Below the pieces are notes generated by a model. The model saw only the letters and a program-made list of their open reading frames with translations, ran no database searches and was not told where the DNA came from. This document shows positions 1-57,596 of a DNA stretch of 57,596 nt, in pieces. Position 1 is the first letter of the stretch. Every line of letters starts with the position of its first letter. The stretch is from a virus. A program made the translations under genes and the position numbers. The stretch spans positions 1 through 57,596 of the IMG/VR virus record IMGVR_UViG_3300042444_000372; one strand, 5' to 3'.

Positions 1-307
1 TCTACCACGTAGACGAATTATTCTACCTGTTGTAGTGGACTTGTAAGGAACGTCGAATACTTCTTCTTGAGCTACGTAGTTGTGTTTCTCAGTTGAGTAG
101 TACTTGTTGTAGTGTGGTACTAGGATACATGCTTGCTTTACAAGCATTGGGTCCATAGAAGATTTTTGATAAAACTTCAGTAATTGCGTAATTACTTGTG
201 ATGTTGTTTTGTTTTGTGCTGTGTACTCTAAGGCTTTGTGGAATATTGTGCCGAAGTCCATTGCGTCTTTACGATCAGAAGGACGTAACCCTTCTACTGT
301 TGCGACA
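1..307. repeat. Terminal direct repeat, left copy
   Basis: Bases 1-307 match 57290-57596 with four differences (positions 100, 163, 172, 250), all transitions. This is the overlap expected when a circular or circularly permuted genome is assembled as a linear contig. The unit length would then be 57289 bp. All four differences are silent in the RecB-like gene that covers the repeat, which suggests real strain variation rather than random error. Confidence 0.93.
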
Positions 308-405
308 CGGAATCGTTCTCTGCAATTTCTGAATTTACAAAGAAGGGAGTATGATATCCCGTCTCTGTATAAATCCCATGTAGGTTTTCGTTTTGCTTTA
401 GGCAT
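1..405 (-). CDS. RecB-like PD-(D/E)XK nuclease, N-terminal part (cut by window edge)
   Basis: The first 135 codons of a protein whose remainder is read from the other end of the window. The ATG at 403-405 follows the previous stop by 9 bases. Joined across the circle the protein is 350 residues. The visible part holds motif I of the RecB nuclease family (G52xxxH56). The family is an exonuclease used in recombination and DNA end processing, and the Sak4-like ATPase and polymerase next to it fit phage recombination-replication. The catalytic motifs are described in the entry at 56642-57596. Confidence 0.85.
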   Translation of the reverse strand, partial: MPKAKRKPTWDLYRDGISYSLLCKFRNCRERFRVATVEGLRPSDRKDAMDFGTIFHKALEYTAQNKTTSQVITQLLKFYQKSSMDPMLVKQACILVPHYNKYYSTEKHNYVAQEEVFDVPYKSTTTGRIIRLRGR

Positions 406-414
406 TGTTAATAA

Positions 415-1095
415 CTACCAAGTAAGAGGCGACCAAGAAGTAGGATCATACACTTCGTTGTAAAGTTTGTAACGTCCATATATTCCACCTGGAACGGACT
501 TGTTTAATTCTTCCCATTGAGACTTAGCAGGAATACCCCAAAGATTACGCTCTCCATTTTTGTCTGCGTATGTTTTGATGTCTGCTATTTCTTTTGGTGT
601 AAAAAATCTTGGGTCTGCAATTTTACATTGCATACACAGTTCTCGAATTTCATCTAAAGTCAGTGGTATTACTGCTTTGGTTTTTTCCCTGCAAGGATAC
701 TTTTGTGAACAGTACTTTAGAGATATGAGATACGGTTTGATCTGAGTATCGTAGAGTCTAGCATTGCGGTACTTGTTACGGTACATACCAATAGACAGTT
801 TACCAGAAGTCAGACCGCCACCAATCTTTAGACCTGTCTTTGGATTGATGCCTTTACCTTCATACTCTTTAGCCCAGTTAGCTAGTATGACAGCATCAGT
901 TATTATTTTCTGATAATTGCCAAGTATAGCGTTTTTCTCATTCAATTCAAAAAGAGCATCGAACCAAACTCCTTGAGTAAGATTAGTGACTCTACCACCA
1001 GTACCATGTTTGGGTCTTGGTAGTTTACGATTTAGAATAGGCATTTCTGGGTCAAGAGATTGTGACAGTATGTAATTAGCTTCGTCTTTGTACAT
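415..1095 (-). CDS. Hypothetical protein, possible zinc site
   Basis: 226 residues, not recognised. ATG at 1093-1095 lies two bases after the MazG-like stop, and its stop is 9 bases before the RecB-like start, so it is in the same operon. Four cysteines in two pairs (C129/C135 and C154/C157) could bind zinc. The C-terminus is rich in Trp and Tyr. Its position between nucleotide-pool and nuclease genes suggests a DNA-metabolism role, but nothing in the sequence proves it. Confidence 0.75.
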   Translation of the reverse strand: MYKDEANYILSQSLDPEMPILNRKLPRPKHGTGGRVTNLTQGVWFDALFELNEKNAILGNYQKIITDAVILANWAKEYEGKGINPKTGLKIGGGLTSGKLSIGMYRNKYRNARLYDTQIKPYLISLKYCSQKYPCREKTKAVIPLTLDEIRELCMQCKIADPRFFTPKEIADIKTYADKNGERNLWGIPAKSQWEELNKSVPGGIYGRYKLYNEVYDPTSWSPLTW

Positions 1096-1097
1096 AG

Positions 1098-1484
1098 CTA
1101 TTCACCCACTTTATCTTTACGTTCTAATGCGTCTTTGTCACTGTACTTAGTTGGGTATCGTTTTTCAAGTTTACTCATGTTTTTGAGAATTACAAATTCT
1201 CTGGTCAAGTTTAGTTCTTGACGAAGCATTTCCATATAGAACTCAATATCACCAAGTTCTTCAACTATGTTATCAATATCAAGTTCTTTATTGTAAATAA
1301 CTGTTTTCTTAATAGGGTCAAGAAGTTCACCAGCTTCAGTTTCGATTCCAAGCATTGCATGAACTAGCCCTGCTTTAGAAGCATCGAATGTTTCTACAAT
1401 ATTAGATGGTGGTTTAGTTCTGGACTTAACGAATTTGGAGTACTTGTTGCTAAGGTCTTCGGAGAATTGTTGATCGGTGCTCAT
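1098..1484 (-). CDS. MazG-like nucleotide pyrophosphohydrolase
   Basis: 128 residues, all-alpha. The ETEAGELLD segment followed by IVEELGDIEFY gives the ExxE(n)ExxD metal-binding signature of the MazG/dUTPase-2 superfamily, which hydrolyses (d)NTPs or alarmones to monophosphate and pyrophosphate. The length fits a single-domain phage enzyme. It lies between small basic proteins and the nuclease operon. The substrate cannot be told from sequence. A second nucleotide-hydrolase-like domain is fused to KOW repeats at 29988-31082. Confidence 0.8.
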   Translation of the reverse strand: MSTDQQFSEDLSNKYSKFVKSRTKPPSNIVETFDASKAGLVHAMLGIETEAGELLDPIKKTVIYNKELDIDNIVEELGDIEFYMEMLRQELNLTREFVILKNMSKLEKRYPTKYSDKDALERKDKVGE

Positions 1485-1520
1485 TGTTTGTTCAATGTTT
1501 GAGTTATGATTAGTTAATGC

Positions 1521-1799
1521 TTAGCAGTCCCATGCACGTAGGGATTTATTGATTCTGCTATTGGGATCATTTGCAGTCTTAGAAGAAGTAAGTTTTGATT
1601 TCATACCTTTCATTCGACTACAAAAACTTTTTCGTCTACCTGCGGAAGCTTTGGACTTCTTAGCTTGTTCCTTCTTTACAGGTGGCTTTAGATTGGAACC
1701 TGGGTTTGCTCGTTCATAAGACTTTCTACCTTTTTCGTTCAATCCCCCTTCGGAGTTTTTACCTTCTTTGCGTTGCCACGCTGCGGATTTTTTTGGCAT
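1521..1799 (-). CDS. Small basic DUF6321-like protein
   Basis: 92 residues, very Lys/Arg/Ser rich. The order AWQRKEGKN, GGLN-KGRKSY, ArRKSFCSRM-GMK and a final LRxWxC is the signature of a short uncharacterised phage and bacterial family (DUF6321 as I recall it). The function is unknown, and the charge suggests nucleic-acid or virion binding. It belongs to a run of three tiny basic genes at 1521-2146. Confidence 0.75.
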   Translation of the reverse strand: MPKKSAAWQRKEGKNSEGGLNEKGRKSYERANPGSNLKPPVKKEQAKKSKASAGRRKSFCSRMKGMKSKLTSSKTANDPNSRINKSLRAWDC

Positions 1800-1853
1800 G
1801 ATGATTTAACTTTCTTTGGTTGTTTAATTTTTGAATGTTCGCATCCACAAGAC

Positions 1854-1985
1854 TTACTTGCTTTTGCTTTTTGGTTTTGCATTTGACTTACTCTTTGATT
1901 TAGTTGAAGACTTCTTACAGCTATTATCGCTATAAGGTTTTTTACCTTTTACAGGCTCATATCCTTTCCAACATCGATTTTTCAT
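1854..1985 (-). CDS. Tiny CWKGY-type phage protein
   Basis: 43 codons, too short for usual cut-offs. The N-terminus MKNRCWKGYEPVKGKKPYSD matches a recurrent small phage protein pattern (CWKGYxPVxGKKPYxxxSC). A Ser/Lys tail follows. The ATG overlaps the stop of the gene at 1982-2146 (ATGA), so the two are translationally coupled. Function unknown. Confidence 0.75.
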   Translation of the reverse strand: MKNRCWKGYEPVKGKKPYSDNSCKKSSTKSKSKSNAKPKSKSK

Positions 1986-2146
1986 CGGGACTTACCTTTC
2001 TTGGCTTTGGCTTTCGAGTTTCCTTTGCTCATTCCCGCTTTGTTCATTGCGATTGCTATCGCTTGGTTCTGCGGTTTCCCTTTGAGCATTTCTTTTCGAA
2101 TGTTCTTGGAAAGTGTCGCTCGTGATTTGCCTGGGTCTAGTGGCAT
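1982..2146 (-). CDS. Small basic protein (MPLxxGKSxATxSKNI family)
   Basis: 54 residues. The start is placed at the internal ATG 2144-2146 because the protein from there fits a widespread small phage family beginning MPLxxGKSxxTxSxNIxxExxxGKPxxQAxAIAxxxA, and the upstream in-frame extension does not. Lys-rich C-terminus. It overlaps the 3' half of the ORF at 1992-2462 in another frame and is coupled to the CWKGY protein by ATGA. Function unknown. Confidence 0.8.
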   Translation of the reverse strand: MPLDPGKSRATLSKNIRKEMLKGKPQNQAIAIAMNKAGMSKGNSKAKAKKGKSR

Positions 2147-2462
2147 CGTTCGATTCTCTTTTGAATGAAGGTAGGTACATTGTAAATGGTTTGTCAGTAA
2201 TGTCAAGTAGGGTTTTTCTAATTGCACTTCTGACAAACAAACGTAGAAGACGATCGGAAATCATCTTACTATTAGCTATGTATTCGGGCGTACTTTTTAT
2301 AGCGTTTAATACCGCGTCCATATACTTAATAGTAAGTTCTGGACCTAATTGATTAACGGTATGTACTACACTACAACAAGGACTGTTTTGACTTTCTATT
2401 GCTACGAATCGTCTAAACGATCTTGCTAGTCTAAATCCTAAATCTTGTTTATGCTGTAACAT
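1992..2462 (-). CDS. Hypothetical protein overlapping the next gene
   Basis: 156-codon ORF starting 14 bases inside the end of the previous gene. About the first 105 residues look ordinary (helical, with a Cys pair near residue 29). The last ~50 residues are the alternate-frame reading of the basic protein at 1982-2146 and are low complexity. Either the two genes really overlap by 155 bp, or a frame-changing indel has removed the original stop. No function recognised. Confidence 0.55.
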   Translation of the reverse strand: MLQHKQDLGFRLARSFRRFVAIESQNSPCCSVVHTVNQLGPELTIKYMDAVLNAIKSTPEYIANSKMISDRLLRLFVRSAIRKTLLDITDKPFTMYLPSFKRESNDATRPRQITSDTFQEHSKRNAQRETAEPSDSNRNEQSGNEQRKLESQSQER

Positions 2463-2829
2463 CAGTTCTGTTCCATATTTGAATTGCTTCTTCTAAAGTC
2501 ACTTGTTGCTTTCCTAGTCTCTCATTGATTTCATTGTGCAACCAAACCCCCCACCTGAAGTAGTTTTCTGGAGAAGAGAAATCAGGGGGATTTTGTTTCT
2601 TGAGTTTAACATAATGTTCATTACAAAGACAATCAGTTTTTGGAATTGTCAGTTCCCATAATGAATGCCAAACTGGGTCGCATCCTAAGTACGTATGTTT
2701 TTCTTTCCAAGCTGCTCTACCTTGAATAGCCGTATGATCTACGTAAGGCTGTATTGGGAGTTCAGTAGGGATGTACTCTGAAGTTGGCGGTACGTGTACT
2801 AAGCGGAACAAAGGATGTTCAATGACCAT
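2449..2829 (-). CDS. Possible Erv1/Alr-like thiol oxidase fold protein
   Basis: 126 residues. A DPVWHSLWEL segment, a CLC...H pair and then WGVWLHNEINERLGK resemble the W-H ... HNxxN FAD-binding helix of Erv/Alr sulfhydryl oxidases. The usual active-site CxxC is not evident (only CxC), so the assignment is tentative. The gene overlaps the end of the Cys-rich protein at 2799-4061 by 31 bp, which gives a thiol oxidase an obvious partner. A copy of the interspersed CTGGAG motif, flanked by C/G-rich inverted arms, lies inside at 2547-2590. Confidence 0.6.
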   Translation of the reverse strand: MVIEHPLFRLVHVPPTSEYIPTELPIQPYVDHTAIQGRAAWKEKHTYLGCDPVWHSLWELTIPKTDCLCNEHYVKLKKQNPPDFSSPENYFRWGVWLHNEINERLGKQQVTLEEAIQIWNRTDVTA

Positions 2830-4061
2830 TGATCGTTTGCCTCTCCAAATAGTAGTGTATTTTTAGGTACAGGTCTAACTAGATTTTTACCTCTATTGCG
2901 TTGAGTTATTTCACAAGTTTGACATTGTTGTATAAATGGATTAGTATTATTGTTTGGTGCGTTTGTACAGTTTGATTGATTACCTGTTAAATCCCCAAAG
3001 CCAAGACCTGGAAAAATTCTGTTAGGACCAAGCCAATTACCGTAAGTAGGTCCCATGTTGAACTGGCCTCTACAGTTTGTAAAAGAACCACAAGGGTAAT
3101 CAACATCTGGCAACTCGTAATCGTAGTATACATCTGAGGGAACAGCTCTATCCCCTAGTGGTCCGCAACAATCACTTCCTGATAGAGTATTATGCTCTGG
3201 ACCCAATGTTACTGTGAATGCTTCACTTTTACAAGATACACTGTTTATAAAGGGTATAAACTTTGATCTTCCTAAACAGTATATGTTGTCAAATACTGGG
3301 TTGGATGGATCGTTTGGTGGATTGTCTTCACCCCATTCAGGTGTAGGGCATGAAGGTACTGCGGGGAATGGTTGGGTAGAATAGTCTGCTCCAGGAGTAA
3401 AAGGACCACCACCAGGATTGCAGTATGAACAAGCTCTTTCTCTTGGGGTAAGGTCTGGTGGTGGAAATACAGCTAAACAAGGAACTTCATAAGGAACAAC
3501 TTTTGCGTACTTGTACTGACATACATTTTCTAAGAAATTGAAGTGTCTTCTAAAAGTTAGCTTAGCTGTTACGTATACGCCACAAACATTTTCACTATTT
3601 ATGACTTGTCTACCTTGTCTAATTGATACGTCAAGGTTCATATATCGTACAATTGCTTTGTAGCATCTTGAAGCTACGTAAACCCCTCTACCTTCAATTG
3701 TAGATGACAAATAAGGAACTTCAGTACCAAAGTCATCAATGAACTCAGGACAACAAAAGTAGCAGTTAGCTTGTATACCGTCCCATAACCGTTCTTGTTC
3801 AGTCCATTCTTTAGTAAATGTATGACCTGTTGATGTAGCTCTATTAATAGTAGAGCAACCTTCTAGACCACAAAAAGCTATTTGATTTGTATTGCTTAAT
3901 GGATTTCTTGTGTAAGAAATTGGAAACTTTAAAACTGCTGAATGGTTACCGTTAATAGTTAAAGTTGTACTGCATGGGTTTTTACCAACGCATATACAAC
4001 CACAACCTAGTGTTGGATCAGTACAACAAGACCCACAACATTCACAAGGATACCAACCCAT
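2799..4061 (-). CDS. Cysteine-rich virion-like protein
   Basis: 420 residues from the ATG at 4059-4061, chosen because it lies two bases after the previous stop and starts MGWYPCECCGSCC. An upstream in-frame start adds only six residues. Dozens of cysteines in CxxC, CC and CxC clusters are spread along the protein, with Pro/Gly/Asn-rich linkers. It sits downstream of portal and virion-type genes, so a late surface or appendage protein held by disulfides is plausible. No known family recognised. Confidence 0.8.
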   Translation of the reverse strand: MGWYPCECCGSCCTDPTLGCGCICVGKNPCSTTLTINGNHSAVLKFPISYTRNPLSNTNQIAFCGLEGCSTINRATSTGHTFTKEWTEQERLWDGIQANCYFCCPEFIDDFGTEVPYLSSTIEGRGVYVASRCYKAIVRYMNLDVSIRQGRQVINSENVCGVYVTAKLTFRRHFNFLENVCQYKYAKVVPYEVPCLAVFPPPDLTPRERACSYCNPGGGPFTPGADYSTQPFPAVPSCPTPEWGEDNPPNDPSNPVFDNIYCLGRSKFIPFINSVSCKSEAFTVTLGPEHNTLSGSDCCGPLGDRAVPSDVYYDYELPDVDYPCGSFTNCRGQFNMGPTYGNWLGPNRIFPGLGFGDLTGNQSNCTNAPNNNTNPFIQQCQTCEITQRNRGKNLVRPVPKNTLLFGEANDQWSLNILCSA

Positions 4062-4063
4062 AG

Positions 4064-5620
4064 TTATTGACCCCCACAAGGATTAGCTGCACACGTTTGG
4101 CCTAGTGTCCAGACACCATTCAACTTTAGACAAACTTGTTGAGTAGTATCTATACAGTGATTTAAGCCAGGACCATTTTCAATTTGAAAGCTTACACAAC
4201 ATCTACCTATCGGTGGTGTTTGACCACTTTCAGGTATACACTGAGACTGTAATACATGGAACCGACAATTCGATCTGTCTCTTGATACAAGGATAGTCAT
4301 ACCAGCTACCGCTTCTGCAAAGATACCTGTACTATCGAATACTTCTTTTTCTATTTCTATTAGCTTTCCTTGCATATTTAGTATGACGGCTGTAGCTACA
4401 TTGGTCAGTTCATTACCGCCAGTACTCATGTTGGTTAATAAGAACGCTTTGTAGATTGTATCTGTTGCAACAGGCTGACGTATCCACGATTGAGAAGTAG
4501 GCATTTCCCAGGGAATGGATTTTAGTCTTGTTCTAAGACCGTGATTGTTGTCTTGGAAATAGTAAGTAATTGATTGGATATCGTTAGTGATATCGCCTGG
4601 AACTAGCCCTTGGTAGATAACGTCTATATTTCTGAGTAGTCTAGTTTTTGCGTTTGGTTCAATGTCATCAGCGAATGCGTTTACTTCTGCATCTGCCGAA
4701 CCAGATGTTATGTCTTCAGCTATATGATTTATAAGAGCATAAGAGATAACTACTTCAATGTTTTGAATGTCTGTGTTCGCGTTGATTGGGGATTTGTAAA
4801 TGTTGTCTGACAAAGTTATTTCTTTAGGCTCAGATTCGTAGTATTTTGTTGCACACGAACCTAGCTGATTAGCATCACCCATTGCTTCGCATTCTCTGTC
4901 GTCTTTGATTATTACTTTGAACTTTAAGGCTTTAGCTAAACTAAAAGTTTTTGTGTAGAGTAGTTGCATATTAGTTGGAAAACTAAACTTAGCATCTGTC
5001 AACTTTGGTTTGAAATTCAGTCCTGTTAAAGTCTGTACATTTGCTGGAGGAAGAAATACAGTAAAGAAGTTAGAAGCAGCAATATGAGCTAAATACTCAA
5101 TAAGTGGTACATCTGCTACAACGTGTTGGTTGTACACTTCGGGTATTCTAAGCTTTGGTTGTTCGTCTCTGAATTCGTCAACTAAGTCTGAGTAGTTCTG
5201 ATACTGTTTGAATACCCTATTGTGTCTATGATACTTATCAGCAGTATGTTCTAGTTCTAGTATTAGTATACGAGAACCATCTTGACCATTTACTCCAGTA
5301 GGGTAAATAGGAGTCATAAGTACAGAAGTACTAACTATATCTAAGTTAGAAAATTCTTTGGTGTTGTTAGCATCTTCAATTATGAGTCTAGCCTTACGAT
5401 TACCCGCAATAGGTGTTCCGATAATTTCTGACCATTCTTTTTCAGATACTAAAAACTTACCGTAGCTACGATTTGGGAATGCTTGCCAAGTAAAGAAGTT
5501 CAGTTCTTCAAGAGTAATACCAATACGTTCTAAATGTTCAGCTAGATACGTATGATCTTTGACTTGAATGAATTTTGTTGCTTGTGCTACTCTTGTATCG
5601 ATTACAGCTACTTTGAACAC
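4064..5620 (-). CDS. Large virion protein with Cys-rich C-terminal tail
   Basis: 518 residues. The start is a GTG (5618-5620) with an AGAGGT ribosome site just before it; promoter-like element P1 (5632-5651) lies 11 bp upstream. The body is mixed alpha/beta and unrecognised. The last ~60 residues (CCVSF ... NGVW-LGQTCAANPCG) resemble Cys-rich repeats common in planctomycete secreted proteins. The place after the portal suggests a late tail or appendage protein. Confidence 0.75.
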   Translation of the reverse strand: MFKVAVIDTRVAQATKFIQVKDHTYLAEHLERIGITLEELNFFTWQAFPNRSYGKFLVSEKEWSEIIGTPIAGNRKARLIIEDANNTKEFSNLDIVSTSVLMTPIYPTGVNGQDGSRILILELEHTADKYHRHNRVFKQYQNYSDLVDEFRDEQPKLRIPEVYNQHVVADVPLIEYLAHIAASNFFTVFLPPANVQTLTGLNFKPKLTDAKFSFPTNMQLLYTKTFSLAKALKFKVIIKDDRECEAMGDANQLGSCATKYYESEPKEITLSDNIYKSPINANTDIQNIEVVISYALINHIAEDITSGSADAEVNAFADDIEPNAKTRLLRNIDVIYQGLVPGDITNDIQSITYYFQDNNHGLRTRLKSIPWEMPTSQSWIRQPVATDTIYKAFLLTNMSTGGNELTNVATAVILNMQGKLIEIEKEVFDSTGIFAEAVAGMTILVSRDRSNCRFHVLQSQCIPESGQTPPIGRCCVSFQIENGPGLNHCIDTTQQVCLKLNGVWTLGQTCAANPCGGQ

Positions 5621-5631
5621 GGTGTACCTCT

Positions 5632-5651
5632 ATGCAATGTGGAATTTATTA
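5632..5651 (-). promoter_or_regulatory. Promoter-like element P1
   Basis: Copy of the 20-bp family (read leftward TAATAAATTCCACATTGCAT, then AGAGGTAC and a GTG start). The TAA of the portal stop codon is its first three bases. It lies directly before the gene at 4064-5620. Confidence 0.6.
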
Positions 5652-6923
5652 GATAGTCAATCCGGTGTCTTCTTCAGTTTGACTAACTAGGTCAGTAGTC
5701 CCACCTTTTGGTATTTGATTAACACTAGGTTCTATTTCAGCATCTTCAAGAGATACACGTTCAATAGAATAGTTAGTTGTTTTGAAGTTGACAAGTATTA
5801 GGTATTTTAGTACTTGAATATCAAAATCGTAGATAGCTTCATCTGCTAAACTAGCTAATGTACTAAAATACAGCATCATAGGTACTTTACGACCTGTTGC
5901 TGAACCCATAGTATTGTCACCTTGGGATTCTATTACTTCAGGTGGAATACCAAGAGCTTCTATGATTTCGTACCGTAGCTCTCTTGGGTACTCCATTAGT
6001 CCATTTGGAGTTATGTTAGCTGCTGGTGGAGTGTATGCCCATTTCTGTTGGCCTGATGAAGCGTTGATATCATCTGGAAATACTCTGTAGCCACCAGTAC
6101 GGAGATTAGACATCATCTTTACAGCTAGATCAAGGTTGTCTACTTCTGTTGTACCAATCTTGGTTTTGCCAATTGGGTAACGCATTTCGCCACCATCAAA
6201 AGCGTTCTTTATGAACCATGTTCTACGTATGTCTCTAGCACCATAACATACGTAAGATTCATGCCAAGGAATGCTACACCATTCTAAACGAGATTGACCA
6301 TACGTACTATTATGCTTACGGTTATGGATATGCCATAAGACTTTAGGGAATAGAAGGTCTTTACCATTTGGATGCCCTACTATTCCTTTTATATGAGAAC
6401 CGACTAACTTGTGCTCGTAGAACAAAGGACGTACTGAATCTGTGGAATACAGTTTTAGGTAGTCGTATTGTAAGCGTTTGTCTTCATCGAGTTTGTACAC
6501 AACTTGGTTGCATGAAAACCCCCATTCAATACAAGTCAATGCTTCATCAAGTCCACGTGACCAAAACCGTTTGAGAGTTTTTAGGATGAATTCTTCAACT
6601 TCAGGATTTTTAGCAGATACTCTATACATGAAGTTAGCACCATTGGCTTTTAGTAAGTCAATAAGTGCAGGGCTTTTACTTTTTTCTGCTGACATAAAAA
6701 CTGTGTTGTACTGAATAGGTCCTTTGAGCATTTGAAGACCGATTCGAATACGTCCATCGCGTAACATGACTGGGATGGTAGTACGGTTAAACAGTGGGAT
6801 GTTATGGCCGTACTGAGGATCATACAGAGGGAGTGGCGAGTTACTAGCAATAGTACCGTAAGGGTTACTAGCGTATGCGTTCAGCATCTCTTCGGTATTG
6901 GATACTGGATTGTTGTGTGTCAT
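5649..6923 (-). CDS. Portal protein
   Basis: 424 residues. The run of features matches Mu gp29/DUF935-type portals: an N-terminal basic/hydrophobic segment, IEWGFS near residue 130, HNRKHNSTYGQSRLE with SIPWHESY near 205-225, a Gly/Pro-rich middle, and LGIPPEVIES near 325. The portal is the dodecameric ring through which DNA enters the capsid. It is usually beside terminase and capsid genes; here it is about 19 kb from terL, after the tail genes. ATG 6921-6923 follows the preceding tiny gene by two bases. Confidence 0.82.
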   Translation of the reverse strand: MTHNNPVSNTEEMLNAYASNPYGTIASNSPLPLYDPQYGHNIPLFNRTTIPVMLRDGRIRIGLQMLKGPIQYNTVFMSAEKSKSPALIDLLKANGANFMYRVSAKNPEVEEFILKTLKRFWSRGLDEALTCIEWGFSCNQVVYKLDEDKRLQYDYLKLYSTDSVRPLFYEHKLVGSHIKGIVGHPNGKDLLFPKVLWHIHNRKHNSTYGQSRLEWCSIPWHESYVCYGARDIRRTWFIKNAFDGGEMRYPIGKTKIGTTEVDNLDLAVKMMSNLRTGGYRVFPDDINASSGQQKWAYTPPAANITPNGLMEYPRELRYEIIEALGIPPEVIESQGDNTMGSATGRKVPMMLYFSTLASLADEAIYDFDIQVLKYLILVNFKTTNYSIERVSLEDAEIEPSVNQIPKGGTTDLVSQTEEDTGLTI

Positions 6924-6925
6924 AT

Positions 6926-7090
6926 CTAGCTGTTCCTACTCTTATCGATTGTTTCTTGCATTATCCATCTGTCTTGAATTCTCAACGCTGCTTCGTTATC
7001 TTCGAATGCTGTGTAGTGAACTTCATAAATGTTAGAAGCGTTTATAGCTTCTAACTCTTTTAGTCGCTCTCTAGCTTTCAGCATCGGCAT
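6926..7090 (-). CDS. Tiny hypothetical protein before the portal
   Basis: 54 residues, charged and helical (begins MPMLKARERLKELEAI). Below usual length limits, but it exactly fills the gap between the neighbours: 17 bases after the stop at 7108 and two bases before the portal ATG, so it probably couples portal translation. No family recognised. Confidence 0.65.
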   Translation of the reverse strand: MPMLKARERLKELEAINASNIYEVHYTAFEDNEAALRIQDRWIMQETIDKSRNS

Positions 7091-7107
7091 AACAAGACTA
7101 AGTAACC

Positions 7108-7440
7108 TTAGCTGTCTTGGTCCCCATCCTGCGGGGAGTCCGAAGAATCTAACGGACTCGGCAATAGGTAGGATTTTTTTTTGATATCAACTAGCATATC
7201 ATTAGCCTGAGCATACAAAGCTAAAGCTGATGACTTGTGTTTAATATCAAGGTTAAACTTAGAAGCTAGTTTATCTAAAACTAAGTCCCAAAAATCATCA
7301 AGACCAAGTTTATCAGCTTCTTCGATTGCTTGCTGTCTAATAATAACAACGTCAAGACAATCAAGAGTACATAAAGCATTTCCGTTACTGTCTTTGACTA
7401 CGATTTGGCATTCTTCGTCTGTTGGAAGTTGAAATTCCAT
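7108..7440 (-). CDS. Hypothetical tail-region protein
   Basis: 110 residues, acidic, mostly helical, with a Ser/Asp/Pro-rich end. It follows the 803-residue tail protein and precedes the portal. Size and position would allow a tail assembly or adaptor role, but no motif supports a name. The gap before it (7441-7473) holds a copy of the CTGGAG purine motif. Confidence 0.7.
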   Translation of the reverse strand: MEFQLPTDEECQIVVKDSNGNALCTLDCLDVVIIRQQAIEEADKLGLDDFWDLVLDKLASKFNLDIKHKSSALALYAQANDMLVDIKKKSYLLPSPLDSSDSPQDGDQDS

Positions 7441-7473
7441 TGCTGAACCTTTTTCTGGAAAGAGGAAAAGAAA

Positions 7474-9885
7474 CTAAGCGTAAAAGTTGGACCTGTTGGC
7501 TACGAAGTCAATGTTAGCACAAGATGGATCGCCTTTCAAGGCATAAGTAACATCCCAAACCCCACGAAAAATTGGAAGGTCTGCGGATTTTCCTACTTGG
7601 TAGCAAGTGTACTTGCTTTCTCCGACACGGTAAGCTTGGATGATAGTCGATCCACTACCTGTACCTGTTCCGGCGTTTCTACAACCTAAGAAAGTTGGGC
7701 ATGGTATTGGATAGCCTATACGTAAAGCTTGTCCTGTGAATTGTATGTACGTAGTAGCATTACCAAATACTTGAACGTCACTGTACTCATATCCCGATAC
7801 GATTGGTTCTGATGCACTAGAACCGTTTATATTGAATACTTTAGAACTTCGCTCAGTGTTAGTTGGTATACTTGTAGTGTTTCTACTAGCTATTGTTTGA
7901 GATTGGATACTTGGGAATAGAACACTGTTTTCGTTACGTAGTACTTTGAACTTGGTATCGTAAGATATCCATGTTTGAGCAGGGTCACAATTCTTTAAGA
8001 ACGAAGAATCGTTAGTAGTATCGTGGGATATGTAAGGTGATTGAGTAAAGTTAGCAGTTGGAAGTCCGGGTACTTCTTTCAAAGGAGCGTTTCCGCCCCA
8101 TGCTTGACTCGTATTTTCTGGAAAAGGAAGAGTAAGGTTATTGAATGTTTCTAAGTGACTATTACGCCTACGCTCAGCTAGTGTGTGTGTGTTAGCTGCA
8201 TTAACACTTTCATAATCGAATTGTGTGTTTGCTGAAACAATACTACGTTCAGGATTCAAAGGCCCATTTGGATTTGATAGTCTGTTTGGGTCCCAACCAT
8301 CGTATGGATTAAATACCATGTCGTAACCAGGGAGCAAAGGCCCTCTGTAGCCGAATACGTTCTGAGCGTTAGCCATGTACTCACGTGATGTACCCCACTG
8401 ATTGTTGTAACTTTGTGGGGTTGCGTTAAATACGTGTTTACCACCCGCAACACTGACAGGTACTTTACCAAGGTCTTGTGGTAGTGTCTGACCATTCCAT
8501 GTAATGGATGCAGGGTAAAACAGTCCAGTACTAACAAATAAAGCATTCAGGTTAGTGATTACTAAGTACTTTAGTGTAAATGAACATTCACGAGTGTAGA
8601 TGTTTTCTTTGATAGAAATGTTATGAAGTAAGTGCTTACGTTCAGAGTTTGTAGCTTCGTCCATTAAGACACTACTTAAAGCGTCTTTAGTTTTTAGATT
8701 TACTTCGCCTTGAAACGGTAGTGTGCCAGCCATACGTTGACGGCATATGGTCATCATAGCTAACCAAGACCATCCTTTCCATACTCCAGGACGTACAGTG
8801 AATGTACCTTCGAATACGTTGTTCCAAGTTAGGAATCCGGTTCCTTCGAATACATCTCCACCTAACAGACTAGACGATACTGTGTGGGTTACGTCTGCTT
8901 TAAGTATGTTAGGAAGTATTGGGTTATCGCTTTTGATTTCTCTGTCAACTATTGTATATTCAATAGATCGTTTGTTCTTTTTGAACTTGTACTTTTGAGT
9001 ACGAGTAAATCCAACTGGGTGTAACGGTTCAAAGTAGTGCGATAGTACTTGAAGCAATCTTGGAATTGCTGTTGGTGATTCTTTTAGTCTGTTGACTAGA
9101 GAACCACTACTCACAAATTCTAGTTCACCTGTCAGTGTCATGACGGCTGTACCGTCTTCGTCTACTTCGAATTCTTGTTCTTCAGTGTGAGACATTAAGT
9201 AGTTACTTAATTGACCATTCGAATCAGACTGTTCAGGTGCTATGTCAAATATGGTATTTATGTAATCGTTTACAATACTGGTTATTGATTGAATACCAGC
9301 AAAAGACCTAGTTTGACCTGTGATTGCTCCTTGCTCAATATTCCTACCACCAAGACTGTTGGATACTTGTACTTCTTGTTCTGTGTTAGTAAAGCTACCT
9401 GACTTTGTTTTGACTGGTCCTATAGCTTTATTGAATACACAACGCCATTTACAACGTATAGCATTATTGCTAGCTAAAGGTTCCCATGTAAGGACTTCAG
9501 GAAATGGCCCTTCAAAGATGTTGAATGGTACGCTACGTAAGTCATTGTTTGTTCCAACAGTATTGGTAACTGCTCTACCAATTACGTTGATATCTGTACC
9601 CATGCCACGATAGAAAAGTTTTAACTCTTTATTAGGTGATTCAAGTTCTTCTCGAATCTTATCCATTTGTTTGTCAACGCCTGTGTACAGAGGATCAGTT
9701 ACCGTAACTGTTTCTGATGTTATTATGAAGTCAACTTCAAGAGTACATCTTGCGTACTTAACTGATAAGTTGTCTTCACTGTACACGTTTTGTTCGTTCA
9801 AAAGATTTTTTGCAAAAGCATGGAACGTATAGTTACCATACTTTACTTGTTCATAACGGCATACTGCTTGTGGTTCATCAGGCAT
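7474..9885 (-). CDS. Large tail protein (probable distal tail/baseplate)
   Basis: 803 residues, beta-rich, Asn/Thr/Ser-rich second half. It comes directly after the tape measure, where siphophages encode distal-tail and hub proteins. A segment near residue 145 (AIRCKWRCVF) and a mid-region with alternating beta stretches look like phage tail-hub folds, but I do not recognise a specific family. Two CTGGAG-type motif copies flank or enter the gene (8114-8134 and 7450-7473). Confidence 0.7.
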   Translation of the reverse strand: MPDEPQAVCRYEQVKYGNYTFHAFAKNLLNEQNVYSEDNLSVKYARCTLEVDFIITSETVTVTDPLYTGVDKQMDKIREELESPNKELKLFYRGMGTDINVIGRAVTNTVGTNNDLRSVPFNIFEGPFPEVLTWEPLASNNAIRCKWRCVFNKAIGPVKTKSGSFTNTEQEVQVSNSLGGRNIEQGAITGQTRSFAGIQSITSIVNDYINTIFDIAPEQSDSNGQLSNYLMSHTEEQEFEVDEDGTAVMTLTGELEFVSSGSLVNRLKESPTAIPRLLQVLSHYFEPLHPVGFTRTQKYKFKKNKRSIEYTIVDREIKSDNPILPNILKADVTHTVSSSLLGGDVFEGTGFLTWNNVFEGTFTVRPGVWKGWSWLAMMTICRQRMAGTLPFQGEVNLKTKDALSSVLMDEATNSERKHLLHNISIKENIYTRECSFTLKYLVITNLNALFVSTGLFYPASITWNGQTLPQDLGKVPVSVAGGKHVFNATPQSYNNQWGTSREYMANAQNVFGYRGPLLPGYDMVFNPYDGWDPNRLSNPNGPLNPERSIVSANTQFDYESVNAANTHTLAERRRNSHLETFNNLTLPFPENTSQAWGGNAPLKEVPGLPTANFTQSPYISHDTTNDSSFLKNCDPAQTWISYDTKFKVLRNENSVLFPSIQSQTIASRNTTSIPTNTERSSKVFNINGSSASEPIVSGYEYSDVQVFGNATTYIQFTGQALRIGYPIPCPTFLGCRNAGTGTGSGSTIIQAYRVGESKYTCYQVGKSADLPIFRGVWDVTYALKGDPSCANIDFVANRSNFYA

Positions 9886-9906
9886 TTTATTAAGTCCTTA
9901 GTTGTA

Positions 9907-12900
9907 TTATTTTCTAGGGTCGTTCTTCATGAACTCTTGTTCAAAGTCAGGAAGTTTAGGTGATCTTCCAAGTAGCCAATCTAGTAGAGTAGTCATGCCT
10001 TTGGCTATTATCTGTACACCTTTTGCTAAAGGCTCTATGAACGGAAACATAGCATTATACAGCAATGTACCTAGAATAGTAAGTGTTCGTAAAAGAACAA
10101 CTACTATACTCATAAAATCTATAAGTATTCTTATGACAGGCTCAACTTGGTCGAATAGCTCTACACCTAAGTTGTATAACTGTCTACTTAGTTGATTGGA
10201 TGATTGTTGATAATTTGCTAACTTATCTCCTCTTGAGTTAGCTATTTGCATATTATCTACTAATCTTTTGAACTTATTATCTATGTCAGACAGTATGAGT
10301 TCTGGAGAGAATGCTTCTACGTTCTTTGAAGTGTTATCTGCAATCTCAGCTAAGTAAGACGTACTTAAAGTTATTCCAGCTACCATAAGACCTACTGGAC
10401 CCATTGATGCTCCTGCGGCTCCAGCTAACGCTGTAGTTCCACCTATACCTGCTGCACCTGTAGCCAAGCCTAAGTTAGCAACTCCTGATGCTGCATAACC
10501 AGCTAAACCCGCTGTTGTAGCTGCTTTAGAAACATTGCCAAGAATTGATCCTGGGCGTACCCCTTGTTTCGTTGATGCAGCTACTAAAGTTTGTCCTACT
10601 GCATTGATCGATGCTTCAGCTACTTTGAATCGTTTGATAGCTTGAATATCTATACCGATAGATGGAGCTAGTAGACCGATGTTGTTTCTGCTTGGCGGTA
10701 TTGGTGCTCCACCTGGACCGAATCCGATTGGGGGTGATGATCCATTACCAGAACCTCCCCCCATACCGCTATTAGAACCACCCATCATACCACCACCAGG
10801 ACCAGCTTGCATTGGGTCCCATTGGATATCCATTGGGGGTTCTTCTTGCTGTGGTTTACTGTAGAAGTTCTTTGGAGCGTTCTTTGGACGGAATGCTTCT
10901 GGTTTGAACGTGCCTTGACCTTCTTGGAACGCTGACATTACTTCTTCAGTAGATAGCTCTGATTCGAATGATGCCGAAGACATAAACTCTTCGAATTTTT
11001 TATCGTAAGCTATCTTAGCCATAGCAACTACATCGCGTTGTGACATCTTACCTGTGTTCGTTTGAACATAAGTTTTAGCTGCTTCGAATGCTTCTACGTT
11101 AGCTAAGTCTTTATACTGCTTGGTTACGAAAGATTTGAATTCACGTTGATACTGTTTTAGTACCTTGTCTTCGTCTTTCTGTTGCATTTGAAGTTCTTCA
11201 ATGTCTCGATCTACTTTACCTTGTGCAAAACCACGTGTAGCAGAGTCACTGATTTTAGTACCAATCGATGTTTCAATAGCGTCATACTCTTGTTGCGTAT
11301 CCTCGCGTACTTTACGTACTTCATCTAAACGAGAGTACAGCCATTCAAGCTTTTGACGGTCAATCTTTTCATCTTCTTTTGAAGACTCTCTATCTATGTA
11401 ATCTTTAATCCTAGCTTCCAAAAGATTAGACGTATTTTGATTGCTTGTCTCGAAAGCTTTGAGCATACTCGTTTGAGCAGCTACTTCTTTGTCAATTAAC
11501 TTTTGAACGTCATCAAAATCTTTGACTCGCTTACCCGCCTCAAAAGTTCTCTGGAGGGAAGAAGGAAAAGTAGATTCTTTCTCTCCGAATAACTTAGACT
11601 TGAAAGACCGTTGAAGGTTTTCTACTTGTGCTTTAAGTGTACGTAGTGGATTGTACTCGTCGTCGTTTTCTGCCCCTTCGTACATATCATCGCCATAGCT
11701 GGATTCATCGTCGTCGCCGGTTGGTGGTGCTTTAGGTCCCTTTGGCGGTTTTTTACCACCATCGCCAGACATAGCTTTGTTAATGCTCTCTGCCGCTGAT
11801 TGTGCAGCTTGCTCTACATTGGATACGATAGCGTCATTTAGCTTTTTCTTAGCGTTCTTTGTTTTGGTAGCTACTACTGGTTCTGCGGGTTTACCAGGAG
11901 ACTCTTGGGTGTAATCAAATAGGTCATCTTTAGCCTTAGCTATTGGTTGAACTGCTTGTTCTACTTCTTTGGTTATTGGTTTTGGTTTTTCTAAAGCATT
12001 AGCTACAGATTCAACAGCAGATTCTTGGCTACTAGGCGTAGAGCCGTATCCTTGGTTCTTTATGAACTTACCAGTAGCTCGATCATATACTCCTAGTACT
12101 TGATTGTTAGGTATCTGACCTGGAGCAGCATGAGGTACACCATGAACTCTATGTTCGTTCATCGGAACGTCCATAATTAAGACGTTATTGCCAAATGATT
12201 CTCTATCAAATGCCCCTGTTTTTCCGGTCTTTAATAAGTCTTGTACATCTTTGTTTTCAGAGAAAGCATCAGCAGTTGTGTTAATCATTCCTTGATTTTT
12301 GTAACTGAATGGCTCTCCTGACAAAAACTTATCTCGTAGTTCTTCATTTTGAAAGAAATGCGTAAGTCTAACATGCCCTTCTGGGATTTCTGGAAGAGAA
12401 GAAGACTCAGCTTTGGTTTTTGGTTTCTTTGATCGAGACTTAGGTTTAGTTGCTTGTTCTGTAGTCGGAGTTTCAGCAACTTCTGCTTCTACAACTGGAG
12501 TTTCGATAATTGGAGTTTGTACTTGTTCTACAACTGGGGTTTGTACAGCTTCAGTGTTAGTAGCTAGCTCAGCAAATGTATTGCTTCTTTCTTTCAATAG
12601 AGACTCAAGAGCTTTTGATACTCTTTCGTTCATACGCCGTTTGTTTTGGCGTGGATGATCTCTAGTTTCTTTAATGCTTTCGTAAGCTCTACCTCTGAAC
12701 CCTTCACCTTTTAATACGTACAGTCTTCCTTTGGACATTAGGGTTCTTAGCTCTTTGCTAATCTTAACTTTAGAAGACTCTAGTTCAGCAAGCAACTCTT
12801 GGCTACTTGTTGATTTGCCGGATACGTACTTCTCTAGTGCTGATTGCTTTGGTTCTGCTTCAGACTTGGATTTAGATGTAGCCTTGGGCTTGGGTACGGC

Positions 12901-13035
12901 TTTAGGCTTTAGAGCTTCGGTGTTTAGCTTTTCTTGTGCTTTGCTAGGCGTAGATTCGACTTGGTTATCGTTCTCTGGCTTCTCTGGGTTATTGTCACCT
13001 TTGAAGCGAAATTGAATGTCGAATGATTTAGCCAT
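9907..13035 (-). CDS. Tape measure protein
   Basis: 1042 residues from ATG 13033-13035 (MAKSFDIQF). The longer ORF start at 13086 lies inside a terminator hairpin and is rejected. Order: Lys/Ala/Pro-rich N-terminus with repeated VVE/TPVV segments (~residues 165-200), a long coiled-coil middle (~440-690), a Gly/Met/Pro linker (~735-775) and Ala/Gly hydrophobic helices (~810-900). It is the longest gene and follows the tail tube, as expected of the tail-length ruler. Confidence 0.85.
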   Translation of the reverse strand: MAKSFDIQFRFKGDNNPEKPENDNQVESTPSKAQEKLNTEALKPKAVPKPKATSKSKSEAEPKQSALEKYVSGKSTSSQELLAELESSKVKISKELRTLMSKGRLYVLKGEGFRGRAYESIKETRDHPRQNKRRMNERVSKALESLLKERSNTFAELATNTEAVQTPVVEQVQTPIIETPVVEAEVAETPTTEQATKPKSRSKKPKTKAESSSLPEIPEGHVRLTHFFQNEELRDKFLSGEPFSYKNQGMINTTADAFSENKDVQDLLKTGKTGAFDRESFGNNVLIMDVPMNEHRVHGVPHAAPGQIPNNQVLGVYDRATGKFIKNQGYGSTPSSQESAVESVANALEKPKPITKEVEQAVQPIAKAKDDLFDYTQESPGKPAEPVVATKTKNAKKKLNDAIVSNVEQAAQSAAESINKAMSGDGGKKPPKGPKAPPTGDDDESSYGDDMYEGAENDDEYNPLRTLKAQVENLQRSFKSKLFGEKESTFPSSLQRTFEAGKRVKDFDDVQKLIDKEVAAQTSMLKAFETSNQNTSNLLEARIKDYIDRESSKEDEKIDRQKLEWLYSRLDEVRKVREDTQQEYDAIETSIGTKISDSATRGFAQGKVDRDIEELQMQQKDEDKVLKQYQREFKSFVTKQYKDLANVEAFEAAKTYVQTNTGKMSQRDVVAMAKIAYDKKFEEFMSSASFESELSTEEVMSAFQEGQGTFKPEAFRPKNAPKNFYSKPQQEEPPMDIQWDPMQAGPGGGMMGGSNSGMGGGSGNGSSPPIGFGPGGAPIPPSRNNIGLLAPSIGIDIQAIKRFKVAEASINAVGQTLVAASTKQGVRPGSILGNVSKAATTAGLAGYAASGVANLGLATGAAGIGGTTALAGAAGASMGPVGLMVAGITLSTSYLAEIADNTSKNVEAFSPELILSDIDNKFKRLVDNMQIANSRGDKLANYQQSSNQLSRQLYNLGVELFDQVEPVIRILIDFMSIVVVLLRTLTILGTLLYNAMFPFIEPLAKGVQIIAKGMTTLLDWLLGRSPKLPDFEQEFMKNDPRK

Positions 13036-13065
13036 GTTGTGTCCGAGAGTCAAGAAGTGTTTCTG

Positions 13066-13100
13066 TAAAAGCAAATAGCCTAACACTGGGTTAGGCTATT
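13066..13100 (-). terminator. Terminator between tail tube and tape measure
   Basis: Perfect 11-bp inverted repeat (13074-13084 with 13090-13100, 5-base loop), followed in the leftward sense by TTTGCTTTT. It would cut transcription after the abundant tail-tube gene and lower tape-measure expression. Confidence 0.75.
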
Positions 13101-13132
13101 ATGACTTGTTTCTACTGATTGTGCAAGAAGCA

Positions 13133-13678
13133 CTACGGGGCTACAGCAGCTACAGAGTAGTAGTTCATAGCTTCGTTACATGGTGGGAACGATCCAGCAG
13201 GGTAGCCTGTTGGGATAACTCCGGTTGACCAGTACGGAAGAACGTGCATTGTAATGGGGATTCTTCGAAGACTGGATGCAAATTTTAACGCTACTGGATC
13301 AGTTGCTAGAACAGCTTTTCCAAACGTAACTGAGTTATACGCTGTATCTGCGGAAGTACCGGCACAAGGCGTAAGAACTAAAGCAGAAGCAAAGCTACTG
13401 ATTAGCTGTCCTGTATGACTTTTGAGTGCTCCGTCTACAAGTGGATTGTTTCCAGACCAGCCCCAAATGAGACTCGTAACAGCTACGAAGTTTGCTTCAG
13501 TAAGTGTGAATCGAATATTCATATCGATGCCTTGATGAACTGCGTCAACAAGACCTCGGTATTGGTCAACTCTGATTTCTTCTTGGATACGATTGAAAGA
13601 CAGTTCGAAACCATCTTCAGTAGTACCAAGAGGGAGTGCGTTAAACGTAGCGGAATATGCACCTGCGATAAAAGTCAT
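13133..13678 (-). CDS. Major tail tube protein
   Basis: 181 residues. The N-terminus (NALPLGTTEDGFELSF, then EEIRVDQY) and IRFTLTEANF near residue 55 match the beta-sandwich tail-tube family, which polymerises as rings around the tape measure. Stop at 13133 is followed by a terminator. The ATG overlaps the stop of the upstream zinc protein (13675-13678). Confidence 0.82.
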   Translation of the reverse strand: MTFIAGAYSATFNALPLGTTEDGFELSFNRIQEEIRVDQYRGLVDAVHQGIDMNIRFTLTEANFVAVTSLIWGWSGNNPLVDGALKSHTGQLISSFASALVLTPCAGTSADTAYNSVTFGKAVLATDPVALKFASSLRRIPITMHVLPYWSTGVIPTGYPAGSFPPCNEAMNYYSVAAVAP

Positions 13679-14238
13679 AGTGTCCTAAGCTCCTGTTCCA
13701 ATTGTAATTGGTTTCTAAGGGTTTTGCGTTGTTTGAGCATTGTACTAAACTCTTGAATCCTTGTCAAAAGTTTGTCAACGTCTGCAATATTAGCTGGAAT
13801 GTCTGATGTTGGCAACTCTTTCTTTATGTTTTCGATCTGTGCCTTGAACGAATTTTCTGGATTTTCTTCGTCTTCGAATTCAATGGTTTTCATAAACTCT
13901 TCAAGAGAATTTACTTCTTGTTTAGCTAAAGACGTTTTCGTATTAGCTTCAAGCCATTGATTGCATTTGTAGCAAGTAGACGCTTCAGGAAGTGTTGTCA
14001 CAATTCTTGCTTTTGTTGATGAATTACAAGCTGTAACCCATTCTTGTCCTGGAGTCATTTTGAGAGCAAAACTATCTCCATTTTTACTATAGGTTTTATG
14101 GGTCGGTGCTTGTTCTTTTGGAAGCAATAAACAAATATTAACTAGCTGATACAGTACTGCACTCTCGCAGCACTTAGCTAATCGTTGGGATGGGTGGTAC
14201 GTGTCTTTGTTGCATTTCGAACATCGGAACTTGAACAT
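13675..14238 (-). CDS. Zinc-ribbon coiled-coil protein
   Basis: 187 residues. N-terminal C6xxC9 with C23/C24 and a second CYKC pair near residue 97 suggest zinc ribbons; the C-terminal third is a Glu/Lys/Gln coiled coil. It lies between the tail terminator-like gene and the tail tube, with an ATGA overlap to the latter. Possible tail assembly factor. No family recognised. Promoter-like element P2 is about 18 bp upstream. Confidence 0.7.
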   Translation of the reverse strand: MFKFRCSKCNKDTYHPSQRLAKCCESAVLYQLVNICLLLPKEQAPTHKTYSKNGDSFALKMTPGQEWVTACNSSTKARIVTTLPEASTCYKCNQWLEANTKTSLAKQEVNSLEEFMKTIEFEDEENPENSFKAQIENIKKELPTSDIPANIADVDKLLTRIQEFSTMLKQRKTLRNQLQLEQELRTL

Positions 14239-14255
14239 GGTTGTTTTGCCTTGTC

Positions 14256-14275
14256 ATGCAATGCGGAATTTATTA
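14256..14275 (-). promoter_or_regulatory. Promoter-like element P2
   Basis: Near-perfect member of the 20-bp family, pointing left toward the zinc-ribbon and tail-tube genes (start at 14238). It is the left arm of a long inverted repeat with P2b at 14291-14310. Confidence 0.6.
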
Positions 14276-14290
14276 CGGTCGGTAACTAAT

Positions 14291-14310
14291 TAATAAATTC
14301 AGCATTGCAC
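14291..14310 (+). promoter_or_regulatory. Element P2b, inverted copy of P2
   Basis: TAATAAATTCAGCATTGCAC reads rightward, opposite to all local genes. It overlaps the stop of the gene at 14299-14907. With P2 it forms a 19-bp inverted repeat with one mismatch, so it may be a hairpin or an antisense promoter. Confidence 0.45.
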
Positions 14311-14907
14311 AGAGTAGATTCTGGAGGGGGAAAGAAAACGTCCGGTGTAGGTGTGTCCTGCCGGTCGGTCAGTGTCATTTGTATCGGTAGCTGAGAAATA
14401 GTCGGCTTGTCTAGGTGTTGGTTCTGCATCAGCACCAATGTATTCAAAACCATCTATAATACCTACACCTTCTGTAAGTATATTATAGATATTATTACTA
14501 TATGGTTTATAGTTCTTTTTTAGATATTCTCCAACTGCCATGTTCTTACTACTGTTTGTTCTACTAATAATAGTAAGTACTAAATCTTTAATTAGATTTA
14601 AAGAAGTGTATTCATCGTTCATATAACTTATGAGACGATCAGTAGGAGCTAATCTAGTTCTAGCACCGCATACTACGTCAAAGCCTATCCTATCATAGAC
14701 GTAGTTCTTAGGTCCACCTTCAGATTTTGATTCTGCATAGTTCATTCTTGACTGAGGATGAATAAGAACAAAGAACTGTCCAACTGTTGGTGGTGGTTGA
14801 TCGTATGCAGTAACAATTACACAGTCTTTGTTAAACTTTGGAAGTTCCATCAATGGAGAGTCGCATAATACATTACGTACTGTTTCAAGTATCGTTTTCT
14901 CAAACAC
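14299..14907 (-). CDS. Probable tail terminator/completion protein
   Basis: 202 residues from a GTG at 14905-14907 with an AAGGAAAAG ribosome site. Alpha/beta composition, no clear motif. Between head-tail joining genes and the tail tube, the slot usually holds the tail terminator (lambda gpU type), so the name rests on position. Promoter-like P2b overlaps its stop codon, and a CTGGAGG motif copy lies at 14318-14338 near the C-terminus. Confidence 0.6.
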   Translation of the reverse strand: MFEKTILETVRNVLCDSPLMELPKFNKDCVIVTAYDQPPPTVGQFFVLIHPQSRMNYAESKSEGGPKNYVYDRIGFDVVCGARTRLAPTDRLISYMNDEYTSLNLIKDLVLTIISRTNSSKNMAVGEYLKKNYKPYSNNIYNILTEGVGIIDGFEYIGADAEPTPRQADYFSATDTNDTDRPAGHTYTGRFLSPSRIYSVQC

Positions 14908-14918
14908 TTATCTTTTCC

Positions 14919-15551
14919 TTATTCCAGAGAACCTGGGGGTCCAGGGGGTGGTGTATCTCTAAGCTTTTTTCTTTTGTCGTAATCGGCTCTGGCACGTTCA
15001 AATCTTCGTTTAGCTGCTTGTCTGCGTTTCACTTCTCTTCTGTTCCAGTAGTTCATTAGAACTGGAAGAGATTTTTGAATTGCATCTGAAACTAGATTTT
15101 CATTAGCTACGAAAATTTGACGTACTTTGTCTACGTCATCTGCATAAGGAACTGCTATTTCAAAATGAATTGAATCAAGAGTAACCCCTACAATTTGATC
15201 TCTGTTTCGTGGCACGTAAACTCCGTTACGAAACCATCCAGGTTTCAAAGCTTCGAGTAAACGTCTTGTTCTAATGTTGATAGCAATTGCACCGGCATAT
15301 CTGAAGTTTAAGCGTTTCTTTAAGTCTATGGTCTTTTGGCTAAGGGGCTTCCATTTATTACCATAACTATCAACTGCTTCCATTCTTCGATATGCCGGTA
15401 CTTTTGCTTTCTGCAAAAAGGCTGTGTAATTGAGTTTGACTACGTTGTACAAAATCAAGTTCAATGCAAAGTACTTGAATGCGTCATCCATTTCATGTGG
15501 TTTGTAACCACCTTCATGAGCTAGCAAGTCGAGTACGTGTTTTACAGCCAT
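14919..15551 (-). CDS. Head-tail joining/minor tail protein
   Basis: 210 residues. N-terminal helical part, then a region rich in Arg/Tyr, and a basic C-terminus (RRxxxRxxAKRRFERARADYDKR) ending in a Pro-rich tail. Its place between the DUF1320-like adaptor and the tail terminator slot fits a neck or gp10/gpG-like protein. Overlaps the stop of the upstream gene by 10 bp. The name is inference from order. Confidence 0.6.
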   Translation of the reverse strand: MAVKHVLDLLAHEGGYKPHEMDDAFKYFALNLILYNVVKLNYTAFLQKAKVPAYRRMEAVDSYGNKWKPLSQKTIDLKKRLNFRYAGAIAINIRTRRLLEALKPGWFRNGVYVPRNRDQIVGVTLDSIHFEIAVPYADDVDKVRQIFVANENLVSDAIQKSLPVLMNYWNRREVKRRQAAKRRFERARADYDKRKKLRDTPPPGPPGSLE

Positions 15552-16042
15552 AAGAACGGTATCATCCTACTAAGGAATTGACCTCCAACAGTACGGTTAG
15601 ATGTGATTGAATCTACTCTAATTGGGGTGAAAGGGAAACGGTTATCAGATGATACGTTTTGGAACACTACTAAAGTGTTACCTGAACGTGGTAGTTCTGA
15701 TAAGAACAAGTCACCAGTAGCAATTTGATCTAAGTCAGTTAATGCTTCGATGTATTGCTCTGCATAGAGAGACGGATTACCTCTACGAATAGATAAGAGA
15801 TAGCAACCAATGATAGTTGCTATCTCTCTAATTCTTGGTGAATCTTTCAAGTTGATATCATCAAAGCTCTTATTAAGAACTTGTTTGATTCGACCTGTAG
15901 CTCGTTCACAAAGTTCATACATGACTTCTTCATTATCAGCAACATCGTCTGTATGGAGCAAGGCCCCATCTTCCGAAATAAGACGATTCATTTCGTCTTC
16001 GGAAGTAAATACAAACGGATATCTTTGACCTTGAAGTGTCAT
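15542..16042 (-). CDS. DUF1320-like head-tail adaptor (gp36 type)
   Basis: 166 residues. Helical, with RATGRIKQVLNKSF and REIATIIGCYLLSIRRGNPS followed by YIEALTDLDQIATGDLFL, the order seen in Mu gp36/DUF1320 adaptors that sit between portal and tail. It starts 4 bases after the major capsid stop. The C-terminal ~45 residues are extra and unassigned. Confidence 0.65.
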   Translation of the reverse strand: MTLQGQRYPFVFTSEDEMNRLISEDGALLHTDDVADNEEVMYELCERATGRIKQVLNKSFDDINLKDSPRIREIATIIGCYLLSIRRGNPSLYAEQYIEALTDLDQIATGDLFLSELPRSGNTLVVFQNVSSDNRFPFTPIRVDSITSNRTVGGQFLSRMIPFLWL

Positions 16043-16045
16043 GAA

Positions 16046-17218
16046 TTACAATCCAGTTCGCCAGACGTTAGCGTAAATCAAAGCTTGCGGCTGTGGAAGA
16101 ATTGGAACATAGTTCAACAGCATCTTGATATCGAATCGTGGTGGATCGATTTCACGTGTACGCCATGCGTGAAGCCCTGTAACCGTTTTGACATCGCTCA
16201 TTACGTTCTCTGCGACTGGTTCCATACAGGTAGCAAAGCCTACCCAATCTCCAGGCGGTGGAACGATAAGAGCAAACCCATCAGGGATCAACGAAGTCCA
16301 GTTCGATGTACTGACTTGGTTTGCGTAGTCAGGAACAACATTGTTGAGTACAAGACCTTCATTGTAGATATGAAAGTTGTATTGTGGCAATGCTCGGAAC
16401 TGAACGGTGTATGGGCCGCTAGTTGGGGGTTCATCCCCACGTACTTCTCTGTTGTTAAGGCTATCGAAGATACGGTAAGCCGTACCACCAACCTTAGCCA
16501 ATTGAGTGTTATTGAACAAGTGCTTACCAGTGTTACCGTTCATGATAATGTCGGTTGGCTGATAACCACTAACGCGAGCAGCTTGAACGCTAATCTCGTT
16601 CAAGTGATCCAATATCGGAGCAGAAGGGTCGTTCCAAGCTTCACCAGTTGCAATGATGCCGTTTAAGTCACCCTTGTTGCTAGCAGGAATGAGATACTCA
16701 TTTTTGTGAATTGCGTTAGCATCGTTCAATTCACAAAGCCTGAAACTTTCACCGTCTACTTTAAGGCCAAAACCGCCTTGAAACATTTTAGCAACCATCC
16801 ATTCAACGGAATTGGTTACTTGAGTCTTCAAGTGTTTCATTTGCATAGCGATGTACTTCGTTCCAGTAGCATCAACTTTGGTATTCAAACCATAGCTACC
16901 AAGTTGACGAGTCATAAAGACTTTTTCATCAGCAATGGTAGTTTTGATACTGGTTCGAAATATGGCCGCCATTTGAGTACCAACAGGCTTTTGACCTACT
17001 GATACAGGTGGGGCCATTGGTGCTGTCATTGGAGCCAAGGTACGGGTATTCGCTACCAAATCATACCCAAATACACGTTGCTGACTTACAATAACTGGGG
17101 AGTCAGTTGGTGCAAGTTTAAAGTAGCGTTGAAAAAATGATGCAGGAGTATGCAATTGCTCGTATACACGTGCAATCTGTGGTACTCGCATCAGTTGATC
17201 GTAGGACATTCCAGGCAT
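16046..17218 (-). CDS. Major capsid protein (gpE-like)
   Basis: 390 residues. The features fit the lambda gpE-type HK97-fold capsid family: N-terminal helix with a QxxRVxxVY-like stretch, a central domain with SGYQPTDIIMNGNTGKHLF (~220), DGFALIVPPPGDW (~315) and a final RFDIKMLL region. Flanked by decoration protein and protease on one side and connectors on the other. Codon use is more C-rich than in the small genes, as for a highly expressed gene. Confidence 0.82.
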   Translation of the reverse strand: MPGMSYDQLMRVPQIARVYEQLHTPASFFQRYFKLAPTDSPVIVSQQRVFGYDLVANTRTLAPMTAPMAPPVSVGQKPVGTQMAAIFRTSIKTTIADEKVFMTRQLGSYGLNTKVDATGTKYIAMQMKHLKTQVTNSVEWMVAKMFQGGFGLKVDGESFRLCELNDANAIHKNEYLIPASNKGDLNGIIATGEAWNDPSAPILDHLNEISVQAARVSGYQPTDIIMNGNTGKHLFNNTQLAKVGGTAYRIFDSLNNREVRGDEPPTSGPYTVQFRALPQYNFHIYNEGLVLNNVVPDYANQVSTSNWTSLIPDGFALIVPPPGDWVGFATCMEPVAENVMSDVKTVTGLHAWRTREIDPPRFDIKMLLNYVPILPQPQALIYANVWRTGL

Positions 17219-17268
17219 AGTAAAGTTTCTCTTTCTTGAAGTTCTGTAATGAAGGAATCAATTAGCTA

Positions 17269-18099
17269 TTAGGTAGCAATTGTTGGGGTTTGTGCTTCCC
17301 AAAGGTTAGGAATAACGAGCCATTTAGTTCCAGTTCCAATGACTCGGAACGAACCACCAACTTTCTCTGATGCGGTACTAAGAGCAACAGAGTCAGCAGC
17401 AATGTCATTGTACGCAACAAGAATATCAGTTGTTGCACAAGTGATAGTCATGTTTTGGTCAACAGCATTGTAGAACGTGTACTCAAGACCACGCTTTGGA
17501 GTAGCTGGAAGAGTAAAGGTTACTGCTCCAGTACCATTGGTTACAAAAAGTTGTCCTGCTTCGGATTCAATCAAAGTCTTGTCAGCAGTAACTACACTTG
17601 TAACTTGTCCAGGAATGTAACCAGCAGGATCATCATCGAATCGGAAAGCCATAGCCATCTGACGACGAATTACGAATTCGAGACTACTTCCTACGATACC
17701 ATCACTGGTAGATGAAGCGATACAAAGTCCAGATGCCTTGACACAACCACCAAAAAGAATGTACCCCATGTAACGATCTTGGTCTGTTCCCATGAGCTGC
17801 ATTTTCTGAGCACTCATAAGAACGCCAACAATCTTTTGGGTTCCATCTGTGGCATCAGGATTCCATTGCTTTAGCTTCCCAATGTCTACACCCGAAGTAA
17901 CCTTACCGAGAAGCAAGCCAGGACGAAGAACATCATTGAAATTGGTGTTACCGGCATCACGTGACGTTCCATCAACTACTGCTGCAAGGTAAATCTGTTG
18001 ATCGAGTCTCCCCCAAGTGATATTGGTAGAATTTACTACCTCTTGGAAAGGAGCCATGAAGTTACCGGGCATTGTCCCGAACATATCAAAACTGAACAT
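17269..18099 (-). CDS. Capsid decoration protein (gpD-like) with extra C-terminal domain
   Basis: 276 residues. The first ~150 residues (LRPGLLLGKVTSG ... IVGVLMSA ... GGCVKASGLCI) match the head-decoration/HDPD fold placed before major capsid genes. The C-terminal ~110 residues (EAGQLFVTNGTGAVTFTLPA ... GGSFRVIGTGTKWLVI) look like a beta domain often found at the end of such proteins. It would sit on the capsid surface. Confidence 0.78.
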   Translation of the reverse strand: MFSFDMFGTMPGNFMAPFQEVVNSTNITWGRLDQQIYLAAVVDGTSRDAGNTNFNDVLRPGLLLGKVTSGVDIGKLKQWNPDATDGTQKIVGVLMSAQKMQLMGTDQDRYMGYILFGGCVKASGLCIASSTSDGIVGSSLEFVIRRQMAMAFRFDDDPAGYIPGQVTSVVTADKTLIESEAGQLFVTNGTGAVTFTLPATPKRGLEYTFYNAVDQNMTITCATTDILVAYNDIAADSVALSTASEKVGGSFRVIGTGTKWLVIPNLWEAQTPTIAT

Positions 18100-18148
18100 A
18101 AAAGTGTTTCCTTGTTTCTTGTTTGTGTTTGAATTTAGAAGTTAAGTA

Positions 18149-19387
18149 CTAGACCAAAGAAGCCATGTACTTAGCCATTTCAGTCATTTCTTGTTCATTA
18201 GCACTATCAGGCTCTAGGATACCCCTAGTCAATCCAGACGTATCAGATTGTGTTGGTGCTGGCATGGCTTCAAGAGACATCAAAAGAGTCTCTACAATCG
18301 GAGTAACAATTTGGTTGTCTTTGAAATCAATACTGTAGGAGTCAGCTTGAGGGTATAGCTGAGCATCTGCAAAAGCTTTGGTGGTACGACTTGTAGCAAC
18401 CAAGTTATCAATACGACCTCGATAACTATTACGTCGATCTGCTTGCATTTGGTTCTGCATAGCAGACATAACCAACAGATTTTGGCTAGCCGCCTTATCT
18501 ACTTCTGGAGAAGGAGAAGAAGAAAAGTCTTCTTTAGCGTAGGGTTTGTTAGTCTTTGGATTAACAATTTTGCCGTTAATCAAGGCATCAACCTGGGTAG
18601 GGTCAAGGTGCGACATTAGTAGTGGCTCCACTTTGAAAGAATCGGGTTTTACGCCTGAAGCGTCTTCGGAATTTAGCAATTGGTACTGCCCAACTGCAAT
18701 AGACAAATTTTCTGCAAGATTGTCAATAGTTGTATTGGCTGGCAGAAATAATTTGCAAACATTTTTTAGGTCAATAATCAGTTGGGTTATGGTTGAAGAA
18801 CTTTGGGCTGGTTCTTCTTCAGGGTCTTGTTTTTCTGGTTCTTCAACCATACTAGACATAACCAAGTGAATATCATTGCTGTTTTGCAGTTTGAAGTTCT
18901 CTTGGTTCAGTTCAATTGGGTGGGTAACTAGAGCGATGTGCATGATGCCTTCTTCAAGTACTTCTTCTTTATCTACTCCAGAAGTAATCGGAAGGTCTTT
19001 TCGAGTGTAGATCGAAGTGTCTTTGACCACAGTTCCGATCTTACCAGCAGGGGTATTCGGATCATTTAGATCACCAGGAGCGTCAATAGTTCCAACCAAA
19101 GCTGTTTTTCCATTGTCTAGTACTTTTGTTACCAGACTGTCCCAGAATCCCGCATTTACGGTTGAGTCTTCTAGCAGTCCGTTGTTACCAGTAGACAAGG
19201 CTGTGATGTTGAAGTCATGTTTCCAAGGACCAGGAATCCTCATTCCTTTGGCTTGTTGTCTTTGGAAGTTGCTACTAAGTTTTTCTAAACGAGCAGGGGT
19301 GACTTCAACGATCTCGTATTGTTTAGTAGCTTCGTTCCATTGACGAAACTTACCTTCGGTCAAAACAACTTTTTCAAATTTTGGCAT
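18149..19387 (-). CDS. Prohead protease (Mu I-like) with scaffold-like tail
   Basis: 412 residues. N-terminal part: GMRIPGPWKHDFN with H57, then INGT/PGDL and IMHIALVTHPIEL near 148-160, the pattern of Mu-I type capsid maturation proteases whose conserved tail ends ISLVxxPA. The remaining ~240 residues are acidic, Gln/Ser/Glu rich and helical, as in protease-scaffold fusions. Immediately before decoration and capsid genes. A CTGGAG motif copy lies at 18503-18526. The catalytic Ser was not pinned down. Confidence 0.7.
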   Translation of the reverse strand: MPKFEKVVLTEGKFRQWNEATKQYEIVEVTPARLEKLSSNFQRQQAKGMRIPGPWKHDFNITALSTGNNGLLEDSTVNAGFWDSLVTKVLDNGKTALVGTIDAPGDLNDPNTPAGKIGTVVKDTSIYTRKDLPITSGVDKEEVLEEGIMHIALVTHPIELNQENFKLQNSNDIHLVMSSMVEEPEKQDPEEEPAQSSSTITQLIIDLKNVCKLFLPANTTIDNLAENLSIAVGQYQLLNSEDASGVKPDSFKVEPLLMSHLDPTQVDALINGKIVNPKTNKPYAKEDFSSSPSPEVDKAASQNLLVMSAMQNQMQADRRNSYRGRIDNLVATSRTTKAFADAQLYPQADSYSIDFKDNQIVTPIVETLLMSLEAMPAPTQSDTSGLTRGILEPDSANEQEMTEMAKYMASLV

Positions 19388-21375
19388 TAGACTATTCTCC
19401 TAGTTACATCACGTTTGACTACAAACTTATCTGATTCATGTAGCATTATTGTGTGACCAGCTACATTTCTACCTTTCAGATCATAGTTGTAATTGTTTCC
19501 TGTGTCAATGAACTGTGTAATGGATTCATCTACTTGGATAGTCACGTTGCTACCAGTTACAGTTAGGGATGCCAATGTTGGAATTGAGTCGGTCTTTTTA
19601 TTAGCTACTAACAAACCACCATTGAGAGCGATAAGTAAATCACTTTGCGATTCATCGTCATTTTGACGTTTACGTAGACAGAACCATATTTGGTTGTACG
19701 AAGTAAGATCGCCAAGGTTTTGAATTTGGAAAGACCAGTACGTTCCTCGATACACTAAGATTTCATCTAATGCGTATGCTGTGTTTTGTAGGACTGATGG
19801 TACGGCTACTGTAGCTATGATAGTTCCACCACCACCACCACCAGATGGAGCTAAGCTGAGAGCATTTACAGTCCATCTAACTAATGCTGTACCAGAACCG
19901 ACTAACATAAGAGCTAGGTCAGTTACCAGTTGTGCTGTTGCTGCTGGTATTCGAGTTAGCAAAGTTGATAGACTGGTATTGGTATCGGTGAGTGTCTTGC
20001 CGACTGTTCCTGGAGTGGTGTAACTGGAGTGTGAAGTAGCTAACAGGTTAGTCGTGATTGTATCGTACACAGATGTTGTAAAAGTTGTTGGTACAAACAC
20101 CCCTGTTTCCGCACCATGAATAACAGCATGGACATGCCCAGAACCTGAACCTGTGACTCCAATTGTTCTGTTTGAATTGTTGCTGATGATCCATCTGTCT
20201 CCAAGCGAGCCATGAACCCAACCACCATCAGGCATCGAGTTCAGCACTAGATTTCTAGTTGTGTTTGGTAAAGCATCTACGCTTGTTTGGCTAGCTCGAT
20301 TAGCAACAGTTAATTCTTTAGCAAGAATAGTTGATGCTTCGATCTGTACTAGGGTTGGTTTGAGTGATAAGTCTGAAACTATTTGAGCAAGTACAGTTGA
20401 TTGATCGAAGTCAACTACTGCTCCTGCCCATATAGCGTATCGAGCTTCTGTACTGGTTGTTCCACTAGCTTCGATTCGCAGTCCTTCTCTGGGGTGGGTA
20501 GATGATACAGTGTAAGTGAATCGGTATCGTCCAACGGCAGGGTTGGTGACTGCTGACAAGTTTGTTGAACGGTTTGTACCCGATGAATTCGTAGCTGTGA
20601 TTGTCGGTGCTGTGTCCAGATTGACCAGCTTGCCTTCATCATCATTAACAACAAGCGTAAACTCATAGATTGACGATCCGGTTTCTGGGGCTTCAAGGAC
20701 TGCTGCACCAAACAAGTTAGCTTTAGCAGAAAGGTTGTTTAGTCCTGTGATTGCTCCGAGGACTGAACTTGTACTGGTTGCGATACTTGCATCAAGGAAG
20801 TTGAGTCTTGCATCACTAGCAAGTAGTGGGTTGGTGGGGATTGATCCAATTGGGGCATTCAGGTTGTTCAAACGAGTATCTGTTGTTAGCAGAGGGTTTG
20901 TTGGAATAGAACCGATTGGAGCATTTAGATTGTTGAGTCTAGTGTCTGTAGTCAACAATGGGGTTGTTGGGATTGCATTAACGCTGGTTTGTGTAGCACG
21001 ACTAGCAACCGTGGTTTCATTTGCTACACTTGCCGGGAACGATACTGGAGCAGCAGCACTAGCCGTCTGGCCTGCAATTTTGGTGACGTTGGCTGTGCCG
21101 TCGTCAGTTGAGACGGTCACGGAGGCTGAGTAGCATCCTGTCTTGTAGATTTGTACGATGAAAGTCTTAGCATTTGTTTCGGCCTGGGTGGGGGTGTAAG
21201 CCCAGATTCCAGAGGTGGAGTCGTAGGCTAGTGAACCAGCACCGGCCCCGAATGAGCCTGTACCTGTCTTGACTTGGACTGAGACTCCTGTTGATTGAAC
21301 AGCCCCGTCACTGATCTGAACAACTTGGCCGACATCGAAAACTGGAGGGCTAGCCGAATTTATTGGGTAGGTCAT
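19387..21375 (-). CDS. Tail-fibre-like repeat protein
   Basis: 662 residues. Overlaps the protease start by one base. N-terminal Ig-like segment (SGVSVQVKTGTGSFG ... TPTQAETNAKTFIVQIY), then three tandem ~22-residue units containing TRLNNLNAPIGSIP (near 135-200; DNA about 20800-20990), then beta-rich domains and a Gly5 stretch near 510. The architecture is that of a side fibre or structural tail protein. It is unusual that it lies between lysis-type genes and the capsid protease. Confidence 0.72.
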   Translation of the reverse strand: MTYPINSASPPVFDVGQVVQISDGAVQSTGVSVQVKTGTGSFGAGAGSLAYDSTSGIWAYTPTQAETNAKTFIVQIYKTGCYSASVTVSTDDGTANVTKIAGQTASAAAPVSFPASVANETTVASRATQTSVNAIPTTPLLTTDTRLNNLNAPIGSIPTNPLLTTDTRLNNLNAPIGSIPTNPLLASDARLNFLDASIATSTSSVLGAITGLNNLSAKANLFGAAVLEAPETGSSIYEFTLVVNDDEGKLVNLDTAPTITATNSSGTNRSTNLSAVTNPAVGRYRFTYTVSSTHPREGLRIEASGTTSTEARYAIWAGAVVDFDQSTVLAQIVSDLSLKPTLVQIEASTILAKELTVANRASQTSVDALPNTTRNLVLNSMPDGGWVHGSLGDRWIISNNSNRTIGVTGSGSGHVHAVIHGAETGVFVPTTFTTSVYDTITTNLLATSHSSYTTPGTVGKTLTDTNTSLSTLLTRIPAATAQLVTDLALMLVGSGTALVRWTVNALSLAPSGGGGGGTIIATVAVPSVLQNTAYALDEILVYRGTYWSFQIQNLGDLTSYNQIWFCLRKRQNDDESQSDLLIALNGGLLVANKKTDSIPTLASLTVTGSNVTIQVDESITQFIDTGNNYNYDLKGRNVAGHTIMLHESDKFVVKRDVTRRIV

Positions 21376-22160
21376 ATTCCGGCTCCAATGATTTTCGAGG
21401 AGGGTCTGATCCAGTAAGGCTTCCAGCCAGATACAGGTGCAATGAAATAACTGCGTCGTCTGGGTGGTTGGTACAGCAGTCCACCGCCCCGGCCTTGGTC
21501 GTAGAGAAAACGGACTTCGTTGGGGGTGAGGGCTGCTTTCAAAAAAATCGCATCATCGAAAGTCAAATTTGCTTGTCCCGTTCCCTGTCGACGAAGCCCT
21601 ATAAGAGTTCTAGTTCCAAACGGAACTATTGTCGGAGTGATGTTTGAGGCTGGAGTAATTTGCACGCCATCAATAAAGACAGAAGTGCTGCCTGCAACCG
21701 TTCCGTTTTGTACACAAACCAGATGCATCCATTGCCCTAAGGGTAATGTACCTATAGTACACCAGCCATTACCGGATGTTCCAAAGAATGTTAACCCTGA
21801 ATTTTGATAAAGAATTTCGTACGGACCCGAAAGAGTTGATGTTCCGCCAACAGTGAAGATCCCAAACGATCCCGAACCACCCGGAGGATTGAGACTAACC
21901 CAAATTGCTAAGGTAAAACGAGCATTATTCACTAATGCCGGGTTAGTGGCATCAGCGTAACCTGTCCCTCCATTGTTAATCGCTAACTGGCCGCCGATAT
22001 TCACCCAAGACGTGTTGCGGTCCATGCCAGTGAGAACACCATGTCCTTGACCCATAGTGTCCGGCAGTTGCAACCCGGTCGCACCAGAAAAAGACGGACA
22101 CCACCGACCGACGATCCGGCTTGCAAGACTTTCCCATTCCGGCCCGTAGTAAGCAAACAT
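21372..22160 (-). CDS. LamG/concanavalin-like surface protein
   Basis: 262 residues. A jelly-roll lectin signature: FTLAIWVSLNPPGG (~95), GQWMHLVCVQNGT followed by VFIDGVQITP (~155-180), and LTFDDAIFLKAALTPNEVRFLYDQG (~210-240). Such LamG-like domains bind glycans, so this is the best candidate for a receptor-binding tail protein. Overlaps the fibre gene by 4 bp. Higher GC than the small-gene regions. Confidence 0.78.
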   Translation of the reverse strand: MFAYYGPEWESLASRIVGRWCPSFSGATGLQLPDTMGQGHGVLTGMDRNTSWVNIGGQLAINNGGTGYADATNPALVNNARFTLAIWVSLNPPGGSGSFGIFTVGGTSTLSGPYEILYQNSGLTFFGTSGNGWCTIGTLPLGQWMHLVCVQNGTVAGSTSVFIDGVQITPASNITPTIVPFGTRTLIGLRRQGTGQANLTFDDAIFLKAALTPNEVRFLYDQGRGGGLLYQPPRRRSYFIAPVSGWKPYWIRPSSKIIGAGI

Positions 22161-22765
22161 TAGGTGATAGTCTCTCCTGGGTCGGCTACACCATCTACTG
22201 CAAAGACAATAGATTGTCCCGAAGTGTTAATACAACGAATCTCGTAAATGTCCCCTCCGGGAATGTAAACCTGCCGAACATCGGCAAGGTTTGTGACCCG
22301 ATCCCCCACGCTGTGAGCCGTTCTGAACGGTCGTTCGACTGTGATTGTGTTCGTTGCGATGTTGATGATTCGAGCGAACTCGACTCGGTTGGCATTCGTA
22401 TCGTCGGAGTGCAAACAGATCGTGTCACCGATTGCGAAAGTACCGATTGCAGTCAATACAACTGTTGAGTCACCGATAGCCGAAGCAGTTGAAACGGTCG
22501 TGCTTTGGGCCGTTGCAGTTTGTGAAATAACGTCAAAGGTTTGCATGGGCAAAGCCAAAGTGTCATTACCAGACCGACGAACTAAGACGTAAGCAGCTCT
22601 ATTTAGAGCCGTACCTAGTCTCCGACCCATCCGAATGTACAACCAAGCTCCAATACTGGTTTTTAAGTCCAGAGGTCGGTTGGTTCCAACTGAACCCGAA
22701 GCAATGACTACAGGAGATTCGATTACCGAAAATGTTGGTGTTGTTTTGGTTACTACTGCTGCCAT
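22160..22765 (-). CDS. Virion structural protein, unknown
   Basis: 201 residues, Thr/Ser/Val-rich beta protein (VVLTAIGTFAIGDTICLHS, ITVERPFRTAHSVGD) resembling the loop/strand style of phage fibre or adhesin proteins. Shares one base with the LamG gene and overlaps the next gene by 13 bp. No specific family recognised. Likely co-assembled with the fibre. Confidence 0.68.
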   Translation of the reverse strand: MAAVVTKTTPTFSVIESPVVIASGSVGTNRPLDLKTSIGAWLYIRMGRRLGTALNRAAYVLVRRSGNDTLALPMQTFDVISQTATAQSTTVSTASAIGDSTVVLTAIGTFAIGDTICLHSDDTNANRVEFARIINIATNTITVERPFRTAHSVGDRVTNLADVRQVYIPGGDIYEIRCINTSGQSIVFAVDGVADPGETIT

Positions 22766-23205
22766 AGTCTCGTCCTCACAAATTCTACTTCAAGGGGTGT
22801 GATTGTTTGAGAGGATTCACCGGCACGTAGAATAGGTGCGGCTTGTTCCTGGGTGAGTCCTATACCGCCCCATTCAACAGGAGTGACTAAGGCTTGTCTG
22901 ATTGCCGGTAGTCCGAAGTCGGGCATCGAAGTTTGGTGCGATGCCGGTCCCATGAATGGAAGCATCTCACCGATGATCGGATTGCTTACAGCTACCTGCT
23001 TGATGGTTGCAATCACCAAGCCACCCAGAGCAAGGTTGTCTTGGTACAGGTTCAAGATACCCATGATCGAAAGGGGTAGCGAAGTGTTTAATACAGGTGC
23101 GATCTCGGAACACCGAGACGCACATGCGTAGTCATTGCCAGCGCGGATCAAATCTGTTGCTTGCTGGTCCGACTCAATCAATGTTTTCAATGCTTCTGGG
23201 GTCAT
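22753..23205 (-). CDS. Hypothetical protein near fibre genes
   Basis: 150 residues. Contains a hydrophobic middle (LSIMGILNLYQDNLALGGLVIATIKQVA) and a C-terminal QEQAAPILRAGESSQTITPLEVEFVR segment. Similar proteins accompany tail fibres in other phages, but I cannot name it. Between the two membrane proteins and the fibre cluster. Confidence 0.65.
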   Translation of the reverse strand: MTPEALKTLIESDQQATDLIRAGNDYACASRCSEIAPVLNTSLPLSIMGILNLYQDNLALGGLVIATIKQVAVSNPIIGEMLPFMGPASHQTSMPDFGLPAIRQALVTPVEWGGIGLTQEQAAPILRAGESSQTITPLEVEFVRTRLWQQ

Positions 23206-23219
23206 ATCAAACTCTAAGA

Positions 23220-23543
23220 TTAACGATGTAGTTCGATACGGCCACGACGAGCACGTAAGCGATTAGCTTTACGATCTTTGAAAAACTTGATTAGAGTCAG
23301 AATCAAATTGACAATAGCTAGTATTGTCATTGGGTCGATTCCATATAGCTCTTTATCATTTTCGATTTCTTTTCGAAGTTCAGCTATTTGAGCTTCTCGT
23401 TCAGCTTTTGTCTTTCCAGTAACTCGACTAGAGTACTTATTGACCAGTTTGATAACGAGTCTTTGGTCACGTACTTTTAGACTTGTTGGAACGTCTTGAA
23501 GAAGTGTGTCATCTGCATCGTTAGTAAGTGATTCGTATGTCAT
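23220..23543 (-). CDS. Small membrane protein, holin candidate
   Basis: 107 residues. Charged N-terminal two-thirds with a coiled-coil stretch (KTKAEREAQIAELRKEIENDKEL), then one hydrophobic helix near 75-92 (DPMTILAIVNLILTLIKFF) and a basic tail. Directly beside another membrane protein and a peptidase, so a holin or antiholin is plausible. Topology alone does not prove it. Confidence 0.62.
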   Translation of the reverse strand: MTYESLTNDADDTLLQDVPTSLKVRDQRLVIKLVNKYSSRVTGKTKAEREAQIAELRKEIENDKELYGIDPMTILAIVNLILTLIKFFKDRKANRLRARRGRIELHR

Positions 23544-23545
23544 TG

Positions 23546-23959
23546 TTAGTGGCCCCTAGAAATAGAGTCGATTTTGTTGTCTTGAAGCTTCATGTGACTG
23601 TCTAAGTTTCCAACCTTGCTATCAAGGTTATCTACTTTTTCTTCGATTGTGTCAAGTCTTTGGGTGTTCACTATTTGGGTTGCGGCCATTTGGGTTAGAG
23701 ACTTGGATATGTCTACCATTGTGGTCCCCATAGTTTCCAAAGTTCCGTCTACCTTATCTAAGTGAGATTCCATCACTTTTAGTCCCTTGTCTCTAAATGG
23801 AATAACTATTTCTTTTCCAAACCAAGAACTAAGTTTCCAGATTCCTAATACGATAACAACAACTACAAGTAGTAATACACCAGTAATAGTGTATTTGTCT
23901 TCGATAAGAAATCTGTGAGCTTGGTTTGCTACTTCAGCTTGGGAAAGCAAGTAAATCAT
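23546..23959 (-). CDS. Membrane-anchored coiled-coil protein, holin/spanin candidate
   Basis: 137 residues. One strong transmembrane helix near 27-48 (VLLLVVVVIVLGIWKL) followed by a long heptad-rich domain (LDTIEEKVDNLDSKVGNLDS). Such a layout suits an inner-membrane spanin or a phage coiled-coil membrane protein. Two bases after it comes the other membrane protein, and the peptidase gene is 16 bases upstream: a likely lysis group. Confidence 0.65.
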   Translation of the reverse strand: MIYLLSQAEVANQAHRFLIEDKYTITGVLLLVVVVIVLGIWKLSSWFGKEIVIPFRDKGLKVMESHLDKVDGTLETMGTTMVDISKSLTQMAATQIVNTQRLDTIEEKVDNLDSKVGNLDSHMKLQDNKIDSISRGH

Positions 23960-23975
23960 TTAAGAACTTTCTAGG

Positions 23976-25028
23976 TTATAAAAGTGGTACAGAATCAGGT
24001 AGATCGATTTCACCTACTGCTTGGACAGTTACAGCTTTTCGAGAGTACCATCTTGATACTTCTTCAACTGGTATGTTGTAGATGATGTTAGCTCCCCAAG
24101 ACTCGTTTGAAAGTCTTACATAGACTTTACTATCTGATGCAGTAAAATACCCTTGGAAACTCATGCAATGCCCCCATGAGTCTCTTGGGTTTTGTGCGTG
24201 GATGGGAAACCCGTCTTTGTGTGTTCCGATCTTATGGATAGCAATACCAGAGCAAACTGACATTGGTTTGAACTGTTTATGTAATGCAAGATGGGAATCG
24301 ATATCGGTTACTCTTGGAGACTCTAGCAACCTAAAATCCGTAAATGGTAAAAGAGTATCTAGGAATTCCCAGTTTTGGAATCTTCGATACACACTGTTGT
24401 TTTGAGGTTCTGGAAAATCTTGATCTCCAACAGCATTAAGCTTACTTAGAATCTCTAAGAGTTTACCATTGTTGCAAAGAATAACCCCATCTTTGATAAG
24501 TGACTCATACTGAACTTCACACCAAGATCCATCATTGCGTTCAGTGTTACCTTTGAGGTTTCCTCTACGCCGACCACAACCGTAGCTAAAAGGTGCGTAG
24601 AAAGATAAGTTGTTAGTACTGAACTCGTTACGGCCTAGTAGTTCTTCAGCATCACCTTTTACAATTACTTCGAACAATGCTCTACGTGTCCAAGGTCTAA
24701 ACGTATTAGATACAACACAAGAACCTGTCTTCTGTGGTAGCCATTGAAGACGTTTGCCGTAGATCATTTCATCGATCAATGTTATATCGTAAGAATCAGG
24801 ACCGTAGTTTTTCGAGTCATGAAGTCTACGAAGACGGTCCATCATTGGGTTGCTGACTTCAACAGATTCTCTAGCTCGATATGCTACGGGCATATCTGAA
24901 GCTAGCTTATCGAATAACCTGGATTCGTGATCGTGGCGTTTATCGATTGGAGTGTTATTGTCGTCACCCCAACCCATAGGACCACGTACTAAATGAATAT
25001 CTGAGTCTGGAACTGTTTGGTTAGTCAC
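23976..25028 (-). CDS. Papain-like cysteine peptidase, lysin candidate
   Basis: 350 residues. Papain-fold signature in order: Q99-KTGSC104 (oxyanion Gln and nucleophile), SWGHC with H287, and N308-ESWG. The C1-like enzymes of this type cleave peptides. In a phage lysis group this could attack peptidoglycan cross-links or cell-wall protein. No separate muramidase or amidase was seen. The two membrane proteins downstream fit. It could instead be a virion-associated peptidase. Confidence 0.7.
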   Translation of the reverse strand: MTNQTVPDSDIHLVRGPMGWGDDNNTPIDKRHDHESRLFDKLASDMPVAYRARESVEVSNPMMDRLRRLHDSKNYGPDSYDITLIDEMIYGKRLQWLPQKTGSCVVSNTFRPWTRRALFEVIVKGDAEELLGRNEFSTNNLSFYAPFSYGCGRRRGNLKGNTERNDGSWCEVQYESLIKDGVILCNNGKLLEILSKLNAVGDQDFPEPQNNSVYRRFQNWEFLDTLLPFTDFRLLESPRVTDIDSHLALHKQFKPMSVCSGIAIHKIGTHKDGFPIHAQNPRDSWGHCMSFQGYFTASDSKVYVRLSNESWGANIIYNIPVEEVSRWYSRKAVTVQAVGEIDLPDSVPLL

Positions 25029-25030
25029 GA

Positions 25031-25768
25031 TTAGTTCTCCAAGCCGGTTGCTATTGCTGCGAGGTACAGAACATAGTCCATTCTAGATAGCGGCCATCTT
25101 GAACGTAGGTCTGCATTTAGGTTTTCAAACAGTATGGAATACTTTGCACTATCCGCACCAAGTAGCTTGGCTTTCGAGTCAGTAATCAACGTGGTAGCGT
25201 CATTAATAGTAGCTATTGGGGAATCTGTCAAGAGTTTTGCGGCTTGTCGATACAAGGCTCCAAGCTCTTTTCGTTTTTCCAAGGATTTTGACCAGTCTTG
25301 TGTACGTTTGCCAATGTTGTTGAATTGGTCATTTGGAACGGTATTTGGATTAGGTGAAGGTCCTGGGTTTGGTGTGGGTGGAGCAACGTCACCTAAGTCT
25401 ACTACCAAAGTTTTTTCATCGATGCCGAGTTCTGGATCAAAGACAGTTACATCTATTGCATACTTACCACTACCAAGTAAGATGTACTCAGTTTCAGATA
25501 GTTTGATAGTTACGGTACTTTCAAACAAGTTCTGTTTAGCCCGTACTTTGATAAACTTGTAATTGGTATTTACAGTTATGAACGCTGCCGGTTGAAACTC
25601 TGGTTTGCTTCCTTCGTTGTCAAACACTACAAAGCTTTGGATAACTTTCGGGTTCTTTACTCCAGAAAGTACTTGTGTCTTAGTTACTGTAACTTCTAAA
25701 TCTGCGATAGCTAATTGATTCAGCATTGCAGAGAGTAATATAGCAGTTGTAAATAGCCGATAGAACAT
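25031..25768 (-). CDS. Secreted protein with Pro/Asn linker (host-like)
   Basis: 245 residues. N-terminal signal peptide (~1-22, FTTAILLSAMLNQLAIA). A beta domain to ~125, a Pro/Asn/Gly linker near 130-142 (PTPNPGPSPNPN), then a helical region. The composition is typical of planctomycete secreted hypotheticals and unlike the rest of the structural arm. It lies between terL and the peptidase, so it may act outside the membrane during lysis or surface attachment. Function unknown. Confidence 0.65.
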   Translation of the reverse strand: MFYRLFTTAILLSAMLNQLAIADLEVTVTKTQVLSGVKNPKVIQSFVVFDNEGSKPEFQPAAFITVNTNYKFIKVRAKQNLFESTVTIKLSETEYILLGSGKYAIDVTVFDPELGIDEKTLVVDLGDVAPPTPNPGPSPNPNTVPNDQFNNIGKRTQDWSKSLEKRKELGALYRQAAKLLTDSPIATINDATTLITDSKAKLLGADSAKYSILFENLNADLRSRWPLSRMDYVLYLAAIATGLEN

Positions 25769-25778
25769 AACTAAATCC

Positions 25779-27329
25779 TTAGAAGTAGAAGCCTGATTGA
25801 TTAAATGATTTCGGGTAGTTAAGGTTCATTTGAAGTAGCTGTGGATTGTAAGCGTTTAATGACTCTGCCGACACAGAGTTAGCTTGGAACATAGGGTCTT
25901 GATTCTGTCCTTCCCACGTTACATCATTACACGCATCCGAGAGCGTGTCAACAATGTCGTCAGTCATTCCTGGATGCCCTGTCCAAGTAAACACTTCGTC
26001 CATACACTCTTTTAACCATACAGCTTCTTCAGGTAAGTAAATACGATGATTACGCATCCTAAGCTGAGCGTTCAAAGAGTTTTGGATTTTGTCTTTAGAC
26101 TTTGGATTAGGTACTACATTAAGACCAAAGTTAGCTGCTAACTGAGCTGGACCAATACCAAGACCGTTTGTTTCCATTTTTACGTACTGAGGTTTCCAGA
26201 CTTTGTAGATATCACGTAATACCTTAACGCATTCTGGAATTTCATCACGTAGACGTTTCATGTAAAGCCATAGCAACTTGTAGTCATGAGTAAGACCCCA
26301 TACAGAGTAAACCGTATAAGACATACCTTTCTTGGTTGTTGTTTGATCTATGACTCCTTCTTTTACAGTTGCAGCAGAGTCAGCAGTCATGAACACTTTC
26401 TTCAAGTCTTTGTAATGAAGACCTATATCATTAATAACGAAGTAGTCACCTTTAGACTTGTAGAACCTAATATCACGTATCCTAAAACGAGAATCTGGAG
26501 AAGCATCCCAATCTCCATGTTCTAGTTGTAGCTTACGTACTTCGTCTAGTTCTTGTAGAGACTGACGATACGATCTTTGATCTATGTACTCATTATCTCG
26601 TAACGACGAAGGAACGAATGGTTTGTTTGGATTACGACCAACCCAACGAACTCGTTTAGATATTGCTTTAGTTTCATGGTCAACTGAATCATAAAGTTCT
26701 TTTTCAATTTGATACCTATTTTTTATCCAGAGGTGTCCTGGACCACCTGGGTTACAAGACATTCTAAATCTGATAGGAATGGACTTATACATTTGACAAA
26801 CACTACAGCTATCTACGTAATTAGGAATCATATCCTCACTTTTAGGGTCTTTTTTCAATTTGTGCTTAGGGCATACCTTTTTACGTAAACGTGAAAATAG
26901 GTATCTAGGAGCTTGATCGTTTTCAAAGTGACCAGCTTCATCAATAGCTACAAATTGAAACTCTGCCCCTTGGTAGCGTTCTTCTACTCGGTAATCGCCT
27001 AGATACCCGAACTGAAGTTTTGCATAAGGACCGGGTGTACCGTCAGGCCAAGTGGTGTCAAATTGATACGTATGCTCGTCTGGAGAATAGTGAGCACCTT
27101 TAGCGCCTTTTAACCATTGAGAAGCTCTATCTAGTAGTGCTTCGTTTTGTTTAAGCTCTACTAGAGTTCGACGAAGAATCAAAGCAGAGTACCCAGGGGT
27201 ATCTGCGAACTGTAAAGCACCCATCAAAAGAACGTCTGATTTACCAATTGCCCCCTGCCGACCCTTCCCTATTTCTGGAGAGAAGAGAAAAAGCAGGGGG
27301 CTAAACGCCTCCCCCTGCTGCCCCACCAA
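25779..27329 (-). CDS. terL: Terminase large subunit, main ORF (5' end interrupted)
   Basis: This frame supplies everything after the Walker A lysine: KSDVLLM-GALQFAD, PGYSALILRRT, Walker B with FVAIDEAGHF, and RNase-H nuclease acids at MTADSAA, VKMETNG and DDIVDTLSDA. The product packages and cuts DNA. The TTG start of this frame (27327-27329) gives a nonsense N-terminus. The true N-terminus is in a different frame (27301-27420). Removing 64 bp at 27243-27306 restores a normal 525-residue protein with the P-loop GGAAGGGKS. See the entry for the interruption. Confidence 0.85.
   Translation of the reverse strand: MVGQQGEAFSPLLFLFSPEIGKGRQGAIGKSDVLLMGALQFADTPGYSALILRRTLVELKQNEALLDRASQWLKGAKGAHYSPDEHTYQFDTTWPDGTPGPYAKLQFGYLGDYRVEERYQGAEFQFVAIDEAGHFENDQAPRYLFSRLRKKVCPKHKLKKDPKSEDMIPNYVDSCSVCQMYKSIPIRFRMSCNPGGPGHLWIKNRYQIEKELYDSVDHETKAISKRVRWVGRNPNKPFVPSSLRDNEYIDQRSYRQSLQELDEVRKLQLEHGDWDASPDSRFRIRDIRFYKSKGDYFVINDIGLHYKDLKKVFMTADSAATVKEGVIDQTTTKKGMSYTVYSVWGLTHDYKLLWLYMKRLRDEIPECVKVLRDIYKVWKPQYVKMETNGLGIGPAQLAANFGLNVVPNPKSKDKIQNSLNAQLRMRNHRIYLPEEAVWLKECMDEVFTWTGHPGMTDDIVDTLSDACNDVTWEGQNQDPMFQANSVSAESLNAYNPQLLQMNLNYPKSFNQSGFYF
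27243..27306 (-). other. 64-bp interruption in terL Walker A codons
   Basis: Read leftward, exon-like part one ends GGGGGAGGC, then GTTTAG (in-frame stop), and normal reading resumes at GGTAAATCAGAC. The 64 bases (ambiguous by 1-2 bases at the edges) contain 9-bp inverted arms (gccccctgc 27250-27258; gcagggggc 27293-27301) flanking a CTGGAGAGAAGAGAAA motif copy (27272-27292). Another hairpin pairs GCAGGGGG of the gene with CCCCCTGC of the insert. Possible explanations are programmed bypassing (takeoff GGC, landing GGT, both read by one Gly tRNA), a -1 frameshift, a mutation or an assembly fault. Confidence 0.7.
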
Positions 27330-27420
27330 ACATTGCGTCTAAGTGAGGGAGCAGGAGGAATTGTAGCTGAGTGGCAAACGGCTTGTGAGGAATGTACTGG
27401 GAGCACCAGGGGATTCTCAT
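27301..27420 (-). CDS. Terminase large subunit, N-terminal fragment
   Basis: 39 codons, ATG 27418-27420, stop TAG 27301-27303. Sequence YIPHKPFATQLQFLLLP then MFGGAAGGG matches the N-terminus of terminases that continue directly KSD. Promoter-like P3 is just upstream and an AGAGG ribosome site precedes the ATG. It makes no sense alone and should be joined to the downstream ORF. Confidence 0.75.
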   Translation of the reverse strand: MRIPWCSQYIPHKPFATQLQFLLLPHLDAMFGGAAGGGV

Positions 27421-27430
27421 TAGTACCTCT

Positions 27431-27450
27431 ATGCAATGTGAAATTTATTA
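27431..27450 (-). promoter_or_regulatory. Promoter-like element P3 before terL
   Basis: Leftward TAATAAATTTCACATTGCAT, followed by AGAGGTACTA and the terL ATG. Its TAA is the stop of the RuvC-like gene. Same spacing to the start codon as P1. Confidence 0.6.
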
Positions 27451-27921
27451 TTTGAAGTGAAGTCTACATGCTTCACAGATTAGTACCGAGTCTGCTGTAA
27501 CTGGACTTAGGTTAGGTGCTTTAGTTACTCTGGAAGCTAGGACAAGCATTTTGTCTTTATCGTTACCAGGAGCATTAGCTAGCTTCTTCCACTGAACCGG
27601 AGTCGGATACCAAAAGGAAGTTACACCTTTAGCGTGTAACATGCCTTTTATCAATCCAAAGTTCTCATGCAAGGAAGCAATAGCTTTAGTACCTTTGCTA
27701 AACAGCATAGGTCTTTCGATTGTAACAAAACATTCAGACTTACTGCATAGATCAGAAATTAAATCGAGCATTTCGTCTTCAAGAATAGTACGTTGTTTTG
27801 TTTCGTCGTTATGACGTTTGAAGAAAGGATAGATAGCCCAATAAGGCTTTGATCCAGGTAACTTTGATTGTACGGTGATAGCACCTTTTTGACCTAAATC
27901 GATACCTATGTAACGAATCAT
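27448..27921 (-). CDS. RuvC-like Holliday junction resolvase
   Basis: 157 residues with an RNase-H-fold signature: YIGIDLGQKGA (first catalytic Asp, D8), CFVTIERPM (Glu) and TADSVLICEACRLHF (terminal Asp). Single-domain length fits phage RuvC-like resolvases, which cut branched DNA before packaging. It sits directly upstream of terL, in the packaging group. Overlaps the Rmf-like gene end by 4 bp. Confidence 0.8.
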   Translation of the reverse strand: MIRYIGIDLGQKGAITVQSKLPGSKPYWAIYPFFKRHNDETKQRTILEDEMLDLISDLCSKSECFVTIERPMLFSKGTKAIASLHENFGLIKGMLHAKGVTSFWYPTPVQWKKLANAPGNDKDKMLVLASRVTKAPNLSPVTADSVLICEACRLHFK

Positions 27922-28115
27922 GGAAATTTAATTCCGTATTTACTGAAAGTGTCCTTGTGTCTACGTACTAAGTAGTTTTGGTAGTACCCGTCAAACCATG
28001 CTTTGCGTTCATCGGGTCTTTTGTCATAACGATCTGGACAGTTTGACGGTTTACCGTTTTGTTCGGCTCTTTTACCGGCATCAAAAGCTTTTCGAACTTC
28101 GTCTGGCTTTGACAT
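27918..28115 (-). CDS. Rmf-like small protein
   Basis: 65 residues. The pattern AFDAGKRAEQNGKP ... CPDR ... DERKAWFDGYYQ resembles ribosome modulation factor family domains (AxxxGxxAxxxG, C-P-Y/D, WxxGW). Bacterial Rmf dimerises ribosomes; phage members of this fold exist, some with unrelated roles. Lies between a small unknown gene and RuvC. Function not provable here. Confidence 0.6.
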   Translation of the reverse strand: MSKPDEVRKAFDAGKRAEQNGKPSNCPDRYDKRPDERKAWFDGYYQNYLVRRHKDTFSKYGIKFP

Positions 28116-28121
28116 GGTTTG

Positions 28122-28427
28122 TTAGTCTGGTTTGTGGATCATAGCATCGTAGCAATCTCCAACTAGCTTGGTCAAAATCAAAGCGTTATCAATTTCGCTT
28201 TGAGCTAGTTGGAGTTTACGAGCCATGATCGATACGTTTCCATGATTGTCGAGTATCTTTGTCATGAAGACAGAAAAAGCTTGTAGTTGCATTTTTTGTC
28301 GCATAGTAGTTGACTCAGAAGAAAACGCTGTTGAGTCAAACTCTGGTTTGGATTCAAGGTCCGAGTCTTGGAGCATTGTAGCTACTGACTTGACTTCAGG
28401 GGTGTTCTTATTTCTTTGGCTCATCAA
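28122..28427 (-). CDS. Hypothetical helical protein
   Basis: 101 residues. The C-terminal half (NHGNVSIMARKLQLAQSEIDNAL) resembles a DNA-binding helix-turn-helix. The N-terminus is Ser/Glu-rich. Overlaps the terminase small subunit stop by 20 bp. Could be a packaging cofactor or regulator. No family recognised. Confidence 0.6.
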   Translation of the reverse strand: MMSQRNKNTPEVKSVATMLQDSDLESKPEFDSTAFSSESTTMRQKMQLQAFSVFMTKILDNHGNVSIMARKLQLAQSEIDNALILTKLVGDCYDAMIHKPD

Positions 28428-29076
28428 AGTTCCTTTGTAATTGGAGTGCTTGGTCTAGTTCCATAGCTTTTTGAGCTAATGGACCGGGTAAAGCTGGTGC
28501 AGTATGATTGATACCATGCTTTTCTAAGATGTCAATCGGTTTTTCTTGCCTGTCAACCTTGATTGACAGTAAATCCTTATCGAATATTTCGTTAAGATCG
28601 CAACCTTGTTCACGTAGCCTACGCATAGCAGTTATAAAATCAGTAGTAACGTCAAGAGTCTCTTTAGTTGTTCTGCTACCTTCAGAAGACTCTTCGCTCC
28701 AGTCATCGCCTAGCATTCTAGCCGGACCACGTGTTAGAAAAAACTTAGGGTCTACTTGAGCTACCTTAGACTCAGCTAATCCTTTGGCTACTGCCCAACC
28801 TTTAGCTAAATGTTTCCATAAAATCACTTCAGGCATATAAGGACTGTCTTCTTCTTGCTCCTTACCTCTCTTTACCCAGGTTATGAAACGCTGAGCAGGG
28901 ATTCCTAGTGCTGCTGCTATAGCCGACATAGAGAAACCTACTGAGGCCATTTCTTTAGACTTTTCCATAGCGATGAAGTCAGCCAAAAATAGCTCTACAT
29001 CAGTTAAATCTTTAGTAGGTGCTGGAAGATTTTCGTCTATTTCAATGCCTGGTTTTTTCGTTCGTTTTTTTGTCAT
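28408..29076 (-). CDS. terS: Terminase small subunit
   Basis: 222 residues from ATG 29074-29076 (the longer frame start is rejected because it lies within the control element P4). Helix-turn-helix MSAIAAALGIPAQRFITWVKRG near 60-80 and the later VDPKFFLTRGPARMLGDDW resemble small terminase families that pick the packaging site. First gene of the leftward structural arm. Confidence 0.72.
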   Translation of the reverse strand: MTKKRTKKPGIEIDENLPAPTKDLTDVELFLADFIAMEKSKEMASVGFSMSAIAAALGIPAQRFITWVKRGKEQEEDSPYMPEVILWKHLAKGWAVAKGLAESKVAQVDPKFFLTRGPARMLGDDWSEESSEGSRTTKETLDVTTDFITAMRRLREQGCDLNEIFDKDLLSIKVDRQEKPIDILEKHGINHTAPALPGPLAQKAMELDQALQLQRNFDEPKK

Positions 29077-29083
29077 TTGAAAG

Positions 29084-29103
29084 TAATAAATTCCGCATTG
29101 CAT
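29084..29103 (+). promoter_or_regulatory. Promoter-like element P4, rightward
   Basis: TAATAAATTCCGCATTGCAT, perfect consensus, oriented toward the rightward operon (csrA starts 248 bp away) although it lies between terS start and the control region. Confidence 0.55.
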
Positions 29104-29350
29104 AGCGGATTACGAGTAGCGAAAAAATTTTTTGGACTGCCCTTGCGACCGTTTATCGTATATCTATAATAGTGACAGTTGGGTAGGGTGGTGGTAAGCT
29201 ACTTAATTAGTAAATTTTTACTAAAAAGGTACTTGACAGCTACCTACCGCACCTACTATACTGGATGCAATGCAGAATTTATAGCGTACTCCGACCGAGT
29301 ACTTCAAAATAATTACGGAAAGTTTCTACACTTTTGCTAAGGATTGCAGC
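29104..29350. promoter_or_regulatory. Divergent control region, terS arm and csrA operon
   Basis: Non-coding. Holds a sigma-70-like rightward promoter TTGCGA (29143-29148), 16 bp, TATAAT (29165-29170), and a second TTGACA (29233-29238), 18 bp, TATACT (29257-29262). Phage-specific elements P4 and P5 point across it at each other. Transcription of both arms probably starts here. Confidence 0.7.
29265..29283 (-). promoter_or_regulatory. Promoter-like element P5, leftward
   Basis: Leftward reading TATAAATTCTGCATTGCAT. It would start RNA running into terS, and it overlaps the probable start site of the TTGACA/TATACT rightward promoter. Confidence 0.5.
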
Positions 29351-29542
29351 ATGTTAGTACTTGTTAGGTATGTCAACGATCGAATCATGATTGGGGATGA
29401 TATCATTGTTACGATTACAGATGTAAATCGTAAGTCAGGTAGAGTCAAAGTTGGTATCGAAGCTCCAAATAACATTAGAGTTGACAGAGAAGAGATTAGG
29501 ATAGCAAAAAACAAAAACAAGAACGGAGTTCAAAATGTCTAG
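29351..29542 (+). CDS. csrA: Carbon storage regulator CsrA
   Basis: 63 residues. Reads MLVLVRYVNDRIMIGDDIIV and later GIEAPNNIRVDREEIR, a full-length CsrA with the RNA-binding N-terminus and the R46-E-E core. CsrA dimers bind GGA in mRNA hairpins to block or change translation. First gene of the rightward operon, so it is expressed early; it may retune host or phage translation. The usual His before Arg is Asp. Confidence 0.92.
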   Translation: MLVLVRYVNDRIMIGDDIIVTITDVNRKSGRVKVGIEAPNNIRVDREEIRIAKNKNKNGVQNV

Positions 29543-29900
29543 GAACGTTGCTCTTGTTGGTGCATCTACTACTGTAAACTTGTTGCTAAGTTTTACTTTT
29601 GACTACGAAAGAATCCAAGTATTTTACGATGAATCGGATAATGTCGATCAAGTAGTACTGGTTAATGCAACTAACAAGGTTGGGGTTCACCCGTACAAAC
29701 GTGGATGTAAGTTCAGAGAAATCAGACTAACAAAAGACGGGCTAGTAACCTTAGTCAACAGCAAACAAACTATCACACGAAGACTCGCATTATCATTTTA
29801 TTCTTACTTACCTCCAGAAACAGGGGTGCAGGGGAATGCCAAAGAAAGCTACAAAGATCGTTACGACAAAGAAGATCAAAGTCAAAAAGAAGATTGTTAA
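29535..29900 (+). CDS. Hypothetical protein
   Basis: 121 residues. Starts 8 bp before the csrA stop. The first ~95 residues are a beta-rich domain. The last ~22 are charged and overlap the start of the zinc mini-protein, so the real stop region may be compressed. Contains a reversed copy of the interspersed motif at 29796-29821 (CCTCCAGAAAC). No family recognised. Confidence 0.65.
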   Translation: MSRNVALVGASTTVNLLLSFTFDYERIQVFYDESDNVDQVVLVNATNKVGVHPYKRGCKFREIRLTKDGLVTLVNSKQTITRRLALSFYSYLPPETGVQGNAKESYKDRYDKEDQSQKEDC

Positions 29901-29991
29901 GACAGACACCTGTGTAGCTTGTAGCGGTACAGGTAAATCATCATCAGGTTCACGTTGTTATCCTTGTTCTGGAAAAGGAAAGAAAAAATGA
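29836..29991 (+). CDS. DnaJ-type zinc-finger mini-protein
   Basis: 51 residues, not long enough for standard gene callers. A basic N-terminus (MPKKATKIVTTKKIK) is followed by CVACSGTG and CYPCSGKG, two CxxCxGxG motifs of the DnaJ zinc centre. Ribosome site GCAGGGGA ahead of ATG 29836-29838. Its TGA overlaps the next ATG (ATGA). It may bind zinc and unfolded protein or nucleic acid. Confidence 0.72.
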   Translation: MPKKATKIVTTKKIKVKKKIVKTDTCVACSGTGKSSSGSRCYPCSGKGKKK

Positions 29992-31082
29992 GTAATTCAA
30001 AGAAGTTCAAAGTAGGTTGCCCAGTTAAAATAGTTGGTACAGTACATAATGGTGTACAAGGTAAGATTATTAGAGTACTACCTGTTGGTAGTAAAAGTTA
30101 CGTTGTAGCCTCTGCAAAAGATGGTAGTACTGCATTGCAGTACGTAGGTACATTCAATAAGTCGAATTTAGAGCATAATCCTCTACCTTGTAATGGTGTA
30201 AAGCAGTCACCAAGTAGTACACAATACGAAGTTGACGATGCAGTACGATTCATCGCACCTAACCATAAGTATTTTGGAATTGAAGGTCGCATAAAAACGT
30301 ATGATGGTGACACTTGCTACTTTCATTCGAATGATGGAAGGACTAAGTTCTGGTGCTCACCAACTTCACTTGAAAGAGTACAGCTTTTTGTAAAAGGTGA
30401 TCCAGTTATAATAAAACAAGGCACACCATTGAGTGGTAGAAAAGGTGTTGTACTAGGTCTGTTGGCAGGTTCGTATGCCGCAAATTTAACAAAGTATCAT
30501 GTACAAATAAAGTCAGATACTCGTACAAAACCTGATGCAATTCGTATTGTAGATTCTAATATGTTAGACTTTGATAAGGAAGTAATTGATTCACTAAACA
30601 AAGAGTTTACACCTGTAAACAATCTAAGTGATCTAAGTGAAGATGCGTTCTACGATGTTTGGGACGAAATGCCACCAAAAGCACCTAAGACTGATGCAGT
30701 AAAGCTTTGTGGAACGCATAACGTACCAATCAAAGATGCAGGGCTACAAACGCATATCGAAGCTAGGTTCGATTGTCTTGACCCAAGTGTAATGAAGCTA
30801 TTAGCTGAATGCCGTGGCTTTGGTGTAAGTAAGTATGGGGTAGACAGTCATAAGAAGATACCAGTAGCAGATCATTTGAACCACGCGATCAATCATATTA
30901 ATGAACACCGTAGAGGTAATGACACTGAAATGCACTTAGTAAATGCAATGTGCAGATTACTCTTTGCGATATCTGGGGTATTCGAGATCGGGTACTATGA
31001 AGATACGTACTGGCATCCAGATATGGGATCGAAGAATTCGGACAAACTACCTAACCCTGTTTCTGGAGAAAAGAAAAAATGA
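29988..31082 (+). CDS. KOW-repeat/DUF5664 fusion protein
   Basis: 364 residues from ATG 29988 (the upstream in-frame start 29955 lies inside the zinc protein). Three KOW-like beta modules (VGCPVKIVGTVHNGVQGKI near 7; APNHKYFGIEGRI near 83; FVKGDPVIIKQG near 135) precede a C-terminal domain with ARFDCLDPSVMKLLAE, FGVSKYG, VADHLNHAINHINEHRRGND and HLVNAMCRLLFAIS, which matches the dATP/dGTP diphosphohydrolase N-terminal domain (DUF5664). KOW modules bind RNA polymerase or nucleic acid; the C-terminal part may act on dNTPs. Confidence 0.72.
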   Translation: MSNSKKFKVGCPVKIVGTVHNGVQGKIIRVLPVGSKSYVVASAKDGSTALQYVGTFNKSNLEHNPLPCNGVKQSPSSTQYEVDDAVRFIAPNHKYFGIEGRIKTYDGDTCYFHSNDGRTKFWCSPTSLERVQLFVKGDPVIIKQGTPLSGRKGVVLGLLAGSYAANLTKYHVQIKSDTRTKPDAIRIVDSNMLDFDKEVIDSLNKEFTPVNNLSDLSEDAFYDVWDEMPPKAPKTDAVKLCGTHNVPIKDAGLQTHIEARFDCLDPSVMKLLAECRGFGVSKYGVDSHKKIPVADHLNHAINHINEHRRGNDTEMHLVNAMCRLLFAISGVFEIGYYEDTYWHPDMGSKNSDKLPNPVSGEKKK

Positions 31083-31273
31083 ACAAACGTAAATTGGTAC
31101 ATCGTTTGATCGAAGCTATTACTCGATATGAAAAACAGTATGATCTAATGCGTCTTTGTCGCTTAGATGATTCTAAGATGCCAGATTACTACGTAAGAAT
31201 TTATAATCTACGTAGTAAGCTATTAACTTTAGTTGGTACGAACCACCCATTCTTTTCTAGGTGCAAAAAATAA
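31079..31273 (+). CDS. Small hypothetical protein
   Basis: 64 residues, helical and basic (KLVHRLIEAITRYEKQYDL). The ATG overlaps the previous TGA and its RBS is the CTGGAGAAAAGAAAAA copy at 31063-31078. No known family. Confidence 0.65.
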   Translation: MNKRKLVHRLIEAITRYEKQYDLMRLCRLDDSKMPDYYVRIYNLRSKLLTLVGTNHPFFSRCKK

Positions 31274-31274
31274 A

Positions 31275-31616
31275 ATGAGTTTAACTGATGTTTTAGTAAT
31301 TTGTGTAGTTGCAGCAATGCTTTGTTCGGCTGTGTGTATGATTCTAATTGCTGCTGCACTTGGGTCGTATGATAGACGTATTAAAAGCATGAGTTTATTA
31401 GTAACCGACACTTTGAAAAGCAACAACAATCTCAAGAAACAATTAGATGTACTGTTAGTAGGCTATACAATGCTAGGAGACACACTACGACATATAGTTA
31501 CTATGAGTAACCAAGAGCATATATTTAAAGGAGAAATCCATATGTATGCACAAACTCAACTGAAGCTGGTCCTAGATTTTTTGGAGAAAGAAGAAAAGAG
31601 ATTAGAAGATGCATAA
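31275..31616 (+). CDS. Small membrane protein with cytoplasmic helix
   Basis: 113 residues from ATG 31275-31277, placed one base after the previous stop; the earlier in-frame start is rejected. One transmembrane helix near 5-28 (VLVICVVAAMLCSAVCMILI), then a long helical region. Could be a host-membrane-targeted early protein. Unrecognised. Confidence 0.65.
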   Translation: MSLTDVLVICVVAAMLCSAVCMILIAAALGSYDRRIKSMSLLVTDTLKSNNNLKKQLDVLLVGYTMLGDTLRHIVTMSNQEHIFKGEIHMYAQTQLKLVLDFLEKEEKRLEDA

Positions 31617-31827
31617 GATTACAAAGATAGACGATTCTATGAGACAGTTAAACTGGAACGAGGTTGTTAAAGATGGAGATATGATACTGTCTACCAAAAC
31701 TCAAGTATATGGCCCTGCTGTAAACACCGTTGGAATGACTGTTGCTGAAGTTTTTGAACTTGGTAAAAGCGTTCATGGAGAAACTGTTATTATCTATAGA
31801 TCAATGAAAGGATCAGATAATGTATAA
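31609..31827 (+). CDS. Small hypothetical protein
   Basis: 72 residues, begins MHKITKIDDSMRQLNW. Overlaps the membrane protein stop and the next gene by 8 bp each, so it is translationally coupled. Mixed beta/alpha. No family recognised. Confidence 0.6.
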   Translation: MHKITKIDDSMRQLNWNEVVKDGDMILSTKTQVYGPAVNTVGMTVAEVFELGKSVHGETVIIYRSMKGSDNV

Positions 31828-32041
31828 GATTACATGGAGCTTACCACACGATCCTTTTCAGACAGTCCTCATACTTGTTCCAGATGTATACACACTGTTT
31901 GAAGTCTATTACGCACTAACCAATAGTACTAAAGTTGGAAATATAATCGTTTCTAACCTAAGCGGTGATGTAATGGATATGAAAGAAGGATTAGCTAATG
32001 TTGCTTATCAAGGTACTCATTCAAAGATTCAGAAAGGATAA
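31820..32041 (+). CDS. Small hypothetical protein
   Basis: 73 residues, begins MYKITWSLPHDPF. Overlaps the previous gene by 8 bp. A hydrophobic beta-rich first half, charged second half. No family recognised. Confidence 0.6.
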   Translation: MYKITWSLPHDPFQTVLILVPDVYTLFEVYYALTNSTKVGNIIVSNLSGDVMDMKEGLANVAYQGTHSKIQKG

Positions 32042-32046
32042 GTAAA

Positions 32047-32259
32047 ATGCCTGACCACGCACAAAGAACAATCAATTTAATCAATGCAGCATTAGACTTT
32101 GTAGATAACTACAATATAAGTAATGACCCCATTCCTGGTAATATGGATCAACTTTACCTGAATGAACTTAGACAGTGTGCTGCTAAGTACAGAGAGTCAA
32201 AGAAACCAAAGCCTAGATGTCCCGATGATACAGACGATTTCATTATTGGTAATGGTTGA
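32047..32259 (+). CDS. Small hypothetical helical protein
   Basis: 70 residues. Helical first half (RTINLINAALDFVDNYN), acidic C-terminus. Five bases after the previous stop, RBS AAAGGATAA. No family recognised. Confidence 0.6.
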   Translation: MPDHAQRTINLINAALDFVDNYNISNDPIPGNMDQLYLNELRQCAAKYRESKKPKPRCPDDTDDFIIGNG

Positions 32260-32285
32260 TCTATTCACGATGTAAGGTAGCTAAC

Positions 32286-32573
32286 ATGATCGAGTCAATC
32301 TACGGATACAGAGTATATGTAAACGATACTCTGTGTATCGAAACAGAGCGTAGTCAAATACGGTTTCCTAGATCAAAGAAGTCTAGGATACGTAAGAAGT
32401 GGGCTAAGAACCAAAAGAACTGGACACAAAGACAAGTACACAAAGCATTTGTAGTAGGTAGAGACATATATCTATCAACTGCTACATACGAGTCAGTGAA
32501 AGCTACAGGCAAATTGCATCCAGTCCTGTTACTTGCAAATACTAAAATGATAAAAGGATCAAACAATGGCTGA
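32286..32573 (+). CDS. Small basic hypothetical protein
   Basis: 95 residues from ATG 32286-32288, chosen because an AAGG site precedes it; the TTG at 32256 would overlap the previous stop. Strongly basic (FPRSKKSRIRKKWAKNQKN) N-terminal half, likely nucleic-acid binding. Unrecognised. Confidence 0.6.
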   Translation: MIESIYGYRVYVNDTLCIETERSQIRFPRSKKSRIRKKWAKNQKNWTQRQVHKAFVVGRDIYLSTATYESVKATGKLHPVLLLANTKMIKGSNNG

Positions 32574-32943
32574 TAATGTAAAATGGAAACCAGGAGCAGT
32601 TAAATTAGTGGATGGTAGTAACGCAATCATTCACTACGTACAAGAAGTATGTTCTACAGTACGCTACATAGGTATGTATCATCGCAACATAGGAGCAGGT
32701 TACGCATGGTGGCCTATAGCGTGGACAGTTACAGGGAGTGTGTTTCCATTCGATACTAAGGTTGACCTTAACCTAGTTCCACCAAAATCTCTAGTAACCT
32801 ATACGTCTGATGAAAAACTTAGTAGAGCTACAGAATTACTAGCTCGTGTCGAGTTAGTACTGTACCATGATAGTTCTATTACTAATAGTGGTCAGTTACA
32901 CAACGATATTTCTAAATTTTTAGAAGAGTTGGATAAAGGATAA
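32566..32943 (+). CDS. Hypothetical protein
   Basis: 125 residues, Trp-rich (WKPG, AWWPIAW), beta-rich, then a helical end. Overlaps the previous gene by 8 bp. No family recognised. Confidence 0.6.
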   Translation: MADNVKWKPGAVKLVDGSNAIIHYVQEVCSTVRYIGMYHRNIGAGYAWWPIAWTVTGSVFPFDTKVDLNLVPPKSLVTYTSDEKLSRATELLARVELVLYHDSSITNSGQLHNDISKFLEELDKG

Positions 32944-32949
32944 CAAACA

Positions 32950-33531
32950 ATGGGTAATGCAATACATTCAATCAGAGTCATAGATGGAGATACAGTAGAA
33001 GCTATGGTAGCTGGTACTGACTTCTTCAAGAATGACTACAAGTTACTGAGTATCCGTATCTACGGTATCGATACACCAGAGAAGAATACTGTAGCTGGTA
33101 AGCTAGTCAAACAAGTAGTGATACAGAAACTAGGTAGCTTTAAGCAACCAATTGTTAAGTACGATGCTGAAGACAAGTTCTCTGGTCGTGGTGTTGGAGA
33201 TATATTAGACGACTATGCTATACGCTCTGTAACGCTACTTGTTTCAACTGTAAGACCTCAAGTTCCATTAAGTAAGTTCTTATTGGATAATGGTTTAGCT
33301 AGACCTTACTATGGTGGTAAGAAGAAACCTTGGACTGATAAAGAACTCCTGGAAGTAGAAAGAAAATGTAGCCTAATACTACCTGAGTACCATGCTGAAG
33401 AAGTAGTGTTTGATTACAAAGACAATGCTGAACAGTACAACGAAGAAGAAGAACGATCTAGCCTAGTGTACTTTGGTACTGGTAATGCTTTTGAGTACAC
33501 AGGTATGTTCGATCCACCACCTAGTATCTAG
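32950..33531 (+). CDS. Staphylococcal-nuclease-like protein
   Basis: 193 residues. RVIDGDTVEAMV (metal Asp), LLSIRIYGIDTPEKN (Arg and catalytic Glu), and KFSGRGVGDI-L (second Arg) follow the thermonuclease family order, ending FLLDNGLARPY. Such enzymes cleave DNA and RNA; a phage copy could degrade host nucleic acid or process phage DNA. Last gene of the rightward operon. The C-terminal ~40 residues are an acidic extension. Confidence 0.82.
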   Translation: MGNAIHSIRVIDGDTVEAMVAGTDFFKNDYKLLSIRIYGIDTPEKNTVAGKLVKQVVIQKLGSFKQPIVKYDAEDKFSGRGVGDILDDYAIRSVTLLVSTVRPQVPLSKFLLDNGLARPYYGGKKKPWTDKELLEVERKCSLILPEYHAEEVVFDYKDNAEQYNEEEERSSLVYFGTGNAFEYTGMFDPPPSI

Positions 33532-33563
33532 TTCTTTCTTCTTACTCCAGAAACATTGAAGAT

Positions 33564-33590
33564 AGCTCAGTAGCAATACTGGGCTTTTTT
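33564..33590 (+). terminator. Rho-independent terminator of the csrA operon
   Basis: AGCTCAGTA (33564-33572), GCAA tetraloop, TACTGGGCT (33577-33585), then TTTTTT. One G-T pair. Placed 33 bases after the last rightward gene. Confidence 0.85.
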
Positions 33591-34090
33591 CATATCTATA
33601 TCTCAAGTACCTAGTAGATACTCAAAGGATACCAGTACACTTCAGAGCATTGAGCTACACTATACTACTAAGTAGTACATAGTTACACTATACATATATG
33701 ATATAGCTAATCAGTATCTAGCTACAATCAATGGGTACTCATTATAGATAGCACGTACATAAACAGTAATGTAACACTTATATGGAAAAAGATGTAGCGG
33801 GTCCCATAGGGAGCCGGGGGTTGGTACTGCATTGGGAATCTGACTGTTAGTAACAATCAAATAAAAACGACACACACACTCGCACTGTAACGCCGCTCCT
33901 ATGACTGGATTGTGAGTCCAGGTCATAAAGTGCTATTAGTAACGGGGTCTAACTTATCTAATCATTAGATTAGAATCTCTCTGCTTGTTCGATCAAGAGA
34001 CTGGGATATCATTACAATTTGATAGGTAGATTACCTATTAGTATCTACCTATCATATGTTAGATATAAAGAGTAGCGTAGTAATGGGCTA
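33591..34090. other. Non-coding convergent intergenic region with hairpins
   Basis: About 500 bp without a credible gene, where rightward and leftward transcription meet. It contains a long hairpin (TATGAC-TGGA / TCCA-GGTCATA at about 33890-33924, loop TTGTGAG), an ATCTAAT/ATTAGAT palindrome near 33956, and a perfect 11-bp inverted repeat 34021-34031 with 34043-34053. Probably transcription ends or RNA structures. Confidence 0.5.
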
Positions 34091-35215
34091 TTACTCGTTT
34101 ACTTGATTGGATTTTTCTTTGGCCTTGTAGTAGTCGCTGATTCCAGACACTTTGATCGGTGCATCCTTTTCCAAGGTCGGCATCCTCTTTCCGTCAACTA
34201 CTGCTTGAATGATTGCAAGCCATGCGGGGTAATCTTGTTCGATATCGGCCTTGGGTTGGACAATGCTACGCCATGCCTCCCAAGTTTTGCCGATGCTCAA
34301 AGCGTTTTCGTCAAGGGCATCAATCAGCGAATCGAGTTCGCTTTCATCGTCAACCCTGGTTCCGAGTACGTCGAAGACTGCGGTAACAATGATTCCGAAT
34401 ATTCGGTATTGGTCATTGCCCCATGCCTTGGAAGTCGGGCTAGAAATCTTCCAAGCTTCGAATATCTGAAGCAAGCTTTTCATGGTGTTTCCATGTTGGG
34501 TCATGCCGATCTCGGTAAGCGGGTCGAAGGTCCCATCTTGCCACTGGGTCGCTGATTGATGCGGGGTAAGAATAACTCCGTTCCAAGTCTCTCCGGCCTT
34601 ACCGCCACCTTTAACGGATTTGTTTTTGGCTCGAAGTCGAACCAATTGGGCCGTGGTCGATTGCCACTGGCCCCACTCTTCCCATCCGTTGTTTTGCATG
34701 ACTCGTAGTTCGTCTGTAGAGTCTCGGCGTTTTCCGGTTTGGTCGAATCCTCCCATACTTGCCGAGCGGTCGGAAAAGAGTACGTCTACAATCCCTGATT
34801 CTCCTTTCTGGATCAGTCGGACGATATGCCTCGATCTGTGTCCACCATCTCCGGCACAGGTTTTTCCTTTGCCAACTCCGCAAATTACAACCCGTCCCAA
34901 GTCGGGGTCGTAGTGTTCGAAGGTCGGACAATTGCGTTCCAAGTCCTTCGCGTTGGTGCGGTTCTCTGGGCGATTCCCATCGATTGTAAAGGTCTTCGGG
35001 TCGATCCCAGTAGCTTCAAGCCAAGCGGCTAGGTCATCGGGTCCGAGTGATACTCGAACCGTTTGTCCGATATAGGTCTGCGGCTGATTCTTCACCAGGG
35101 TCCATACCGCTTTGAAGGTTCCAACGGTCTTAGCGGCTGCGGTGGTCGTCTTGGTCATGGTCATAAGTCCTTTGGCATCTCTGCCGATTGTTTGCGGTGC
35201 ATTGTTCGTTGGCAT
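34091..35215 (-). CDS. Hypothetical protein with DGGHR motif
   Basis: 374 residues. A mid-protein GKTCAGDGGHRSRHIVRLI resembles the GxxxDGxHR motif of ParB/sulfiredoxin-type domains, but the N- and C-terminal parts do not match. GC-richer with different codon choice (many TCG, CGG, GGC) than the small-gene block, as is the next gene, so it may be acquired. An internal ATG at 35156-35158 could be an alternative start. Function unknown. Confidence 0.65.
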   Translation of the reverse strand: MPTNNAPQTIGRDAKGLMTMTKTTTAAAKTVGTFKAVWTLVKNQPQTYIGQTVRVSLGPDDLAAWLEATGIDPKTFTIDGNRPENRTNAKDLERNCPTFEHYDPDLGRVVICGVGKGKTCAGDGGHRSRHIVRLIQKGESGIVDVLFSDRSASMGGFDQTGKRRDSTDELRVMQNNGWEEWGQWQSTTAQLVRLRAKNKSVKGGGKAGETWNGVILTPHQSATQWQDGTFDPLTEIGMTQHGNTMKSLLQIFEAWKISSPTSKAWGNDQYRIFGIIVTAVFDVLGTRVDDESELDSLIDALDENALSIGKTWEAWRSIVQPKADIEQDYPAWLAIIQAVVDGKRMPTLEKDAPIKVSGISDYYKAKEKSNQVNE

Positions 35216-35244
35216 CGCTGCAACGGTTTGCCGATTGTGGCAAG

Positions 35245-35288
35245 GTATCGGGGATAGAGTCGAACTATCCTTGGGTCCTCTCCGATAC
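35245..35288. ncRNA. tRNA-like minihelix between two genes
   Basis: GTATCGG (35245-35251) pairs with CCGATAC (35282-35288), 7 bp, enclosing a 5-bp hairpin whose loop read leftward is TTCGACT, a typical T-arm loop. The distance between the stems is too short for D and anticodon arms, so it looks like an acceptor-T-arm remnant rather than a tRNA. Confidence 0.4.
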
Positions 35289-35297
35289 TGGGGTGGG

Positions 35298-35918
35298 TTA
35301 GCCTAGCGTTAGGTCGATGATCTGTTTTAGTTCTGCTTCGCGTTTGGTGTAGTCAGTTAGTCTGCCCATTGCGTTTAAGTATTTCTTGGTTTGGCGTGTT
35401 ACGTTAGAACGGTATGCCATAGTTAGCATAGTACGATTTGCATCTGCGTATCTGAAACCGTTAGTTTGGTCGTCGATCTTGTCACAGGATATCAAAGCGG
35501 ATTCCAAGTCGATACTGAAACCAGCTAGCTTACTCTCTTTGTGTTTCCAGTCGTTGGACTGGAAATACTTTGCAAGGCTAATAGGCTTGGATTTGGTTTC
35601 TACTTCGAAACGGCATACGCCACCTTTTACCGATGCTCTTAATCGAATTCTGAGGATTAGGTATCCGTAGGTCCGTTTCCAAGTCTGGCCCATAACGGGA
35701 TGGATCGTACTAGGTTCCAAGCATTGGACCGGGACGGGGAAACTCTCGAAGGATTTCCATTCGTTTTGGTTTCCATGTGTTTCAATCATCTGCCAAAGGG
35801 CTTTGAAGTCGATAGCCTTGATTTGCATAGTTCTCTGATCCTGTCGGGTCTCTTTGCGTCGATCATTGGGCGACGATTCCCAAGTTGGAAGGGTTCCAAC
35901 TATTGAATAGTATCCCAT
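35298..35918 (-). CDS. Hypothetical protein, GC-rich pair partner
   Basis: 206 residues from the first ATG; a second ATG at residue 31 (35826-35828) would give 176. Central beta stretches (LILRIRLRASVKGGVCRFEV) and a helical C-terminus. Shares the GC-rich codon style of its neighbour. No family recognised. Confidence 0.6.
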   Translation of the reverse strand: MGYYSIVGTLPTWESSPNDRRKETRQDQRTMQIKAIDFKALWQMIETHGNQNEWKSFESFPVPVQCLEPSTIHPVMGQTWKRTYGYLILRIRLRASVKGGVCRFEVETKSKPISLAKYFQSNDWKHKESKLAGFSIDLESALISCDKIDDQTNGFRYADANRTMLTMAYRSNVTRQTKKYLNAMGRLTDYTKREAELKQIIDLTLG

Positions 35919-36485
35919 GTATCGGTTAGTTAGTCAACTAGAGAATAGCTATTCTGAAAAAATTTTCAAAAGTTTTTTTTCGGCTGGTTGGGTCCGATCT
36001 TTCCTATGGGGTACGAATCGGCGTAGGATTAGTTTTTCTAATGGGTATGGGGAGGGTCCTAAAATCGATTTTAAAGGGGGTCTAGGGTCTAGGGGGTCCT
36101 TGGATGGTCTAGGGGTCCGAAGCGTTCCTACGTCAATTTAGGGGCATCCATGAGGATACTGACACCCCCCAACACCCCCAACACTCCGAAGGGTCAAATA
36201 CCCCCCCAATGGGGGGTCCGGTCCGGCCTAGTATGCGGCCTAGTACGTGTCATGAGAAGAGAACCCCTAGTAGGGCTTGGCTAGCATTCAGCCTACACGC
36301 ACTTGAGGGTATAAGCGGAGCATTGTAGGGATAGACGTTGAAGACCGGCACACGCACTTGAGTCCTCAAGCACCATCTACTGAGAGTATAGATGGTGCTT
36401 TACTGTCATCGTATTAGATATAGATTTCCAAGCCGAGCACGCACTTGAATGCTCAAGCATACACACCTATGCAATGATGAATTTA
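35919..36485. other. G-rich/C-rich non-coding region with repeats
   Basis: No believable gene. It holds three GGTCTAGGG repeats (36079, 36086, 36106), then C-runs, an ACCCCCC/GGGGGGT palindrome near 36200-36217, two direct CGGCCTAGTA repeats (36224, 36236), a perfect 11-bp hairpin (36369-36399) and CTTGA-type palindromes (36357-36370, 36444-36457). A purine-to-pyrimidine switch and repeats make it a candidate replication origin or control region. Confidence 0.5.
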
Positions 36486-36488
36486 TTA
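36469..36488 (-). promoter_or_regulatory. Promoter-like element P6
   Basis: Leftward TAATAAATTCATCATTGCAT overlapping the TAA stop of the gene at 36486. It points into the non-coding region and the GC-rich pair, with a CTTGA palindrome just downstream. Confidence 0.5.
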
Positions 36489-36785
36489 AATGGATGATCG
36501 AACCACCATTGTACCAGTCACTTCTTGGATATCGTTTAACAACTTGTCAATTGATCTCCAATTGTTTTTGTTTAGTAGATTCCATTTGATGATTCGTTGT
36601 CCTAACTTTGATACGTTGTAATCGATACCTAACATTTCTACTGTGCGATCAAGTACTAAGTAGTAATTACCTATATCCAACAGCAACGCTACGCTTGCCT
36701 CTTCCTGGAGAGGAAGAAGAGAAAGTGTACTGTCTTCTGTAATCATTACCTTGAACGGCCAGTCTTTGTTAGTTACTGTTGGCAT
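36486..36785 (-). CDS. Small hypothetical protein
   Basis: 99 residues. Contains DIGNYYLVLDRTVEMLGID. Overlaps the next gene by 17 bp. CTGGAG motif copy at 36702-36726. Last gene of the small-gene block. Unrecognised. Confidence 0.6.
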   Translation of the reverse strand: MPTVTNKDWPFKVMITEDSTLSLLPLQEEASVALLLDIGNYYLVLDRTVEMLGIDYNVSKLGQRIIKWNLLNKNNWRSIDKLLNDIQEVTGTMVVRSSI

Positions 36786-37317
36786 TGCTATAATGTTCGA
36801 TCAAGTAGTCAATGCGTCGAAGTGCTTCGAAGTAGCCTTGTTCTCTGGTACAGGTACGGTAACTAACAAACGATTCGTCGTACTTGTACAGAGCTAGATG
36901 ACCTTTATATTTAGTTGCTGTAGGGAGGGCCTTTGGAGGGATGCAACTATTAAAACAACTGTAATCGGTGTATTCGTCACCTTCTGGTTCGAATAACCAA
37001 TGTGACTCTTCTTTGGTAAGATCGAGCCATTGAGTAGCAAATTTAAATTCATCTGAGTTATTAGAAATTGATTGCACAACTTCTGGAGTTTGAATAGCAA
37101 GAGTGAAACCTACAATACAGGCATTAGTACCGCAGTACGTATCTGTGTCTCGATGATGATTGAGAACGGCATTTACATCTATGTTTTCATTAGGGTACGT
37201 TTCAATGACACCATCACTGTAACTTTTTGTAATTGAAAATATGTACTTGTAATGAAAGTTCTCTTCGAAGTTTACAATTGCCATACGTACTTGTTTGAGT
37301 CGATCTACATTAGCCAT
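36769..37317 (-). CDS. Hypothetical protein with CGTxAC motif
   Basis: 182 residues. The YCGTNACIVGFTLA segment near residue 65 belongs to a recurrent uncharacterised phage family (CGTxACxxG). The remainder is acidic and aromatic. In the small-gene block. Function unknown. Confidence 0.65.
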   Translation of the reverse strand: MANVDRLKQVRMAIVNFEENFHYKYIFSITKSYSDGVIETYPNENIDVNAVLNHHRDTDTYCGTNACIVGFTLAIQTPEVVQSISNNSDEFKFATQWLDLTKEESHWLFEPEGDEYTDYSCFNSCIPPKALPTATKYKGHLALYKYDESFVSYRTCTREQGYFEALRRIDYLIEHYSNANSN

Positions 37318-37333
37318 GATTGGATACTTTGCC

Positions 37334-37627
37334 TTAGTTGAAACGGGATAGGAACTTGACTACTTCTGAACTCTCACAAATTTCTTGGACTGTGAGTGCT
37401 GTGCTAAAGCATGTATGCTTGAGTTTGAATGGGCTGTTTTTGTACAGTGGGTTGTGGTACTCGACGTATCGAGTATTGCCTACTGATATGATACGCAATT
37501 CTCCATTGGGAACTTCATAGCAAACAGTTTTTGTCACTGATATTGTTATCTGTGAGTTTGGTTCTAATGGTCTTGGTTGTTTGAATGCACCGTTTGGGTC
37601 TTCTTCTGGTAGGTCTTTGATGTTCAT
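37334..37627 (-). CDS. Small hypothetical protein
   Basis: 97 residues, beta-rich (ITISVTKTVCYEVP). Stop-to-start overlap of 4 bp with the upstream gene. Unrecognised. Confidence 0.55.
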   Translation of the reverse strand: MNIKDLPEEDPNGAFKQPRPLEPNSQITISVTKTVCYEVPNGELRIISVGNTRYVEYHNPLYKNSPFKLKHTCFSTALTVQEICESSEVVKFLSRFN

Positions 37628-38079
37628 GATAAGTACTGGAGTGGGGAACCTGGTCCTAATGATAGCGGTCTGTCTTTGGTACGTTTACAGTGGCATATCT
37701 GGGTGTTGTCACCATAGGTAACGCCATGCCAGTAGTAGCCTTCAAATACGAACCAACAATCGTATCTGACCCCTGCTATGTTGTGTCTACCAGTTGAAGT
37801 GTGACATATGAACTCAAGTGTTCCGGGCCAGTTGGATACTTTACCGGCACTAGGTCTTCCAATTGGTGTCTTAGCTTTGCTTGCTGGTTCACAAGTCAGG
37901 TAGAGTGTGATCTTACCATCTTGCCTCATACGTTCTTTGTCGAGAACTGCACAACAGCTATAACAGATTCGATTGTTGTCTTTGTCGAGTCCGTACCCTG
38001 AACTGATACTTTCTGGAGAAGAGAAAATATCCTTGTTGCATCGAGTACACGTTGCTACTTTAACTGTCATTGGTAACAT
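37624..38079 (-). CDS. Zinc-binding small hypothetical protein
   Basis: 151 residues, or 148 from the ATG at 38068-38070. N-terminal CTRC and CYSCC pairs make a likely zinc site. CTGGAG motif copy at 38010-38028 (DIFSSPES). Unrecognised. Confidence 0.6.
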   Translation of the reverse strand: MLPMTVKVATCTRCNKDIFSSPESISSGYGLDKDNNRICYSCCAVLDKERMRQDGKITLYLTCEPASKAKTPIGRPSAGKVSNWPGTLEFICHTSTGRHNIAGVRYDCWFVFEGYYWHGVTYGDNTQICHCKRTKDRPLSLGPGSPLQYLS

Positions 38080-38437
38080 CAGTTTGCTCCTTCCATCCTT
38101 GTGTGAATTGATTGCCGTGTTCTTTCATATAGTCTTTGAGCCATTGTGGTTGTTCATTGTTATCGATGATCGTCTTCGAGGATTTTCCGTATGCTCTTGC
38201 AGTATCATCTAAGAGTAAAGACGGTGAGAGAATACTACCATCTATGAACTGGGTGTAGTAACGTCCATCATCATCTAAGTATAGACGTTCTTCAGTAGAG
38301 ATAGTTGGTTCACCAATGTTAATGACACCTTCAGATATCATTTCGATAACGTCTTCTCTTGTGTAGTCTTGGTGTGAGTAGTACTTGAAAGCAGACTCCC
38401 AAGTATCAAAGTGATTAGTGCCGTGTCTTGTTGTCAT
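38060..38437 (-). CDS. Hypothetical protein
   Basis: 125 residues from ATG 38435-38437 (MTTRHGTNHFDTW); the longer frame start runs into upstream genes. Acidic, aromatic. Overlaps the next gene by 20 bp. Unrecognised. Confidence 0.55.
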   Translation of the reverse strand: MTTRHGTNHFDTWESAFKYYSHQDYTREDVIEMISEGVINIGEPTISTEERLYLDDDGRYYTQFIDGSILSPSLLLDDTARAYGKSSKTIIDNNEQPQWLKDYMKEHGNQFTQGWKEQTDVTNDS

Positions 38438-38439
38438 GA

Positions 38440-38544
38440 TTATCGCATCCTTCTGAGCATTCGGTATTGGATACCGTAACCGTTGTTGATAAAGATTTCT
38501 TGGTATTCGATTTTGTTGAAGCGTTTGACTAACCAACTATTCAT
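38440..38544 (-). CDS. Very small hypothetical protein
   Basis: 34 residues from ATG 38542-38544 (MNSWLVKRF). A GTG start at 38622 would overlap the lipoprotein gene by 86 bp, so the short form is preferred. It overlaps the lipoprotein stop. Weakly supported. Confidence 0.35.
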   Translation of the reverse strand: MNSWLVKRFNKIEYQEIFINNGYGIQYRMLRRMR

Positions 38545-38710
38545 AGCTTCTTTTGTTTTGAATGTTTTTGTTTGCCACACGGTCTGTAAACTCCACTGAG
38601 TATTCGAAACGGGATGGGTCACGTAATGAAGGTGTAGCTTTGAGTGTTACACCAACTGACTGACAACCCATGAGAGTTGCCAGTGTGAGTAGTAGTAGCA
38701 TCCTTGCCAT
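38537..38710 (-). CDS. Small lipoprotein
   Basis: 57 residues (not found by length cut-offs). Signal peptide MARMLLLLTLATLMGC with a lipobox, then a short polar tail. Only 11 bp after the next gene's stop. A candidate outer-membrane lipoprotein or outer spanin-like protein; it is far from the main lysis group. Confidence 0.6.
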   Translation of the reverse strand: MARMLLLLTLATLMGCQSVGVTLKATPSLRDPSRFEYSVEFTDRVANKNIQNKRSYE

Positions 38711-38721
38711 GATTGGTTATC

Positions 38722-39120
38722 CTATGATTGTTTGAGACATGCTAGAGCTACGATCTTGGCTTGGTTCCAAGTTATCTTGTTTTTTCTTTTGTCGAGTATT
38801 GTTCTGATTTGATCTTGGAGTTCATGCGGTGTGAATACTGTGTTCTTCATTACAACCTTCAACGGTGATGGGTAGTTGTCGAAAAGTGCTCTTGCTGCTT
38901 CAATCGCAGACTTACGTGTTACTGCACCGCACAACAGTACACCCCATCCAGTGTGTTTGTGTGTGATGGTGTATCTACGCTTTTCTTCGTTCTCGTACCC
39001 TGGGGTAATGTTTACGAAGAACGGTGTTCCTGGTACTGACCAAGTTGTTGCTTGGTATTTGTCCATCTTACCAGTCTTGGTGTTCATTGTTGGAATTGTT
39101 ACTAATTTGCTACTTGGCAT
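38722..39120 (-). CDS. Hypothetical protein
   Basis: 132 residues, alpha/beta. Ends with a helix (ITWNQAKIVALACLKQS). Eleven bases before the lipoprotein gene. Unrecognised. Confidence 0.55.
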   Translation of the reverse strand: MPSSKLVTIPTMNTKTGKMDKYQATTWSVPGTPFFVNITPGYENEEKRRYTITHKHTGWGVLLCGAVTRKSAIEAARALFDNYPSPLKVVMKNTVFTPHELQDQIRTILDKRKNKITWNQAKIVALACLKQS

Positions 39121-39143
39121 TTTTGTACTTTCTTTCTTGGTGT

Positions 39144-39419
39144 CTATAGTGTTGCTCTATTCCAAAATGGCCTACGTGCAGCGTAAACAACTGACGCTTC
39201 TTCTGGATAATCTTTTGGGTCCATTTTAACGCATGTTGAATTGTTGCTGTTAAGCCAAGTTTCTACACCTTCGTCTAAACATCTTAAAGACGCAACTACT
39301 CTAGCTTCATAGGTAGACGTAGCACAAACTATGAAGCTGTCTATTACATTGTAATTCAGATTATAAGGCTTAATCCTAATCAAAATATAAAAGTGTTTTT
39401 CTGGTTCGCTAATTGGCAT
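39144..39419 (-). CDS. Small hypothetical protein
   Basis: 91 residues. Starts with a beta stretch (FYILIRIKPYNLNYNVIDSF). Overlaps the upstream gene by 11 bp. Unrecognised. Confidence 0.5.
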   Translation of the reverse strand: MPISEPEKHFYILIRIKPYNLNYNVIDSFIVCATSTYEARVVASLRCLDEGVETWLNSNNSTCVKMDPKDYPEEASVVYAARRPFWNRATL

Positions 39420-39795
39420 TGTTATTGTCTCCGAAGTAAATGATTGATACTTTGACGTTTGGATTGTTTAGGTACTGCAATATCTTCTTGTTGTTACGAT
39501 TCATCCAAGTAAGATATGATGCTCTAGCTTTAGCGTATGCTGGACCTGGCTTGACTTGAGCTTGGCAATCTTTGTGAGCAAAGTCACCAGATAGTAACAG
39601 TTGAATTGAATCAGCGTTTACCATTCGTACACCGTCTTTGATAAGTACTTTATCGCAGTACCAGCACCTACATTCTCCAACATGACTACCCAATTTAGGT
39701 AGATGGTCTTCTATGTAGAATGGGTGTAGTTCTTTGAATGGTTTAGGTTCAACTGGTACAGGTGCTTCTTTTACTTTAGCTTTTTTCTTAGCCAT
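39409..39795 (-). CDS. Zinc-binding hypothetical protein
   Basis: 128 residues. Basic N-terminus (AKKKAKVKEA) and a CRCWYCDK...HKDC zinc-type cluster around residues 42-76. Possible DNA-binding or adaptor protein. Unrecognised. Confidence 0.6.
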   Translation of the reverse strand: MAKKKAKVKEAPVPVEPKPFKELHPFYIEDHLPKLGSHVGECRCWYCDKVLIKDGVRMVNADSIQLLLSGDFAHKDCQAQVKPGPAYAKARASYLTWMNRNNKKILQYLNNPNVKVSIIYFGDNNNAN

Positions 39796-39834
39796 GATTA
39801 ACTTCCACGTGTTTTATACATTAAAGTTGAACTA

Positions 39835-40098
39835 CTACTGTTGGAATTTTTTATCCCACTCTTTTTGGGTATTTGAAGCTACCCCACAGTCTTTCAAGAA
39901 ATCGTCAATTTCTTGTTTGGTTTGCTTAATGGATTTACATCCAAGAACATTGACTGATTTTTCAGTCATCAAGTCAACAACTTCACAATTATCTCGGTCT
40001 TCGGGTTTTGGTTTTCTAGTTACTAATTCTCCATTTTTGAAATCGAAGTTCGATCCAGGCAAATATTTAGTCTTAATCTCAAATCCTTTGTACTTCAT
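39835..40098 (-). CDS. Small hypothetical protein
   Basis: 87 residues, begins MKYKGFEIKTKYLPG. Starts two bases after the neighbouring stop. Similar to a common small-phage-protein beginning (YKGFEI). Function unknown. Confidence 0.55.
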   Translation of the reverse strand: MKYKGFEIKTKYLPGSNFDFKNGELVTRKPKPEDRDNCEVVDLMTEKSVNVLGCKSIKQTKQEIDDFLKDCGVASNTQKEWDKKFQQ

Positions 40099-40100
40099 GA

Positions 40101-40619
40101 TTAACCTTGTACTTTCGCATCAGCGTAATCAACGAATGAGATTAGCATGATACTGAGTTGTCGAATCTGTAGTGAATCAGTATCCATTGGTCTACCATTG
40201 TCATCGTAGACTAATGATTCTACTTCGTAATCTTTTAGGTTTGGTTCTTCAATGAGACACGAATCAGTTTCAGTTAGAAACTCGTCGTATGCTTCTTCCA
40301 TTGAGTCTGCTGCGACTAGATAGTGTGGTGGGAATGCACAGTCAGCATTGACACAAAGGTAAAGATGGTACTTTGAATCGAAGTCTCTGTAATTGATGAA
40401 GTAACTTTCCATATCTATATGTTGAGATCTACGATCTTTAATAAGATCGTATACCATTGGATCAGTAATAGCGTCTACTTCATGTTTGAACAACGAAGCT
40501 AAGTATAGCTCAGTACTTTTGTTGCGTGGGTTTTGTCCTGATGGGTATAGTACCATCATACGGATTGGATGGTTATGAATTGAACCTGGAACTGGAACTT
40601 GAATGTTTGAAACTGCCAT
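40101..40619 (-). CDS. Hypothetical protein
   Basis: 172 residues. Acidic C-terminal half. Preceded by promoter-like P7 with AAGGTAC ribosome site. Unrecognised. Confidence 0.6.
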   Translation of the reverse strand: MAVSNIQVPVPGSIHNHPIRMMVLYPSGQNPRNKSTELYLASLFKHEVDAITDPMVYDLIKDRRSQHIDMESYFINYRDFDSKYHLYLCVNADCAFPPHYLVAADSMEEAYDEFLTETDSCLIEEPNLKDYEVESLVYDDNGRPMDTDSLQIRQLSIMLISFVDYADAKVQG

Positions 40620-40633
40620 GAGTATGTACCTTT

Positions 40634-40653
40634 ATGCAATGTGGAATTTAATA
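40634..40653 (-). promoter_or_regulatory. Promoter-like element P7
   Basis: Leftward TATTAAATTCCACATTGCAT, followed by AAAGGTAC and the ATG at 40617-40619. Same spacing as P1 and P3. Confidence 0.6.
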
Positions 40654-40655
40654 GA

Positions 40656-40775
40656 CTACCAAAGGAAATAAGAGACTGCTGTGATTGATAGTATCAGAAC
40701 TAAAGCTCCGATACAGATTAGTTTTTCGACATAGGGTGCTTCTACCCATTCTCCATCATCATCATTGAACTGCAT
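40656..40775 (-). CDS. Very small membrane protein
   Basis: 39 residues. Acidic start (MQFNDDDGEWVEAPY) and one membrane helix (LICIGALVLILSITAVSYF). TAATG overlap with the next upstream gene shows coupling. Unrecognised. Confidence 0.65.
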   Translation of the reverse strand: MQFNDDDGEWVEAPYVEKLICIGALVLILSITAVSYFLW

Positions 40776-41017
40776 TATGAATCCTCCCAAGTTTGAATTA
40801 CACCACCAATTTCGTCTGATCTAGTTGATCGTAGTACTCTAAGTTCGTCGCCTTCTAAAAATACTTTGAGACCACTGATAGACTCGTACTGTTTGTACAG
40901 TGTACTAAAGATACGATCTTGTGTGCATCGAACATCTACAATGATTGGATAAACAATACCCGCAGCATTACTTAGTCTACCTACAAATAAACAATGATAA
41001 AGTTTTTCTTCGGACAT
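40775..41017 (-). CDS. Small hypothetical protein
   Basis: 80 residues. Directly follows the helicase stop by one base. Alpha/beta. Unrecognised. Confidence 0.55.
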   Translation of the reverse strand: MSEEKLYHCLFVGRLSNAAGIVYPIIVDVRCTQDRIFSTLYKQYESISGLKVFLEGDELRVLRSTRSDEIGGVIQTWEDS

Positions 41018-41018
41018 A

Positions 41019-42605
41019 CTACTCTTCTCCTACTTCTTCGGATTCGACACTACTTCCGTTGCATGGAATCAAGGTCATTGATTGCTTGCTACGGGTTAGA
41101 GCTACGTACTCTAGGTTTGACTCTTGCATCTTCTCCCAAGGCTTCTTAGCTAGTGGGTGAGGGAGGCTCGATGTACCGTAAATGATTGTCTTGTTGTGCT
41201 CTAAACCTTTGCTGGAGTGGATAGAGGATAACTTGATTGCTGTCTTGTATGCAGGGTCTTTGGCAGACTCGTCTGGTTTCTTGAATTCTTCGTCTAGGAA
41301 GTCATGTACTTCTTTGACTGTATTGAATTTGTTAGCGTCGTACAGTTCGATGATACATTGCTTGTAATCAAGTAGGACTGCTTTAGCCATTGCACTTGGG
41401 CAGCGTACAATTGACTTGTCTAGCTTTGTGTCGAACTGGTGTCTCCATGAAGCGTCGAAACTACTTTTCAAGTTCCAGCCAATAAGAGACTTCATTGAAT
41501 TGGCAATTCCTTCTGATGCAAAGAATACAACCTTTTGATTGCTGATCTCTTTACGCATTCGTAAGAAGTGTCGGATCAATGGAGCATTGGTACGTGACAT
41601 AATCAATACACCGTCTTCGGGTAGTTGATCGTACTCGATACCATCACCGTTGATGATCTCTCCTGGTGGACAATCTGGACGGTCTTTGATATCAGGGACG
41701 ATTGCTCTAGCCATATCCAAGTGTGTACTTGGGCATCGCCAACAGCAAGTAAGTGGAAGCTGTACCGCCTTAGTCTTTTCCTGGAGAAGAGAAAGAGAAT
41801 CAGACATCGATCCGTTGAATGCGTAGATAGCTTGGCGGTCATCGCCTACTGCTACGATTCGATTACCCCATTGAAGGGCAAGGGCCATACGTAGTGGGTT
41901 GGTGTCCTGGGCTTCGTCAACGAATAGGTTGTCAACTGAGCCAGCACCCCAACCATTGATGTAGGGTAGCCAGAGCATCATATCAAAGTTGTAGTTGAAA
42001 CCAGTACCGTAATTGCCTTTGGTACGTTCAGCACAAAGTTGGAGTACTCGTACTGCATGTTCAACTACTTCTTCAACTGGGTTCTCGATTTGAAGTCTGC
42101 CATATCCTTCATCACGTAGAATCTTCATTGCGTCTTCGAGACTGATATCAGGCTTGGCTGCCATAGTCATGAGCCATGATACAGCCTTGTCGATACTGGA
42201 TTGAAGTTTGTACTCGTTTGCATGGGTGGGTTTGTTGCCGCGAAACGCAACAGTTTGGATACGTTCACGCATACCGAAACCGCCTTTGTCCATCCATGAT
42301 CCTTTGGGCATGAGTGCCATACCGAACTTATGGAACGTGCTGGCTTCACGGCCTGAGCCTAGACGTTCTGCCATTTCATCTGCTGGTGCTTTGTTGAAGC
42401 ATAGGATAACGCTGCCACGTGGAGCAATGGCTTCAATGGTACTGGACTTACCAGTACCGGCACGTGCTACGACGATGATGTTGTTGTCAGTATTGAGAGC
42501 GTCCTTGATTGCAGATTGTTCTGCTGTTAAAGTGTGTCCGGTCTTCTTGACTTTTGGTGTCTTGGTTTCGGTCTTCTTGGTTTTTGATGTTTTACGAACT
42601 GGCAT
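41019..42605 (-). CDS. UvrD/Rep-like superfamily 1 DNA helicase
   Basis: 528 residues. TAEQSAIKDAL with Walker A A47RAGTGKSS near the start, DEAQDTNP (motif II), IVAVGDDRQAIYAFNG (motif III), LTCCWRCP (motif IV), and SIHSSKGLEHNKTII (motif V) then TRSKQ, giving the SF1A order. It unwinds DNA 3' to 5' in replication or repair. Shorter than cellular UvrD because accessory domains are reduced. A CTGGAG motif copy (41776-41798) lies between motifs III and IV. Confidence 0.88.
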   Translation of the reverse strand: MPVRKTSKTKKTETKTPKVKKTGHTLTAEQSAIKDALNTDNNIIVVARAGTGKSSTIEAIAPRGSVILCFNKAPADEMAERLGSGREASTFHKFGMALMPKGSWMDKGGFGMRERIQTVAFRGNKPTHANEYKLQSSIDKAVSWLMTMAAKPDISLEDAMKILRDEGYGRLQIENPVEEVVEHAVRVLQLCAERTKGNYGTGFNYNFDMMLWLPYINGWGAGSVDNLFVDEAQDTNPLRMALALQWGNRIVAVGDDRQAIYAFNGSMSDSLSLLQEKTKAVQLPLTCCWRCPSTHLDMARAIVPDIKDRPDCPPGEIINGDGIEYDQLPEDGVLIMSRTNAPLIRHFLRMRKEISNQKVVFFASEGIANSMKSLIGWNLKSSFDASWRHQFDTKLDKSIVRCPSAMAKAVLLDYKQCIIELYDANKFNTVKEVHDFLDEEFKKPDESAKDPAYKTAIKLSSIHSSKGLEHNKTIIYGTSSLPHPLAKKPWEKMQESNLEYVALTRSKQSMTLIPCNGSSVESEEVGEE

Positions 42606-42651
42606 TGTGACTTCTCCTGAAGTAGATAGATAATTGAATCGTTTAACAGTT

Positions 42652-42942
42652 TTAAGTTCTATTTTTTTGTTGAGTATGCTTAATGGCTTCTAGCAGTACT
42701 GTTTTTTCGTAAAGCATTTCTTGTAACAAGTTTTCAAATAGTGATGCGTACTTCGCTGTTAATGGATTTTTTGTTAGCTGCAAAACAAACCCGCCATGAA
42801 TTGTATTGGCTATCAATAACATTTTCATAGGTGTAGGTGCGTCAATTTCAAGGTCTTCGGCTTCTTTTTCTATAGCATCCCAGATTTTACGTGATGATTT
42901 AACAAGCATGTTAATGGTAAGTTCATCGTTGTCTTGTGCCAT
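42652..42942 (-). CDS. Small helical hypothetical protein
   Basis: 96 residues, helical, charged ends. Unrecognised. Separated from the helicase start by 46 bases. Confidence 0.55.
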   Translation of the reverse strand: MAQDNDELTINMLVKSSRKIWDAIEKEAEDLEIDAPTPMKMLLIANTIHGGFVLQLTKNPLTAKYASLFENLLQEMLYEKTVLLEAIKHTQQKNRT

Positions 42943-42949
42943 AATACTA

Positions 42950-43285
42950 CTACTCTCCTAGTTCGATTGTGTGCATTTTGAAAGTGAAGATGTATTGACA
43001 TGACTCAAGCCGAGTCATAACAAAGTCAGTTGGTTTCCAGTCAAGTCCGCGTTCTCTGTTTAAGTACGCGATGTACTGTTCAAGTCTGTAAAGCATTGTT
43101 TTCTCGTCGTTGAGAAGAGTTGTAACATACTTGGTTCTTTTGAATGGTATTGTGAAGTTTGTTGGTGCGTCATCATGATATGAGAACTCTTTGTGGTGTT
43201 CTCGTTTGCAGTTGTCAACCAAAGAGAATTGGATGCGTGATCCTTTGGTAGTAGTTGGTCCTAGATACTTGGTGGTTATGTACAT
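42950..43285 (-). CDS. Small hypothetical protein
   Basis: 111 residues from ATG 43283-43285, two bases after the upstream stop; a TTG start 15 bases earlier would overlap it. Beta-rich (YITTKYLGPTTTKGSRIQF). Unrecognised. Confidence 0.58.
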   Translation of the reverse strand: MYITTKYLGPTTTKGSRIQFSLVDNCKREHHKEFSYHDDAPTNFTIPFKRTKYVTTLLNDEKTMLYRLEQYIAYLNRERGLDWKPTDFVMTRLESCQYIFTFKMHTIELGE

Positions 43286-43287
43286 GG

Positions 43288-43830
43288 TTAGGGTTTCCAA
43301 ATGTTAGAGTCAGGGAACTTACGTTTAGCTTCATCCAATGAGAAGTACACTACTTCGCAGTTGGTTTGATCGTATGCGTGGACTACTGATTGACCTAAGC
43401 AATAGTAGTATGTTTGGTACAAGTAGTCTTTGAAATTCTCGTCGTTGTAACGTCTACTGTGTGCCCTACTGTTAAACTTGCCAGATTTAATCTGGATATC
43501 AATGCCATTAAAGCATTGAAAAGTTGGGGTGATGATCGCTTTCCAACCACAGGACCAACCATCATAATAACCGTGTTCATCCATATGATGATAATCAAAG
43601 GTTAGTACGATCTTGTCTGGTTCTGATTTGTCTAAGTCGATCTTTGTTCCAGAGTCGATTCCTGAACCACGTGGTAAGAATGCTTCAAGTAAAGCAGCTC
43701 TAGCTCTTTGGTCTATTCTATCAATGCTGCATGAGTTATCTTTCTGCTTATAGAATTGCAACGATTCAGATATAGCATTGACAAGAGCTAATGAACGGCC
43801 TAGTACGATGACGGGTTGTTGTGTTTTCAT
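43288..43830 (-). CDS. Conserved phage hypothetical protein (GSGIDSGT type)
   Basis: 180 residues. LPRGSGIDSGTKIDLDKS and FDYHHMDEHGYYDGW are characteristic of a widespread uncharacterised phage family. Followed by a fold typical of that family. Stop-start TAATG overlap. Function unknown. Confidence 0.7.
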   Translation of the reverse strand: MKTQQPVIVLGRSLALVNAISESLQFYKQKDNSCSIDRIDQRARAALLEAFLPRGSGIDSGTKIDLDKSEPDKIVLTFDYHHMDEHGYYDGWSCGWKAIITPTFQCFNGIDIQIKSGKFNSRAHSRRYNDENFKDYLYQTYYYCLGQSVVHAYDQTNCEVVYFSLDEAKRKFPDSNIWKP

Positions 43831-44114
43831 TATTTGTACAATTTCTTAAAAAATGTTCTGATCCAAGTACGTGTTATTTTGTCTCGGTTTGTATGATTCC
43901 AAAACAAGTCCCATGATCTATCACTTGTTGAACCCTTACGGTCCATTAAATGACGCGATGCTTTATCTTTAAGTCTAAGCCAATCTAAACGATTCTTGTT
44001 TCGAAGTTTAGATACTTTGATTGGCTTAACTGGAAACCAACTTACGTACTCATCTACGATTAAACTACTCAAGAACATTTGTTTTCGAATTTTGAGTGCT
44101 TGTCGGATTTTCAT
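43830..44114 (-). CDS. Small basic hypothetical protein
   Basis: 94 residues, very Lys/Arg-rich (KIRQALKIRKQM). TAATG overlap with the next gene. Possibly nucleic-acid binding. Unrecognised. Confidence 0.55.
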   Translation of the reverse strand: MKIRQALKIRKQMFLSSLIVDEYVSWFPVKPIKVSKLRNKNRLDWLRLKDKASRHLMDRKGSTSDRSWDLFWNHTNRDKITRTWIRTFFKKLYK

Positions 44115-44341
44115 TGTGTGACCCTGTACCTTGTTGAGTTGAAGTCAGTTGGGCAATCTGCAAGAGTTGTCCAATCGTTATTAAGTCTTGAAGCATACTT
44201 AATTGTAAGATTGTTTTTGTATGCGAACAAAACGCATTCAATTACCATCACGTTTTCTAAGTCTGTTCTGTGAACTGAAGTTGCCAACCCTTCAGGACGA
44301 AACAACTTTTGAAAGAGTGTTTTATGATCTTCAGATAACAT
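44111..44341 (-). CDS. Small hypothetical protein
   Basis: 76 residues. Overlaps the next gene by 4 bp. Unrecognised. Confidence 0.5.
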   Translation of the reverse strand: MLSEDHKTLFQKLFRPEGLATSVHRTDLENVMVIECVLFAYKNNLTIKYASRLNNDWTTLADCPTDFNSTRYRVTQ

Positions 44342-44355
44342 TGAAAAGCCTTTGA

Positions 44356-44703
44356 CTAAGCGTATTGAAGTTGGGAAGTAGATTGCTTTACTTGACCTGG
44401 TTCGGCAAGTGGATATCGTTCTAAGAACTGCATGATTGCACGTTTGGAGAGATACTTCTTAGTACCGTATGCGATGATGTAGTTACTGTCTCTGTCAACT
44501 CTGTTGAAGTAACAGCGTACTAGAACTCCGTCAATTGACGTTGATGGTGGAGCGTCATGATTCCATTCATCGTAGTTGAGTCTAACTACCATTGTCTTTG
44601 CTGAGACGTTCTCAGTCAAACACTTGTGCTGATTGATTCGTCTTTGATTGTCTTCTTGACCTTCAATTCGACAAGCAATGTACACTTGCATTAGCAATGC
44701 CAT
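44356..44703 (-). CDS. Hypothetical protein
   Basis: 115 residues. Alpha/beta, ends with a Ser/Gln-rich tail. Unrecognised. Confidence 0.52.
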   Translation of the reverse strand: MALLMQVYIACRIEGQEDNQRRINQHKCLTENVSAKTMVVRLNYDEWNHDAPPSTSIDGVLVRCYFNRVDRDSNYIIAYGTKKYLSKRAIMQFLERYPLAEPGQVKQSTSQLQYA

Positions 44704-44708
44704 GATAA

Positions 44709-44930
44709 CTAATCCTTTCCGTTATTGAATCGAACTACATTGACTTGGATGATTCGGTGAGCGTAGTTTGGAGCACGTTTTCTAGCTAAGTTGTACGCTT
44801 CTACAGCATTAGCTAGTTGTAGTGCCATCAAGCCAGGCATTTCATCTTTGTCGTATAAAAACTTGCCACCAACTAAGTCTACCCATTTATCTTGGAAATA
44901 GACTTGAACTATGTAATACGACGAATTCAT
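44709..44930 (-). CDS. Small hypothetical protein
   Basis: 73 residues, aromatic (YYIVQVYFQDKWVDLVGG), like other single-domain genes in this block. Unrecognised. Confidence 0.52.
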   Translation of the reverse strand: MNSSYYIVQVYFQDKWVDLVGGKFLYDKDEMPGLMALQLANAVEAYNLARKRAPNYAHRIIQVNVVRFNNGKD

Positions 44931-44932
44931 GA

Positions 44933-45223
44933 TTAAGAATCCTTTCTGTTTTTTAGGTAATTAGGACCGGCTTCAGTGTAGATTTTTGCGATATACCCAT
45001 CATCGGATATATGATCGAAGACAACTTTTGAACCATGAACTATGAGCCATGACTCGTTATTTAAGCGACAATTATCACGTTTAAGAGAATCGTCTATCTC
45101 AGCTATTGCATCGTCTACTGACTGGAACGTACCTACTTTTTTCCAGTAACAGTTATTTTTTGCGTAGACTAATCTGCCATGAACTACTACTTTAAGTCCT
45201 ACAAAAAACCATAACACAAACAT
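44933..45223 (-). CDS. Small membrane-associated hypothetical protein
   Basis: 96 residues. Short hydrophobic N-terminus (FVLWFFVGLKVVV) and a charged remainder. First gene of the small-gene block after the non-coding zone. Unrecognised. Confidence 0.55.
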   Translation of the reverse strand: MFVLWFFVGLKVVVHGRLVYAKNNCYWKKVGTFQSVDDAIAEIDDSLKRDNCRLNNESWLIVHGSKVVFDHISDDGYIAKIYTEAGPNYLKNRKDS

Positions 45224-45524
45224 AACTAAAATCCTTTAATGATTCGTTTCAATGATGATAATCGACACAATTTTGAAACGATTAAAATTGTGTCGATTCG
45301 CAAAATGAGAATCGGCGTTGTCTCAATTTGAGACGTTTCCCGGTCGCCAATCAATTATACCATAGTTCGACCAACTACGCCATAGCTATGCAATAATTTT
45401 GGAATTTTTTTTCGGACGATTCCAGCAATAGAGGAAACGCGAGCGAGCGAGTGTGCGTACACACGTGTTACGTGTTATGTACATATACGTGTGTGCGTAG
45501 ATAGTATATGAAGAAAAGAGCCTA

Positions 45525-45596
45525 CGCTTGACCGCTCAAGCGGGGAGTATCTATCTATGCAATGCGGAATATATTAAACCGCTTGACTGCTCAACG
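45525..45596. repeat. CTTGA-type palindromes flanking P8
   Basis: CGCTTGA-ccgc-TCAAGCG at 45525-45542 (perfect 7-bp arms) and an imperfect copy at 45580-45596 lie on both sides of P8. Related perfect copies CTTGAGtcCTCAAG (36357-36370) and CTTGA-atgc-TCAAG (36444-36457) lie near P6. Operator-like. Confidence 0.6.
45557..45576 (-). promoter_or_regulatory. Promoter-like element P8
   Basis: Leftward TAATATATTCCGCATTGCAT. First element upstream of the small-gene block that begins at 45223. Confidence 0.55.
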
Positions 45597-45615
45597 TGTC
45601 TCTGGAAAGAGAGAA

Positions 45616-45682
45616 GAAAAACCTAGACCAGTATGAGTTCACCTGTTCCTCTCCGCTTAGGCTACGTCATACTGGTCTAGGT
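45616..45682 (-). terminator. Strong leftward terminator
   Basis: 16-bp perfect inverted repeat (45621-45636 with 45667-45682) with a 30-base loop, followed leftward by TTTTTC. Ends transcription from the small membrane genes at 45810-46120. The T-run is continuous with a CTGGAAAGAGAG motif copy (45599-45621). Confidence 0.75.
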
Positions 45683-45809
45683 ATAAATCTGACAACACTT
45701 TACCAACTAACCTTGAGCGAAATTAGAGACTACTTAGAGTAGTTGTCACACTGTAAGCAGTTCTGATACTAATAAGGTTAGCTAGGGTACGTGCCTCTAA
45801 AGATTAACT

Positions 45810-45971
45810 TTAGTGCCGTATATCATTGAGTATACCGGCTCGATGCCCCACAAAGTAACCCGCCGCAAAAGACGATCCCGCAATCGCCGCCAAAAATGCC
45901 GCAACGCCAAAAGGCCCTGTCCAAAGGACAAGCTGAACGATGTACCAAGTGATTAATCCGATTTCAGTCAT
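45810..45971 (-). CDS. Small double-membrane-span protein
   Basis: 53 residues, two hydrophobic helices (ITWYIVQLVLWTGPF and VAAFLAAIAGSSFAAGYFVG). GC-richer than the flanking DNA. TAATG overlap with the upstream small membrane gene. Could be a holin-like or superinfection membrane protein. Too short for usual gene calling. Confidence 0.65.
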   Translation of the reverse strand: MTEIGLITWYIVQLVLWTGPFGVAAFLAAIAGSSFAAGYFVGHRAGILNDIRH

Positions 45972-46120
45972 TACCACGCCCACCTTATCGACAAATGACT
46001 AGAGACAAACTCGACGCAATTCCAGGCGATTGCACCGCAAACCATAAAGAAGCAAGCCGCAAGCACTAAGAAAATAATCGACTCAAATTCTGTTGGGAGA
46101 ATTGGCCCTACTGGTCCCAT
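45971..46120 (-). CDS. Small membrane protein
   Basis: 49 residues (MGPVGPILPTEFESIIFLVL ...) with one or two hydrophobic helices and GC-rich codons like its partner. Translationally coupled to it. Unrecognised. Confidence 0.62.
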   Translation of the reverse strand: MGPVGPILPTEFESIIFLVLAACFFMVCGAIAWNCVEFVSSHLSIRWAW

Positions 46121-46253
46121 GTTACCACACCCTCGCAATTTCTCGATTGATTTTCGCTATCTCAGATTCCTTACCCGCAAATTAAAAGGATCGGGCAGTT
46201 CGTCAACTGCTCTAGTACGTTCTAAGCCACCTATTTCATTTTGGCGTATTCAT

Positions 46254-46410
46254 TGCCGGTGACTACACACAGTTCATGTTGCCGATCCAGAGCGGGTCCA
46301 GGAATCGAACCTAGCATTAGAGGCATCCACGCCCACCCGCAATAAAGAGTAGTGTGGGATTCGAACCCACCATGAACTAAGTCACCGGCCTGTCTACTCT
46401 CGCAACTAAA
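46254..46410 (-). ncRNA. Candidate structured RNA with two T-arm-like hairpins
   Basis: Read leftward: GCCGGTGACT and AGTCACCGGC are perfect 10-bp partners (46255-46389), inside them AGTTCATG/CATGAACT (8 bp), then hairpin GTGGG-TTCGAAT-CCCAC and a second domain GCGGGT/ACCCGC enclosing CTAGG-TTCGATT-CCTGG. The two inner loops match the TTCRANY T-loop pattern. An AGAGTAG/CTACTCT stem competes with the outer one. No full tRNA fits (too short between stems). ORFs here are reading artefacts. Confidence 0.6.
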
Positions 46411-46431
46411 GTAGTTGCCACTTAGCAAGAA

Positions 46432-46911
46432 TTAGTCACACAAGATGGTTGCAAACCATCCGTAGGTACGTAGACTACGATTGTAGCCGTATTGTACAGA
46501 TTGTTCGCGTCTAGGTCTATTTGAGTAACAGCATCTACGCAATGCGTCTTCTGGAGAAGAAGTAGAGAATCCTACCCCTTCATAACGAGCACCACCTAGA
46601 GTACCGCCTACGTGACGCATAACGCCTTGGGATACTTGCTGTGAAGTCTTGAACGCTGCAACGCCTACACTTCGAACTGGTTGCACTTCTTGGAAGTATT
46701 CAACTACGTTTTGTGTAGGTTGTACAACTACTTCACGTACAGTTGTTCGTACTGGTGTGAAGCTTGGTACTGCAACAGTAAAACTTGGTGCTGACTCAAC
46801 CAACATGGGTGCTGATTTGTAGCATTGCCCTGTGAAGCATTGCTGTGCAAAACTGTTGGTACTAAACAGTACTGCGATAAGTACTGCTACAATGATTGAT
46901 GGAAACTTCAT
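46432..46911 (-). CDS. Secreted protein of a planctomycete-type family
   Basis: 159 residues. Signal peptide ~1-22 (MKFPSIIVAVLIAVLFSTNS). The C-terminal region LGGARYEGVGFSTSSPEDAL then RRCCY ... YGWFATILCD resembles a secreted family known to me from planctomycete genomes. A host-derived gene that may alter the cell surface or block other phages. A CTGGAG motif copy (46548-46568) lies inside this segment. Confidence 0.7.
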   Translation of the reverse strand: MKFPSIIVAVLIAVLFSTNSFAQQCFTGQCYKSAPMLVESAPSFTVAVPSFTPVRTTVREVVVQPTQNVVEYFQEVQPVRSVGVAAFKTSQQVSQGVMRHVGGTLGGARYEGVGFSTSSPEDALRRCCYSNRPRREQSVQYGYNRSLRTYGWFATILCD

Positions 46912-46956
46912 ACTAAACTCTCCCTGTTATTTTTCTGGAGGATGAAAAGAAACTTA

Positions 46957-47307
46957 CTACTGAGGTTGAGTATCGAAACTCGGTGCTGTTTGTTGCTTGA
47001 AAAACTTGTCGTACAATCTTGCTGTTTGATTGAGAGCAAGTTGTTTCAACAATGGATCGAGTACAACGTCTGGACCTGGAAGGTCGATTGGTAGAATGTA
47101 CTTGTCGTACATATCACCTACCAACTTTAGTAGGTCTTCTTTCTTGATGTTCTTCAAGTCGCTGTTCTTGATAGCTTCTTGAACAACATTCATAAACCAG
47201 TCAAGAAGACGGCCCATTGTTGGGTTGATGCTTGTTTGAGATACCTTCAAGTGTTTATCCATGAAGTCTTCGAAAGAAGCCAAGTCTTTATTTTCAAGAT
47301 CGGACAT
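46957..47307 (-). CDS. Hypothetical protein
   Basis: 116 residues, helical, hydrophobic middle (LLDWFMNVVQEAIKN), Gln-rich tail. A purine motif copy (46931-46952) lies in the gap after its stop. Unrecognised. Confidence 0.6.
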   Translation of the reverse strand: MSDLENKDLASFEDFMDKHLKVSQTSINPTMGRLLDWFMNVVQEAIKNSDLKNIKKEDLLKLVGDMYDKYILPIDLPGPDVVLDPLLKQLALNQTARLYDKFFKQQTAPSFDTQPQ

Positions 47308-47348
47308 CGTAGCTATACCTGTAATAGAGGGTATGATGGAATTGAAAA

Positions 47349-47427
47349 CCCGTTAAGCATTAGTTGCCGTACACCTAGAAGTAGCTAACGAAACAAGGAG
47401 TACGCTCAGGATCAATGCTTAACGGGT
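47349..47427 (-). terminator. Large hairpin, terminator-like
   Basis: ACCCGTTAAGCATT (47349-47362) pairs with AATGCTTAACGGGT (47414-47427), 14 bp, 51-base loop, followed leftward by TTTTC. Promoter-like P9 lies just right of it. Terminator or small RNA. Confidence 0.55.
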
Positions 47428-47435
47428 ATTACGTA

Positions 47436-47455
47436 TTGCAAAGCAGAATTTATTA
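47436..47455 (-). promoter_or_regulatory. Promoter-like element P9
   Basis: Diverged copy (leftward TAATAAATTCTGCTTTGCAA) overlapping the stop of the gene at 47453. It leads into the large hairpin and the gene at 46957-47307. Confidence 0.45.
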
Positions 47456-47863
47456 GACCAAAGCTGGCTCAAGGTCTTGAGACTTTTGAGACTTCTTCTT
47501 TGCAGGTTTGTCAGCTTTTTTCTCGGTCTTTGCTGACTTCTTTGAAGGCTTGCTTTCTTTGTCAGACTTGGGTTGCTTCGAAGACTTAGCTTCTACTTCA
47601 ACATTCTTTGTACGATCTCGACCAAACTTGCTGAACTTATAGTCAGGATTTGATTTGTTGAACTTGTCAACAAGGTCTGATGCTTCAGTCTTCAAAGTTT
47701 TGGCAAGTGGTCCCTTACCTTCCCAAGCTTGTGCAATCAAAACGACCATTGCTGATTCGAGCAACGTATCTCCTTGAAGCTTTACTGCTTGGATAGGGAT
47801 GTGGGTTCCTTTGAGAAACTTTCGAGCCTTTGGGTGTCCGAATGGTTTGGTGATGATTGCCAT
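47453..47863 (-). CDS. Basic-tailed hypothetical protein
   Basis: 136 residues. Folded N-terminal half, then a Lys/Ser-rich tail (KKSAKTEKKADKPAKKK). Likely DNA or RNA binding. Unrecognised. Confidence 0.6.
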   Translation of the reverse strand: MAIITKPFGHPKARKFLKGTHIPIQAVKLQGDTLLESAMVVLIAQAWEGKGPLAKTLKTEASDLVDKFNKSNPDYKFSKFGRDRTKNVEVEAKSSKQPKSDKESKPSKKSAKTEKKADKPAKKKSQKSQDLEPALV

Positions 47864-47867
47864 AGTA

Positions 47868-48107
47868 CTATGGTGTCCTCTTCTTTGCTTGAAACATGGT
47901 GTTTGTTTTACCTCGGCCTGTGTTTACTGCTACGTCTTTCTTGGCGTATTTGGTGTTTCGTGCTACAGCTCCCTTGCTAGCAATCTCTGATCTTCGTTGT
48001 GAAGAAAGACTCTTAGCTCTAGCAGGACCGCCTTTTTTGCCACCCAACGATCCAAGGATCGCAGCAGACTTGTTCATAGCTTTGGTTTGTAACGGTTTTT
48101 TTGCCAC
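47868..48107 (-). CDS. Small GGKKGG protein
   Basis: 79 residues. AAILGSLGGKKGGPARA then LSSQRRSEIASKGAVARN follows a recurrent small-protein pattern (KxAAxLGxxGGKKGGxARA) found in several bacteria, including planctomycetes. Basic, unrecognised function. Four bases after it is the next gene. Confidence 0.62.
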   Translation of the reverse strand: MAKKPLQTKAMNKSAAILGSLGGKKGGPARAKSLSSQRRSEIASKGAVARNTKYAKKDVAVNTGRGKTNTMFQAKKRTP

Positions 48108-48130
48108 TTTACTACTCCGTAAATAGGTTG

Positions 48131-48595
48131 TTATTTCTTCTCGTTCTTCTTTGCCGCTCGTCGTTCTCTTTGACGAATAGCTGATGGTGTTTGACTATAC
48201 TCTCTCGGCTTTGATTTAGCAACTGACTTTTTACTTCCAGTTGAAGAATTCTTGGAAGTTTTTTTCCGAGACTTACCTTGCATCACCGCTCGTTCAGTTC
48301 GAGACTTGCTAACGCTTATGATCTTAGGGCCTTGATTGATCTTTACAGGTTTTGTTCTACTGGCCGGTTTCTTTGGTTTTCGTCCTTTGATACGTTGTAT
48401 CTCTTTTTGGCTAGCACCTTGTTTCTTTGCTTGCTCAGCTTGTTGTTCTCTAGCTGACTTTGTTTCTTGTTCTTGTGCTGCTTGTCGATTAGTTTCTTTT
48501 ATGCCTTTACCTTTCTTGTCAGTCTTACCTTTACGTCCTCTAGCGTTATAGCCTTTAGAAGTTTCTAACTTGATAGTTAGTTTTGAGTTTGCCAT
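48131..48595 (-). CDS. Highly basic protein
   Basis: 154 residues, extremely Lys/Arg-rich and low complexity (KGKTDKKGKGIKE, QRIKGRKPKKPASR). Histone-like or RNA-binding character. Unrecognised. Confidence 0.6.
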   Translation of the reverse strand: MANSKLTIKLETSKGYNARGRKGKTDKKGKGIKETNRQAAQEQETKSAREQQAEQAKKQGASQKEIQRIKGRKPKKPASRTKPVKINQGPKIISVSKSRTERAVMQGKSRKKTSKNSSTGSKKSVAKSKPREYSQTPSAIRQRERRAAKKNEKK

Positions 48596-48606
48596 TTAAG
48601 TAAGTC

Positions 48607-49905
48607 CTATTTGTTACGTTTACGTTTTGCAGTTACGATCTGTGGAAGAAATATAAGCTGTGTCTTACCTTTCTTCAAGTCACCTAGCATGTACTTTTGC
48701 TTTTCTTCTCCTGCATATAGTACCATACAAACAGGTTTACATACTTCTATGACTTTGTTTATCCACTCTACTACACCTGAAGCTGACTTAGCTTCTTGAG
48801 TTCGACATTGGATTGCTAAGGTTGCTTTGGTTGGAAGAGTTTCTAATGAGTACTTGATTGATAGAGGGTACGGTGGTCCATCCAAGATCGGTACGTTTGG
48901 AATTACTTTTAGCTCTGTGTCCTGCCATAACCGAGTACACCATCTAGCTCGGTACAGGTTCCAGATGTTTTTGGCTAAAGGCCAATGAGCGTAACATGAG
49001 AAATCAGGACCGATTAGACAACGTGGGTTCATGTTGATAGCCCACTCTACAAACTCTGCTGCTTGGTTGTATACGCATTCAAATTTGTGATCGTCAGTGT
49101 AGAAGCCTATACACCCTGGATCGTATTCGTCTGAAAAACTTTGACTGTAACAGTGGTAAGCTTTTTCTCCTGGACCGTCTGGGTATGTACAGGTAGGTGC
49201 TAAATCTGGTGTTGCTAAATTGTCAGTACTTAGTTGAGGAATACCTAATTCAGTTAAACCGTCATACAGAATAGACGCATTTACGAATGTTTGAACTGGA
49301 CCGTCTTTCCAAGCTGATTCGTAATGATCGGTTGCCACTTCAGATTCTTCTGGAGAAGAAGAAACTTCTTCTTCGATTGGTCTAAGGCGTGATTGCGATT
49401 GCTTTAAAATTGGCTTGGTTCCAAAGCTGTGATCGAGAAGGTCTTTGCGTAGTTGTTTCAGTTTGCGTTCATTCTCTGTTTTTACTTTCTCTATGGACTT
49501 ATCTACGCTCTTAGTCAAAGACTGTAGGGCTTCATTGTTAGTGATCGCCATAAGTCCGATGTTGTCCAGAGTAGCTAGTACTTCATTTTCAGAAGTTTCA
49601 TTTAGGTCTACTACCATTAGAGGGATACGTGGAGTCTTAGCTTTTAAGGCTTCGTCTACTCTCATGTGACCGTCTAGTAGATGGTTTGTTCTTACGTTGA
49701 ACAGGGCTAGTCCTAGATAACCGAACTTCTCTTGGAATGCTTTGTACGTGGATCGTTGACGTTGCGAATGGATTCGCCAATTCTTAGGGTTTGGTGGTAG
49801 TTCTTTAGGGTCTACTTCTCCTACGTAAAGGTCAGTACCCTTTAGATGAATGAAGGTCTTCAACCAAGGGTACTGACTTTTGTGTTTGTCTATTAAGGTT
49901 GGCAT
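48607..49905 (-). CDS. ParB-like domain fused to DUF4417
   Basis: 432 residues. N-terminal VDPKELPPNPKNWRIHSQRQR, FNVRTNHLLDGHMRVDEA and VVDLNETSENEVLATLDN match the ParB/sulfiredoxin-like module that usually precedes DNA methylases. Instead of a methylase, residues ~215-430 contain CLIGPDFSCYAHWPLAKNIWNLYRAR, LWQDTELKVIPNVPI and VCMVLYAGE, the DUF4417 pattern. An Asp/Glu/Ser-rich linker (about residues 185-200) joins the parts; a CTGGAG motif copy lies there. Confidence 0.72.
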   Translation of the reverse strand: MPTLIDKHKSQYPWLKTFIHLKGTDLYVGEVDPKELPPNPKNWRIHSQRQRSTYKAFQEKFGYLGLALFNVRTNHLLDGHMRVDEALKAKTPRIPLMVVDLNETSENEVLATLDNIGLMAITNNEALQSLTKSVDKSIEKVKTENERKLKQLRKDLLDHSFGTKPILKQSQSRLRPIEEEVSSSPEESEVATDHYESAWKDGPVQTFVNASILYDGLTELGIPQLSTDNLATPDLAPTCTYPDGPGEKAYHCYSQSFSDEYDPGCIGFYTDDHKFECVYNQAAEFVEWAINMNPRCLIGPDFSCYAHWPLAKNIWNLYRARWCTRLWQDTELKVIPNVPILDGPPYPLSIKYSLETLPTKATLAIQCRTQEAKSASGVVEWINKVIEVCKPVCMVLYAGEEKQKYMLGDLKKGKTQLIFLPQIVTAKRKRNK

Positions 49906-49907
49906 AA

Positions 49908-50252
49908 CTACTTATTTATTGAAGCTTCGGAAATCGGAACGATCTTGATAAGTAGTGTATACTCCCCTGATTCTTTTGCAACCTTAGTAATTGCAAAAGT
50001 ATGACCTTCTAGTTTTCGTAGTCGATCAAGCTCTACCATTACTGTGTCAATTGACTCAGGTTTACCTTCGTAAGTTTCTTCGATAAGTACGTTGTCGTTA
50101 CTAGCTAAGCTTAGTAACTTGTCAATCTGACCTTGGATACCTAGTCTAGTTCCTGGACTTAGCAGTTTGCTTTCCTTTAGCTGGACTTCGCTGATTGTCA
50201 CTGATGCTTGTAGGTTTTCTATCTTTTCTAACTTGGTTATTAGTCTTAGCAC
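49908..50252 (-). CDS. Small hypothetical protein
   Basis: 114-codon ORF, helical N-terminus (RLITKLEKIENLQASV). The first 107 bp overlap the end of the primase-helicase, so a later GTG (around residue 18) may be the true start. Unrecognised. Confidence 0.5.
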   Translation of the reverse strand: MLRLITKLEKIENLQASVTISEVQLKESKLLSPGTRLGIQGQIDKLLSLASNDNVLIEETYEGKPESIDTVMVELDRLRKLEGHTFAITKVAKESGEYTLLIKIVPISEASINK

Positions 50253-52347
50253 GACTTGTCTCCAGACATTCTGTTAAATCAGCACAAAGGGAATAAGTGT
50301 ATGTATCTCTTCCACGATTACCAGACTTGTTGTTTTCTTTGTCATGGACGATAATACCTAACTGCTCAAGGTCAGTTAGAATTTGATGTACGCGAGTACC
50401 AGGAATCTTTAGGTTATCAATGATAGCCTTACGAGTAACATTTTTGTGTTTGTTTATGAAGTTGATTACTTCGTAGTTTAGTCCTGGGCAAGAGTCAAAA
50501 CCAATCTTACGAATGATCTCGTAAGTTGATTCAGATACTTCTTTCTCCCCTCTAACGTGGGCTAGAGAGTGGGCTAGGTTTTTGAACTGAAGAGATAGAC
50601 GGGTTGCGACTGCTGATCTTGGACGGTAGATCATGCCTTCGTTACGATCTTTAACTACTTCAGTCTGGAGTTTAGCAGCTACCTTTGCTAGTGCCATGAT
50701 CTTGTTACGGATTGGTAATGGTACGTCTGCTACATTCTCTGGGTCGAATGTTTCATACAAGTGTTTGTAGTAGCCGAGCATTGTGTCAGATAGCTTTTTC
50801 TTGTTTGCTTTCTTCTGACCCATGTTCTCCCATGCTTGGCTCATGTGTTCATCTTCATCGAAGTCATTTCCTAAGAAGTCGATTCGTAAGAATCGTTCTC
50901 CCTTGGAAGCGTCATTGTGTTTGTAGATGATCGGAGTTACACCGGCAATGATGTTAAATTTGAAGTCGGTTGCTTCGTATACCTTTCCGTTACCGTAAGT
51001 AATTTTTACGTATCCATCGTAGGCATCACGTAGCAAGTCCCATAGCTGTTGCTGTACTCCTTCTGGCATACCTAGAAGTACAGTCATATCTTTGATGAAT
51101 AGAGTCTTCAAGTCCATCTTGTGAAGTGTCGATGCGTCTGATCCATCTGGGTTTCTCCAACCTGATACAAGCGATGTTGCCGTAAGCTTGGATACGTAAT
51201 CAAAGTATTTGTTGTTACCACCAAAGGCTTCAATAACAGTTGATTTACCGCATGATGCAGGACCTACTACGAATAGCCAAAGTGGTTCACCTGGAAGACG
51301 TACTGATAACGCTGTGGCAAGCATAGCATCAATCGTTTGCATGATTGCTTTGCTTGTGTACAGGCTATCTTTGATACGTCTCTGGAAAGTAGAATAAGAA
51401 GCAATTGGTTCGATAGTCTCTATGTCTGCACTAAAAGACTTCTTGACTTCGCTACCTTCTTCTTGCTCAAGTTCTTCGGTATGGTCTTCTGCGGTAGTAG
51501 CTGCCATATCTAGTAGAACTGCTAGTACGTCTGTCTTTACCTTGGCGTTAGTCAATACGTCCCTAACGTCTTTCAGTTCTGTGTTCTTCTTGAGAAGCTT
51601 TAGCTTTGATAGTGCTGGAGACTCCCAGTTAGCTATACTGTACCTAAGTCCAGCATTACGCTTATTGAGTACTTCGATACCTTGATCTCCACCTTGATCT
51701 TTGTCAAAAAAGAAAGTTAGGTACTTGCCTTTGAATGTCTTGTTCCAGGTTTCTTTCCAACACGTAGCTCCTGGCAATCCAAGTATGGTAGGTGCTTCTT
51801 TACGCATTGCTCTAAATGCTGCGTAAAAAGCAAGAGCGTCCCATTCTCCTTCTGTAACGATAATCTCTGCATCGTATTGCTTAGTGTTGAAAACTCTATA
51901 AAGCTGTAGATCGAAGCCAGGTGCTTTGAAGATTCTAAATCGGTTCTTGGGATTATAGTTGCTAGGATCGAATGCACCCAAGTTAAGCAACTGATTAGGT
52001 CCGTAGTAGGGAACGTACCATCTTCCTGTAGCTGGATTTCGATGCCAATTAGCAAGTTCGAAGATTTCACTTGGGATGCCTCTTTCCGTTTCAAGAAACT
52101 TGTAATCTTCTTGAGTAGTAAAGGTCTTGAGTGCGGTATGGAACTGCGTAATAAAAGTGTAGTAGTTACCAGACCTATTGCATTTTTTGCAAGTATATAG
52201 TCCGTTTGTTGAGTTGAAGTAGAAGTGACTTCTCTTAGTACAATCGGCAAAAGGGCAGTCTGCAACGTGGTTCTCCTTTACTTGTTTTGTAGCTTCGACA
52301 CCAAAGAATTTGTAAAAAGCAACTGGGTCTTGTTGGGGATTACTCAT
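50146..52347 (-). CDS. Primase-helicase
   Basis: 733 residues. N-terminal zinc finger (C31, C36, C53, C56), TOPRIM-type IVTEGEWDALAF near 165 and FFDKDQGGDQG near 215, then an ATPase domain with LFVVGPASCGKSTVIEAFGG (Walker A) near 360 and a TLFIKDMT segment near 405, ending with a winged-helix-like tail (FINKHKNVTRKAIIDNLKI). Synthesises primers and unwinds DNA at the fork with the adjacent polymerase A. The ATPase differs from T7-type RecA helicases. Confidence 0.82.
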   Translation of the reverse strand: MSNPQQDPVAFYKFFGVEATKQVKENHVADCPFADCTKRSHFYFNSTNGLYTCKKCNRSGNYYTFITQFHTALKTFTTQEDYKFLETERGIPSEIFELANWHRNPATGRWYVPYYGPNQLLNLGAFDPSNYNPKNRFRIFKAPGFDLQLYRVFNTKQYDAEIIVTEGEWDALAFYAAFRAMRKEAPTILGLPGATCWKETWNKTFKGKYLTFFFDKDQGGDQGIEVLNKRNAGLRYSIANWESPALSKLKLLKKNTELKDVRDVLTNAKVKTDVLAVLLDMAATTAEDHTEELEQEEGSEVKKSFSADIETIEPIASYSTFQRRIKDSLYTSKAIMQTIDAMLATALSVRLPGEPLWLFVVGPASCGKSTVIEAFGGNNKYFDYVSKLTATSLVSGWRNPDGSDASTLHKMDLKTLFIKDMTVLLGMPEGVQQQLWDLLRDAYDGYVKITYGNGKVYEATDFKFNIIAGVTPIIYKHNDASKGERFLRIDFLGNDFDEDEHMSQAWENMGQKKANKKKLSDTMLGYYKHLYETFDPENVADVPLPIRNKIMALAKVAAKLQTEVVKDRNEGMIYRPRSAVATRLSLQFKNLAHSLAHVRGEKEVSESTYEIIRKIGFDSCPGLNYEVINFINKHKNVTRKAIIDNLKIPGTRVHQILTDLEQLGIIVHDKENNKSGNRGRDTYTYSLCADLTECLETSRAKTNNQVRKDRKPTSISDNQRSPAKGKQTAKSRN

Positions 52348-52651
52348 TATCGATCCTTAGTAGATTTTCTGGAATTGTTTGAAAAGCTGATTTAACTAGG
52401 TCTTCTGCGATGACTGACATTTCAGTGTCGCTTATCTCGCCTGTACCAAGTGATTCGAAACTAATCGGTATGTTGTGTACAAACTTCTTTTGACGGGATT
52501 TTCGAACAGTCCAACGTATGTTAAAAGAATTGCGTTCAACGAATACGGATACTGTTCCGAAGTTTAGGGTTTTGTGTACTACTTTAAGTACTACAGAAAA
52601 TCTTGTAAACACTTTGTCGTAGTATTCTAATGACAGAGCTACTTTCTTCAT
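52340..52651 (-). CDS. Small hypothetical protein
   Basis: 103 residues, starting two bases after the polymerase stop. Basic, beta-rich (NIRWTVRKSRQKKFVHNI). Overlaps the primase start by 8 bp. Position suggests a replication accessory. Unrecognised. Confidence 0.6.
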   Translation of the reverse strand: MKKVALSLEYYDKVFTRFSVVLKVVHKTLNFGTVSVFVERNSFNIRWTVRKSRQKKFVHNIPISFESLGTGEISDTEMSVIAEDLVKSAFQTIPENLLRIDNE

Positions 52652-52653
52652 GG

Positions 52654-54669
52654 CTAGTTATTTCTCCAATCTTGAAGCTTCATTGCTTCGCTCCAATTGT
52701 CTTCGATAATTTCTGGTTTACACACACAAGGTACTCCATAGTAGTTACCAGCTTCTTGCATAATAGAAGCTAAGTCACTTAACACTTTAGTAACTCTTTC
52801 CCTACCGAGTTTTTTCTGGAGAGAGAAAAGTAATTCATCGTGTACTTGTAGGATCAATGCGACCTTACTCTTGTACACGATATTTGAATAGTCAAAGCTT
52901 AATAATCGATTGTCGATTAGGTATCTATCGCAGTTGGTTAGGGCAGTCTTTACGATTTCTCCTTCGGTTCCTTGAACGATGTAGTTGACTCCTGCATAGG
53001 CTTTGCTCTTGTACATATAGAGTCTGTAGCCACCCATTGTTTCGACGTATCCGTACTGTTTGACGAAGGACACGGTTCTATTGATCGATTCCGTAACACA
53101 AGGAAATAATGCTTGTACTCTTCGAAAGATTCCCTTGATTCCGCATGTTGCATCGATCTTTCGTTCACCCGCTCCGAATATGTATCCGAAGTTGACATTC
53201 TTAGCTACCCTTCGTTGTATCTTTGTTGGTTCGGCAGTTTCAAAGATTTGCATAGCCATGTAGGTATGGAAATCGAAACCGTCTTGGAATGCTTTAATCA
53301 GTTTGGGGTCTTTTGACCAATAGGCAAAGATTCTAAGCTGTAGTTGATCGTAGTCAATACTAGACCATACACGATCCTTAGTTGGTCCGAAGACTTTTCG
53401 GATTGAGTACGTGCTAATGACGTTTCCGTTTTCGTCTATGCGTTCTTTGCCCTTGCTGATGTTTTGACCGTTAGGGTTTTCTGAAGATAGTCTAGTGGTT
53501 GATGTTCCAGCTTGCTTGATGTTGGGTAGTAGTAGCTCTGCTTCGTAAGTACCTTTTTTGGTTTTGAAACGTCGATAGGATTGTAGATAACCGTTAGCTG
53601 CATTGACTTCTCTGTATGAAATCATGAAGTCTACAAACTGTAAAGCTTTCTTTGATTTCTTTTGTAGCTTGAGTTCTGGAAGTACACTCTTGTCTGTGGA
53701 ATCATTACCTGCATCAGTCATCTTGACTGACTCAAACTTTAAGTCTGTGAATAACGCTTTTGATAGCTGTGGTTGACTATTGGGATTAAAGTCTGTGTTG
53801 CCTAGTAGTGACTGCATCTTGTCTATAAGATCGTTTCTTACTTTGGATGCTTCATCTACTGCTTTAGGAAAGTGCTCTTTGTGAATCGAAATACCGCACT
53901 TAGTCATACGGTACAACGGCATGATTACACGATGTTGTTCATCATGAGCGTTTAGTAAGTTTGGATTTACTTCGAATGTCTGTTCTTGTCGTATGAACAA
54001 AAGGGCTGTACGTATAGCGTCTTTGATTGCGTAGGTACTGCATACTGTGTGGTATGGATGGTTACTTGGATACTCAAAGTGTTCTGCATACGCTTTTGGC
54101 AACCAGAAGTCGCACTTGTGAAATAGGTTTTTCTGACCTGCGAGTTCTGTAACCCCTTCTGCTGCTAGCTTCCAACCCATACTTTTAAGTTCAGATTTTC
54201 TACGAAGTGACTTTACACAGTCATCGAGTTCTTTTTCATCGTCATCAGCTATGTCGCAGTAAATCTTAGCTTGATGTTTTAGTGCTAATAAATCACTAGA
54301 GTCTATAACGTGTGCTCTTATCAACGTATCGTAATACGCGAATGTATTCTCCATTTCTACTGGAAACGAGTTCCATTCTGGAAGAGGGAGAAGAGACAAC
54401 ATGAACAAGTCGAAGTTCAAATTGTGAAATACTAAAGTGTTGAAAGACGTTACGTACTTGTAAATTTTAGTCAGTACGTCTTTAGACCATTTTGGTGTAC
54501 GTGTTAGTGGATCAACTGGGGCTTCCCAGTAGTTAGTTACTCCGTTGTTATCACACGTAGATACTGCAAAAGCTCTACAACCATGATGACCAAACAAGCC
54601 TGTTGCTTCTGTGTCTATTGCTAAGAATTTAGTGGCTGGTTTGTACTTTTTTACTTTTGATAGGATCAT
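52654..54669 (-). CDS. DNA polymerase, family A
   Basis: 671 residues from ATG 54667-54669 (MILSKVKKYK); a longer frame start lies in the terminator. Exonuclease acids D19/E21 in LAIDTEATG, exonuclease II NLNFDLFML, then polymerase motif A SIDYDQLQLRIF, motif B RRVAKNVNFGYIFG and motif C LQVHDELLF. Replicative polymerase. In motif A the usual Glu of xLELRx is Gln (QLQLR), a steric-gate change. A CTGGAG motif copy directly follows motif C (52811-52831). Confidence 0.88.
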   Translation of the reverse strand: MILSKVKKYKPATKFLAIDTEATGLFGHHGCRAFAVSTCDNNGVTNYWEAPVDPLTRTPKWSKDVLTKIYKYVTSFNTLVFHNLNFDLFMLSLLPLPEWNSFPVEMENTFAYYDTLIRAHVIDSSDLLALKHQAKIYCDIADDDEKELDDCVKSLRRKSELKSMGWKLAAEGVTELAGQKNLFHKCDFWLPKAYAEHFEYPSNHPYHTVCSTYAIKDAIRTALLFIRQEQTFEVNPNLLNAHDEQHRVIMPLYRMTKCGISIHKEHFPKAVDEASKVRNDLIDKMQSLLGNTDFNPNSQPQLSKALFTDLKFESVKMTDAGNDSTDKSVLPELKLQKKSKKALQFVDFMISYREVNAANGYLQSYRRFKTKKGTYEAELLLPNIKQAGTSTTRLSSENPNGQNISKGKERIDENGNVISTYSIRKVFGPTKDRVWSSIDYDQLQLRIFAYWSKDPKLIKAFQDGFDFHTYMAMQIFETAEPTKIQRRVAKNVNFGYIFGAGERKIDATCGIKGIFRRVQALFPCVTESINRTVSFVKQYGYVETMGGYRLYMYKSKAYAGVNYIVQGTEGEIVKTALTNCDRYLIDNRLLSFDYSNIVYKSKVALILQVHDELLFSLQKKLGRERVTKVLSDLASIMQEAGNYYGVPCVCKPEIIEDNWSEAMKLQDWRNN

Positions 54670-54693
54670 GGTGTGATTGTGGGTATGATAGAT

Positions 54694-54756
54694 AAAAAAA
54701 CCGGCCATGTAGTAAACCTAGCATTCCACTATCTCGGTTTACCTAACATGGCCGGT
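54694..54756 (-). terminator. Leftward terminator between SSB and polymerase
   Basis: ACATGGCCGGT/ACCGGCCATGT (11 bp) and inner GGTTTAC/GTAAACC (7 bp) form one long stem, followed leftward by seven T. Shuts off or attenuates polymerase transcription. The genome also has a smaller 9-bp inverted repeat at 54769-54796. Confidence 0.82.
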
Positions 54757-54805
54757 ACATTACTAAGCTGTCTTAACGGTGTTAGGGGTTAAGACAACTT
54801 ATTTG

Positions 54806-55636
54806 TTAGTGTACTTCTTGTACTTCATCAAGCTTTACGTTTACAGACTCACCTTTGGAAGTCTTAGCTTTGAAAAGCTTTTTCTTGTCGTCGTAAGACA
54901 GAAGAGTTACCTTAGCTGGCTTTGGCATCTTCGAAGTTTTGACAGTAGCTTTATGTCCAACCCATTGATCGGGTTCTTCCATACTATCGTCTACTTCGTC
55001 TTCATCTTCTTCTTCGGACTCTTCATCTTCCGATTCGTCTTCATCATCGTCTGACTCTTCTTCCGAGTCTTCATCTTCGGATTCATCTTCCGATTCTTCT
55101 TCGTCCTCGGATTCGTCTTCTTCCAATGGACGATTTACTCGAACATCGATACCTTCTTTGGCGTATCGAGTAATTGTGATCGATACCAAAGGCTTGTCAG
55201 TCTTGATCGATTCGAACATTTCTTTGAGGGCATCGGGACTTAGATCGTCAGTATCGAAGCCGATATTCTGGAGAGTGAAAGACAAGTCCTTGTAGGCTTG
55301 TTCTTCAGTTCGCTTGCCTTGCTCAACCAAGCTGATGTACTTAGAAGGTGTTTGACCTTTGCCGGTGCTTCCAGTACATAGGAAGTTGAAACTCACGTAA
55401 GGGTTATTGTTCTTGTCAATCCCGCTTCTTGCTGCTGTGCAACGTGCAGTTGTCGTAACCTTACCTTCAATCTTCAGACCGAACGCTTCGATGATCTCTA
55501 CTGGAGTTGTATACCCTTGTGGTGCGTCTTCTTTTCCGACTTTCTTTAGGATAGCTCCTTTGCTTTTGATTGCCTTGAAAAAGTCTGCTGATGTATCCTT
55601 GGAAGCGTTATTCTTGGTTGTTGGTTTTGTAGCCAT
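54806..55636 (-). CDS. Single-strand-binding-like protein, acidic C-terminal tract
   Basis: 276 residues from ATG 55634-55636. The N-terminal ~165 residues suit a DUF669-type phage SSB fold (YTTPVEIIEAFGLKIEGKV, NNPYVSFNFLC). A very acidic stretch of about 65 residues (DESEDEEESEDESEDEDS) follows, then a short beta module (VGHKATVKTS ... DDKKKLFKAKT). The acidic tail is like SSB tails that recruit partner enzymes. A CTGGAG motif copy is at 55266-55282. P10 is 16 bp upstream of the ATG. Confidence 0.72.
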   Translation of the reverse strand: MATKPTTKNNASKDTSADFFKAIKSKGAILKKVGKEDAPQGYTTPVEIIEAFGLKIEGKVTTTARCTAARSGIDKNNNPYVSFNFLCTGSTGKGQTPSKYISLVEQGKRTEEQAYKDLSFTLQNIGFDTDDLSPDALKEMFESIKTDKPLVSITITRYAKEGIDVRVNRPLEEDESEDEEESEDESEDEDSEEESDDDEDESEDEESEEEDEDEVDDSMEEPDQWVGHKATVKTSKMPKPAKVTLLSYDDKKKLFKAKTSKGESVNVKLDEVQEVH

Positions 55637-55651
55637 GATCTGCTGTACCTT

Positions 55652-55671
55652 CTGCAATGTGAAATTTATTA
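55652..55671 (-). promoter_or_regulatory. Promoter-like element P10
   Basis: Leftward TAATAAATTTCACATTGCAG followed by AAGGTACAGC and the SSB ATG. Same geometry as P1, P3 and P7. Confidence 0.6.
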
Positions 55672-55689
55672 AACGTAACAATACACTAA

Positions 55690-56553
55690 CTACTTGTCTT
55701 GATCGGGTTCAATTATGATCCCTGATTTGATTTGATTGTTCCAGGCTTTAAGAACTGTCTCGTAGCCTTTTGTCGGGTCTTCTGGAAGGTAGAAAGCATT
55801 AAGCGGTATACCTTTTGTATTTGTGAATTTGTTATGCACGCCGCATTTAGTCCAGATGGTATCCCACCTACAATGAACTGCTCGCTTTGTGTTGTGATAT
55901 CCGATGAAGAATGCAAAGTCCATTGCTTTCTTTAACCATTCGAATACCGCATTTGGTCCTGATGGACTGTACATGGTATCTGTTGTACCTGTGTTTAGTT
56001 CTCCTTCCCTTTCTTTTGTGTGTGCTGTGAAGATTACTCCAAGTCTTGAGTTGAACTTTAGACTGTTGAGAACTCTTTCAAATTCTTTATTGATTTCTCC
56101 ACGTGCAGCACCATAATCTTTCTTAGGTGTGTTCTCCATTTGATTTTCTAAGCACCAGTTGTTTTCACAAGCTTTGTAACATTCACTGATGTTGTCAATT
56201 CCGATAACTTTGATCGTTTTGTCTGACTCTGCTTTTTCAAGTAGTGTCGTAAATTTCTTCCAAGGATTTTCTTGTCCTTGCTCCATTTCTGGAACTGTAG
56301 AGATTTTAAACTCTACTTGTCGTACTCTGATGTTTCGTCTTGCTGGTTCGAATTGAAATACAATTGAACCAGGAATGGAAGCCATTAGAGAAGACTTTCC
56401 TACACCTGCTGTTCCGTGTAGCAGAGTGTAGTAGTCTAAAAAGTCTTCTGAGGGTTCGTTGAATTCTTCTGGACCAGGGAGACTAAATTCGGTCGAAGAT
56501 TTAGTAACACTTTTTTTGGCGGTCGGACTGACTCGCCTTACCGTACTTGCCAT
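55690..56553 (-). CDS. Sak4/RecA-like AAA ATPase
   Basis: 287 residues. LLHGTAGVGKSS (Walker A G47-S54), KVIGIDNIS (Walker B), LGVIFTAHTKE and later segments fit AAA_24/Sak4-type phage recombination ATPases, which work with SSB and an exonuclease. The neighbours (SSB-like, RecB-like nuclease, polymerase) are exactly that set. Confidence 0.82.
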   Translation of the reverse strand: MASTVRRVSPTAKKSVTKSSTEFSLPGPEEFNEPSEDFLDYYTLLHGTAGVGKSSLMASIPGSIVFQFEPARRNIRVRQVEFKISTVPEMEQGQENPWKKFTTLLEKAESDKTIKVIGIDNISECYKACENNWCLENQMENTPKKDYGAARGEINKEFERVLNSLKFNSRLGVIFTAHTKEREGELNTGTTDTMYSPSGPNAVFEWLKKAMDFAFFIGYHNTKRAVHCRWDTIWTKCGVHNKFTNTKGIPLNAFYLPEDPTKGYETVLKAWNNQIKSGIIIEPDQDK

Positions 56554-56641
56554 AGCTCCGTTTCCTTTCGTTCGTTGAAGGGAGTAGCATTCTAGTTGTA
56601 CGGTAATTGAGTGTCAAGACCGAAGGGATTATTTTTTACAA

Positions 56642-57596
56642 CTATTTTTTAGATAGTTTTTTCTTAGGGTTTTTTTGGCTTTTTGATTGGCCTTGCTCTC
56701 CCTGTAGTTCTGGGAAGCACGTTTCTATCTGCTCTAATCCTAATTTGGACCCGCTTGTTACGTAGTCGAAGTAGTCGCCTACGCCTAAAGTCATTGGATC
56801 GTATATTCCGAACGGTGTTTGGAAGTGGTGAGGATTTGGTTTTCCCTGCTCGTCCACCCAGGGATTGAACGGGTCCGATTTAATGGACTCCCACCATACT
56901 ACTACGCTTTCGATCATTGGAACCAATGTTCGATGGTAGAAGTTACTAATGTCCGATGGGCCTAGCTCTATTTCGTATCGTTTGAAATAGTGTGACATTT
57001 CGTTGTTAGCTAGAGAGTTATCAACGTCTGCCGCTATCTCACTGTTTATACGTTGTAGGAATTCGTTGTCAGACTCTTTTTGTTTCTGTTTTTGACCTGG
57101 ACGACGAATAACATTGTATAGGATACCTCCAATCTTTCGACCGGGATAATCGTGTGTCATTGAGTAAGCATAGAGCATGGTTTGAAGATCGAACGGAAGA
57201 GTAGCTATGATTCTGTTTTCGTCAATAGTAGTCTTGGTTTTGTTCTCTTGTAACCACAATGCTTTTTTACGTTCAAACATTTCGTCTCTTCTACCACGTA
57301 GACGAATTATTCTACCTGTTGTAGTGGACTTGTAAGGAACGTCGAATACTTCTTCTTGAGCTACGTAGTTGTGTTTCTCAGTTGAGTAATACTTGTTGTA
57401 GTGTGGTACTAGGATACATGCTTGCTTTACAAGCATTGGGTCCATAGAAGACTTTTGATAGAACTTCAGTAATTGCGTAATTACTTGTGATGTTGTTTTG
57501 TTTTGTGCTGTGTACTCTAAGGCTTTGTGGAATATTGTACCGAAGTCCATTGCGTCTTTACGATCAGAAGGACGTAACCCTTCTACTGTTGCGACA
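56642..57596 (-). CDS. RecB-like PD-(D/E)XK nuclease, C-terminal and central part (cut by window edge)
   Basis: Continues the gene at 1-405 across the circle; together 350 residues. Catalytic signature: motif II GRRD (D137), ExK with E150-N-K152, and QxxxY (Q171, Y175), plus G52xxxH56 near the N-terminus. This is the RecB/Cas4-like nuclease order, and the length suits a free-standing exonuclease. It follows an 88-bp gap after the Sak4-like gene. Pairing with the ATPase and SSB suggests recombination-dependent replication. Confidence 0.85.
   Translation of the reverse strand, partial: VATVEGLRPSDRKDAMDFGTIFHKALEYTAQNKTTSQVITQLLKFYQKSSMDPMLVKQACILVPHYNKYYSTEKHNYVAQEEVFDVPYKSTTTGRIIRLRGRRDEMFERKKALWLQENKTKTTIDENRIIATLPFDLQTMLYAYSMTHDYPGRKIGGILYNVIRRPGQKQKQKESDNEFLQRINSEIAADVDNSLANNEMSHYFKRYEIELGPSDISNFYHRTLVPMIESVVVWWESIKSDPFNPWVDEQGKPNPHHFQTPFGIYDPMTLGVGDYFDYVTSGSKLGLEQIETCFPELQGEQGQSKSQKNPKKKLSKK
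57290..57596. repeat. Terminal direct repeat, right copy
   Basis: Matches 1-307 with four silent transitions. The repeat ends at the same base at both sides of the contig, as expected for an assembled circle or terminally redundant molecule. Confidence 0.93.

Follow-up and report, generated by a model that had tools for sequence, protein, structure and literature searches.

From the comparisons described here, we propose that terL, the terminase gene of this virus and its close relatives, is expressed by programmed translational bypassing, a reading to which we assign a probability of roughly three in four. If so, the case would be a new form of programmed bypassing. In the window, the whole stretch of 57,596 nucleotides analysed here, terL lies on the minus strand as two open reading frames (ORFs). 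ORF1 runs from an ATG (27420-27418) through 38 codons (27307-27420), a number kept in all 6 genomes of the family (the window and the loci L002 to L006), and by eye a ribosome-binding-site-like GAGGT can be spotted upstream of it. It reads MRIPWCSQYIPHKPFATQLQFLLLPHLDAMFGGAAGGG, reaches the take-off codon GGC (27307-27309; GGC in 6/6), which is the final glycine ahead of the P-loop lysine, and then ends at GUU UAG (27301-27306; the stop is UAA in L003, L004 and L006). A non-coding gap of 61 nt (27246-27306), opening with this GUU UAG, leads to the landing codon GGU (27243-27245; GGC in L004 and L006), and ORF2 (25779-27242; 487 codons plus stop, with AAA as resume codon) picks up at GKSDVLLM. 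The assignment of ORF2 to terL is based on a match to the terminase family phrog_979 (E 3e-42, from residue 29 of P0001); a match to Terminase_6C (E 3e-4) falls just under the family cut-off. Joined through the shared glycine, the two ORFs would give the P-loop GGAAGGGKS, as in many uninterrupted relatives, and at the level of sequence this out-of-frame pair jointly encodes one conserved protein. The original prediction had described a 64-bp insert (27243-27306) splitting the terminase Walker A motif; it is as described, and consists of the 61-nt gap plus the landing codon. Reading does resume at GKSDVLLM as had been stated, but in the +1 frame of ORF1, not the -1 frame. GGC is combined with GGU in 4 of the 6 genomes and with GGC in 2, and one tRNA-Gly would be expected to read both GGY codons. 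In 6/6 genomes the stop does not lie directly 3' of take-off but one codon further on. Five neighbouring ORFs (23976-29103) match no Pfam family, so no homing endonuclease is recognised near the gap at this level of search. The 300-nt ends of the window (1-300 and 57290-57589) are near-identical (99%); the contig therefore probably covers the whole genome, the ends being a terminal repeat or a circular overlap.

A search of IMG/VR with ORF2 gave seven loci: two distant ones (L007 and L008) and five close relatives, with identities of 99% (L002), 78% (L003), 77% (L004), 84% (L005) and 89% (L006). Close relatives were checked for a missing insert; all five carry the gap, and at the same P-loop position. 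Throughout the family it starts with GGCGUUUA(A/G), in the variants GUUUAG or GUUUAAG, and ends with CAAN(U/A) followed by GGU or GGC. Its length is 61, 61, 61, 64, 58 and 64 nt in the window and L002 to L006, respectively. All six lengths are 1 modulo 3, for which the only explanations we can offer are chance (about 1 in 27, given three further independent lengths) or a past constraint on the frame. Frame 0 is shut at the second codon after take-off in every genome. The resuming frame meets UAG stops inside the gap in L004, L005 and L006 and no stop there in the window, L002 and L003; being closed in three of six genomes, it does not make translation through the gap the family's shared solution. 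The residues GGAAGGG and GKSDVLL that flank the gap are kept while their codons differ synonymously from genome to genome, and dN is 0.02-0.16 in both ORFs with dS at least 0.57 or saturated and not computable (NG86, the pair of window and L002 left out); by this measure, purifying selection acts on both halves of terL. Within codons 33-38, take-off included, 5 of 6 are identical across the six genomes, compared with 45 of the 328 invariant-residue codons of ORF2. Long collinear DNA matches also run among the family genomes. The window and its five relatives (one of them a 17.7-kb fragment) each have one terL, and no second copy was found, so that the contrary outcome envisaged earlier, a pseudogene-like terL beside a second intact copy, did not come true. 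When genome_contigs were searched with the TerL alignment, 131 stretches matched and 0 were confirmed as relatives; an extra locus from the take-off pattern scan, L011, was dropped for having no similarity to the window.

The outgroups carry the gene without the break. The P-loop is uninterrupted in the nearest of them, L032 (57% over the best segment), and terL as a whole is uninterrupted in L033 (45%) and in the distant loci L007 and L008. From about 600 on, terL of L032 shows an intein-like insertion, at a site other than the P-loop. The ORF1 peptide is conserved in the family, and the uninterrupted L032 has a similar N-terminus, which weakens the idea that this peptide is a nascent-peptide signal specific to the element. 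A FastTree phylogeny with 122 rows of TerL places the window family, represented by 5 rows because L002 is almost a duplicate, in a single starred clade; L032 branches off outside this clade, and L033 further out. To account for the broken and the whole genes, the tree requires a minimum of 14 changes of state, 10 of them forced by starred branches, in a biased sample and with gains and losses not separable. The TerL of psiM100, ScarletRaider, CRP-738, ArV1, faecal scaffold MT836159 and a Criblamydia plasmid entered the tree as contiguous, one frame holding the P-loop in each.

The gap can fold into a hairpin (27250-27301) with outer arms at 27301-27292 and 27259-27250 and inner arms at 27287-27279 and 27270-27262. 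Inverted arms had been predicted in the insert and are present, with 10 bp rather than 9 in the outer pair. Folded alone, the window insert reaches -33.7 kcal/mol (z -5.5), a stability matched by 0 of 200 shuffles, and the inserts of L003, L004 and L005 give z values of -5.2, -4.4 and -4.0; the z values for lone inserts cover these four, those of L002 and L006 being folded only with their flanks. The outer helix consists of 10 standard pairs in all six sequences, and a run of pairs as long occurred in 0-7 of 20000 base shuffles. Pairs 6, 7 and 9 vary on one side. Pair 8 is G-C in two sequences and A-U in four, and pair 10 is U-G, G-C, G-U or U-A, so that the covariation rests on two pairs altered on both sides in six sequences, which are few. 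A G-run, GCAGGGGGC (27250-27258), stands 4 nt ahead of the landing codon, a position that by inspection would suit a Shine-Dalgarno-like element; GGGGGC ends 4 nt 5' of the landing codon in 6/6 genomes, and the same stretch is a hairpin arm. A competing hairpin at the take-off site (27293-27318) is possible, GCAGGGGG (27318-27311) pairing with CCCCCUGC (27300-27293) and GGC GUU UAG standing in the loop. This part of the original prediction holds for the window, where the fold is strong (-17.8 kcal/mol, z -1.8), but not for L003 to L006, where the best take-off fold is weaker, does not beat shuffled sequences and uses another register that takes in GGC itself (-9.3 to -12.4, z -0.5 to +0.3). 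In all 5 sequences folded, the most stable structure is some G-run/C-run take-off hairpin, at z values (-1.8 to +0.3) that lend it no firm statistical backing. In 5 of 6 long folds (not in that of L005), GACGC in ORF1 pairs with GCGUU at the beginning of the gap, in columns that hardly vary.

In the apical part of the gap hairpin lies the motif CTCCAGAAA (27272-27280, minus strand), which is also scattered through the genome. The interspersed motif of the original prediction is enriched: allowing up to 3 mismatches it has 8 matches, where 0.37 would be expected. With a pyrimidine tract in front, and at some sites AGGG behind, CTCCAGAAA has 9 copies in the window (2565-2573, 25660-25668, 27272-27280, 29812-29820, 31060-31068, 33545-33553, 38010-38018, 46932-46940 and 52813-52821) and 6-8 copies in each of four long relatives, at sites between genes and within genes of either orientation. 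A 20-nt repeat, ATGCAATGNGGAATTTATTA, is found at 5632, 14256, 27431, 29265, 36469, 40634, 45557, 47436 and 55652, with inverted copies at 14290, 25712 and 29083. One copy sits just upstream of terL, and the repeat looks like a phage promoter family.

In the proposed bypassing, the ribosome would read 38 codons to GGC and pause there, with GUU, UAG and a strong hairpin ahead. Peptidyl-tRNA-Gly would then release and the ribosome would skip the 61-nt gap (we infer both the hop and its efficiency), after which the peptidyl-tRNA would re-pair at GGU or GGC and decoding would continue at AAA. This would yield a single terminase of 525 residues whose P-loop is the normal GGAAGGGKS. The gap hairpin could bring take-off and landing sites together or provoke the pause, and its G-rich 3' arm may serve as an internal Shine-Dalgarno sequence just before landing. 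This codon may be favoured because glycine codons re-pair strongly and because the P-loop codons just before it are G-rich, much like a Shine-Dalgarno sequence. Since the P-loop can be an intein target, as in the locus L079 described below, an insert that permits a hop could protect the gene; regulating the dose of terminase would be another option for its purpose. Bypassing was already the preferred reading in the original prediction, and the GGC take-off, GGY landing, nearby stop and hairpin are all in keeping with it. It also draws support from the uninterrupted outgroups, the conserved layout, the purifying selection on both halves, the closed frames, the covariation in the hairpin, the recurrence of breaks at the same codon elsewhere and the occurrence of such a break in a virion-producing phage, vB_MoxS-R1. 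Against it stand the 1-modulo-3 lengths, which a hop does not require, the frame left open through the gap in the window, L002 and L003, a stop that is not next to take-off, a very stable hairpin in the gap and a gap length that both depart from T4, and a take-off hairpin weakly supported both in this family and in the second hairpin family (L287 and L272) described below.

In favour of a +1 (or -2) frameshift at GGC GUU UAG, with the gap translated into about 20 extra P-loop residues, are the 1-modulo-3 gap lengths and the fact that the frame this calls for is open in the window, L002 and L003. The same frame runs into UAG stops in L004, L005 and L006, the extra residues would disrupt GxxxxGKS, and the hairpin covaries while the peptide it would encode differs among members. 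We therefore regard a frameshift as improbable; the earlier ranking of it below bypassing agrees with an insert frame closed in 3/6 genomes. Removal of the gap from the mRNA, as a very small intron or a bulge-helix-bulge-like element, is in our estimate barely more probable than that. A terminal hairpin with preserved ends would suit such an element, and the TerL relatives include archaeal viruses, but an Rfam search over 26900-27700 gave only two matches far below gathering scores, no 3-nt/4-bp/3-nt bulge-helix-bulge was seen at the junction by hand, and the breaks of 1-6 nt with a stop at the same site elsewhere would not be naturally explained.

It could also be that terL is simply broken, as a pseudogene or in a defective phage, or that it works as two separate polypeptides: there are two ORFs, and the ATPase would be inactive with its P-loop cut by a stop. 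The low dN against high dS in both ORFs and the long collinear DNA matches speak against this. So do the lack of any ATG, GTG or TTG between the resuming-frame stop and GKS in the three closed-frame genomes, and the same kind of break in the virion-producing phage vB_MoxS-R1; we judge this explanation unlikely, to about the degree of the frameshift. An assembly or sequencing error would be conceivable for single metagenomic contigs, and the original prediction had listed it among the alternatives. With six contigs having the gap at one site with differing gap sequences, five close loci sharing the site with differing lengths or sequences, 15/15 identical dinucleotides in the control class described below, and one sequenced induced phage with a break, its probability is in our view negligible. 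Hopping of peptidyl-tRNA-Gly remains the simplest account of gaps that range from 1 to 64 nt, occur in any frame and have a stop close to take-off.

Breaks at the same Gly|Lys junction were also found in TerL genes beyond the family, the codons on the two sides of a stop being identical or nearly so. A wider search kept 80 of 211 matched loci, 5 of which are the window family, and the P-loop is uninterrupted in 72 of the other 75. L060 and L061 read GGT GGT TAG GTAAG, and their contigs are 100% identical over 3270 nt and hence probably one virus. L079 has, by eye, an intein-like sequence at about 1270-1500 that ends with VPTHN right before SDALLM; this TerL thus probably harbours an intein at its P-loop. 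Scanning for GGAAGGG with a stop-like TRR immediately behind it, and again with one codon in between, returned at least 120 and at least 119 stretches, which were filtered with an HMM of 70 TerL. With TRR directly after, at least 27 rows have a TerL broken at this glycine; with TRR one codon later, L287, L272 and the window-family contig L315 are among the matches listed. Because these rows were picked by their stop, they are by themselves no proof that the stop is needed. Three of the at least 27 (L109, L166 and L175) seem to reflect a shift by one nucleotide and not a hop. In L160 and L206 terL has another break, shortly before the P-loop in the former and further down in the latter, so both genes may be damaged. 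Near-copies are L153/L162/L212, L110/L211 and L183/L192.

A control scan of viral contigs left the two gap bases free, with G(A/S)AGGG required before them and GGN AAR plus a Ser/Thr-like start after them; it thus covers a 2-nt gap with a GGN landing codon. It returned 28 rows, of which 15, from about eight tree groups and including both contigs of one virus, are TerL with ORFs on both sides. In 15/15 of these the two bases are TA, giving UAG directly after the glycine, and the other 13 rows have other dinucleotides and no terminase ORF. With a slightly wider TA pattern, 15/15 rows from viral contigs are TerL, and 1 of 22 rows from genome_contigs is such a TerL (L356, a Syntrophomonadaceae MAG).

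Among the matches listed we tabulated 31 short-gap sequences, leaving out L109, L166 and L175 and the copies L061, L162, L192, L211 and L212; their proportions carry the bias of the patterns, a stop directly after take-off having been a selection criterion. Their gaps are 1-6 nt long, and 24 of 31 are not divisible by three. Take-off is at GGU in 17, GGC in 11, GGA in 3 and GGG in none, compared with GGG at the last glycine in 17/66 uninterrupted relatives. The stop is UAG in 20, UGA in 8 and UAA in 3. Landing is at GGN in 21 and at AGY or CGA in 10. The landing position is an invariant glycine in uninterrupted genes, and drift to AGY thus fits a codon that is not decoded; alternatively, serine is inserted and the P-loop altered. 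L287 (4329-4372) and L272 (139-183) form a second hairpin-gap family on another TerL branch, with a window-like layout of GGU GCU UAG (UGG and a later stop in L272), a C-run hairpin and AGY AAA. Their gap hairpins have z values of -4.4 and -3.9, and their G-run/C-run take-off hairpins, again the best folds at that site, do not exceed shuffled sequences in stability (z -0.2 and -0.3). The gaps of 38 and 39 nt show that this family follows no modulo-3 rule. Taken together, breaks at the P-loop Gly|Lys are probably a recurrent class at one ATPase motif, seen in a sample that is not unbiased and comes mostly from patterns chosen for a P-loop stop.

Two cases in isolated phages are in print. The inducible Microbacterium phage vB_MoxS-R1 (MW073100) resembles the window in having terL in two ORFs broken at the same Gly|Lys: gp44 ends RPRGWG at GGT TAG, and gp45 carries KSP after AGC (GGT - T - AGC AAG TCT at RPRGWG|KSP). 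Its gap is of 1 nt and its landing codon AGC, unlike the window. The authors of its description (PMC9030533) propose a -1 frameshift, as an untested suggestion. VWB, SF1 and xhp1 read RPRGWGKSP without interruption. In Streptomyces phage phiHau3 (JX182369), as we read the record, the terminase is likewise broken at the glycine before a P-loop-like lysine (AAG GGT TGG GGC - TTACTCC - GGT AAG GAC), but across a 7-nt gap led by the sense codon UUA; a review (PMC5009743) regards bypassing as likely there and ties it to UUA usage in Streptomyces. The P-loop was uninterrupted in all twelve other named viruses inspected, which are, besides VWB, SF1 and xhp1, the Rhizobium phages RHph_TM3_3_3 and RHph_N28_2, Methanoculleus virus L4768, PMBT14, Bhz20, SOI901, HTVC033P, Tlacuache and HTVC103P; it was also uninterrupted in two faecal scaffolds. 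Gordonia phage Nyceirae was set aside, its split lying by annotation between the ATPase and nuclease parts and not at the P-loop. In the literature searched, with most subscription journals outside it, we found no general account of P-loop breaks in terL.

T4 gene 60, as described in PMC5009743 and PMC11194080, shares with the window an early take-off (after 46 residues against 38), a glycine take-off, a nearby stop, a glycine landing, structured mRNA and a place in a phage gene. Its 50-nt gap is largely unfolded according to PMC11194080, whereas the 61 nt of the window form one strong hairpin; its UAG directly follows take-off, whereas GUU intervenes in the window; and its product is part of a topoisomerase rather than a terminase. 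The same paper, PMC11194080, has the processivity of T4 sliding fall sharply past 56 nt, and the window gap is longer. Short non-coding blocks skipped in translation are also known from Magnusiomyces mitochondria, where the review (PMC5009743) counts 81 bypassed sites in the mitochondrial genome and ties them to relaxed mitochondrial decoding; the window differs in having one conserved site in a phage gene.

We tentatively suggest, with somewhat more doubt than belief, that in many tailed phages a stop and a hop have arisen time and again, and independently, at the P-loop glycine of TerL, such that the packaging motor would come only from ribosomes that hop. Counterparts of the T4 case have long been presumed to exist, and no natural occurrence of hopping over an in-frame stop was known as of 2016, according to that year's review (PMC5009743). 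If the suggestion is true, it would be the first case of stop-hopping in wide natural use among viruses, with gaps from 1-6 nt up to hairpin-bridged ones of 38-64 nt, and a supposedly very rare trick of translation would look recurrent. The hairpin-gap family and the short in-frame and out-of-frame breaks at one motif provide natural variants for testing the requirements of bypassing, and the inducible vB_MoxS-R1 makes the protein junction directly testable. Because terL is a widely used phage marker, it matters that such genes appear as two ORFs, as with gp44 and gp45 of vB_MoxS-R1. For the phages themselves, the break would possibly be a dose or timing switch for packaging, or possibly shield the P-loop DNA from inteins and homing endonucleases, and in the window family a phage factor might control the hop by way of the hairpin-loop motif, of which further copies are spread over the genome.
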